From an uncultured Bacteroidota bacterium (lineage in GTDB: Bacteria > Bacteroidota > Bacteroidia > Flavobacteriales > Flavobacteriaceae), in NCBI GenBank assembly GCA_902517245.1, contig CABYBK010000006.1:1-44594 (forward strand): a stretch of 44,594 nt of DNA, given 5' to 3'. The notes below the pieces were generated by a model that was not told where the DNA came from, did no database searches, and was given only the letters and a program-made list of their open reading frames with translations. Positions 1-44,594 of this stretch are shown here, piece by piece. Numbering within the stretch: position 1 is the first letter of the stretch; every line of letters begins with the position of its first letter. The position numbers and the translations under genes were made by a program.

Positions 1-585
1 GTTGTCAGGGGAGTTAATCGAGCTCTAATTGTTGTTGATCTACCTTTTGGCACTTATCAATCAGATTCCAAAGAGGCACTTCGTTCTGCAATTCGAATAA
101 TGAAAGAATCTGGAGCTCATGCAGTAAAAATGGAGGGAGGCGAGCAGGCTAGAGAATCTATTGAGCGAATTATTCAAGCTGGAATTCCAGTAATGGGTCA
201 TCTTGGTTTAACTCCTCAATCAATCTATAAGTTTGGTTCCTACACAGTTCGTGCGAAAAAAGCCCAAGAGGCTGAGCAACTGATCATGGATACTCAAATG
301 CTTCAAGATATCGGTTGTTTTGGTGTTGTTTTAGAAAAAATTCCTGCAACATTAGCTAAACATGCCTCTAAGTCGGTTAATATTCCAATCATAGGAATAG
401 GTGCTGGTTCTGATGTTGATGGTCAAGTTCTTGTACTTCATGACATGTTGGGTATGAATAAAGAATTTAGCCCACGTTTTCTTAGACGTTATGCAGAATT
501 AGATAAAATAATTCATGGGGCTGTAAATCAATATATTGTTGATGTCAAATCAAAAAATTTCCCCAACGATAAAGAACAATATTAA
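1..585 (+). CDS. panB: 3-methyl-2-oxobutanoate hydroxymethyltransferase, 5'-truncated by window edge
   Basis: Frame 1 is open from base 1 ([20 protein letters not shown]...), with PanB motifs [21 protein letters not shown] and [18 protein letters not shown]. Confidence 0.95.
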
Positions 586-588
586 AAT

Positions 589-1272
589 TTGAAATTAGAA
601 AAACGTATTCTTTTTGAGGATAACCATATAATAGTTATTAATAAAAAAGTTGGAGAATTAATTCAAGGAGACAAAACAGGAGATTCAACATTATCAGATT
701 TTGTTAAAGAATACATTAAAAAAAAGTATAATAAACCAAATTCTGTTTACTTAGGGATAGTACATAGATTGGATCGTCCTACAAGTGGAGCTGTTATATT
801 CGCCAAAACCTCAAAAGCTTTAAGTAGATTAAATGATCAATTCAAATCTAGAATTCCAAAAAAAAATTATTGGGCTTTAGTAGATAATAAATTTCCTTAT
901 AATCATGGAACTCTTAATCATTGGATCACACGGAATAAAATAAAAAACAAATCAAAAGCTCATAAAAATGAAGTCCCAAATAGTAAAATAGCTAAATTAT
1001 CTTTTAAACGCATCAAAGTATTAAATCATTATTGTGTCTTGGAAATAGCTTTAGAAACTGGGCGACATCACCAAATTAGAGCACAATTGAGCGAAATAGG
1101 ATTTCCTATCAAAGGGGATCTGAAATATGGTTCCGATAGGAGTAATAATGATGGGGGCATATGCTTGCATGCAAGAAGTTTATCTATAAAGCACCCCGTT
1201 TCAAAAGAAACTTTATGTTTCACAGCAGACCCTAAGGAAGCGGGGATATGGAAGAGCGTTCTTTTCGATTAA
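589..1272 (+). CDS. RluA-family pseudouridine synthase (TTG start)
   Basis: YLGIVHRLDRPTSGAVIFAKT catalytic motif and GRHHQIRAQLSEIGFPIKGDLKYG; follows panB immediately. Confidence 0.9.
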   Translation: MKLEKRILFEDNHIIVINKKVGELIQGDKTGDSTLSDFVKEYIKKKYNKPNSVYLGIVHRLDRPTSGAVIFAKTSKALSRLNDQFKSRIPKKNYWALVDNKFPYNHGTLNHWITRNKIKNKSKAHKNEVPNSKIAKLSFKRIKVLNHYCVLEIALETGRHHQIRAQLSEIGFPIKGDLKYGSDRSNNDGGICLHARSLSIKHPVSKETLCFTADPKEAGIWKSVLFD

Positions 1273-2806
1273 TAGACAATGCTTTTTCCTTTATTACCTC
1301 TGCAATAGGTTTATTTTTAATTTTACTTTCCAACCAGGATAATATATCTAAGTATAAAAAAGAACGTCTTTCGTATGGATCGTTTTCATACTGCTTTAGC
1401 TCTTGATATAATGTCTCAAAAGCAGTTTTTAATTCGTGAGGATAAATATCACCGAGTCCTTTAACAAATCGAATCATAGCCATCTGAACTTCATGTAGAT
1501 CGTTCATTTTTATCAAAAACTTGTATGTCTCCCGAAGATGATTTTCTAAATGATAATCAAATCCTGCTTCGTAGTGAGCGAAAATATTAAGTACTCTTGA
1601 AAAACAAAGGAGATCTTCACGCATTTTTAAACTTTTATTACTAATTATTTTATCCAAAAAGACAATGCAATTTTCATAATCCTCTGATCCAAAATAAACA
1701 CAAGCAATTTTATAATAAAACATCATGATATGATGAGGATCAATTTGATTGGTGTTGTCATTGATTCCTTTTTTGATTTCTGGAATTAAAATTTGTGCTT
1801 CTTCAAAACTCCCCTCTAAAAAATGCATGTTTAATTTATTACTAAAATAGAATTGGAAAATTAGAGCTCGTAGATTATCGTTTTTTGGAAAACTGTCCTG
1901 ATTTGTCCAATGCTCCATTTGCTTTAGTATATTTTTAAATTTTGATGGGTACTTTATTAAAACTAAACTTTCCATCAAATAATTGATCCCCTTCAAATAA
2001 AAAACAGGATGGATATTTATCATAGATGGAGATTCTTCAAACATTTCTACCCACTTTGACGCATAACGATAAGTAGATAAAAAATCTTGAGTTAAAAAAC
2101 TATACCAAACATGTACCTTGAAATACCAAAGTTTTTCTCTAAAACCAAGCTTTATAATATCAATTTTAGGTAAGTTTTCGTAAAAAAACTGAGTAATTTC
2201 TCTAAATTCTTGATCACTTTTTGCATAGCCAGCTTTTATTAAACGTTCGTATAATTGGAGGGAAAGATTTGATAGTTGGGTGGCAAGATTATTTTGAGAT
2301 CTTAATGATTCCGATTCTTTAATCAATGTTTCAGTCCTATTACTCAAACTTCTTGTTATGTATTGTGATTCTATAACTTTTTCTAGTTCAACAATTTCGT
2401 AAGAAATATATTTTTCCTCATTTTTAGTGGCAAATAATTTAGCTTTTTCAAGAACCTTCAAGCTCTGTTTATATAATCCTTTTTGATAAAGAATAGTCGC
2501 AAAATCTAGTTGCTCACGAATTTGAATCCGAATATTTTTGTGCATTGGATTCATTCGTAAACTTATTAGAATTTGTTTATACAAGTGGGCTTTAAGATTT
2601 GATAATTGTTGCTTAGATACAATCCCTCTACTTAAAATTAACTTTTCATCATATCTATTAATTTTGTCTAATAGCTGAAAAAGATTTAGGAATTTCGAAT
2701 CTTCATTTGAATCCATTCTACCTACATATAAAGTAAATTGTCTTTTTTCTGATTTAGTAAGTGATTTTACTAGAACAAATAAATTATCTTTAGGCTCATT
2801 TGTCAT
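1232..2806 (-). CDS. Hypothetical helical/TPR-like protein (Bacteroidetes type)
   Basis: Long 524-aa ORF, alpha-helical repeat-like composition; 3' end overlaps the RluA gene by 41 bp. Confidence 0.75.
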   Translation of the reverse strand: MTNEPKDNLFVLVKSLTKSEKRQFTLYVGRMDSNEDSKFLNLFQLLDKINRYDEKLILSRGIVSKQQLSNLKAHLYKQILISLRMNPMHKNIRIQIREQLDFATILYQKGLYKQSLKVLEKAKLFATKNEEKYISYEIVELEKVIESQYITRSLSNRTETLIKESESLRSQNNLATQLSNLSLQLYERLIKAGYAKSDQEFREITQFFYENLPKIDIIKLGFREKLWYFKVHVWYSFLTQDFLSTYRYASKWVEMFEESPSMINIHPVFYLKGINYLMESLVLIKYPSKFKNILKQMEHWTNQDSFPKNDNLRALIFQFYFSNKLNMHFLEGSFEEAQILIPEIKKGINDNTNQIDPHHIMMFYYKIACVYFGSEDYENCIVFLDKIISNKSLKMREDLLCFSRVLNIFAHYEAGFDYHLENHLRETYKFLIKMNDLHEVQMAMIRFVKGLGDIYPHELKTAFETLYQELKQYENDPYERRSFLYLDILSWLESKIKNKPIAEVIKEKALSINRKERSSISPLP

Positions 2807-2949
2807 TGTAATATATTTTAATTTAATATACTAATAATTAGCGAGTTAGGTAGTAGTTAATCTCTTCGAATATTGTAATACAAAAATAGCTATTTTATAT
2901 TAATTAATGGTATCATCTATTTTAGTGTAATTAAATATGATTTAATTTA

Positions 2950-4098
2950 ATGGACTACGTTGAAATTTTCGATACAACACTTCGAGATGGTGAACAGGTG
3001 CCTGGATGTAAATTAGATTCTGTAACTAAATTAATAATTGCAGAAAGACTAGATCAACTTGGTGTCGATGTATTAGAGGCAGGATTTCCTATCTCTAGCC
3101 CAGGAGATTTCAAAGCAGTGGAAGACATTTCTAAGTTAGTAAAAAATGCTCGCGTATGTGGATTGACTAGAGCTGTTAAAAAAGATATTGAAACTGCGGC
3201 TGAAGCATTAAAATCTGCTAAACGTTCTCGAATACACACTGGCATAGGAACCTCTGAAAATCATATACGCTATAAATTTAAATCATCTAAAGATGAAATT
3301 TTGGAACGAGCAGTTGCTGCAGTCAAATATGCAAAAAGTTTTGTTGAAGATGTAGAGTTCTATGCAGAAGATGCTGGTAGAACAGATAATGAGTTCCTAG
3401 CCAAAGTTTGTGAAGCTGTAATAAAAGTTGGAGCTACAGTTTTAAATATACCTGACACAACTGGGCATTGCCTTCCAGAAGAGTATGGTGCTAAAATGAA
3501 ATATCTCAAAGAAAATGTTAGTGGCATCCACAAGGCCAGACTCTCATGTCATTGCCATAACGACTTAGGACTTGCTACCGCAAACTCTATCGCAGGAGTC
3601 CAGCACGGTGCTAGACAGATTGAATGTACTATTAATGGCATAGGGGAACGGGCAGGTAATACATCACTTGAAGAGGTAGTAATGATTCTTCGTCAACACC
3701 CTAACTTAAAATTAGATACTCGAATAAATTCAAAAAAACTATATGGAATTAGTAAATTGGTATCTGAAAGTATGGCAATGCCAGTTCAACCTAATAAAGC
3801 AATTGTTGGTGCCAACGCATTTGCTCATTCCTCAGGAATTCATCAAGATGGTGTTATAAAAAAACGGGAAACTTATGAAATTATAGATCCGAGAGATGTT
3901 GGTGTAGATAAATCATCAATTATCCTTACAGCCAGAAGCGGAAGAGCTGCACTGGCTTATCGAGCCAAGAATATTGGCTATGAATTAGATAAATTACAAT
4001 TAGATAAAGTTTACGAGCAATTCTTAATTATGGCAGATCAAAAAAAAGAAATTCGAGATAAAGATTTACCAAAAATTATCAAAGCCAGTAATATTTAA
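2950..4098 (+). CDS. leuA: 2-isopropylmalate synthase-type enzyme, short form without C-terminal regulatory domain
   Basis: [58 protein letters not shown]; located in leu operon. Confidence 0.9.
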
Positions 4099-4114
4099 TT
4101 TAAATTCAATTTAA

Positions 4115-5509
4115 ATGAAAAAAACTCTATTTGATAAGGTGTGGGACTCTCACGTTGTTAAAAGTATAAAAGATGGACCCGATGTATTATTCATTGATCG
4201 CCATATGATTCATGAAGTTACAAGTCCAGTTGCCTTTCTAGGGTTAAAAAAAAGAGGCCTTCCGGTGCTTTATCCTGAGCGAACATTTGCAACCGCAGAT
4301 CATAATACTCCAACAATTAATCAACATCTTCCTGTCTCTGATCCTCTTTCTAGAAATCAACTAAAAGCACTGGAAGAAAATGCGAAAAATCACGGAATTT
4401 CTTATTGGGGATTAGGTCACAAAAAAAATGGAATAGTTCATGTTGTTGGACCTGAGTATGGCATAACACAACCAGGAGCTACAATTGTTTGCGGAGACTC
4501 ACACACATCTACACACGGTGCGTTTGGGGCTATTGCTTTTGGAATAGGAACTTCTGAAGTTGAAATGGTCTTATCTACACAATGTATCATGCAACCTAAA
4601 CCAAAAAAAATGCTTATTACTATTGATGGGAGTCTCAATGAAGGTGTCACACCAAAAGACGTTGCGCTATTTATAATTTCTAAACTAACAACCTCTGGTG
4701 CTACAGGATATTTTGTTGAGTATGCTGGAGAAGTTTTTAGAGATTTATCTATGGAAGGAAGGATGACAGTCTGCAATTTAAGTATTGAAATGGGTGCTCG
4801 AGGCGGGATGGTGGCTCCCGACCAAAAAACATATGAATACATAAAAGAACGTGAATTTACTCCCAAAGGAAAAGAATGGGACAAAGCTATGATTTACTGG
4901 AAGACTCTTTATACTGACGAAGGGTCAATATTTGATAAAGAGTTAACTTTTGATGGATCTGAAATTGATCCAATGATTACTTTTGGAACTAATCCTGGGA
5001 TGGGAATGAGTATCACTAAAGCTATACCGAGTGCAAAAGATATTGAGGGTGGGGCTTCTACTTATGCAAAATCACTGGCTTATATGGGATTTTCAGAAGG
5101 TGAAAGTATGATTGGAAAATCTATTGATTATGTTTTTATAGGTAGTTGTACAAATGGCCGTATTGAAGATTTTAGAGCTTTTGCAAGCGTCATTAAAGGA
5201 TATAAACGGGCATCTAATGTAACAGCATGGTTGGTTCCAGGTTCCCATAAAGTCCTTCAAGCAATAAAGGACGAAGGTTTGCTTGAAATACTTGAAAATG
5301 CAGAGTTTAAACTTCGCGAACCTGGATGTTCTGCTTGTTTAGCAATGAATGAAGATAAAATTCCTGCAGGAAAATATGCTGTAAGTACATCAAACAGAAA
5401 TTTTGAAGGACGTCAAGGACCTGGTGCAAGAACTTTATTGGCAAGTCCACTCGTCGCAGCAGCAGCGGCAATCACTGGAAAAATTACTGACCCTAGAACT
5501 TTAATATAA
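4115..5509 (+). CDS. leuC: 3-isopropylmalate dehydratase large subunit
   Basis: [60 protein letters not shown]. Confidence 0.97.
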
Positions 5510-5513
5510 TTAT

Positions 5514-6110
5514 ATGGCATACGATTCATTCAAAAAATTAAAAAGCACCGTTGTTCCTTTGCCTATTGAAAATGTTGACACAGACCAAATCATTCCAGCC
5601 CGTTTTCTTAAGGCAACTGAACGAAAAGGTTTTGGAGATAATTTATTTCGTGACTGGCGTTACAACCAAGATAATACACTAAAATTAGATTTTGTACTAA
5701 ATAATCCAATCTATTCTGGAAAAATCTTAGTTGGTGAACATAATTTTGGTTCAGGGTCATCAAGAGAACATGCAGCTTGGGCAGTTTATGACTACGGATT
5801 TAGATGTGTAGTCTCAAGTTTTTTTGCTGATATTTTCAAGAATAACTGCCTAAATGTTGGTGTTTTACCTGTTCAAGTTTCATCTGATTTTTTAAAAATA
5901 ATTTTTCAATCAGTTGATCAAGATCCAAAAACAGATTTAACAGTAGATCTTCCTTCTCAGAAAATAATGATTAATTCTACAGGAGAATCAGAAATTTTTA
6001 ATATAAATTCTTACAAAAAGGAAAATATGCTCAATGGTTATGATGACATTGATTATTTGAACAATATTAAAGCCGAAATTTCAAATTTTGCTTCAAATAC
6101 ACCTCTTTAA
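5514..6110 (+). CDS. leuD: 3-isopropylmalate dehydratase small subunit
   Basis: [29 protein letters not shown]-type motif ([22 protein letters not shown]). Confidence 0.97.
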
Positions 6111-6130
6111 TGATAACAAATTAGTTTACT

Positions 6131-7648
6131 ATGAGTAAGACAATTGAAATTATGGATACTACGCTCCGTGACGGAGAACAAACCTCAGGGGTATCTTTTT
6201 CAGTTTCTGAAAAACTAACACTGGCTAAACTTCTACTTAAAGAATTAAATATTGACAGAATAGAAATTGCTTCGGCAAGAGTATCTGATGGAGAATTTAG
6301 AGCAGTGAAAGAAATAACTTCTTGGGGGATACAAAATAAGTGTATCGATAGAATTGAAGTTCTAACATTTGTTGATAATGGTACTTCTATAAAATGGATG
6401 AAAGAAGCTGGGGCAAAAGTCCAAAATTTACTCACAAAAGGCTCCCTAAATCATTTAAATTTTCAACTAAAGCAAAAACCTGAAGAACACTTCAATAATA
6501 TTAAGAACAGTATCGAATGTGCCCTAAACGAAGGATTTAAGACAAATGTTTATTTGGAAGATTGGAGCAATGGAATGGTAAATTCTCAAGATTATGTTTT
6601 TCGTTATCTTGACTTTATTTCAAAACAGCCTGTTAATAGAATTTTATTGCCAGATACCCTAGGAATACTTACCCCTAATAAAACCTCTGAATACATTAAT
6701 ACAATTATAAATAGGTATCCAAATTTACATTTTGATTTTCATGGTCACAATGATTATGATTTAAGCGTAGCTAACTGCATGGAAGCTGTTAAAGCGGGTG
6801 TAAAAGGACTACATCTTACTGTGAATGGAATGGGTGAAAGAGCAGGAAATGCACCATTAGCTAGTGTTGTCGCTGTATTAAATGATTTTTTACCTGAAAC
6901 TAAAATTAATATTAAGGAAGATTCTCTTCACAAAGTAAGTCAAATTGTTGCTACTTTTACTGGTTTCAGAATCCCAGCTAACAAACCAATTGTTGGAGAA
7001 AATGTTTTTACTCAAACAGCTGGCATACACGCCGATGGTGATCATAAGAATAACTTATATTTTAATGATTTGCTGCCTGAACGCTTTGGAAGAAAACGCA
7101 AATATGCCCTTGGGAAGACTTCAGGTAAAGCAAATATTCAGAAGAACCTTCAAGAACTTGGTCTTACTTTAAACAATGAAGATCTAAAAAAGGTTACAAA
7201 ACGAATTATAGCATTAGGTGATAGAAAAGAAAGAGTAACGATTGAGGATCTTCCATTTATAATCTCAGATATTTTGGGAAATGATATCCCTAATAAGATT
7301 AAAGTTCAATCCTATGTTTTAACTCATTCTAAGGGTTTAAAACCAACTACTAGTGTATGTATTCAGATTGACAATAAAACCTTCGAAGAAAATGCTTCTG
7401 GAGATGGACAATATGACGCGTTTTGGAATGCATTGCACAAAGTTTTTAAGGATCAAAAAATTGATTTGCCAAAATTAATTGATTATGCAGTAAGAATACC
7501 TCCAGGAAGTAACTCAGATGCACTATGCGAAACAACTATAATTTGGAGAACAAATAAGCAAGATTTTGCAACTCGTGGTTTAGATTCAGACCAAACAGTG
7601 TCAGCTATTAAAGCCACAGAGAAAATGTTAAATATAATTCATCAATAA
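6131..7648 (+). CDS. Second isopropylmalate/citramalate synthase-family enzyme with C-terminal LeuA regulatory (dimer) domain
   Basis: [49 protein letters not shown], then a C-terminal extension ASGDGQYDAFWNAL...YAVRIPPGSNSDALCETTIIW typical of the LeuA dimer domain. Confidence 0.88.
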   Translation: MSKTIEIMDTTLRDGEQTSGVSFSVSEKLTLAKLLLKELNIDRIEIASARVSDGEFRAVKEITSWGIQNKCIDRIEVLTFVDNGTSIKWMKEAGAKVQNLLTKGSLNHLNFQLKQKPEEHFNNIKNSIECALNEGFKTNVYLEDWSNGMVNSQDYVFRYLDFISKQPVNRILLPDTLGILTPNKTSEYINTIINRYPNLHFDFHGHNDYDLSVANCMEAVKAGVKGLHLTVNGMGERAGNAPLASVVAVLNDFLPETKINIKEDSLHKVSQIVATFTGFRIPANKPIVGENVFTQTAGIHADGDHKNNLYFNDLLPERFGRKRKYALGKTSGKANIQKNLQELGLTLNNEDLKKVTKRIIALGDRKERVTIEDLPFIISDILGNDIPNKIKVQSYVLTHSKGLKPTTSVCIQIDNKTFEENASGDGQYDAFWNALHKVFKDQKIDLPKLIDYAVRIPPGSNSDALCETTIIWRTNKQDFATRGLDSDQTVSAIKATEKMLNIIHQ

Positions 7649-7657
7649 AATAATAAT

Positions 7658-8725
7658 ATGCATTTAAAAATTGCTCTTTTGGCCGGAGACGGTATTGGTC
7701 CTGAAGTTATAAATGAAGCAGTAAAAGTTTCAAACGTGATTGCTGAAAAGTACAACCATACTATGGAATGGACACCTGCATTGACTGGAGCTGCAGCTAT
7801 TGAAGCTGTGGGAGATCCGTATCCAGACAAAACACACGAAATTTGTTTAGCCTCTGATGCAGTCCTTTTTGGAGCTATTGGACATCCAAGATTTGATAAT
7901 GATCCTTCAGCAAAAATTAGACCTGAACAAGGGCTTCTTAAAATGCGGAAAAAATTGAGACTATTCGCTAATGTTCGACCAACTTTTACCTTCACTTCTC
8001 TGCTAGATAAATCTCCCCTAAAACAAGAACGTATTGAGGGTACTGACTTAGTTTTTCTCCGTGAATTGACAGGTGGAATTTATTTTGGAGAACGAGGCAG
8101 GAAAGATAATGGCAATACTGCATTTGATACCTGTACATACACAAGAAAAGAAATTGAACGTTTGGCTATTAAAGGTTTCGAACTTGCAATGACGAGATCT
8201 AAAAAACTCTGTTGTGTTGATAAAGCAAATGTTTTAGAAAGTTCTCGACTATGGAGAGAAACTGTTCAAGCTTTAGAAAATAACTATCCTGAAGTTAGAG
8301 TATCTTATGAATTTGTTGATGCTGTTGCAATGCGATTGGTACAGTGGCCAAATAGCTACGATGTATTAATTACAGAGAATCTTTTTGGTGATATACTAAC
8401 TGACGAAGCTTCTGTGATTTCAGGCTCAATGGGTTTAATGCCTTCAGCTTCTTTGGGAACAGAAAATGCTCTCTATGAGCCAATTCACGGATCTTTTCCA
8501 GAGGCTGCAGGATTAGGAATCGCGAATCCGTTAGCTACTATATTATCAGCTGCGATGATGCTTGAAATGAGCTTTGGATTAAAGGAAGAAGGAGCCTCTA
8601 TTCGTAAAGCGGTAGATAAATCACTTTCTGAAGGAATAGTAACCAAAGATCTGACTCAAAATAACGGAAGGTCATACTCCACTTCAGAAGTAGGCGACTA
8701 TTTAATTAAGGCAATAAAAAATTAG
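7658..8725 (+). CDS. leuB: 3-isopropylmalate dehydrogenase
   Basis: IALLAGDGIGPEV, ENLFGDILTDEASVISGSMGLMPSASLG, YEPIHGSFPEAAG. Confidence 0.97.
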   Translation: MHLKIALLAGDGIGPEVINEAVKVSNVIAEKYNHTMEWTPALTGAAAIEAVGDPYPDKTHEICLASDAVLFGAIGHPRFDNDPSAKIRPEQGLLKMRKKLRLFANVRPTFTFTSLLDKSPLKQERIEGTDLVFLRELTGGIYFGERGRKDNGNTAFDTCTYTRKEIERLAIKGFELAMTRSKKLCCVDKANVLESSRLWRETVQALENNYPEVRVSYEFVDAVAMRLVQWPNSYDVLITENLFGDILTDEASVISGSMGLMPSASLGTENALYEPIHGSFPEAAGLGIANPLATILSAAMMLEMSFGLKEEGASIRKAVDKSLSEGIVTKDLTQNNGRSYSTSEVGDYLIKAIKN

Positions 8726-8780
8726 GAAATAAAACTTTTAGATTTTACTACCGTGTTAAAATAAATATGTTAATTGAAAT

Positions 8781-9434
8781 ATGAAAACTTTAATTATACT
8801 ACTTTTCGTGACTATTTTACAGACCTGTATTTCTAATACAACTCCTTTAAATTCATCTGAAGTAGTCTGGTTTCCTGAGTTTAATGTACAAAAAGGGATG
8901 AAAAAAGCTTATTTCGCATCAGGTTGTTTTTGGTGTGTTGAGGCCATATATGAAAGTGTAAAAGGAGTTCAAGAGGTATATTCAGGTTATGCTGGAGGAA
9001 TAACAAAAAATCCCAATTATAATCAAATTGGAACTGGTAGAACTGGACACGCAGAAGCTGTTGAAGTTATATATGATCCAAAGAAAGTAACTTTTGAAAC
9101 TTTGGTGCAGGTTTTTTTTGGATCTCATGATCCTACAACCGCCAATAGGCAGGGTCCAGACTATGGGTCTCAATACAGGTCAATAGCATTTTACTCTTCA
9201 GATGAGGAAAGAGAAATAATTCAAAATTATATTCAAATTCTTGAAAAAGGAAATTTTTTTTCTAAGGAGATTGTTACGGAAATCAAATTGTTAGACAAAT
9301 TTTATTATGCGGAAGAATACCATCAGGATTATGAGAAAAATAATCCCAATAATCCCTATGTAAGGCAAGTTTCTATACCAAGGCTTCAAAAATTTAAAAA
9401 ACAATATCCTGAGCTTTTGAAAAAAGATAAATAA
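8781..9434 (+). CDS. msrA: Peptide-methionine (S)-S-oxide reductase, with N-terminal signal/lipoprotein-like segment
   Basis: ASGCFWCVEAIYESVKGVQEVYSGYAGG, GHAEAVEVIYDP, QGPDYGSQYRS. Confidence 0.95.
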   Translation: MKTLIILLFVTILQTCISNTTPLNSSEVVWFPEFNVQKGMKKAYFASGCFWCVEAIYESVKGVQEVYSGYAGGITKNPNYNQIGTGRTGHAEAVEVIYDPKKVTFETLVQVFFGSHDPTTANRQGPDYGSQYRSIAFYSSDEEREIIQNYIQILEKGNFFSKEIVTEIKLLDKFYYAEEYHQDYEKNNPNNPYVRQVSIPRLQKFKKQYPELLKKDK

Positions 9435-9441
9435 AAACTCA

Positions 9442-10008
9442 TTAAACTATTTTACTATGGTATAGATTCACCCATATTTTATAAAAAATATAACCATTTA
9501 TAAGTCCTACAATAGCTCCGCAAAAAATATCTAAAGGAAAATGAACTCCTATATAGACTCTGCTATATGCAATTAAAGACGCTATGAAAAGTAAAAAGTA
9601 AAGTATATTCTTAACATAAACTTTTATTATATATCCAAAAAAAATAGCTAGAGCAAAAGAATTTGATGCATGCCCTGAAAAGAAACTAAACTTTCCACCA
9701 CAAGTTAATTTTACCAAACGAACTAGTGATTTAATATCGTTGTCATGACAAGGTCTCAAGCGTCCAACTTGAACTTTAAAAAGGTTTGTTAACTGATCGG
9801 TAAAAAGGATTAAAAAACTTGCAAAAAGAAATATATATACTGCTGTTCTCCAAGAGTTTTTGTACCATATAAATATTAAAAGTGTTAAATACACTATTAG
9901 GTTAGATAAACGATGGGTCATCATCATCCAAAACCAATCAAAAGTTTGATTTCCCAAGCTATTGAGCCATAAAAATAATTCCCTGTCCCAAGCCAAAAGA
10001 TTTTCCAT
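9442..10008 (-). CDS. PAP2-family phosphatase (membrane)
   Basis: KVQVGRLRPCHD, FFSGHASNSFALA, YSRVYIGVHFPLDIFCGAIVG = PAP2 motifs. Confidence 0.92.
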   Translation of the reverse strand: MENLLAWDRELFLWLNSLGNQTFDWFWMMMTHRLSNLIVYLTLLIFIWYKNSWRTAVYIFLFASFLILFTDQLTNLFKVQVGRLRPCHDNDIKSLVRLVKLTCGGKFSFFSGHASNSFALAIFFGYIIKVYVKNILYFLLFIASLIAYSRVYIGVHFPLDIFCGAIVGLINGYIFYKIWVNLYHSKIV

Positions 10009-10011
10009 TTC

Positions 10012-10236
10012 TTACTCTAAAGATTTCATCTCAGAGTCAAAAAAGGCGAGTGCCGATTCTATTAATGACTTTGATTCAGATGCCAAGCTGCTCTCTTCTT
10101 CTTTATCAAATTCCTCTAACCAATGAACTTCATCATTAAAAATATTTAGAACGAATCTAGGATACTCTGTATGTACAACAAATAAATCATCCTTTCGGGA
10201 TGAATTATCAGCAATTAAAAATTTAGGTAAATCCAT
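10012..10236 (-). CDS. Small conserved hypothetical protein (74 aa)
   Basis: ORF fitting tightly between PAP2 and MATE genes on same strand; acidic C-terminus. Confidence 0.7.
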   Translation of the reverse strand: MDLPKFLIADNSSRKDDLFVVHTEYPRFVLNIFNDEVHWLEEFDKEEESSLASESKSLIESALAFFDSEMKSLE

Positions 10237-10237
10237 T

Positions 10238-11617
10238 TTACGAATTTAAAATTAACTTTTTAGTTAAATGCTGAAATCTCCAAAAAAGAAGTACTGCTGA
10301 AGCGGTTAGGCCTGAAAGTAATCCTATCCATATGCCTATTGCACCAAGATCAGTTTTTATACCCAAATAAAAGGAAACAGGAATACCAAATATACCATAA
10401 GAGAAAAAAGTTATAAAAGCAGGAATATTAACATCTTGAAGTCCCCGAAGTGCACCTAGAACTACCGCTTGAAGTCCATCGGAAATTTGAAAAAAAGCAG
10501 AGGCAATTAATAATGAAGAGGCAATAGCAACTACTTCCTGAACATCCTTTATCTGTAAAAGATTATTATCATTTAAATATATCCAGGGAAGGTAATCGCT
10601 TGTTAATAGAAAGAAAAGACAAAAAACTATATCAAAAATAAAAATGAGTAAAAAAATAGAGTATGCTATTCGTTTTAGAGAAATAAAATCTTGCCTTCCT
10701 TTTTGGTTCCCTACTCGAATCATTGCGGTAACACTTAGGCCCATCGCAAACATAAATGTCATAGATGAGAGATTTAAAGCTATTTGATTGGCTGCTTGTG
10801 GATTTTTCCCTAAAAAACCCGAAATCCATACAGCAACCGTAAAAAATAAAACCTCAAAAAACATCTGCAAAGCAGATGGGAAGCCCAGTTTAATTATTTT
10901 TCTGATTAAATGTAAATCAGTTATTCTGAATCTTAAATTTGTTATATATGCCTTAAATCGAATATTAAATTTAATATATAGTGCAATGAATATCAACATG
11001 AAACACCGAGAAAAAAGTGTTCCTATTGCAGCCCCTTCTACCCCCAACTTTGGGAAAATCCAAAATCCAAAAATTAAAAAATAGTTTAAAATAATATTTA
11101 TAACGTTTCCAAGTAATGTTGCATACATTGCTGGGTGAGTATGCGACAGACCCTCAGAAAATTGCTTAAAACCTTGAAAACAAATTAAAGGAATTAAAGA
11201 AATTCCTACCCATTGCAAATATGGGTATGCTAAAACAACAACCTCATCAGGTTGCTCCATTTGAAATAAAAGAGGCTTACTAACTGAAACGCATAATGAA
11301 AGAAAAATACCTAAAAAAACACATAAAAATAAACCATGAATAAAGATATTCCTGCCCTGGAATATGTCCTTCATACCATCAGTCTCTGCAATTAAAGGAG
11401 TAATAGCTGTTGAAAAACCAATACCTAAGGACATTGCAACAAAGAAAAAACTATTACCCAAAGAAACTGCAGCCAATTCAGCTGTTCCTAATTGACCAAC
11501 CATAATATTATCCACGAGTTGAACCATGGTATGCCCCAAAAGGCCAATTATTACAGGATAAGAAAGATTCAGATTAAACTTAAATTCTTTAGTGTATTGA
11601 TTAAGCATTTGGAGCAT
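10238..11617 (-). CDS. MATE-family efflux transporter
   Basis: 12-TM-like protein with GHTMVQLVDNIMVGQLGTAELAAVSLGNS and IGTLFSRC motifs. Confidence 0.93.
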   Translation of the reverse strand: MLQMLNQYTKEFKFNLNLSYPVIIGLLGHTMVQLVDNIMVGQLGTAELAAVSLGNSFFFVAMSLGIGFSTAITPLIAETDGMKDIFQGRNIFIHGLFLCVFLGIFLSLCVSVSKPLLFQMEQPDEVVVLAYPYLQWVGISLIPLICFQGFKQFSEGLSHTHPAMYATLLGNVINIILNYFLIFGFWIFPKLGVEGAAIGTLFSRCFMLIFIALYIKFNIRFKAYITNLRFRITDLHLIRKIIKLGFPSALQMFFEVLFFTVAVWISGFLGKNPQAANQIALNLSSMTFMFAMGLSVTAMIRVGNQKGRQDFISLKRIAYSIFLLIFIFDIVFCLFFLLTSDYLPWIYLNDNNLLQIKDVQEVVAIASSLLIASAFFQISDGLQAVVLGALRGLQDVNIPAFITFFSYGIFGIPVSFYLGIKTDLGAIGIWIGLLSGLTASAVLLFWRFQHLTKKLILNS

Positions 11618-11629
11618 TAACCTTAAAAT

Positions 11630-13009
11630 TTAAAATCCATACTGATCTACAATATATATTAAGCTTGTCATTGCTGCTGCCCCCAACTCTAGTTCTCTTT
11701 TGTTAATTGCCTCGAAAGTATCATTAGCAGAGTGATGATAATCAAAATACCTTTGTGAGTCGGGTCTTAATCCTGAAAGAACTATTTTACCGTTTTTTAA
11801 AGGGCCTATATCTGATCCACTTTCACCTAAAGTAAAATGGTCGATCATATACGGCTCAAAATAAGTTTTCCAGGATTTGATTTTTTTAAACTGCTTTTCA
11901 TTAGCTTCAAAAGCAAAACCCCGAGGTGAAAATCCACCTGCATCTGATTCTAAAGCAAAAATATGATTTTCATTTTTCCTTTTAGTATTTTCAGCATATG
12001 TTATACCTCCTCGCAAACCATTTTCTTCATTCATATACAATACCACTCTAATAGTTCTTTTAGGCTGATAATTCATTTGCTTAAACAAGTTTAAAACTTC
12101 CATAGACTGTACAATTCCGGCACCATCGTCATGAGCACCATCACCCAAATCCCATGAGTCAAGATGTCCACCAACTAATATAATCTCTTCAGGAAACTCA
12201 TTGCCTTTTATTTCACCAATTACATTGTGTGATGGTACGTCAGGATAATTCTTACAATCTTGTTTTAGATAAAAGTAAAGATCTTTATTTAGCGACAACA
12301 TTGAACTCAATAATTGAGCGCCATTAGTACTAATAGCCGAAGCTGGAATCCTCATTTTATTTGGTAAATTACCATAACGCATATTTCCTGTATGAGGGTA
12401 ATCATCCATTCTTAAGTTCATTGAACGAACAATAACACCAACTGCACCAAGTCGAGCAGCTTTAGAAGCACCATTAGACCTTTGATCTACAGTTTTTTTA
12501 TAAGCTTCAAATGTATTTATTAAGTCAGGTGGCATTGGCCTGTTATAAAAAACAAATTTACCTCTAATCTTTTCCTCACCTAAAACCTCTAATTCTGAAA
12601 AATTTTTCACCTCAACTACTTTTGCTCTTAAACCAGCTGCAGGTGTGGCAACTGATCCTCCTAAAGCACAAACTGGAACATTCATACTCATACCTGGTCC
12701 AGTAATTATACTTGCATACTCAAAAGTTCCTCTTACCCATTTTGGCACCATTATATCCTCTAAATATACCTTGTCAAGGCCCATTTCATTGAGTTGTTGA
12801 TTCCCCCAGATTACTGCACGCTCAGCGTTAAGTGAGCCAGAGAGTCTTCCCCCTATCTGATTGGATAAATGATCTAACCAGTCATAAGATTTCCCATTAG
12901 TCAAAGCTTGATGAAAAATTTTTTTGATTTGTTGTTTATGGACCTCACTTTGTCCTGAAAGAAGTTGATAATTTAAAAGTACTAGGAAAGTAAGTACACT
13001 AATTTTCAT
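11630..13009 (-). CDS. Secreted M28-family metallopeptidase
   Basis: Signal peptide; VGGHLDSWDLGDGAHDDGAG, LYMNEENGLRGG, SGSDIGPLK, HHSANDTFE metal/catalytic motifs. Confidence 0.93.
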   Translation of the reverse strand: MKISVLTFLVLLNYQLLSGQSEVHKQQIKKIFHQALTNGKSYDWLDHLSNQIGGRLSGSLNAERAVIWGNQQLNEMGLDKVYLEDIMVPKWVRGTFEYASIITGPGMSMNVPVCALGGSVATPAAGLRAKVVEVKNFSELEVLGEEKIRGKFVFYNRPMPPDLINTFEAYKKTVDQRSNGASKAARLGAVGVIVRSMNLRMDDYPHTGNMRYGNLPNKMRIPASAISTNGAQLLSSMLSLNKDLYFYLKQDCKNYPDVPSHNVIGEIKGNEFPEEIILVGGHLDSWDLGDGAHDDGAGIVQSMEVLNLFKQMNYQPKRTIRVVLYMNEENGLRGGITYAENTKRKNENHIFALESDAGGFSPRGFAFEANEKQFKKIKSWKTYFEPYMIDHFTLGESGSDIGPLKNGKIVLSGLRPDSQRYFDYHHSANDTFEAINKRELELGAAAMTSLIYIVDQYGF

Positions 13010-13015
13010 AAATTT

Positions 13016-14179
13016 TTATTTTGGTGCAAATTGAATAATATTTTCAGCACTCACAGGATTATCACCTAATATCATTAAACGTTCAATGACGTTTCTAAGT
13101 TCTCGAATATTTCCTGTCCATGGGTATTTGTTGAGTTTTTCTAATGCTTCTTTTGTAAAAATCTTTTTTTCTATTCCTTGTTCTTTAGAAATCAAACTAA
13201 CAAAATATTCAGTTAGTATTGGAATATCTTGTTTTCTACTAGATAATGAAGGAACATGAATCATAATAACTGCTAGACGATGGTATAAATCTTCTCTAAA
13301 TCTTCCCTCTAAGATCTCTTGTTTTAAATCTTTATTTGTTGCTGCAATAACTCTCACGTCAACTGAAATATCTTTTTCATTACCAACACGTTGTATTTTT
13401 TGCTCTTGCAGAGCTCGTAAAACTTTGGCCTGCGCAGCTAAGCTCATATCAGCAATTTCGTCTAAAAAAAGTGTCCCCATATTTGCAGCTTCAAACTTTC
13501 CTGAACGATCTTTAGCTGCAGATGTAAATGCACCCTTAACATGTCCGAAAAGCTCACTCTCAATCAATTCAGAAGGTATAGCAGCACAATTTACTTCAAT
13601 AAAGTTATTTGAACTTCGATTACTTTGTTGATGAAGCTGATGTGCAACAAGTTCTTTTCCAGTTCCGTTTTCACCTGTTATTAAAATCCTAGCATCAGTA
13701 ATAGCAACTTTTGAAATCATTTCCCTCATTTCTTTTACAGCTTTACTCTCGCCAATTATCCTAAATTTTTGAGCTACTTCACGTTTTAGTTTTTTATTTT
13801 CATTACGTAATGATTTATTTTCTAATGCATGCCGAACTGCGGTAAGTAGACGGTTTAAGTCTGGTGGTTTGGAAATAAAATCATATGCTCCTAGCTTCAT
13901 TGCTTCGACTGCAGTCTCAACGTTTCCATGTCCGGTTAGCATTATAAATGGGGTACTAATTTTTTTACTATTAGCTTTTTGGAGCACTTCAATACCATCC
14001 ATGTTAGGCATTTTTATATCACAAAGAACCAAATCAAATGTCTCTTTTTCTAAAAGATTTAAACCTTTTTTACCATCTATAGCTTCTGTGATTTCATACT
14101 GTTGATCCTCTTCAGTTAATATGCGAACCAAAACTCTGCGAATTGGTTCCTCATCTTCTATTATTAATATTCGAATCAT
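13016..14179 (-). CDS. Receiver-AAA+ response regulator (NtrC-like), no C-terminal HTH, GAFTSA loop
   Basis: DLVLCDIKMPNMDG receiver Asp; Walker A ITGENGTGKEL; GTLFLDEIADM; GHVKGAFTSAAKDR; ends shortly after the AAA+ lid (RELRNVIERLMILGDNPVSAENIIQFAPK). Confidence 0.93.
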   Translation of the reverse strand: MIRILIIEDEEPIRRVLVRILTEEDQQYEITEAIDGKKGLNLLEKETFDLVLCDIKMPNMDGIEVLQKANSKKISTPFIMLTGHGNVETAVEAMKLGAYDFISKPPDLNRLLTAVRHALENKSLRNENKKLKREVAQKFRIIGESKAVKEMREMISKVAITDARILITGENGTGKELVAHQLHQQSNRSSNNFIEVNCAAIPSELIESELFGHVKGAFTSAAKDRSGKFEAANMGTLFLDEIADMSLAAQAKVLRALQEQKIQRVGNEKDISVDVRVIAATNKDLKQEILEGRFREDLYHRLAVIMIHVPSLSSRKQDIPILTEYFVSLISKEQGIEKKIFTKEALEKLNKYPWTGNIRELRNVIERLMILGDNPVSAENIIQFAPK

Positions 14180-15024
14180 TGCAATGATTTTGGTGGATTT
14201 AAGAAACTAATAGTACGCTGTGGAAAAGGAATTTCAATTTTTTCTTTCTTAAAGGCTCTAAAAATCGAGTATCTCAATTCACTTTTAACAATATTTGATT
14301 CAAAACTACTTTTGAGCGCAAAAAAAAGTTGAAAATTTAAAGCATTATCCCCAAAATCTTCAAATATTACAAAAGGTTTAGGGTTCTCAAGAATTTTTTT
14401 GTTTTGAGCTGCTAAATCCAATAATATTTGAGTGACTTGATCAATATCTGTCTGGTATGAAACTCCAACAGCAACACTTTCTTTTGTTATAACTCCATTT
14501 TCAGTCCAATTAAAAAGAGTGGAAATTAAAAATTTGTGATTCGGAATTATCAAAACCTTGTTTTCTCTGGTAACTGCTCTTGTTGTTCTAAGCTTAATAT
14601 TTTCTACTTTTCCAACTTGTCCTTCAACTTCGATTATGTCTCCCACATGAACCGATTGATCTACTAAAATAAAAATCCCAGAAATAATATCTTGTATAAA
14701 AGTTTGTAAAGCTAGACCTACTCCAACTAGCAGGGCTGCTGAGGCCGCAAATATCGCCGTAACATTTATGCCGATATTTTGAAATGTAAAAAGTATTACA
14801 ACAATGTATATGAAGTAATTAATAAAAGAAAAAATACTTCTAAATTTTATTTTGGCGTCATTTGACAGGGTACGATAAATAATTTTTTTAAGAAGTTTGA
14901 GTAAGAGTGAGGTAATAATAAAAACTAAAGTGACAATCAAAATCGATCTTGGAGAAAAAGAAATAGAATCACCTATAGTGAATTTATGATTGAAGAAATC
15001 TAAAATATTATTAATAACCTTCAT
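14176..15024 (-). CDS. MscS-family mechanosensitive ion channel
   Basis: VGVGLALQTFIQDIISGIFILVDQSVHVGDIIEVEGQVGKVENIKLRTTRAVTRENKVLIIPNHKFL; 4-nt overlap with downstream response regulator. Confidence 0.93.
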   Translation of the reverse strand: MKVINNILDFFNHKFTIGDSISFSPRSILIVTLVFIITSLLLKLLKKIIYRTLSNDAKIKFRSIFSFINYFIYIVVILFTFQNIGINVTAIFAASAALLVGVGLALQTFIQDIISGIFILVDQSVHVGDIIEVEGQVGKVENIKLRTTRAVTRENKVLIIPNHKFLISTLFNWTENGVITKESVAVGVSYQTDIDQVTQILLDLAAQNKKILENPKPFVIFEDFGDNALNFQLFFALKSSFESNIVKSELRYSIFRAFKKEKIEIPFPQRTISFLNPPKSLQ

Positions 15025-15037
15025 ATGAGAGTAAAGT

Positions 15038-15076
15038 TACTATAAAAACAAAACCCACCCTTGTGAAAGGATGGGA
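15038..15076 (-). terminator. Predicted intrinsic terminator downstream of dnaJ (minus strand)
   Basis: Minus-strand stem CCCATCCTT-TCAC-AAGGGTGGG (one G-U) followed by TTTTGTTTTTATA. Confidence 0.7.
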
Positions 15077-15164
15077 AAAAATTGCTATGAAAAAGAAAAA
15101 TAATACTAATATGTAATTACTAGTATTAACCCAAAGATATTATTTTTTTTTAATTCTTACTATT

Positions 15165-16265
15165 TTAAGCAAACATATCCTTTACTTTTTCAAAAAAGGA
15201 TTTATCTGATTTTTCAGGATGAGGAATAAAATTACTATCTGACTGCATTTTTTCAAAAAATTGGCGTTGCTCCTTGCTTAAAGTTTTTGGCGTCCAGACA
15301 TTTACATGGACTAACAAATCTCCATTTGCATAACCATTTACACTTGGTAATCCTTTACTTCTTAGCCGAAGAGTTTTCCCAGATTGAATACCAGGCTCAA
15401 GCTTGATTCTAGCCTTACCATCAAGTAATATTAAATCTTTGGAGATCCCGAGTACAGCCTCAGAAATACTTATATAAAGGTCATAGTGCAAGTGATTACC
15501 CTCTCTAATAAATACGTTGTTAGGTATTTCTTCAATCAAAACCAATAAATCTCCTGGGACACCACTAGATGCAGCATCGTTACCTTTTCCACTCACCTTC
15601 AATTGCATTCCCTCTTCGACACCTGGGGGTATTTTTATTGATACTGTTTCTTCTTTTCTAATCATACCCTGGGCGTCTGAACCCGAAGGACGGTTTAATA
15701 ATACTTTTCCACTTCCGCCACAGCTAGAGCAGGTAGCAGCGGTTTGCATCCGACCCAAAATAGTATTGGTGATTTTCATTACTTGACCTTTTCCATTGCA
15801 AGATGAACAAGTGCCATACTCCACTCCTTGTGCTTTTACTTTTCGGGGAACTTTAATTTTCTTTTCAACACCGGTAGCAATCTCCTCTAAAGTCAACTTA
15901 ACTCGAATGCGCATATCAGAACCTTTAGACCTTCTTTGTCCTCCACCTCCAAATCCACCACCAAATGCACTTCCAAAAATATCACCAAATTGGCTAAAAA
16001 TATCATCCATGTTCATGCCACCCTGTCCAAAACCTTGCGCACCTTCAAAAGCTGCATGGCCATATTGGTCATATTGATTTCTTTTATCCTGATTTCCTAA
16101 AATTTCATAAGCCTCGGCAGCTTTTTTAAAATTAGCTTCAGCTATTTTATCATTTGGATTTTTGTCTGGGTGAAATTCAATAGCTTTTTTTCTGTATGCC
16201 TTTTTTATCTCAGATGAACTGGCATTCTTAGAAATTCCTAATATGTCATAATAATCTTCCTTCAT
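15165..16265 (-). CDS. dnaJ: Chaperone DnaJ
   Basis: J domain KEDYYDILGISKNAS...HPDKNP, G/F-rich region, CXXCXGXG zinc motifs (some reduced), substrate-binding C-terminus. Confidence 0.96.
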   Translation of the reverse strand: MKEDYYDILGISKNASSSEIKKAYRKKAIEFHPDKNPNDKIAEANFKKAAEAYEILGNQDKRNQYDQYGHAAFEGAQGFGQGGMNMDDIFSQFGDIFGSAFGGGFGGGGQRRSKGSDMRIRVKLTLEEIATGVEKKIKVPRKVKAQGVEYGTCSSCNGKGQVMKITNTILGRMQTAATCSSCGGSGKVLLNRPSGSDAQGMIRKEETVSIKIPPGVEEGMQLKVSGKGNDAASSGVPGDLLVLIEEIPNNVFIREGNHLHYDLYISISEAVLGISKDLILLDGKARIKLEPGIQSGKTLRLRSKGLPSVNGYANGDLLVHVNVWTPKTLSKEQRQFFEKMQSDSNFIPHPEKSDKSFFEKVKDMFA

Positions 16266-16267
16266 AA

Positions 16268-16783
16268 TTATTGGCCTACGACTACTTTTGGATATCGAAT
16301 AATACGATCACCTAATTGGTAACCAACTTCTATAATATCAATGATTTTACCTATTTCGTCTTTACTAGGGGCTGGGATTTGTGTAATTGCCTCATGAAGC
16401 TCAGAATCAAATTCGTCACCAATTTTCGCTTCAGTTGGATTTAAACCACTGTTCTTTAAAGTTTCATTGAACTTGTTAAAAATTAATTGAAAGCCCTCTT
16501 GATCAACTGATCCATTCTCTTTCTCTATTTGCTGATTTGCTCTGTTAAAATCATCTAGTATTGGGATTAAATCATTAATCACCTCTTGATTTGCTGTTTT
16601 GTAAAGTTCGATACGCTCTTTAGATGTTCTTTTTTTATAATTTTCAAATTCGGCAAAGAGTCTGAGGAATTTTTCTTTTTCCTCTTTTATAACAAGATTC
16701 AATTCCTTAATTTGAGGGTCTTTTTTGGGTTTAGTTACCCTTTTCTTTACAGTCTTTTTTGGGGCTGATTTTTTTGTCATCAA
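16268..16783 (-). CDS. grpE: Nucleotide exchange factor GrpE
   Basis: LRLFAEFENYKKRTSKERIELYKTANQEVINDLIPILDDFNRA and C-terminal GYQLGDRIIRYPKVVVGQ; immediately upstream of dnaJ. Confidence 0.95.
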   Translation of the reverse strand: MMTKKSAPKKTVKKRVTKPKKDPQIKELNLVIKEEKEKFLRLFAEFENYKKRTSKERIELYKTANQEVINDLIPILDDFNRANQQIEKENGSVDQEGFQLIFNKFNETLKNSGLNPTEAKIGDEFDSELHEAITQIPAPSKDEIGKIIDIIEVGYQLGDRIIRYPKVVVGQ

Positions 16784-16842
16784 ACTTAATTTATAAACAT
16801 TCTTTTACAAAAGTTTTGCCAGATTCAAAAAGTGTCAAAATG

Positions 16843-17766
16843 TCATAATTTTGAACTATTAAAAATATCATACATTGCTTTGTTTATTTCAGGATGTAAA
16901 AATTTATATTTTTCATCTATTACTTTTTTAGCACTAATCCAATGACTATCTAAAACTAAACTACTCATTTCACCTATTAAAATTTTAAGTAAAATTTTAG
17001 GGATTGGAGGTAAAAAATAGGGCCGTTTTAAAGCTTTTGATAAGGCTGAAATAAAATCTACTTGGTTTACTGGATTTGGAGAAACAACATTGTATACTCC
17101 TTCCCATTTTTCACGACAAGCTTTAAAAAATATACCTACAACATCCGAAATATGAATCCATGACTGACCTTGATTACCATTACCGAATGCCATGCCTAAA
17201 CCAAAAGATGTTGGTATTTTTAAAGGACTTAAAACACCTCCTTCATTACTCAAGACTAGCCCAATTCTCATTTTAGTTACACTTATTTTTAGTGAAGAAA
17301 ATAAATCAACTTCATTTTCCCATGCAATAACAACTTTTTCCATGAAAGAATTAGGATAAACTTTAGCTGTTTCTGTAAATGTTTTTTCTAAATCCGAGGG
17401 ATATATTCCTATTGCAGAAGCTGCAATAATTTGTTTAACATGATGTTTTCCTTGAATTTTTTTTAAACTTGAAATCAATAATCGTGTAGATTCTATACGA
17501 CTAGAATAAATCAATTTTTTATGAGAGGTTGTCCAAAGTTTTGATATACTTGCACCTGTTAAATGAATAATTATATCTACTCCTAAAAAGCAATTAGTAT
17601 CTATATCTCCTTTCAACAGGTCCCAGTAGAATCCTTTAGCGTTATCAAAACAATTTATCTTAGATTTTCTTGAGGTTAAAAAATTAATTTTAAAACCTTG
17701 AGATAAAGCACTTTTGACAAGTGATCGGCCAAGTAAACCAGTTGCACCCGTAATAAGTATTTTCAT
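16843..17766 (-). CDS. TIGR01777-family epimerase/SDR protein
   Basis: ITGATGLLGRSLVKSAL; VDIIIHLTGASIS..W; SRIESTRLLISSL; NVVSPNPVNQVDF. Confidence 0.9.
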   Translation of the reverse strand: MKILITGATGLLGRSLVKSALSQGFKINFLTSRKSKINCFDNAKGFYWDLLKGDIDTNCFLGVDIIIHLTGASISKLWTTSHKKLIYSSRIESTRLLISSLKKIQGKHHVKQIIAASAIGIYPSDLEKTFTETAKVYPNSFMEKVVIAWENEVDLFSSLKISVTKMRIGLVLSNEGGVLSPLKIPTSFGLGMAFGNGNQGQSWIHISDVVGIFFKACREKWEGVYNVVSPNPVNQVDFISALSKALKRPYFLPPIPKILLKILIGEMSSLVLDSHWISAKKVIDEKYKFLHPEINKAMYDIFNSSKL

Positions 17767-17789
17767 TATTTTTTTTTAAAAATAAACAA

Positions 17790-18470
17790 TTACTCCTTTA
17801 CTGCCCTTAACATTTCCCTCTTACCTGGTGGACCTGGTAATCGAAAAACCTTGAAGCCGGCTTTTTTTAAACCTCTTCTAACGCTTCCCTTTGCACAATA
17901 GCTAACCCATACTCCACCTGGATTTAGTAATTCAAAACATTTTCTCATAAGATTTGGTTCCCATAGCTCTGGTTGTGCATTATAACCGAATGCATCATAA
18001 AAAATTATATCAAAATAATTTTGAGATTTAAAATTTTCAAAACAAGTTTGTTTTTTTGCAATTCTAAAATAAGGAGATAGATCTTGAGCCTGTTCCCAAA
18101 TTATCGATGAGAACTTTTTAAAATTCATGGAGATATATGAACTATCAAAAAACTTATCATATTCAAGTATTTTGGTTTCCTCGATTGTCATTGGAAATGG
18201 TTCAAGAGACGTATAATCTATTGATTTTCTGATTTTATTGGATTCCACAAAACTCATATAAGCCATCAAGCCGGTACCATATCCTAGCTCCAAAATATTA
18301 CATTCACATTGGTTTCTTTTTTGAAACCAATAGTTTAAACCTTCGTTTAAATAGACGAAATAGGATTCTGTTACTGCTCCATATAAAGAATGATAATTTT
18401 CTTTCAAATCATCAATTCGATATGTTATAGAACCATCTTCGGTTATAATTTTCCTTTTAATGTAATCCAT
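17790..18470 (-). CDS. mnmD: MnmD-type tRNA 5-methylaminomethyl-2-thiouridine methyltransferase
   Basis: NILELGYGTGLMAYMSF, DIIFYDAFGYNAQPELWEPNLM, GGVWVSYCAKGSVRRGLKKAGFKVFRLPGPPGKREMLRA. Confidence 0.92.
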   Translation of the reverse strand: MDYIKRKIITEDGSITYRIDDLKENYHSLYGAVTESYFVYLNEGLNYWFQKRNQCECNILELGYGTGLMAYMSFVESNKIRKSIDYTSLEPFPMTIEETKILEYDKFFDSSYISMNFKKFSSIIWEQAQDLSPYFRIAKKQTCFENFKSQNYFDIIFYDAFGYNAQPELWEPNLMRKCFELLNPGGVWVSYCAKGSVRRGLKKAGFKVFRLPGPPGKREMLRAVKE

Positions 18471-18604
18471 AAAGGGATTATAAAATCAAGTCAACACGAA
18501 TTTATTTTTAATTATTGAATAGATATCAAAAATTATTGTAATTCTTAATCTTGACCTCTTGTTTTATTTTAAAAAAAACTAATTTTACTTATTATTTTTA
18601 TAAA

Positions 18605-19654
18605 GTGATAAAGATTCAAAAAATTAAAAAATCAAAAATCGAGAGTGTAAATTTCGATGACCTAGTTTTTGGAAAAACATTTACTGATCATATGTTTATT
18701 TGTCACTATAAAAATAATGAATGGCTAACACCTGAAATTAGACCCTATCAACCATTAAAATTAGACCCTTCTGCTAGTGTTTTGCATTATGGACAGGCAG
18801 TTTTTGAAGGCATGAAGGCGTTTAAAGATAGTCAAGAAAAGATATGGCTCTTTAGACCTGACCAAAATTTCGAAAGAATAAATCGTTCTGCTCATCGTCT
18901 TCAAATACCTGAGTTTCCAAGAAAATACTTTTTTGATGGAATTAAAAAACTTGTAAAACTTGAACAAGCTTGGATAAAAAAAGGAGAAGGAAATTCATTA
19001 TACATAAGACCATTTGTTTTTGCAAGTCAGCCTACAGTTCAAGCAAGTGCCTCAGATGAATATATTTTTATGATTATATGTGCTCCTGTAAGTACATACT
19101 ATTCAGGAGGTGAAATTAATGTTTTAATTGCAGAAGAATATAGTAGGGCTGCTAATGGTGGTGTCGGATTTGCTAAAGCAGCAGGAAATTATGCTGCGCA
19201 ATTTTATCCAACCTCCGAAGCATTGAAAAAAGGATTTCAACAAATTATCTGGACTGATGCTAACAATCATGAATACTTAGAAGAAGCCGGAACAATGAAT
19301 ATTTTTTTCAAAATAAATGATTCGTTAATTACAGCTCCCACAAATGATAGAATTCTTGATGGTGTTACGCGTAAAAGCATTATTGAAATTGCAAAAAGCA
19401 ACGGCATTAAAGTTGAAGAACGGCCAATTAAAGTAAGTGAAATTATACAAGCACATGAAAACGGAAATCTTCAAGAAATTTTTGGAACTGGTACTGCTGT
19501 CGTGGTATTACCAATAAAAAGTTTTTCATACCGTGGTGTATCATATAAAACAAATGGAATTGACGAATTAGCAATCGCTCTAAAAAAACAATTAATAGGT
19601 ATTCAGTATAATCAACTTGAAGATTTATTTAATTGGACAGTTAAAGTTGATTAA
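18605..19654 (+). CDS. ilvE: Branched-chain amino acid aminotransferase (start revised to GTG at 18605; ORF track starts at 18551)
   Basis: VFEGMKAFKD, YIRPFVFASQPTV, AKAAGNYAAQFYP, EAGTMNIFF, TRKSIIEIAKSNGIKVEERP. The first 18 residues of the longer ORF are atypical, and the in-frame GTG begins the usual N-terminus. Confidence 0.9.
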   Translation: MIKIQKIKKSKIESVNFDDLVFGKTFTDHMFICHYKNNEWLTPEIRPYQPLKLDPSASVLHYGQAVFEGMKAFKDSQEKIWLFRPDQNFERINRSAHRLQIPEFPRKYFFDGIKKLVKLEQAWIKKGEGNSLYIRPFVFASQPTVQASASDEYIFMIICAPVSTYYSGGEINVLIAEEYSRAANGGVGFAKAAGNYAAQFYPTSEALKKGFQQIIWTDANNHEYLEEAGTMNIFFKINDSLITAPTNDRILDGVTRKSIIEIAKSNGIKVEERPIKVSEIIQAHENGNLQEIFGTGTAVVVLPIKSFSYRGVSYKTNGIDELAIALKKQLIGIQYNQLEDLFNWTVKVD

Positions 19655-20043
19655 ATTTCTTTTAAAATTTTTTCAATATTGGGTTTAAAATAATTAGGGC
19701 CCTTCAAAACTTTTCCATCCTCACGATATATTGGCTTACCGTCTGCACCAAGCTTGCTCATATTACTTTTCTGAATTTCATCAAAAATAGATTCAATCTT
19801 ATCCTGAAAACCGTGAGCAATAATAGTTCCACATAATATATAGAGCATATCACCAAGGGCATCTCCAATTTCTATAATATCATTTGCTTTAGCAGCCTCT
19901 AAGTATTCCTCATTTTCTTCTTTCATTAAATCAAATCTTAATTTAGAGATTGCATGGGGTAAATTAGCCTTTGGCTTTTGTTCTACTCCAAGTCCAAAAG
20001 CATTATGAAAATCAATAACCGCCTGAATAGGTTTTTTTATCAT
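19651..20043 (-). CDS. MazG-like nucleotide pyrophosphohydrolase
   Basis: LMKEENEEYLEAAKANDIIEIGDALGDMLYILCGTI = EExxE...DxxxD motif. Confidence 0.88.
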   Translation of the reverse strand: MIKKPIQAVIDFHNAFGLGVEQKPKANLPHAISKLRFDLMKEENEEYLEAAKANDIIEIGDALGDMLYILCGTIIAHGFQDKIESIFDEIQKSNMSKLGADGKPIYREDGKVLKGPNYFKPNIEKILKEI

Positions 20044-20099
20044 ATTTTATTTCTGTGTTAATGGATTTATTATTTCTAATTTAGTTAAAAATATTAGAG

Positions 20100-20288
20100 A
20101 TGTTTTCATTTGGTCAATTGATTTTTGGAATATGTTTTTTTGTTGTTTTTGTTATGATAGCAATATTATCGTACAAAGCTGATAAAAAGCAACAACCACA
20201 ATATTTTAAGGGTAGCTATAAGATTCTAATTGGTTTCCTAATTGCATTTAGTTTGTTGTTGTTAGTTAAATTTATTACAAAACAATGA
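20100..20288 (+). CDS. Small membrane protein
   Basis: Two predicted TM segments; ATGA overlap with downstream crcB supports translational coupling. Confidence 0.75.
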   Translation: MFSFGQLIFGICFFVVFVMIAILSYKADKKQQPQYFKGSYKILIGFLIAFSLLLLVKFITKQ

Positions 20289-20662
20289 AAAGTTTTTTTT
20301 ATGTATTTATCGGAGGAGGTTTAGGAAGTATTTTCCGTTTTGCCATATCAAAGTTAATATCTGTTACCAAAGGGGGGGTTCCGTGGCCAACCATTTTTGC
20401 AAATCTTACAGGGTGCTTCCTTATTGGATTATTATTAGGTTGGGTAATTAAAAATAATGGTGAAAAATCAGAATTATATTTCCTCTTGATCGTAGGATTT
20501 TGCGGGGGTTTAACTACTTTTTCTACTTTCTCCAATGAAGGTCTTTTGTTTCTGAAATCAGCTGACTACTCAAACTTTTTAATTTATTTAGTGACCAGTG
20601 TTGTTGGGGGTATTACACTTGTAGGTCTTGGATATTATATTTTTCGATTAGTAAATTCCTAA
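20285..20662 (+). CDS. crcB: Fluoride exporter CrcB/Fluc
   Basis: GGGLGSIFRFAIS, WPTIFANLTGCFLIGLLLG, GFCGGLTTFSTFSNE. Confidence 0.95.
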   Translation: MKSFFYVFIGGGLGSIFRFAISKLISVTKGGVPWPTIFANLTGCFLIGLLLGWVIKNNGEKSELYFLLIVGFCGGLTTFSTFSNEGLLFLKSADYSNFLIYLVTSVVGGITLVGLGYYIFRLVNS

Positions 20663-20713
20663 TAAATCTCTTTTTTTAAATAATCCTCAATTTTGAATAT
20701 TTATTTTTATTAT

Positions 20714-20736
20714 ACCCTAAATTTTTAGGGGTTAAA
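20714..20736. promoter_or_regulatory. Candidate nitrogen operator, element 1 (CCCTA-N6-TAGGGGTTAA)
   Basis: Perfect palindrome CCCTAAA-TT-TTTAGGG at 20715-20730; the same CCCTA-N6-TAGGG geometry occurs at 33387-33402 upstream of glutamine synthetase. Confidence 0.6.
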
Positions 20737-20778
20737 ATTTTATTAATCCTAATTTTTGAAATTACAACCCCTTTTTTA

Positions 20779-20809
20779 TTGGGGGTATTTTTTTTATAAT
20801 ATATGTTTG
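20779..20809 (+). promoter_or_regulatory. Predicted Bacteroidetes promoter with embedded GGGGGT element 2
   Basis: TTG at 20779-20781, -7 box TATGTTTG at 20802-20809 (TAnnTTTG consensus), GGGGGT at 20781-20786. Confidence 0.55.
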
Positions 20810-20836
20810 CGAAAAATTAATCACTAACATATTATT

Positions 20837-21859
20837 ATGAAAAAATCAAATAAATTTTTTACGCGAGTGTTTATATGCACAATGATGACATTTACCGCTA
20901 TAAATGCCCAAGATACCGATGATAGTGTGCCACAGCCAACTTTTAATTTTAGTGGAACTGTTGACACTTATTTTAGAAGTAGTTTTACTGAAGATCCTGT
21001 TGCACCTGGCACTTCTTTTGCAAACCTTAATGGATTTTCACTAGGAATGGCAAACTTCATCGTTTCATACGAGGGAGAAAAATCAGGATTTGTAGCTGAT
21101 GTAGTTTTTGGTCCTAGAGGTTCTGATGCAGTATTTGGATCTGTTGGAAACTCTTCTGAGATGGTAAACCAATTATATGCATATTACAATATCGCAGAGG
21201 GTGTTACTATAACACTTGGTAACTTTAATACCTTTTTAGGTTATGAAGTTATTTCACCAGCTGCTAACTTTAATTATTCTACATCTTATATGTTTTCATA
21301 TGGTCCGTTCTCTCACACAGGAGCTAAAGTTGATTTCTCAATTTCTGAAGATGTATCCTTAATGATTGGTGTGTTTAATCAAACCGATCAAACTGAGGCT
21401 AACTATGACAGATATACAGCCTTTGGTGCTCAGCTAGGACTTTACGGTCAATATATTAACCTATTGGCGGGTGATGAGTACTTCCAGCTTGATTATACTG
21501 GAGGATTTGACTTATCTGATAGTTTCTTTTTAGGAATTAATGCTACAACAGCAACTTTAGCTGGAGATACTGGATTTGCTGGTATTGCTTTATACCCTCA
21601 ATTAACAACAAGTGATAGTTTTGCTATCGGTTTACGTGGAGAATTTTTCTCTGAAACAGACGGCTTTGGCGCATTAGTTTCAGACGGAGATGCTGATAAC
21701 TTTTCTCTTACTCTAACAGGAAGTTTTACTTCTGGAAACTTTATGTTTAAACCTGAATTAAGGTTAGACTCAGCATCCTCTGAAATATTTGCTATTTCTC
21801 CTACTGAAACATCTGAAAGGCTTACTTCGTTTGTTATGGCTATGATTTATACATTTTAA
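20837..21859 (+). CDS. Outer membrane beta-barrel (putative porin) co-located with glnK-amtB
   Basis: Signal peptide ending INAQ; FNFSGTVDTYFRSSF; alternating amphipathic strands; C-terminal aromatic (MIYTF). Confidence 0.88.
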   Translation: MKKSNKFFTRVFICTMMTFTAINAQDTDDSVPQPTFNFSGTVDTYFRSSFTEDPVAPGTSFANLNGFSLGMANFIVSYEGEKSGFVADVVFGPRGSDAVFGSVGNSSEMVNQLYAYYNIAEGVTITLGNFNTFLGYEVISPAANFNYSTSYMFSYGPFSHTGAKVDFSISEDVSLMIGVFNQTDQTEANYDRYTAFGAQLGLYGQYINLLAGDEYFQLDYTGGFDLSDSFFLGINATTATLAGDTGFAGIALYPQLTTSDSFAIGLRGEFFSETDGFGALVSDGDADNFSLTLTGSFTSGNFMFKPELRLDSASSEIFAISPTETSERLTSFVMAMIYTF

Positions 21860-21877
21860 CAACAAAATAAATAAAAA

Positions 21878-22216
21878 ATGAAAAAAATTGAGGCAATAAT
21901 TCGAAAGTCAAAGTTTGACGATGTTAAAAAGTCCCTGCATAATGTTGAAGTAAATTTTTTCAGCTATTGGGATGTAACTGGAGTTGGAAATGAAAAACAG
22001 GGACACGTATATCGTGGTATCAGTTACAGCACCTCCGAAATTCAAAGACGTTTTTTGTCTATCGTAGTAAATGACGATTTTGTTCAACCTACAATAGATG
22101 CCATTATAAATTCTGCTGCAACTGACAAGGTGGGTGATGGTAAAATTTTCATCACCACTGTAGATGAAGCCTATCGAATTAGGACGGGCGAAAAAGGAGG
22201 AAATTCACTTAATTAA
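21878..22216 (+). CDS. glnK: P-II family nitrogen regulatory protein
   Basis: MKKIEAIIRKSKFDDVKKSL, T-loop-like GNEKQGHVYRGISY, GDGKIFITTVDEAYRIRTGEKG. Confidence 0.95.
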   Translation: MKKIEAIIRKSKFDDVKKSLHNVEVNFFSYWDVTGVGNEKQGHVYRGISYSTSEIQRRFLSIVVNDDFVQPTIDAIINSAATDKVGDGKIFITTVDEAYRIRTGEKGGNSLN

Positions 22217-22236
22217 AAATATAAAAATCAAAAATT

Positions 22237-23478
22237 ATGGAAAGTACTGCACTTTTTACTGCTAATAATGTATGGATGATGATCTGTACAGCACTTGTAT
22301 TTTTTATGCATTTAGGCTTCTCTTTTTTAGAGATTGGTCTTACACGTCAGAAGAATACAGTAAACATTTTATTTAAAAATTTCTTTGTTATCACCGCAGG
22401 GTTATTACTTTATGCTATAGGTGGTTTTAACTTAATGTATCCTGGATTTGAAGAAGGAGCTACTGGCTTTTTTAAATTTGCAGGATTTGGGATTGAGCCT
22501 CCAGAAGGGGGCATGACTTCTGCCTATGCTGATGGAGGTTACACCTGGTGGACCGATTTTCTTTTTCAAGGCATGTTTGCTGCCACTGCAGCAACAATAG
22601 TTTCAGGTGCTGTAGCTGAGAGAATTAAATTGAATAGCTTTATGCTTTTCACTATTGTATATGTTGGATTAGTATATCCAATTATAGGATCATGGAAATG
22701 GGGTGGTGGATTTTTAGATCAGTGGGGTTTTTACGATTTTGCAGGGTCTACCCTAGTTCATTCTGTAGGTGGATGGGCTGCACTAATTGCTGTATATTTT
22801 TTAGGAGCTCGAGTAGGTAAGTTTGGTTCTGATGGAAAACCTAAAGCAATTCCAGGACATAACATTCCGGTTGCTGCTGCTGGAGTATTAATACTTTGGT
22901 TAGGGTGGTTTGGATTTAATGGTGGCTCTGTATTATCTGCTGATCCTGAATTAACTTCTTTAACATTAGTAACAACTTGTCTTGCTGCAGCTGCTGGCGG
23001 AATAGCTTCAAGCATTGTTTCTAATATTTTATACAAAAATTTTGACTTAACTATGTTTATGAATGGCGTCTTGGGGGGGCTTGTTGGGATCACGGCTGGT
23101 GCTGATCTTATGAGTCCTATGGACGCCATATTTATTGGAATTATTGCTGGGGCTATTATTGTTTTTGGTGTTTCTCTGATAGACAGACTAAAGCTAGATG
23201 ACCCAGTTGGTGCAATTGCAGTCCATTTAATATGTGGAATTTGGGGAACATTAGCGGTAGGTGTTTTCGGAGATATGGCTGGAATAGATCAATTTATAAT
23301 CCAGTTAATTGGTGTGGGTATAGTTGGCGCGTTTTCAGTTATTACTTCTTTTATTATAATTATTACTATTAAAAAAACCATTGGTCTTCGTGTTGAAAAT
23401 GAGGAAGAAATAAAAGGTCTCGATCTGGCTGAACATGGAATGGATGCGTATGCAGATTTCCGATTAAACCAGCATTAA
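22237..23478 (+). CDS. amtB: Ammonium transporter
   Basis: GFSFLEIGLTRQKNTVNILFKN, STLVHSVGGWAALIA, GWFGFNGGS, HLICGIWGTLAVGVF. Confidence 0.97.
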   Translation: MESTALFTANNVWMMICTALVFFMHLGFSFLEIGLTRQKNTVNILFKNFFVITAGLLLYAIGGFNLMYPGFEEGATGFFKFAGFGIEPPEGGMTSAYADGGYTWWTDFLFQGMFAATAATIVSGAVAERIKLNSFMLFTIVYVGLVYPIIGSWKWGGGFLDQWGFYDFAGSTLVHSVGGWAALIAVYFLGARVGKFGSDGKPKAIPGHNIPVAAAGVLILWLGWFGFNGGSVLSADPELTSLTLVTTCLAAAAGGIASSIVSNILYKNFDLTMFMNGVLGGLVGITAGADLMSPMDAIFIGIIAGAIIVFGVSLIDRLKLDDPVGAIAVHLICGIWGTLAVGVFGDMAGIDQFIIQLIGVGIVGAFSVITSFIIIITIKKTIGLRVENEEEIKGLDLAEHGMDAYADFRLNQH

Positions 23479-23514
23479 TTAAATTTATACTCAATATTGA
23501 TTTATAAGAATGTT

Positions 23515-23543
23515 ATCTCCCGCAAACGCGGGAGATTTTTTTT
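23515..23543 (+). terminator. Intrinsic terminator after amtB
   Basis: Perfect 9-bp stem ATCTCCCGC-AAAC-GCGGGAGAT followed by a T tract. Confidence 0.93.
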
Positions 23544-23568
23544 AGCTATTTTTGATTAAAATTTTTTT

Positions 23569-25131
23569 ATGCGCTTTGCTATTTGCCTTCTAATTCTTAC
23601 TATTTCATCAACTTTATTTGCACAAAACAAAAGTAATTCAACAACTGAAGGGCCCTATAATCAATTAATTATTCGTGGAGCAACACTGATTAATGGAAAT
23701 GGTGCCCCACCGATTAGCCCAGTTGATATTACCGTAGAAAACGATAAAATTACAGGAATAAGTGTTGTAGGATATCCTGGAGTTCCAATAAATAATAGTA
23801 AAAGACCTCAATTAAAAGTTGGAGGTCAAGAAATCGATGCAACTGGAATGTATGTTTTGCCAGGATTTATTGACATGCACGGACACATTGGGGGTGTTTC
23901 TCAAGGAGCAGATTGGGAGTATGTATTTAAGCTTTGGCTTGCTCACGGAGTTACAACTGTCCGTGAACCTAGTGGTCGTGGAGTAGAATACGCAGTTAAC
24001 TTAAAAAAGCGAAGTGCTAAAAATGAAATTATTGCTCCTAGAATCCTAGCTTACACTGGTTTTGGTCAGGGTAGCAAAAAACCCATAACAAGTGAAGAGC
24101 AAGCACGTGAATGGGTTCGACAAAATGCAAAGAATGGTGCAGATGGAATTAAATTTTTTGGTGCTGAGCCCCATGTAATGACTGCAGCATTAGATGAAAA
24201 TAAAAAATTAGGTTTACGTTCCGCATGTCATCATGCTCAAATGAGTGTTGCTAGGTGGAATGCTTTACATTCTGCTCGCGCTGGTTTAACAACATTGGAA
24301 CACTGGTATGGTCTACCTGAAGCTCTATTTGAAGATCGTACAGTTCAAAATTATCCACTTGACTATAATTATCAAAATGAACAACATCGTTTTGGAGAAG
24401 CTGGAAGACTTTGGAAACAAGCTGCAAAACCATATTCAGATCATTGGAATAGTGTAATGAATGAGATGATTGATTTGGATTTCACAATGGTTCCAACATT
24501 TAATATATATGAAGCCAGCAGAGATCTTCATAGGGCAAGAAGAGCTGAATGGCACGAGGATTATACTTTACCTTCACTTTGGCGTTTTTATCAGCCAAGT
24601 AAAATTTCTCATGGTTCTTATTGGCATTTTTGGGGTACTGAAGAAGAGGTAGCATGGAAAGAAAACTTTAAACTATGGATGATATTTGTAAATGAATATA
24701 AAAATAGAGGTGGAAGAGTAGCTACGGGTTCTGATTCTGGCTTTATTTTTCAACTATATGGATTTGCCTATATCCGGGAGATGGAAATGTTAAGAGAAGC
24801 AGGTTTTCATCCTTTGGAAATAATCCGCTCAGCTACCTTAAATGGTGCCGAAGCACTTGGAATAGACAATGAAACCGGATCAATCGAAATAGGAAAAAGT
24901 GCTGATTTTGTAATTGTTGAAGAGAATCCACTTAAAAATTTCAAAGTTCTTTATGGAACTGGCGCAATCAAGCTTACAGAAGACAATAAAGTTACACGAG
25001 TCGGTGGTGTAAAGTATACAATTCGTCAAGGAGTGATATATGATGCTAAAAAACTTCTTTTGGAAGTGAAGCAAATGGTTGATAAGGCTAAAAAAGAAGA
25101 GATGTTTAAAATTTCACAACCTGGAAAATAA
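23569..25131 (+). CDS. Secreted amidohydrolase-family protein
   Basis: Signal peptide; GMYVLPGFIDMHGHIGG; SACHHAQ; ATGSDSGF; ATLNGAEALGIDNETGSIEIGKSADFVIVEENPL. Confidence 0.93.
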   Translation: MRFAICLLILTISSTLFAQNKSNSTTEGPYNQLIIRGATLINGNGAPPISPVDITVENDKITGISVVGYPGVPINNSKRPQLKVGGQEIDATGMYVLPGFIDMHGHIGGVSQGADWEYVFKLWLAHGVTTVREPSGRGVEYAVNLKKRSAKNEIIAPRILAYTGFGQGSKKPITSEEQAREWVRQNAKNGADGIKFFGAEPHVMTAALDENKKLGLRSACHHAQMSVARWNALHSARAGLTTLEHWYGLPEALFEDRTVQNYPLDYNYQNEQHRFGEAGRLWKQAAKPYSDHWNSVMNEMIDLDFTMVPTFNIYEASRDLHRARRAEWHEDYTLPSLWRFYQPSKISHGSYWHFWGTEEEVAWKENFKLWMIFVNEYKNRGGRVATGSDSGFIFQLYGFAYIREMEMLREAGFHPLEIIRSATLNGAEALGIDNETGSIEIGKSADFVIVEENPLKNFKVLYGTGAIKLTEDNKVTRVGGVKYTIRQGVIYDAKKLLLEVKQMVDKAKKEEMFKISQPGK

Positions 25132-25139
25132 AAAGAATT

Positions 25140-25994
25140 TTGAAAAAACTTACATTATTAATGTACTGCCCCGATCAAAAGGGAATAATAGCTGACGTAA
25201 CACAATTCATTCATAAAAACAATGGAAACATTATTTACATAGACCAATATGTAGATCGAGTCCATAAAAGTTTTTTTATGCGTGTTGTAATAGAAAGTGA
25301 ATTCAAAAAAAGTTCATTCGATGATTTTAAATACTCCTTTAACACAGAAATAGGAGAACACTATTCTCTAAAATGTTCATTTTATTTAGCTGAAAACTTA
25401 CCAAATATGGCTGTATTTGTATCAAAATATGATCACTGTTTATATGATATATTATCACAACAACGTTCTGGTAAATTAGCATGTAAAATACCATTCATAT
25501 TGAGTAATCACGAAGATTTAAGTTTCATTGCAAAACAATTTGATGTTCCCTTTTACTATATTCCTGTAGAAAAGAATGATAAGGATGAAGCAGAAAAAAA
25601 ACAGCTAAAATTATTAAAGTCACACAAAGTTGATTGTATTGTTCTAGCAAGATATATGCAGATTTTATCTAGTAAACTTTTGGATGCATATCCAAATCGA
25701 ATAATTAATATACATCATTCTTTTTTGCCCGCTTTTCCTGGCGCAAAACCATATCACTCAGCTTTTGAGCGAGGAGTTAAAATCATAGGTGCTACTAGTC
25801 ACTATGTAACTGAAGAACTCGATGCTGGTCCAATAATTGAACAAGATATAGTAAGAGTAACACATGAACACGAGGTAGATGATTTCATATTAAAGGGTCA
25901 AGATTTAGAAAGGATTGTGTTATTACGTGCCCTAAAATATCACTGTGATAGGAAAATTATGGTATATAACAACAAAACTGTAATCTTTAATTAG
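25140..25994 (+). CDS. purU: Formyltetrahydrofolate deformylase
   Basis: CPDQKGIIADVTQFI ACT domain; LARYMQILSSKLLDAYPNRIINIHHSFLPAFPGAKPYHSAFERGVKIIGATSHYVTEELDAGPIIEQ. TTG start. Confidence 0.95.
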   Translation: MKKLTLLMYCPDQKGIIADVTQFIHKNNGNIIYIDQYVDRVHKSFFMRVVIESEFKKSSFDDFKYSFNTEIGEHYSLKCSFYLAENLPNMAVFVSKYDHCLYDILSQQRSGKLACKIPFILSNHEDLSFIAKQFDVPFYYIPVEKNDKDEAEKKQLKLLKSHKVDCIVLARYMQILSSKLLDAYPNRIINIHHSFLPAFPGAKPYHSAFERGVKIIGATSHYVTEELDAGPIIEQDIVRVTHEHEVDDFILKGQDLERIVLLRALKYHCDRKIMVYNNKTVIFN

Positions 25995-26764
25995 TCCTCC
26001 AAAAGATGGGACAGTAGAGAATTATTAAATTGATCAGACTTATCAATGTTTACGACATGCCCAGAACCGGCTATAGTGACTAGAGATGAGGATTTATGAT
26101 TGTTAACAATTTTTTTTACAAAAGGTAAAAACATATAATCTTGCTCACCCATTAAATATAATATAGGTGTTTTGAATTCAAGTGCTCTAATTTTTTCTAA
26201 TAAAGGTAAAATAGAGTTAGTTAATTTATACCATCGTTTAAATTCTTTTTGAGAAAGTTTTTTAGCCTCGTTAATGAAATATGCCCTAGATTTTCTATGA
26301 TTTTTGTAAGGCATAATTACATAAGCAAAAAAGGTATAAATCCAGATAAATGGAAGAATACTTTGTGTTAGTTTTCCCAAAAACATTAAAAGTCTGGATT
26401 GTAAATTTAGATTCAATATAGCGCCTCCTAGACATATTTTCTCAACCCTATTTTGATGGTTAAAAAGCATGTATTGTATTAAAATACTTCCTAAAGATAT
26501 ACCTACAAAATGTGACTTTTCAATTTTATTATAATCCAAAACCTCGATAACATCATTTATGATTTGGTCAAAATTATATTGAACCTCATCTGGAGGTGCT
26601 TTTGATTTACCGTGACCTCTTAAATCAATCAATAACACATTGAAATATTTCTTAAAAAAACGAACCTGATTAAACCATATGGAGGAGCTACCTCCAGCAC
26701 CATGAATAAATGTAATCCACTTTTCAGATTTATTTACTGAAGGATAAATAACATAATGAAGCAT
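25991..26764 (-). CDS. Alpha/beta-fold hydrolase
   Basis: TFIHGAGGSSSIWF, LLIDLRGHGKSKAP, HFVGISLGS nucleophile elbow, GSGHVVNIDK. Confidence 0.93.
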   Translation of the reverse strand: MLHYVIYPSVNKSEKWITFIHGAGGSSSIWFNQVRFFKKYFNVLLIDLRGHGKSKAPPDEVQYNFDQIINDVIEVLDYNKIEKSHFVGISLGSILIQYMLFNHQNRVEKICLGGAILNLNLQSRLLMFLGKLTQSILPFIWIYTFFAYVIMPYKNHRKSRAYFINEAKKLSQKEFKRWYKLTNSILPLLEKIRALEFKTPILYLMGEQDYMFLPFVKKIVNNHKSSSLVTIAGSGHVVNIDKSDQFNNSLLSHLLED

Positions 26765-27591
26765 TAGATTAGACCTTTCGATTTTAGTAGTATTTGCATT
26801 TCCTTCTGCAACTTTTCTGCTTGGTATGCAGCTGCATCGGCAAAATCATTTTTTTGAGAAGCATAAATAATTCCCCTTGATGAATTTACTAATAAACCAC
26901 ATTGACTGTTCATTCCATTATCAGCAACTTCAGTGAGACTACCACCCTGGACCCCTACTCCAGGTACAAGCAAAAAAGAATTAGGAACTAATTTTCGAAT
27001 AGACAAAAAAGCTTCCGCTTTTGTTGCGCCGACTACATACATAAGCCGCTCCGAATTTTTCCAATTTAAGCTGGTTTTTATTACTTTTTCATACATAGGC
27101 TGTTGATTTTCTTTGGTATATTGAAAATCATCAGCACTTTTATTTGAGGTTAAAGCTAATAGTATTGCAAACTTATCTTTAAATCTCAAAAAAGGTTCAA
27201 CAGCCTCTCGACCCATGTAGGGAGCTACAGTTACAGAATCAACGCAATATGTTTTAAAAAAGGCGTTCGCATATCTATTGGCTGTATTTCCTATATCACC
27301 CCTTTTCGCATCTGCAATAGTAAAATGGTCAGGATAGTTAGTGTTTAAATAATCAATTACTTTTTCAAAAGCACTCCAGCCTTTTGGACCGTATGATTCA
27401 AAAAAAGCTAAATTAGGTTTATAGGCAACTGTAAAATTGTGGGTGGAATCTATAATAGCTTTTGCAAAAGAAAAAACTGGATCTTCTTCTTTAAGTAAAT
27501 AAGGAGGTATTTTTTCCAAATCTATATCTAAACCTACGCAAAGAAAGGAAGCCTTGGCTTTAATTTGTTCAAAAAGAAATGTATTGGTCAT
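26764..27591 (-). CDS. pyrF: Orotidine-5'-phosphate decarboxylase
   Basis: [55 protein letters not shown]. Confidence 0.96.
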
Positions 27592-28664
27592 AGTACTTCT
27601 CCAGCTTCTTTTAATTTCTCTGTATTCTGGTACAACTTTAGTTCATCAATAATTTTTTGAATATCGCCATTTATAAAATTAGGAAGGTCATAAAGGGTAA
27701 TTCCTATTCGATGATCAGTCACTCTTCCTTGTGGATAATTATAAGTTCGAATCTTTGCAGACCTATCACCTGAGGAAACGAGAGAATTTCTCTTTTCAGC
27801 ATCAGAAGCTAGTTTTTTAGAAAGCTCTAGTTCATATAACCTGGATCGGAGTACTTTTAGGGCCTTGTCCTTGTTTTTATGCTGTGATTTTTGATCTTGG
27901 CATTGTGCAACGATACCAGTAGGTTCATGAGTAAGACGGACAGCCGAATAAGTTGTATTAACAGATTGCCCACCTGGTCCTGAGGAACAGAAATAATCAA
28001 TTCTAACTTCATTCATATCAATTTCCACATCAAATTCTTCCGCCTCAGGTAGAACCATAACAGTAGATGCTGATGTATGAACTCGACCTTGAGTTTCAGT
28101 TTGAGGAACACGTTGAACTCGATGAACTCCAGATTCATATTTCAAAGTTCCATAGACATCTTCACCGGACACTTCAAATATTATTTCTTTGAATCCACCT
28201 GATGTTCCATCACTAGAATCGACAAAGCTAACATTCCAGTTTTTAGACTGACAGTATTTAGTATACATCCGGTATAGATCTCCTGCAAAAATACTTGCCT
28301 CATCTCCACCAGTACCAGCTCGAATTTCAATCACAACATTTTTAGCATCTTCAGGATCTTTGGGTATTAGTAAAAATTTAATTTCCTCTTCTAATTCTGG
28401 GAGTTGATCCTTTAAGGATTCAACTTCCATTTTAGCCATAGAAATCATTTCACTATCTACTTCATTTTTAATCAAAAGTTCAGCTTCATTTAGGTTAGAA
28501 AGCAAAGTATTATATACTTTGATTTTTTCTACCATTACTGAAAGGTCTTTATATTCTTTATTAAGTTTAATGTACCTTTTTTGATCTGAAATTATATTTG
28601 GTTGAATAATAAGATCAGATACCTCGTCGAACCTTTGTTGAATTATTTGTAATTTTTCTATCAT
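27588..28664 (-). CDS. prfA: Peptide chain release factor 1
   Basis: [42 protein letters not shown] (GGQ), [12 protein letters not shown]. Confidence 0.97.
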
Positions 28665-28709
28665 TAGATTACAAATTTACAAATTGTAAGAGTATTTTAA
28701 ACTTGATCT

Positions 28710-29249
28710 CTACTTTAAGACGATCGAATAATCAATATCAAGCAAATTTTCCATTTTTACAGATAAAAATGATGGTAATTTTATTCCAAAATCGGTAGGA
28801 ACAAGTTTAAAGTTTCCTGTTATTTTCCAAATTTCATTTTTTGTGTTCAAGTTTCCCAATAATTCTTTCTCTATTTTAATTCCATGAAAATTGAAAGTGC
28901 CTTTTAAATTAACTTTATCCTCAACTATATTGATAGATTGTGAATAAAATCTTATTTCAGGATATTTAAGTGCTTCAAGGACCTCAAGAGAATGAGCATC
29001 TCTACCCGGGTTTCCACTGTCAAAATCCCTTACATAAATTAAAATAGCTATTTTCTCAATTTTATTACTTTTTGGATTGAGAATTGCAATTCCATTTACA
29101 TTATTATTAATTCCCTCCCAAGAATGTAGCAAATGATCACCTTTATATTTTACTGATGACTCTTCTGCCTGAATTTTTAATTGAATGTCTTGTGCAAAAT
29201 TAAATTTGAGACAAAAAATTAATGCCAAAAATGATAATTTTATTTTCAT
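28710..29249 (-). CDS. YceI-family secreted protein
   Basis: Signal peptide plus YceI-like lipocalin-fold pattern (SSVKYKGDHLLHSWEG..., VNLKGTFNFHGI). Confidence 0.8.
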   Translation of the reverse strand: MKIKLSFLALIFCLKFNFAQDIQLKIQAEESSVKYKGDHLLHSWEGINNNVNGIAILNPKSNKIEKIAILIYVRDFDSGNPGRDAHSLEVLEALKYPEIRFYSQSINIVEDKVNLKGTFNFHGIKIEKELLGNLNTKNEIWKITGNFKLVPTDFGIKLPSFLSVKMENLLDIDYSIVLK

Positions 29250-29869
29250 TAGTTAAATTTAAATACTAACATAGCTGCTGCGAAACTTCCAACAGCAGTG
29301 TAAGCTGAGTATTTATGAATTTTTTTATTTCGATTTTTAAAAATACCTGTCATCACCATAGCTGAAAAATGAATCGAAGCTAAATATTTGTGAGCTTTAA
29401 TTGAATTTAAACCTTTATATTTTTTATTGATTAATGGAGGGGGCGAAAATAAAGATAAACCAGCGCCAGTAAAATAACTTAGAGTAGTAAGATTTCCAAC
29501 AGTTTTATGGGTCCTGTATAGACCTTCCTCCCAGTTATTATAAAGTTTACCCCCTAAAAATCCCTGAGTTACCATTCCAGCCAACGTTAAATAGCCAATT
29601 ATTTGATGTACTTTCAACATTGATCGTCTTAATTTTAGTTCTTTTTCTCGTTGCTCAGTATTAAGAGGGGATATTCCAGTTATTCGAAACAATCCGTTCT
29701 CTCCCCAAAGAAACCTTTGTGTAAAAATCATTCTCTCAGGTAAGAGAGATTCATCACTTTTAATATCCTGTCTTATCGAGCTGAATAAATCCTCACTTTG
29801 CGCTAAAAGGCAAAAAGGAGTGGATAGTAGAGATAAATGGAAAAGTGTTATTGATATTTTCTTTTTCAA
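29249..29869 (-). CDS. Hypothetical membrane protein (cytochrome b561-like architecture possible)
   Basis: Signal peptide, several TM segments with spaced His (KVHQIIGYL, RTHKTVGNL, KAHKYLASIHFSAMV); 1-nt overlap with the YceI gene. Confidence 0.7.
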   Translation of the reverse strand: MKKKISITLFHLSLLSTPFCLLAQSEDLFSSIRQDIKSDESLLPERMIFTQRFLWGENGLFRITGISPLNTEQREKELKLRRSMLKVHQIIGYLTLAGMVTQGFLGGKLYNNWEEGLYRTHKTVGNLTTLSYFTGAGLSLFSPPPLINKKYKGLNSIKAHKYLASIHFSAMVMTGIFKNRNKKIHKYSAYTAVGSFAAAMLVFKFN

Positions 29870-29880
29870 TATTTTTTTAT

Positions 29881-31053
29881 CTAATTAGGATATTCAAATG
29901 TACCATATTTTGTTACCAAGGTTAATTTTTTTTCATGGGATTTTTCTACCCTCCCTATTATTTTAGCATCAACAGAAAAAGATTTTGATATTTTTATAAT
30001 TTTCTCGGCAGTTTCAGGACTTACATACAACTCCATACGATGTCCCATATTAAAAACTTGGTACATTTCTCTTGGTGAGGTACCTGACTCTTTCTGAATT
30101 AAATCAAATAACGGAGGAACTAAAAACAGTTCATCTTTAATTATATGCAAATTGTCAATAAAATGCAAAATCTTCGTTTGAGCACCTCCACTACAATGAA
30201 CCATACCAAAAATAGAATCTCTACCTAATTGATTAAAAATTTTCTTAACAACAGGGGCATAAGTTCTAGTGGGGGAAAGAAGAAGCTTTCCTACGTTTAT
30301 TGGAACACCTTCCATAATTTCAGTCAAAGAACGAGAGCCAGAATAAATCAAATCTTTAGGCAGCAATGGATCATAGCTTTCAGGGTATTTTTTAGCTAAG
30401 GATTTCGAAAATACATCATGTCGTGCTGAAGTAAGTCCATTACTTCCTATACCTCCATTGTACTCTTTCTCATAATTTGAAATTCCAGAAGATGATAATC
30501 CCACAATAACATTTCCTGATTTAATATTAGCATTGTCAATCACATCTTTTTTATCAATACGAGCCATGACTGTGGAATCAACTATAATTGTTCTAACCAA
30601 ATCTCCAACATCAGCGGTTTCCCCGCCTGTACTATGTATACTGACTCCCCATTTTCTAAGTTCGTCTAACAAATCTTCAGTCCCTTCTATAATCGCTGAA
30701 ACAACTTCCCCAGGAATATGGTTTTTGTTTCTTCCAATGGTTGAAGAAAGTAAAATATTTTCTGTAACTCCAACACAAAGTAAATCGTCTATATTCATTA
30801 TTAAAGCATCTTGGGCTATTCCCTTCCAAACTGAAAGATCACCTGTCTCTTTCCAGTACATGTAAGCTAGGGAGGATTTAGTGCCTGCACCATCAGCGTG
30901 CATAACTAATGCATGATCTTTACTTGATGTTATATAATCTGGTATTATTTTACAAAAAGCTTTTGGATAAAGGCCTTTATCAATGTTTTTGATAGCGCTA
31001 TGCACATCTTCTTTTTGAGCAGAAACACCGCGTTGACTATAGCGATTTGACAT
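29881..31053 (-). CDS. purM: Phosphoribosylformylglycinamidine cyclo-ligase (AIR synthase)
   Basis: RYSQRGVSAQKEDVH, HADGAGTKSSLAYMYW, MNIDDLLCVGVTENILLSSTIGRN, STGGETADVGDLVRTIIVDS. Confidence 0.9.
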   Translation of the reverse strand: MSNRYSQRGVSAQKEDVHSAIKNIDKGLYPKAFCKIIPDYITSSKDHALVMHADGAGTKSSLAYMYWKETGDLSVWKGIAQDALIMNIDDLLCVGVTENILLSSTIGRNKNHIPGEVVSAIIEGTEDLLDELRKWGVSIHSTGGETADVGDLVRTIIVDSTVMARIDKKDVIDNANIKSGNVIVGLSSSGISNYEKEYNGGIGSNGLTSARHDVFSKSLAKKYPESYDPLLPKDLIYSGSRSLTEIMEGVPINVGKLLLSPTRTYAPVVKKIFNQLGRDSIFGMVHCSGGAQTKILHFIDNLHIIKDELFLVPPLFDLIQKESGTSPREMYQVFNMGHRMELYVSPETAEKIIKISKSFSVDAKIIGRVEKSHEKKLTLVTKYGTFEYPN

Positions 31054-31116
31054 ATTTTAAATTTCTACAAAATTAAGTTTTTTGTTTTTGTTTTTTAATA
31101 ACGTAGTTTATAGTTA

Positions 31117-33297
31117 TTAACGAATAAACAATAACTCTCTATATTTTGCGAGTGGCCAAATAGAATCATCAATTGTGAGCTCTAATTTATCACAGTGATC
31201 TCGTATTTCATTTAAATAAGGAATCACCATCTTGGCATAAGCCATAGCCTTTTTATTTACATCTTCAATTTTGTTTGCATTTTTTCGTGCTAACACCATT
31301 TGATCAACACCATTTATTATTTTTTTTATGTGATCAGATATTTCTTCTAAGATTATTAGTTGATCATTTGCATGAGATTTAAACTTTTCACCAAAAATTT
31401 CTTTAATACCCTTTACATTTTTAATCAATATATTTTGATATCTAATTGCTGTAGGAATAATATGATTTAATGACATATCACCTAATGTTCTAGATTCAAT
31501 CTGTATCTCTGATATATAAGACTGCATATCTACTTGACATCGTGCATGTAATTCAACAGAACTAAAAACTTTTAAATTTTCAAAAAGATCTACAGAAGAC
31601 TTATCAAGATAAGCAAGAAGTGACTCGGGTGTTAGTTTCATGTCTCTTTTATTGGTTTTTTCTGATGTATTTGCCTTCTTTTTCCCCTCATAATCTTCCA
31701 ATAAAAAATCTTTTATCTCGATAATTATTTCCCGTAAAATATTGAAAATAGCATCATCTTTTTTCATGTTTTTAGTATCTACTAAATTATCAACACCTTT
31801 CTTAAAATCTAGAAGTTGCTCTGTGACTATTGCGTTTAAAACTGTTATTGCTTTAGCAGAATTTGATTTTGATCCCACCGATCTGTATTCAAATTTATTT
31901 CCAGTGAACGCAAATGGAGAAGTACGATCGCTATCTGTATTGTCTAATAAAATTTCAGGAATTTTACCAATCACATTTAATTTTAAATCCGTTTTTTCTT
32001 TTGGCGACAACTTTCCCTTTGATACATTTTCTAAATCTTCAAGGACTTGAGTTAGATGTTTTCCAATAAAGATTGAGAGAATTGCCGTTGGAGCATCATT
32101 TTGACCTAATCGTAAATCATTACTTGCTGATACTGATGAAGCTCTTAATAATGCTTCATGTTTTAAGACAGCTGCAATTGAGTTAACAAAGAATGATAAA
32201 AATTGTAAATTACCCATAGGAGTCTTACTTGGACTCAAAAGGTTTATACCCGTATTAGTGTTCAATGACCAATTTGTATGCTTACCAGAACCATTAATAT
32301 GATGAAATGGTTTTTCATGTAAAAGAACTATAAAGTTATGCTTGTAGGCAACTTTATCCATCAAATCCATCAACAAAGCGTTATGATCAACCGCAATGTT
32401 TGCAGCTTCGAAAACAGATGCAATTTCATATTGACTTGGAGCTACTTCATTATGTTTTGTTTTAATTGGTATTCCCAGGAGTCTACACTCAAATTCTAGC
32501 TCATTCAGACAGATACTTACTCTGGAAGGTATTGAACCAAAATAATGATCACTAAATTGTTGGCCTTTAGAAGGCATGTGTCCCATTAGAGTTCTCCCTG
32601 TTAACATTAAATCTGGTCTTGTTTGAGCTAGTGCACGGTCAACAAGAAAAAATTCTTGCTCCCAGCCCATAGTTGCAGTGACTTTACTGATATTCTTGTC
32701 AAAAAAACGACAAACTTCTGTAGCTGCCTCGTCTAATTTTTCAAGTGATTTTAAAAGGGGGCTTTTATAATCCAATGCCACTCCGGTATATGAAACAAAA
32801 GTTGTTGGGATACATAGGGTTGTTTCATATAAAAAAGCTGGCGAGGATGGATCCCATGTAGAATATCCTCTTGCTTCAAAAGTATTTCTAATACCACTAT
32901 TTGAAAAGTTCGGAAAATCAGGGATTTGCTGGACCAACTGTTCTCCTTCAAATTTTTCAAGTTGATTTCCAGAATTATCTAAATCAAAAAAAGAATCGTG
33001 CTTTTCTGCCGTAGCACCAGTTAGTGGTTGAAACCAATGAGTAAAATGTGTAGCACCATTTGAAATTGCCCATGACTTCATCGCCGCTGCAATTTGGTCA
33101 GCAATAATTGAGCTTATAGGTATTTGCTTCTCAATAGATTGCTGCATCTGGTAAAATGTTTTCTCGCTTAAGTATTTTTGCAACTTAGTTCGATCAAATA
33201 CATGCTTAGCAAAATCTCTTGGATCAATCTTAATTTTTTTAACAAGATTTGGTTCTGAGGATAGTTTTTTAAGTATTTTTTTTCGTAGCGTTTGCAT
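31117..33297 (-). CDS. glnN: Type III glutamine synthetase
   Basis: 726 aa; THFTHWFQPLTG, GWEQEFFLVD, KHNEVAPSQYEIA, HEKPFHHINGSGKHTNWSLNT, RLGQNDAPTAILS. Confidence 0.95.
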   Translation of the reverse strand: MQTLRKKILKKLSSEPNLVKKIKIDPRDFAKHVFDRTKLQKYLSEKTFYQMQQSIEKQIPISSIIADQIAAAMKSWAISNGATHFTHWFQPLTGATAEKHDSFFDLDNSGNQLEKFEGEQLVQQIPDFPNFSNSGIRNTFEARGYSTWDPSSPAFLYETTLCIPTTFVSYTGVALDYKSPLLKSLEKLDEAATEVCRFFDKNISKVTATMGWEQEFFLVDRALAQTRPDLMLTGRTLMGHMPSKGQQFSDHYFGSIPSRVSICLNELEFECRLLGIPIKTKHNEVAPSQYEIASVFEAANIAVDHNALLMDLMDKVAYKHNFIVLLHEKPFHHINGSGKHTNWSLNTNTGINLLSPSKTPMGNLQFLSFFVNSIAAVLKHEALLRASSVSASNDLRLGQNDAPTAILSIFIGKHLTQVLEDLENVSKGKLSPKEKTDLKLNVIGKIPEILLDNTDSDRTSPFAFTGNKFEYRSVGSKSNSAKAITVLNAIVTEQLLDFKKGVDNLVDTKNMKKDDAIFNILREIIIEIKDFLLEDYEGKKKANTSEKTNKRDMKLTPESLLAYLDKSSVDLFENLKVFSSVELHARCQVDMQSYISEIQIESRTLGDMSLNHIIPTAIRYQNILIKNVKGIKEIFGEKFKSHANDQLIILEEISDHIKKIINGVDQMVLARKNANKIEDVNKKAMAYAKMVIPYLNEIRDHCDKLELTIDDSIWPLAKYRELLFIR

Positions 33298-33386
33298 AAA
33301 ATAACGAGATTATTAAGCTCTCAAAGATAGGAATTTTGAATATTTGTTTGTGATTATTAAAAATATTGAGATAAATTAAATTTTTG

Positions 33387-33407
33387 CCCTAAAAAAATAG
33401 GGGGTTA
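33387..33407. promoter_or_regulatory. Candidate nitrogen operator, element 1 (CCCTA-N6-TAGGGGGTTAA) between GSIII and GSII
   Basis: Same geometry as 20715-20735; lies between divergent glutamine synthetase genes. Confidence 0.6.
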
Positions 33408-33451
33408 ATAAAAATTAATTATTGTTAATTTCTTTATTGCATATCATAAAA

Positions 33452-33479
33452 GGGGGGTCATTTTAATCCATTATTTTAG
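33452..33479 (+). promoter_or_regulatory. Element 2 (GGGGGGT) followed by -7-like TATTTTAG upstream of GSII
   Basis: GGGGGGT at 33452-33458 and TATTTTAG at 33472-33479 (one mismatch to TAnnTTTG); spacing parallels the porin-glnK-amtB promoter. Confidence 0.45.
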
Positions 33480-33495
33480 TTAAAAATTTTTAATC

Positions 33496-34503
33496 ATGAG
33501 TAAAGCTAAACTTGAATATATATGGTTAGATGGTTATCAACCGACAGCTAACCTTAGAAGTAAAACTAAAATTGTAACTGATTTTAAAGGAACTTTAAAT
33601 GACTGCCCAATGTGGTCTTTTGATGGATCTTCAACACTTCAAGCAGAAGGAAATTCGTCTGACTGTTTATTGAAACCTGTAGCATTGTATCAGGATCCTG
33701 ATCGAAAAAATGGATGGCTAGTTATGACAGAGGTTTTAAATGCAGACGGAACCCCGCACATTTCTAATGGAAGAGCAACTATTGACGACGATGATAATGA
33801 CTTCTGGTTCGGTTTTGAACAAGAATACTTTTTGTGGGACCCAGAAACAAACCTTCCATTAGGCTTTCCGAGAGACCAAACTCCTCAAGGTCAGTTCTAT
33901 TGTTCTGTAGGTGCCAAAAATGCTTTTGGTCGTGAAATGATTGAAGAACATCTTGATCAATGCATTGAAGCTGGAATAAATGTTGAAGGAATAAATGCTG
34001 AGGTAGCCTCTGGACAGTGGGAGTATCAATGCTTTGCTCAGGGAGCAAAACTTGCTGGGGATGAGATGTGGATATCTCGATACCTATTAGAGCGGTTAGG
34101 TGAAAAGTATGGTTTAGCTATTGATTGGCACCCAAAACCTCTCGGTGATACTGATTGGAATGGCTCTGGTATGCATGCTAATTTCTCTAATGAAATCCTC
34201 CGAACATGTGGTTCTCAGGAAACTTACGAAAAGATTTGTGAAGCCTTTCGACCTGTTGTTAAAGAACATATAGAAGTATATGGAGCTCACAACGATCAGC
34301 GTCTAACAGGAAAACACGAGACTCAATCAATCGACGAATTCAGCTTTGGTATATCAGATCGAGGAGCTTCAATTAGGATCCCGATTTTAACTGTAGAGAA
34401 AGGATGGAAAGGTTGGCTAGAAGATAGAAGACCAGCTTCTAATGGAGATCCATACAAAATTGCCTCTCGAATAATAAAAACAGTTAAATCAGCTAAAATT
34501 TAG
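33496..34503 (+). CDS. Type II (eukaryote-like) glutamine synthetase
   Basis: YIWLDGYQPTANLRSKTKI, WSFDGSSTLQAEGNSSDCLLKPVALY, FGFEQEYFLWD, GKHETQSIDEFSFGISDRGASIRIP. Confidence 0.95.
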   Translation: MSKAKLEYIWLDGYQPTANLRSKTKIVTDFKGTLNDCPMWSFDGSSTLQAEGNSSDCLLKPVALYQDPDRKNGWLVMTEVLNADGTPHISNGRATIDDDDNDFWFGFEQEYFLWDPETNLPLGFPRDQTPQGQFYCSVGAKNAFGREMIEEHLDQCIEAGINVEGINAEVASGQWEYQCFAQGAKLAGDEMWISRYLLERLGEKYGLAIDWHPKPLGDTDWNGSGMHANFSNEILRTCGSQETYEKICEAFRPVVKEHIEVYGAHNDQRLTGKHETQSIDEFSFGISDRGASIRIPILTVEKGWKGWLEDRRPASNGDPYKIASRIIKTVKSAKI

Positions 34504-34524
34504 CCTGTTTTTATATAAAAAAAC

Positions 34525-34560
34525 AAAACCTCCTTGTTTAAAAGTAAGGAGGTTTTTTTA
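34525..34560. terminator. Intrinsic, probably bidirectional terminator between convergent GSII and CaCA exchanger
   Basis: AAAACCTCCTT (34525-34535) / AAGGAGGTTTT (34546-34556) followed by T tract. Confidence 0.88.
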
Positions 34561-35514
34561 TATCAGTTTATTTATAAATAAAAGGTAAAATAATAATAAT
34601 AAAATACCCTCTGCCCTGCCTAACTTCATTTTATTTGGAAAAAACACAAGAGGTAGTATAAGAAATGCCAGGGAGACCATCCAAATCAAATCACTATCAA
34701 TAAGGCCTTTATCTGAAATTACTATTGGTGAAAGTATTCCAGTTATTCCAATAACACCCAGCATATCAAAAATATTAGATCCTATTAGATTACCTAAAGA
34801 AATATTTTGTTCCTTATTTATGATTGCGACTATAGATGTAGATAATTCTGGAATACTTGTCCCAAAAGCAATGATTGTTACGCCGATAATCCTTTCACTA
34901 ATTCCCAGCTTTGAAGCTAAACTCACTGCACCTTTAATTAAAACCTCAGATCCAAGCCACAAGAAAAAACTACCAAAAATTAATAAAGAAAATATTTTTA
35001 AAAATTTCATACTTGTATCTACGTCAATCTCTTGATCATTAATTCTATTTTTTTGAAAAAGAAAAAGAGATATAAGATAGGCTACTAGAACAGCAATAAA
35101 TAAAATTGACTCAAATAGAGTTAAGGTGTAATCACTTTTTAAAAGAAAATAAAAAAGCAGAGTAACAAAAATCATTGCAGGCCAATCATACTTGATAAAA
35201 ATTTTATCGATTTTAATTGGTGTTATAAATACAACAATTCCAAGAACTAGAGCTAGGTTAGCTATGTTTGAACCAACAATATTTCCTACCGCTAAGTCGG
35301 GATAGCCATTTAAAGCAGCATTAATACTTACTATGAGTTCTGGAGCAGAGGTTGCAAAAGATACAACCGTCATGCCTACAACTATTTTTGGAATATTTAG
35401 TCGTAGAGAAAATAAAATAGCTGAGTCTAAAACCCAATCCCCTCCTTTTATCAATAATATAAGTCCTAAGACAATTGCTAAATATTCCATAATTAAAATT
35501 CCTACAATATACAC
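34558..35514 (-). CDS. CaCA-family sodium/calcium antiporter
   Basis: Duplicated exchanger repeats: FATSAPELIVSINAALNGYPDLAVGNIVGSNIANLALVLG and IAFGTSIPELSTSIVAIINKEQNISLGNLIGSNIFDMLGVIG. Confidence 0.95.
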   Translation of the reverse strand: MYIVGILIMEYLAIVLGLILLIKGGDWVLDSAILFSLRLNIPKIVVGMTVVSFATSAPELIVSINAALNGYPDLAVGNIVGSNIANLALVLGIVVFITPIKIDKIFIKYDWPAMIFVTLLFYFLLKSDYTLTLFESILFIAVLVAYLISLFLFQKNRINDQEIDVDTSMKFLKIFSLLIFGSFFLWLGSEVLIKGAVSLASKLGISERIIGVTIIAFGTSIPELSTSIVAIINKEQNISLGNLIGSNIFDMLGVIGITGILSPIVISDKGLIDSDLIWMVSLAFLILPLVFFPNKMKLGRAEGILLLLFYLLFINKLI

Positions 35515-35620
35515 TGAAGTTTAAGAATCTTAAAGCCTTAAAATAAAAAGAAAATAATTTTATTTATTCATTAATGATTTACAATTCTGCAGGTAATTTT
35601 AAGGAATTAAGGAGCAGAAA

Positions 35621-35770
35621 TCATTTTTTAAATATCCTAATCAGATAGTAGATGCCTAAAGAACCTAATCCTGCTATTAATAGTTTATCTGCATATTGCC
35701 AAGACAAAAGCTTAAACAGGATAGCAAAACAAGTGACAGAAAATCCAAAATATTTAAGCTTTAAAATCAT
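35621..35770 (-). CDS. Small membrane protein, 49 aa (absent from the supplied ORF track)
   Basis: Manual translation MILKLKYFGFSVTCFAILFKLLSWQYADKLLIAGLGSLGIYYLIRIFKK*; ATGA overlap with the upstream ORF 35767..35955. Confidence 0.65.
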   Translation of the reverse strand: MILKLKYFGFSVTCFAILFKLLSWQYADKLLIAGLGSLGIYYLIRIFKK

Positions 35771-35955
35771 ATATTAATATTAAAGAAATTATTTTTTTTA
35801 AATAATTGTGTAAAAACAAAAAGTGAAAAACCCATACAAAAGTAACCTATTGCATCAAAATATTTTCCATCTAAAAGGCTATTAATCGTAACAATGACAA
35901 AAATTGAGAGTGTAGTAAAACTTAAGATTTTGATTAGTTTGTTTTTATTTATCAT
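35767..35955 (-). CDS. Small two-TM membrane protein (62 aa)
   Basis: Hydrophobic segments LSFTTLSIFVIVTINSLL and FDAIGYFCMGFSLFVF; coupled to next small ORF. Confidence 0.6.
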   Translation of the reverse strand: MINKNKLIKILSFTTLSIFVIVTINSLLDGKYFDAIGYFCMGFSLFVFTQLFKKNNFFNINI

Positions 35956-35968
35956 TTAAAATAAAGTT

Positions 35969-36019
35969 ATGGAATTAAGTATAAGTAAAAAAGAAAAACA
36001 CGGAGTAGAGATATTGTAA
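35969..36019 (+). pseudogene. Short coding remnant ending ...KKEKHGVEIL*
   Basis: The 29 bp at 35991-36019 match 36736-36764 at 25/29 positions, including the stop codon. Confidence 0.4.
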
Positions 36020-36053
36020 AGTTTTTATATTGCATCTTATTAATCATAAATCA

Positions 36054-36650
36054 ATGAAAAAGTTATTTGTAATGTTTCTATGCATTTTAATGTTTTCTTG
36101 TTTCAAAACAGACATAAAGCAATATGAGACTTGGAATCAAGACCCTGCAACTAAAGTAAGTGGATTACAAATTAATGCTGTACGAAGTCAATATAATGCT
36201 CATAGCGGAAAAAAATTTTTATCTAAATATGATGAAACAATGTGGGCAGATACAGAAAATTATTTTAGCTCCTTTTCTGATATAAAATTTGATATTGATA
36301 TAAGGTTTTTTAATGCTGCTGAACATTTCATATCCTTCTTTAATATTGGTGAAGATATTTCATATTGTAAAGGATGGAAAAAAGGTGAAAACACTTATGA
36401 TGGAAAAAAATGGAATATAACTATTAAAAAAGATGAGTGGGATGTTTTTTGGTTTGATTATGATTATTACGGGACTGGTCAAGAAATTGAATATACAATA
36501 ACCTATAAATACGAAGTAATTGATGGTTTACTCCATTTTTCAAACTCTGAAGATCAATCATTTATTTTTCATCCATCAGATAAAAATTACTCAAAAGGAT
36601 TAATCGACACAGATGAAATAATTGAACAAGAAGGTTGTCTGTTCTTGTAA
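36054..36650 (+). CDS. Hypothetical lipoprotein (ORF track start 36030; likely ATG 36054)
   Basis: Lipobox-like MKKLFVMFLCILMFSC followed by a mature domain of unknown family. Confidence 0.7.
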   Translation: MKKLFVMFLCILMFSCFKTDIKQYETWNQDPATKVSGLQINAVRSQYNAHSGKKFLSKYDETMWADTENYFSSFSDIKFDIDIRFFNAAEHFISFFNIGEDISYCKGWKKGENTYDGKKWNITIKKDEWDVFWFDYDYYGTGQEIEYTITYKYEVIDGLLHFSNSEDQSFIFHPSDKNYSKGLIDTDEIIEQEGCLFL

Positions 36651-36659
36651 TTAGGATAA

Positions 36660-36764
36660 ACTAAATCATCGGTATATCCTCTTCATAAAGTTACAGTAGA
36701 TGAAAAAGAAAGGATGGACAGGGTTCGTGCATATGAAGAAAAACACGGCGTTAAGATATTATAA
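36660..36764 (+). pseudogene. Coding remnant [34 protein letters not shown]
   Basis: Protein-like 34-codon open segment with no start, ending in the same KHGVxIL-stop motif as 35991-36019. Confidence 0.45.
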
Positions 36765-36793
36765 GTATATTGAACTATCTTAAAACCAACACA

Positions 36794-37501
36794 ATGAAAA
36801 AGCTACTTCTTGTTTTACTGTTTATTTCGTCAACCGTGTCTTGTTCTCCAGATGAAGAAACTCTAACTACAACAACAGAGCCCATATTTCCTATTTATTT
36901 AGACTCTAATGGAATTACAATAAAAGCATATGATTTTGCTTTAGTTGGGAATGAATATGAACTTAATGGAGTAAGCTATACTGTTGTCGATGATTCAACT
37001 ATTGATGCCCAAATAGCAAACGCTAATGTTAACCTATGTACAACATTTGTAAATAATATGAGCGAACTATTTAAAGATAATTCATCGTTTAACTCTGACA
37101 TTAATTTTTGGGATACTTCAAGTGTTACTTCAATGAATAGTATATTTGAAAATGCAACAGCATTTAATCAAGATATTGGTAATTGGGATACTTCAAGTGT
37201 GACTGATATGTCAAGTATGTTTTATGAAGCATCATCATTCAATCAAGATATTGGTAACTGGAATACTTCAAGTGTGACTGATATGGTTGGTATGTTTTAT
37301 GAAGCATCATCATTCAATCAAGACATAGGCAGTTGGGATACTTCTAAAGTGACTAGTATGGAACGAATGTTCTGGGCTGCTGATGCATTCAATCAAGACC
37401 TTTCAGGATGGTGTGTTTCTAATATTAGTTCTGAACCTGCTGGGTTTGCAACTTCTTCCCTAACAAACTTTAAGAAACCTGTCTGGGGGACTTGTCCTTA
37501 A
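36794..37501 (+). CDS. BspA-family (DUF285) repeat surface lipoprotein (ORF track start 36770; likely ATG 36794)
   Basis: [19 protein letters not shown] lipobox; tandem [25 protein letters not shown] repeats. Confidence 0.92.
37088..37417 (+). repeat. 75-bp in-frame tandem repeats inside the BspA-like gene
   Basis: Units start at about 37088, 37163, 37238, 37313 and a partial at 37388, each encoding about 25 aa (FNQDIG.WDTS.VT.M..MF..A..). Confidence 0.9.
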
Positions 37502-37570
37502 ACCCCAGTCATATCATCTTCAGTAAGTTCTGGGATTTGTGATTCTTTAAGTGTAACCGTAACAGGTTAA
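37502..37570 (+). pseudogene. In-frame remnant directly after the BspA-like stop codon (TPVISSSVSSGICDSLSVTVTG*)
   Basis: Open for 22 codons in the same frame immediately after TAA at 37499-37501. Confidence 0.3.
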
Positions 37571-37677
37571 CAGGGTCGTTGGATAATAGTACCATATAAT
37601 AATAAACCCCCAAAAAGGAAAACGATTTGGATTCCAATAGGGGGGTTCAAGAGTAGGTTTCTCCGCTTCCTTTTTTA

Positions 37678-37791
37678 ATGTCTTACGAAGCAACTAATTC
37701 TTATGGTGCTGCAGTTGAAGGTTTTGAAATGCTTGAATTTAATGCAAAGCTAAAAGAAACAGCAGGTAGTGTTATGTTAAGAATGAATTAA
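37678..37791 (+). pseudogene. Short 37-aa ORF/remnant MSYEATNSYGAAVEGFEMLEFNAKLKETAGSVMLRMN*
   Basis: Manual translation; protein-like composition but isolated. Confidence 0.3.
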
Positions 37792-37834
37792 ACACGAAGT
37801 AAAAAATTCTTTAGTATTTAGTAAAAAAGGATGT

Positions 37835-37842
37835 TATATTTG
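37835..37842 (+). promoter_or_regulatory. Candidate -7 box TATATTTG upstream of tRNA-Arg
   Basis: Exact match to Bacteroidetes TAnnTTTG consensus, about 105 bp upstream of the tRNA. Confidence 0.35.
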
Positions 37843-37926
37843 CCCCTCACAATAAGTGAAAAACAATATTTTGTAATACGTAGTGTAATACTTGATTGTT
37901 AACAGAGGCACAAAATGTCCTCTAAC

Positions 37927-38295
37927 TTATTGTCTAACAACATTTTGGCCTCGTAGCATAACTGAATAGTGCACTTGATTACGGCTCAAGAGGTTGCAGG
38001 TTTGAATCCTGCCGAGGTCACATATAAACAAAGGGCTCACGTAAAGTGGGTCTTTTTTTTTACCCCTCCAACTCACAAAAAGCTCACAAAAAAGCCTATT
38101 TTTTGGGTCTAAAAACCCGTAAAACGATTTAATCCAATTTTTGATTTTAACCATATTTGGAGAAAGCCAAACAAAGTAGAAGAAAAGAGAAAGACCAATT
38201 GCATTAATATAGTCTGCATTTACAATGTTAAGAATTATTAAAGCTATACATCCTATACCAGTTATATATCCAACAATAATCCAAAATTTGCTCAT
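37927..38295 (-). CDS. Small membrane protein ORF; C-terminal part reads antisense through a terminator and the tRNA and is probably not native
   Basis: N-terminal TM-like region (ADYINAIGLSLFFYFVWLS) resembles ORF 35767..35955; the tail GRIQTCNLLSRNQVHYSVMLRG is antisense tRNA-Arg. Confidence 0.35.
   Translation of the reverse strand: MSKFWIIVGYITGIGCIALIILNIVNADYINAIGLSLFFYFVWLSPNMVKIKNWIKSFYGFLDPKNRLFCELFVSWRGKKKDPLYVSPLFICDLGRIQTCNLLSRNQVHYSVMLRGQNVVRQ
37947..38020 (+). tRNA. tRNA-Arg (anticodon ACG), atypical D/T loops
   Basis: Manual fold: GGCCTCG/CGAGGTC acceptor, D-stem GCAT/GTGC, anticodon stem CTTGA/TCAAG with loop TTACGGC (ACG), T-stem GCAGG/CCTGC with loop TTTGAAT. Confidence 0.85.
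38031..38061 (+). terminator. Probable terminator after tRNA-Arg
   Basis: GGGCTCAC-GTAAA-GTGGGTCT (wobble-containing stem) followed by a long T tract. Confidence 0.65.
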
Positions 38296-38322
38296 GTTGT
38301 AAATATAACATAGATACAGCTT

Positions 38323-38349
38323 AAAAAAAAACCCTCCGCATAGGAGGGT
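38323..38349 (-). terminator. Intrinsic terminator for the 38374..39153 gene
   Basis: Minus strand ACCCTCC-TATGC-GGAGGGT followed by a T tract. Confidence 0.85.
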
Positions 38350-38373
38350 GATTTAGTTTAAAGCTTCATTTAA

Positions 38374-39153
38374 TTACCATGCAAAATGAACTAATTCCAT
38401 ATTCATAGTTCCGTGAAATTTCCTACTTGCTGTTCCATATTTTGCCGCCATTTCTTCAGCAAAAGTTGGATTCCATTCAACTTCCGGTGCATCAGGGTTT
38501 AATATTTCAGTTATTATATGGGTAACAGGTTTATAAGCATTTTCAGTACGATCAACAATTTCATTTAATTCCCAATAAAGTCTTGACTTTGATTCTTTAT
38601 GATAGGGTGCAAAAAATTTATTTTCAAAATCCACATAGTCTTCGTTCAATTGTTCTACGCCAATATATTTTGCATTAATTCCTGTTGCAGGTGCTGCTCC
38701 ATCAGCAAGAAAAGCTCCCAATCCTTTATTGGTATACATGACTGATTTATTACGATATTTATTGCCCATAGTTTGTTGGGTATATTTTTTAACAATGGAT
38801 CTTTTAGTTTTACCTTTATGAGCAACTTTGATTTCGTTTTCCCACCATTCGGTAGATTTAGAGCTCATCTCTTTCATCTGCTCTTCATTAGCGTAAATAT
38901 TATAAATTAAATAATCTGCCCAACCCTTATTTTCCTCTGTTGGTAAAACTTTCCATACAAACCAAGCAATTTGTTTACCTTCTTTTACTTGTTTTTCTTT
39001 TATAGTTTTCCAAAACCCTTCAAAATCTACATACTCATTATCGAGCCCTTCGTTTAATGTAACTTCTTCTATTTGACGATAGACAGAAGACCAATCTTGA
39101 GCTTGGAGACTAATAGATAGAATAAAAATAGTTGCAATAAATAACTTCTTCAT
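38374..39153 (-). CDS. Secreted hypothetical protein
   Basis: Signal peptide MKKLFIATIFILSISLQAQ; 259 aa; own terminator. Confidence 0.8.
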   Translation of the reverse strand: MKKLFIATIFILSISLQAQDWSSVYRQIEEVTLNEGLDNEYVDFEGFWKTIKEKQVKEGKQIAWFVWKVLPTEENKGWADYLIYNIYANEEQMKEMSSKSTEWWENEIKVAHKGKTKRSIVKKYTQQTMGNKYRNKSVMYTNKGLGAFLADGAAPATGINAKYIGVEQLNEDYVDFENKFFAPYHKESKSRLYWELNEIVDRTENAYKPVTHIITEILNPDAPEVEWNPTFAEEMAAKYGTASRKFHGTMNMELVHFAW

Positions 39154-39304
39154 TTTAATAAATTTATGATTAATAATACTCCTAAGATATAGAGAATGGA
39201 TTACATATCAAATCCCACACACTTGTTTCAATAGAAAAACAGTTTTCTTAAACCCATGCCCATGTTTTAGGTTTAATGCAATTTTATTTTATATTTTAGA
39301 TTAA

Positions 39305-39610
39305 ATGAAAAAATTAATTCTATTTTTTTTTCTTGTATTTCTAAACAGTTGTTCAACCAACGAAGACGATATCGTAGACTCTGATATAGGTTGGTTTTTT
39401 ACAGTACTGAATGATTGTAAAGACCCATCTGCTCCTGCCGCTACTAATTATTGTGTATCTAAAAAAACTTATGACTACCTGGTTAATGATTACCCCGATG
39501 GTGTTAGTTGCGAATATCTAGTGTTTACAGATATTAATGGTGTAAGTCAATCAGGCTATGTTGTAGCTTATGGTTTTTCTGATAACTGTGAAAATTATAA
39601 AAGTTTTTAA
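39305..39610 (+). CDS. Small hypothetical lipoprotein
   Basis: Lipobox-like LFFFLVFLNSCS; cysteine-containing mature domain. Confidence 0.65.
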   Translation: MKKLILFFFLVFLNSCSTNEDDIVDSDIGWFFTVLNDCKDPSAPAATNYCVSKKTYDYLVNDYPDGVSCEYLVFTDINGVSQSGYVVAYGFSDNCENYKSF

Positions 39611-39681
39611 TACTCGTACTTTAGATAAATAAAACATTCTAATTTGAAATGAAAAAGGTCTCTAAATATCATAGATTCTTT

Positions 39682-40065
39682 TTAATTTGAAATCTTCTTT
39701 TGTTTGACGAATTTATATACAAGTAAAATCCAACCAAAAATTAAAAAACATCCACCTATTGGGGTAATGGGACCTAGCCAGCTAAGTTCGATATTGACTA
39801 TCGACTGAATTGATAAAAGGAAAATACTAAAGGAAAAAAATATTGTGCCTACAATAAAAAAAATAGCAATCCATTTTTTTTCTTCAATTGATAATATTGA
39901 TAATATCAATAGTGCAAGTCCGTGATACATCATATACCTAAGACCTACATCAATCGATTCAATGGCTGTATAAGGAAGTATTTTTTTTAAAGCATGGCTA
40001 TTAAAAGCACCAATGATTACAGATAATAATGCAAATAATGCTCCAAATAACTTATCTATTTTCAC
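39682..40065 (-). CDS. DUF423-family membrane protein, copy 1
   Basis: GAFNSHALKKIL, RYMMYHGLALLIL, WLGPITPIGG. Confidence 0.88.
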   Translation of the reverse strand: MKIDKLFGALFALLSVIIGAFNSHALKKILPYTAIESIDVGLRYMMYHGLALLILSILSIEEKKWIAIFFIVGTIFFSFSIFLLSIQSIVNIELSWLGPITPIGGCFLIFGWILLVYKFVKQKKISN

Positions 40066-40116
40066 AATTTAAAATTTCAAAATAACCATTTGTCCATATT
40101 GATTACTTGGATGAAT

Positions 40117-40485
40117 TTAATGAAAACCAGCTTTTATTAAAAATAAAATCCACCCAACGATAAGGAAAGTTCCTCCAATTGGTGTAATTGGGCCTAACCA
40201 TTTTAGTTTGATTTTAAAAAAAGATTGAAGCGATAGAAAGAAAATACTAAATGAAAAAAGTAATACTCCAAAAACAAAGAATATTGCAACCCATATTTTT
40301 TCTTCAAACGGCATAATAGCTAATATCAACAATGCTAGTCCATGATACATCATGTACCTAACTCCCACCTCAAAAGATTGTAATTCAGCTTCTGAAAGAG
40401 ATTTTCTTAGTGAATGAGCACCAAAAGCTCCTAGGATTACAGAAAACATAGTAAAAACAATCCCGAAAAACTCGATGAATTTCAT
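40117..40485 (-). CDS. DUF423-family membrane protein, copy 2
   Basis: GAFGAHSLRKSL, RYMMYHGLALLIL, WLGPITPIGGTFLI; paralogue of neighbouring gene. Confidence 0.9.
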   Translation of the reverse strand: MKFIEFFGIVFTMFSVILGAFGAHSLRKSLSEAELQSFEVGVRYMMYHGLALLILAIMPFEEKIWVAIFFVFGVLLFSFSIFFLSLQSFFKIKLKWLGPITPIGGTFLIVGWILFLIKAGFH

Positions 40486-40549
40486 GTTAAGTAAAGTTTT
40501 ATTTAAAAAATATTTTGTTACTGTAATTGATGCAAACCATCATAAAAGT

Positions 40550-40891
40550 TTATAAATAATATAGACCAATTATTACACCAATAAACCCTCCAATTAGCAA
40601 TGCTACAATCATAACAATATTTGAGGTTTTTTTATCTGAATAAAGTTTTGAGGCTAACCGATTTAAAAAATCAAGTTGTTTTGGATAAATTGATTTATCA
40701 TCTAATGATCTATATATTTTTAGTGCTTTTTGAATAATAATTATTCCTAAAATTTCTAACAGGATAACTGCTAATAAGAAATAAATTTGAGTTTTTGAAT
40801 CACCAGGATTAGCTAATAGAATTATAATACCAGAAAAAATAGCTAGATAGGCATAAATTATAGTTTTCCAAAAGTCTTTCTTAGTTTTCAT
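40550..40891 (-). CDS. Hypothetical membrane protein
   Basis: Three to four hydrophobic segments. Confidence 0.6.
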   Translation of the reverse strand: MKTKKDFWKTIIYAYLAIFSGIIILLANPGDSKTQIYFLLAVILLEILGIIIIQKALKIYRSLDDKSIYPKQLDFLNRLASKLYSDKKTSNIVMIVALLIGGFIGVIIGLYYL

Positions 40892-40963
40892 TTAATGGAA
40901 TTCAAGTGAAATATATCAATATCAATATATTAGTGTTAAATTAACGAATAATATTATGATTCT

Positions 40964-42403
40964 GTGACTCTCATTTTAAAAATATTTAAAAACAATAATT
41001 ATTTAAAGATACTTGTCTTTTCAATTTTATTGAACTCCTGTTCATCTAATGAAAAATCAAAAATTTACTCTGAAGAAATACAGACTCTCGTAAATTATGT
41101 TCAAGATAAAAGTGATTTTAATTATACGATAAAGGACACCATAAAATATAATGGTGCTTCATTATACAGGATTAAAATGGATTCTGGAAACTGGTTAACT
41201 AAAGAATTGGTTAATGAGCCTTTATGGTGGCACTGGATTGATGTTGTAGTACCAGACTCAATAGATACGTCCGCATCATTACTTTTTATAGGTGGTGGAT
41301 CTAAATTTGAAAATGGTATTTTTTTAGACAGTCTGTCTGTACAAAAAGCGATTGATACAAAATCGATAATTAGCCATGTAAGCAACATACCTTTTCAGCC
41401 ACTAAAATTTCATTCAAGTGATTCTATTGAACGTTATGAGGACAATATAATCGCATATGGTTGGAATCAGTTTCTTCAAGGAGGAGCCAAAAAAGGGGAT
41501 GTTGAGTGGTTAGCAAGGTTTCCAATGACTCGTGCAGTAGTGAGAGCGATGGATGTAATTCAAGAGATCACATCCAGTAAAGAAAATGCTGTAAAAAAGT
41601 TTTTTATTTCCGGAGCGTCAAAAAGAGGTTGGACCACATGGACTACAGCCGCAGTAGATAATAGAGTTATGGGCATGGCTCCATTGGTAATTGATCTTTT
41701 AAATTTAGTCCCTTCTTTTGATCATCATTATAAGGTTTATGGTGATTGGACACCAGCTGTTAATGATTATGTTGAATTTCAAATTATGGATTGGATGAAT
41801 ACAAAAGAATTTAAAAAACTCATGAACTACGTTGAACCTTATCAATTCAAGGAGCTTTTCACAATGCCTAAATTAATTGTAAATGGCACTATTGATGAAT
41901 TTTTCGTGACAGATTCATGGAAATTTTATTGGGAAGATATTCCTGATAAAAAATATCTTCAATATGTTCCAAATGGAAATCATGGCTTAACAGAGGGTTA
42001 TCGATATCAAAATGTCTTTTCCTTTTACGACAGACTTATTCATTCCAGAGATTTACCACAAATGAAGTGGCATATTGAAAAAGATGTATTTCACTTAGAT
42101 TTAGGAATAGATGCACCTCATAATATTAGCCTTTGGAAGATAAATAATCCAAATTCAAGAGATTTTAGAATATGGGAAGTTGGTAGAAATTGGAAAAAAA
42201 TAGTGGTAGAAAATAATAAATCAGGTAAGTATGAGATTACAGCTCCAATAGATGAAGGCTTTACTGCTTCACTTGTTGAGGTTGTTTTTTATCCAGATTC
42301 TGGAGCACCAATAACCTTAACTACAGGGACTCAGGTTTTACCTAATAAATATTCATTTTCATCATATGAATCAAAAATTAAAACAAAAGAGGAGGGTAAA
42401 TAA
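40964..42403 (+). CDS. PhoPQ-activated pathogenicity-related (PqaA) family lipoprotein, alpha/beta-hydrolase-like
   Basis: Lipobox LNSCSS; WWHWIDVVVPD; FFISGASKRGWTTWTTAAVDNRVMGMAPLVIDLLN; IVNGTIDEFF; VPNGNHGL. Confidence 0.88.
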   Translation: MTLILKIFKNNNYLKILVFSILLNSCSSNEKSKIYSEEIQTLVNYVQDKSDFNYTIKDTIKYNGASLYRIKMDSGNWLTKELVNEPLWWHWIDVVVPDSIDTSASLLFIGGGSKFENGIFLDSLSVQKAIDTKSIISHVSNIPFQPLKFHSSDSIERYEDNIIAYGWNQFLQGGAKKGDVEWLARFPMTRAVVRAMDVIQEITSSKENAVKKFFISGASKRGWTTWTTAAVDNRVMGMAPLVIDLLNLVPSFDHHYKVYGDWTPAVNDYVEFQIMDWMNTKEFKKLMNYVEPYQFKELFTMPKLIVNGTIDEFFVTDSWKFYWEDIPDKKYLQYVPNGNHGLTEGYRYQNVFSFYDRLIHSRDLPQMKWHIEKDVFHLDLGIDAPHNISLWKINNPNSRDFRIWEVGRNWKKIVVENNKSGKYEITAPIDEGFTASLVEVVFYPDSGAPITLTTGTQVLPNKYSFSSYESKIKTKEEGK

Positions 42404-42449
42404 ATCTGGATATTATTATTTATTTAGTTGGTATAGAAAGTAAGAAATT

Positions 42450-43595
42450 TTAAACTTTAGTATTATATATATCTTTAACCTTAGAACAACTCAATTGCTC
42501 CATAATTTGGGTTAATTGCGTTTTAAGCATTGATATGGTGTGATATCCTCCCTTTTTCCCTAAAGCTGACACACCATACATAAAAGTTCGTCCCATAAAA
42601 CTAAAATCAACACCAGTTGACATAACTCGAGCCACATCAGCACCACCTCGGATTCCACTATCCATCATCAAAGTTATTCTATCCTTATACAAAGGCGCTA
42701 TAGTTTTTATAGAATCAATAGTTGCTTGGCCGACATCTACTTGGCGTCCACCATGATTTGATACAATTACTCCGTCCAACCCTAATTGACAAGCCATTTC
42801 TACGTCTTGAATGGACTCAGCTCCTTTTAAAACAAGTTTTCCTTTCCATAAATCACGAATCTTTTTAATTTTTTCTTCATTCAGTCGACCTGAAAAAGTA
42901 GCATCCATAAATTTAGCCAATTGACTAAGGTTTAATTTTTTTGGCATGTAAGGTTTTAATGTTTCAAAACTTGGCTGCCCATTAATAATAGTTTGAAATA
43001 ACCAATGAGGTCGTTTAATTGCATTAATAATATTTGTGAGTGTCATTTTAGGAGGCATAGATAGTCCGTTACGAATATCTCTAGGCCGATAACCAAAAGA
43101 GGGAACATCTGCAAGTATAACTAGAACAGGACATTCAGCTACTTCAGCTCTTTTTAAAATATCCTTAGTAACACTTTCTTCAGCTGGATGATATAGTTGA
43201 AACCACGCTTTACCTTCAGTGATTTCTGCAATCCTCTCGATGCTTGCAGTTGTAACAGTACTTAAAACGAAGGGAACATTGTGATCGAATGCCGCCTTGG
43301 CTAATATTTCAGGTGACTTTGGCCACATAAGTCCCTGTAAACCAATTGGTGAAATACCAAAAGGTGCATCATAAATATGTCCAAAAAGTTCTGCTTTTAA
43401 GCTTGGTTTATCATAATCCACCAAATATTTAGGCTTAAGCTCAATATCTCGAATCCTTTGTGTATTTTTTTTCAGATTCACATCATCATTACAACCACCA
43501 TCCAAATATTCAAATGCAAACTTTGGAATTTTAGATCTAGATCGCTCCCGTAAGTCAGCCACCGAAGGATATTTATGATTTATATCATTTTTCAT
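42450..43595 (-). CDS. FMN-dependent alpha-hydroxy-acid oxidase / L-lactate dehydrogenase family
   Basis: PKFAFEYLDGGCNDDVNLKKN, APFGISPIGLQGL, LKGAESIQDVEMACQLGLDGVIVSNHGGRQVD, MMDSGIRGGADVARVMSTGVDFSFMGR. Confidence 0.93.
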   Translation of the reverse strand: MKNDINHKYPSVADLRERSRSKIPKFAFEYLDGGCNDDVNLKKNTQRIRDIELKPKYLVDYDKPSLKAELFGHIYDAPFGISPIGLQGLMWPKSPEILAKAAFDHNVPFVLSTVTTASIERIAEITEGKAWFQLYHPAEESVTKDILKRAEVAECPVLVILADVPSFGYRPRDIRNGLSMPPKMTLTNIINAIKRPHWLFQTIINGQPSFETLKPYMPKKLNLSQLAKFMDATFSGRLNEEKIKKIRDLWKGKLVLKGAESIQDVEMACQLGLDGVIVSNHGGRQVDVGQATIDSIKTIAPLYKDRITLMMDSGIRGGADVARVMSTGVDFSFMGRTFMYGVSALGKKGGYHTISMLKTQLTQIMEQLSCSKVKDIYNTKV

Positions 43596-43948
43596 AGATG
43601 TGATTCGTTTAAATCATAAATCTTATCCATAAGGACCCATTTAACCCCGGGCTTTGAATTTGGAAGTGACTGTTGAAATTGCCACATAAGAGTTTCCCAT
43701 TCTACTACTTTTGGGTTACTATTATCTAGTCTAGCTTTTTTATTAAACGAAAATGATTTATCAACTTCTAGAATCATAAAAAGCCTATTTCCTGTACAGA
43801 ATATCTCAGCATTTATAATCCCTGAATCTTTAAGACTTTTATTTATTTCTGGCCATACGTTTTTATGATACTCTACATAAGCATCTATCTTTTCTTTTTC
43901 ATCTTTTAGATCCAATGCCAAACAATATTTTTCCAACTTATCAGCCAT
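43592..43948 (-). CDS. L-rhamnose/L-fucose mutarotase-family protein
   Basis: CLALDLKDEKEKIDAYVEYHKNVWPEINKSLKDSGI...IFCTGNRLFMILEVD; WQFQQSLPNSKPGVKWVLMDKIYDL. Confidence 0.88.
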   Translation of the reverse strand: MADKLEKYCLALDLKDEKEKIDAYVEYHKNVWPEINKSLKDSGIINAEIFCTGNRLFMILEVDKSFSFNKKARLDNSNPKVVEWETLMWQFQQSLPNSKPGVKWVLMDKIYDLNESHL

Positions 43949-44594
43949 TATCTTTTATACTTAAATGCCCTGTCTAAATGTGTATATCCACCATCTACAT
44001 ACAATAATTGACCCGTGGTGTGACTGGATCTTTCTGAGAGTAAAAATGCAACAGCATTAGCAATTTCAGTTGTTGTTGTCATGCGCTGTTCTAAAGGAAT
44101 TTTATCTGTTATGGATTTCAACTTTTCTTTTGGATTTTTGAAAGTCTTAATCCATTTTTCATAAAGCGGGGTATAACATTCAGCAACAATGATAGAGTTT
44201 ACTCGAATCCCATAGGGTAATAGCTCAATCGCCCATTCCCTTGTCAGAGCATTACGTCCTCCATTAGCTGCCGCATAACCTGATGTTCCTCCTTGCCCAG
44301 TGTCCGCAACTTTGGAACTAATATTTACAATTACACCTTTATTCTTCTTAAGTTCAGGCAATACCAAATGTCCCATCATGTAATAATGAGTTAAATTACG
44401 TTTAATTGACTCCATAAATTCAACATAATTCCCAGATTCTAATCCAATACTATCATTAATGCCCGCATTATTTACAAGACCATCAATTCGACCATACTTT
44501 TCCAAAATCTCTTTAACAGCTATTTCACATTGCTTAGGTTCTGTTAATTCCGCAAATGCATAACCAACTTTTAGATTCTTTTTTTTAACCTCAA
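43948..44594 (-). CDS. SDR-family oxidoreductase (L-fucose dehydrogenase-like), N-terminus beyond window
   Basis: YGRIDGLVNNAGIND, VNISSKVADTGQGGTSGYAAANGGRNALTREWA, YGIRVNSI, TTGQLLYVDGGYTHLDRA; frame stays open to the window edge. Confidence 0.9.
   Translation of the reverse strand, partial: EVKKKNLKVGYAFAELTEPKQCEIAVKEILEKYGRIDGLVNNAGINDSIGLESGNYVEFMESIKRNLTHYYMMGHLVLPELKKNKGVIVNISSKVADTGQGGTSGYAAANGGRNALTREWAIELLPYGIRVNSIIVAECYTPLYEKWIKTFKNPKEKLKSITDKIPLEQRMTTTTEIANAVAFLLSERSSHTTGQLLYVDGGYTHLDRAFKYKR

Follow-up and report, generated by a model that had tools for sequence, protein, structure and literature searches.

The window analysed here, a stretch of 44,594 nucleotides from an uncultured bacterium of the Flavobacteriaceae (contig CABYBK010000006.1), contains two promoter regions of nitrogen assimilation with closely similar sequences: that of a porin-glnK-amtB operon, and the divergent region between two glutamine synthetase (GS) genes, GSIII and GSII. 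The question is whether this similarity marks a site of common control and, if so, how such a site may work. A sequence-only reading of the window had pointed to CCCTA-N6-TAGGG in both regions, followed by a run of G residues and by a -7-like box, and had proposed a shared two-part element. On re-reading, the coordinates of both CCCTA-N6-TAGGG sites, of the G-run boxes and of the -7-like boxes are all correct. The matched spacing is confirmed: from the start of CCCTA it is 66 bp (porin) and 65 bp (GS) to the G-run, and 87 bp and 85 bp, respectively, to the -7-like box. Both intergenic regions (20663–20836 and 33298–33495) have a G+C content of ~20%. The features are listed in Table 1.

Table 1. 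Positions of the dyads, promoter boxes and associated genes in the window
Feature	Position	Strand	Sequence, domain or remark
Dyad 1, porin-glnK-amtB promoter	20713..20734 (core 20715-20730)	+	TACCCTAAATTTTTAGGGGTTA; core CCCTAAATTTTTAGGG
Dyad 2, porin promoter	20767..20786	+	ACCCC-TTTTTTATT-GGGGGT; occupies -33 region
Sigma-A -7 box, porin promoter	20802..20809	+	TATGTTTG; TAnnTTTG consensus (PMC9723704)
BBP2/OmpL-like porin, operon gene 1	20837..21859	+	PF07642
GlnK (P-II)	21878..22216	+	PF00543
AmtB ammonium transporter, marine subtype	22237..23478	+	PF00909 / TIGR03644
GSIII glutamine synthetase, divergent from GSII	31117..33297	-	PF12437
-7 box of GSIII	33322..33329	-	TATCTTTG
Dyad 1, GSIII/GSII divergent region	33387..33402	+	CCCTAAAAAAATAGGG
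Spacer, GS region	33404..33436	+	GTTAATAAAAATTAATTATTGTTAATTTCTTTA; strongly conserved in genus alignments
GGGGGGT, right arm of degenerate second dyad, -33 position of GSII	33452..33458	+	
-7 box of GSII	33472..33479	+	TATTTTAG
GSII (GlnII-type glutamine synthetase)	33496..34503	+	NF041605

Both parts of the proposed element are real, but the second part in the porin promoter is not a separate element. GGGGGT (positions 20781–20786) forms the right-hand arm of another copy, and thus the element consists of two tandem copies of one dyad, ACCCCTA-N~6-TAGGGGT, each a palindrome of ~20 bp with an A/T-tract centre. Porin dyad 1 is centred ~79 bp before the -7 box, and the centre of dyad 2 follows that of dyad 1 by 54 bp. 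The position given for the “-7-like” box was right, but the box itself is an ordinary Flavobacteriaceae sigma-A -7 box of the type TAnnTTTG (PMC9723704).

The comparison of porin promoters took in ~25 genomes of the genus, which belongs to the MS024-2A-like marine Flavobacteriaceae. One of these (G017) displays two near-perfect copies, ACCCCTATTTTTATAGGGT and ACCCCTATTTTTTTAGGGG, at a distance of 53 bp. In the GS promoters the distal dyad is well kept, and usually just one arm of the proximal dyad remains: GGGGGGT, the right one, in this genus, and ACCCCC, the left one, in others. Genus alignments also show that a part of the spacer, ATAAAAAT, is common to the GS and porin promoters, and that GTTAATAAAAAT...ATTGTTAATTTCTTTA is conserved in the GS spacer within the genus.

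The geometry of the pair is nearly constant. Within the genus the spacing of the two dyads has a mean of 52.9 bp (sd 0.9) at the porin promoter and 53.6 bp (sd 1.3) at the GS promoter; in the family the corresponding values are 52.7 (sd 0.4) for GS, 53.1 (sd 0.6) for amtB and 53.1 bp (sd 0.5) for the gltB side. The distance from dyad 1 to the start of the -7 box is 76.5–78.8 bp with an sd below 0.9 in the four promoter sets that have more than two cases. A strong dyad, by a hand-made score with dinucleotide shuffles as control, is present in 61 of 84 promoter sequences (counting those of at least 100 bp), compared with 1.15 in the shuffles. In 52 of the 84 it is situated 74–82 bp upstream of a TAnnTTTG-type box (shuffles: mean 0.075, maximum 1); the sequences compared are related and not independent, and most genomes of the genus are incomplete metagenome-assembled genomes.

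The exact pattern CCCTA-N6-TAGGG occurs twice in the 1,477,012-base draft genome (62% complete), both times at the nitrogen promoters, and the reversed control pattern has no occurrence in the same sequence. In the window, the same two sites are the only matches with one mismatch or none, where shuffles give 0.41. The sequence-only reading had held a coincidence to be unlikely, and genome counts, shuffles and conservation across genera all lie far beyond chance. A fortuitous similarity in AT-rich intergenic DNA could draw on the one-mismatch counts in the draft genome, which are little above those of the control (20 forward, 13 control), relaxed genome-wide searches giving mostly background. 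Such an origin is nevertheless next to inconceivable: ~30 genera share the exact sites, their spacing and the distance to the -7 box, where the shuffles yield almost none, and the cross-genus conservation together with the shuffle controls refutes it.

Two things had been named as evidence against a real operator, namely equal frequency upstream of unrelated genes and lack of conservation at orthologous promoters, and both were looked at. In most genomes of the genus the orthologous promoters carry the element at the corresponding position. Of the 42 other Flavobacteriaceae genera examined, 29 have the arrangement, in the glnK-amtB/porin, GSIII/GSII or gltB/porin regions, and in 8 of those 29 it is present at both the GS and the amtB/gltB loci; in 13 of the 42 it was not found in the regions searched. 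As to specificity, 12 of 14 exact matches with an A/T-only core in 30 family genomes are at GSII/GSIII, glnK-amtB/porin or gltB promoters. Of the remaining two, the first precedes an alanine dehydrogenase-like gene and the second falls inside an open reading frame. Exact matches examined in the genus away from the nitrogen promoters are mostly within open reading frames, at near the control frequency. The proposal of an uncharacterised nitrogen-control operator of the Flavobacteriia is thus supported by both conservation and specificity, nitrogen control itself being what these sequences suggest. As far as sequence can establish it, the element comprises dyads at a fixed spacing and a fixed distance from the -7 box, is conserved, and is restricted to these genes.

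Several observations concern the range of the element. In ~12 genera gltB is divergent from a porin-amt-glnK-amtB operon, and the shared intergenic region bears the dyads, 300–400 bp from the gltB start; gltB of the present genus is without the element. G040, a genome from a different family of the order, has two dyads at a distance of 53.5 bp immediately in front of glnK, reaching as far as its start codon. This glnK-abutting pair (locus L129, ~3945–4022) is downstream of an apparent ordinary dyad and -7 box arrangement, and may possibly form a second layer of control. The match near the alanine dehydrogenase-like gene, CCCCTATTTTATTAGGG, is located ~230 bp upstream of it (L289, G199:C5:19363) and represents a possible further target. 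The element is degenerate or lost in six genomes of the genus (G016, G018, G021, G030, G033, G011). Among these genomes and the loci L101, L103 and L104 there are cases in which the CCC/GGG arms are degenerate although the -7 box and GTTAATAAAAAT of the spacer persist. Genomes with degenerate arms are a natural experiment for finding the regulator.

A palindrome in an intergenic region may also be formed by a transcription terminator, and the dyads could be read not as DNA operators but as terminators or RNA hairpins belonging to crcB, the gene upstream. Porin dyad 2 indeed scores as terminator-like, with a T-rich tail, and terminators may also account for a few of the sites in front of gltB. 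In the GS and gltB/porin regions, however, the genes are divergent, and therefore no transcript has to stop between them. The GS region yielded no terminator-like site, and a terminator needs neither a fixed 53-bp spacing nor a constant distance to the -7 box that follows. On these grounds the terminator reading, which we consider highly improbable, was rejected.

The arrangement is probably a nitrogen-assimilation operator that provides two sites for one homodimeric transcription factor, most likely an activator of sigma-A promoters. In Flavobacteriaceae the -7 box TAnnTTTG spans positions -12 to -5 (PMC9723704), and this places the predicted dyad centres near -38 and -91. The same predicted homodimer would bind each palindrome, the two sites being separated by 53 bp, or five helical turns, and hence on the same side of the helix. 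One dimer would be near -38, where the -33 element usually lies, and the other near -91. When nitrogen is short relative to carbon, the factor would activate porin-glnK-amtB, for ammonium uptake, and GSII, for assimilation, and perhaps also gltB in many relatives. With regard to the GS region, the distance of the dyad to the GSII -7 box is rigid, whereas that to the GSIII -7 box is 20–92 bp and varies between genera; the element is thus positioned for GSII. From the sequences we infer that one protein would act at both sites, that its action would be activation, and that nitrogen or carbon/nitrogen status would be the signal.

The main rival to an activator is a repressor at the same operator: a dimer over the -33 region would block RNA polymerase under nitrogen excess, cooperatively with the distal site. 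Dyad 2 does overlap the -33 region, a spacing of whole helical turns also suits cooperative repressors, and the G040 pair reaches the start codon of glnK, where repressors typically bind. Against this, the proximal dyad of the GS promoters has decayed to a half-site with the distal one intact, and the -33 TTG is mostly missing, being present in only 15 of 52 promoters, so that a simple unrepressed promoter would be weak. We regard repression as a doubtful, though not negligible, possibility. Activation is favoured because the -33 TTG is scarce, dyad 2 is there instead, and the best-kept dyad in the GS promoters is the distal one. In-phase palindromes, the proximal one over -33, followed by a -7 box and without a conserved -33 TTG, would have the look of a promoter activated by tandem dimers.

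Expression data from relatives bear on the activator reading. In Formosa sp. Hel1_33_131 a cluster of porin, Amt, P-II and glutamate synthase is strongly induced on glucose or laminarin as compared with peptone alone, and the porin reaches 10% riBAQ (PMC6246565). By analogy, this induction on sugars fits with an activator responding to carbon/nitrogen status. In Prevotella ruminicola, amtB and glnK transcripts are higher on non-limiting ammonium (PMC5552732), and for this reason the sign of control in Bacteroidota is not to be assumed.

Which protein might bind the dyads? The regions around the nitrogen loci (16–19 kb, 20 genera) show conservation of gltBD, porin, amt, glnK and an 860-aa protein that by eye resembles PEP carboxylase, and no widely conserved transcription factor was found in them. 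In a few genera GSII has BlaI/BlaR1-like genes beside it, and G093/G166 contain an AsnC-like gene. In the window, positions 13016–14179 on the minus strand encode an NtrC-like protein with a receiver and a sigma-54 AAA+ domain, adjoining an MscS-type channel gene. It was rejected as a candidate: a Pfam scan gives no C-terminal DNA-binding domain, and there is no sigma-54 site. The window also has two adjacent DUF423 genes (39682–40065 and 40117–40485, minus strand), apparently a tandem duplication.

An orphan NarL/BvgA-type response regulator is encoded between nadE and dnaG; the gene is conserved in Flavobacteriaceae, and its product is without a conserved phospho-acceptor residue. Its distribution agreed at first with that of the element. 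One orthologous copy is found in small genera that bear the element (G104, G108, G200) and in many MS024-2A genomes, and none in the small element-free genera G127, G065, G157 and G209. Some NarL-type relatives, e.g. GacA, bind palindromes with a comparable gap. A different picture emerged when the slot between dnaG and nadE was inspected across 30 genus genomes (loci L431–L460, that of the own genome being L450). The gene is absent from about one-third of the genus genomes examined, and is split between frames in four more (G007, G032, G036, G017). The genomes without it at this place include the own genome (G000) as well as G001, G029, G031, G004 and G008, all with intact dyads; G001 and G004 lack any other NarL-type regulator, and, conversely, G081 has the gene and no element at GS. 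Since the slot is empty in genomes with intact dyads, the protein is excluded as a general regulator, barring a copy in the unassembled portion of every one of these genomes, and a role for it is very unlikely.

The second candidate is a protein of the CRP/FNR family, NtcA-like in function, in a class II/III arrangement (sites near -41 and -93). CRP-type dyads are similar in size and gap to the 16-bp CCCTA-N6-TAGGG, and the 53-bp pair resembles tandem CRP promoters. One such gene is present in four of the MS024-2A genomes searched, and none in four small element-free genera. The element-bearing draft genomes G001 (89% complete) and G200, however, gave only weak matches to AsnC-like and ParB-like proteins, none was found in the own genome, which is incomplete, and the MS024-2A copy looks different in type from that of G104. 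Overall, the presence of CRP/FNR proteins does not match that of the element consistently, and a regulator of this family is unlikely.

Proteobacteria, Firmicutes, Actinobacteria and cyanobacteria all have well-known operators of nitrogen control. A search of open-access papers yielded neither a cis-element nor a regulator of ammonium assimilation for the Bacteroidota, though an earlier description may exist elsewhere. Flavobacteriaceae are leading degraders of algal blooms, and the coupling of their carbon use to nitrogen uptake therefore matters ecologically. In Bacteroidota the genes of ammonium assimilation do show a strong response to the supply of nitrogen or carbon (PMC5552732, PMC6246565). 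A site as precise and conserved as the present one brings the regulator within direct reach of DNA-affinity pulldown and allows its regulon to be predicted from sequence.

A comparison with known systems shows both likenesses and differences. The motif had been thought distinct from NtcA, GlnR/TnrA and sigma-54 sites, and this holds. In both intergenic regions there is no match to NtcA GTA-N8-TAC on either strand, and TnrA/GlnR TGTNA-N7-TNACA, actinobacterial GlnR GNNAC-N6-GNAAC, the NtrC site, sigma-54 GG-N10-GC (-24/-12), CRP TGTGA-N6-TCACA, FNR TTGA-N6-TCAA, and the GacA and NarL (7-2-7) consensus sites are likewise absent. The cyanobacterial NtcA boxes (CRP family) are alike in being dyads of CRP-like size near -40 at glnA, amt and glnB, in a nitrogen-status regulon; the present element differs by its outer CCC...GGG arms, its A/T-tract centre and its tandem dyads at a fixed 53 bp. 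TnrA/GlnR of Firmicutes and GlnR of Actinobacteria also use short, often paired dyads, at the glnRA and amtB-glnK promoters, but sequence and spacing differ and no such regulator was found. NtrC/sigma-54 promoters of Proteobacteria share the paired upstream sites at glnA and glnK-amtB, whereas the element has a sigma-A -7 box at a fixed distance. In Flavobacterium psychrophilum the sigma-54 regulon is described as one of envelope stress, gliding and exported proteins, and not of nitrogen assimilation (PMC9723704).

The arrangement most like the present one is that of tandem CRP sites in class II/III promoters, which are at -41.5 and -93.5. There too the dyads are ~53 bp apart with the proximal one over -33/-35, and the in-phase dyads at 53 bp, the fixed -7 distance and the lack of a consensus -33 element appear to conform to the geometry of a tandem class II/III activator; the motif differs, and probably the protein family as well. 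It may or may not be, with about equal likelihood, that in the Flavobacteriaceae, possibly in the wider order, ammonium uptake and GS-GOGAT are under a regulator outside the NtrC, NtcA, GlnR, TnrA, AmtR and NrpR systems, with the paired operator as its signature.
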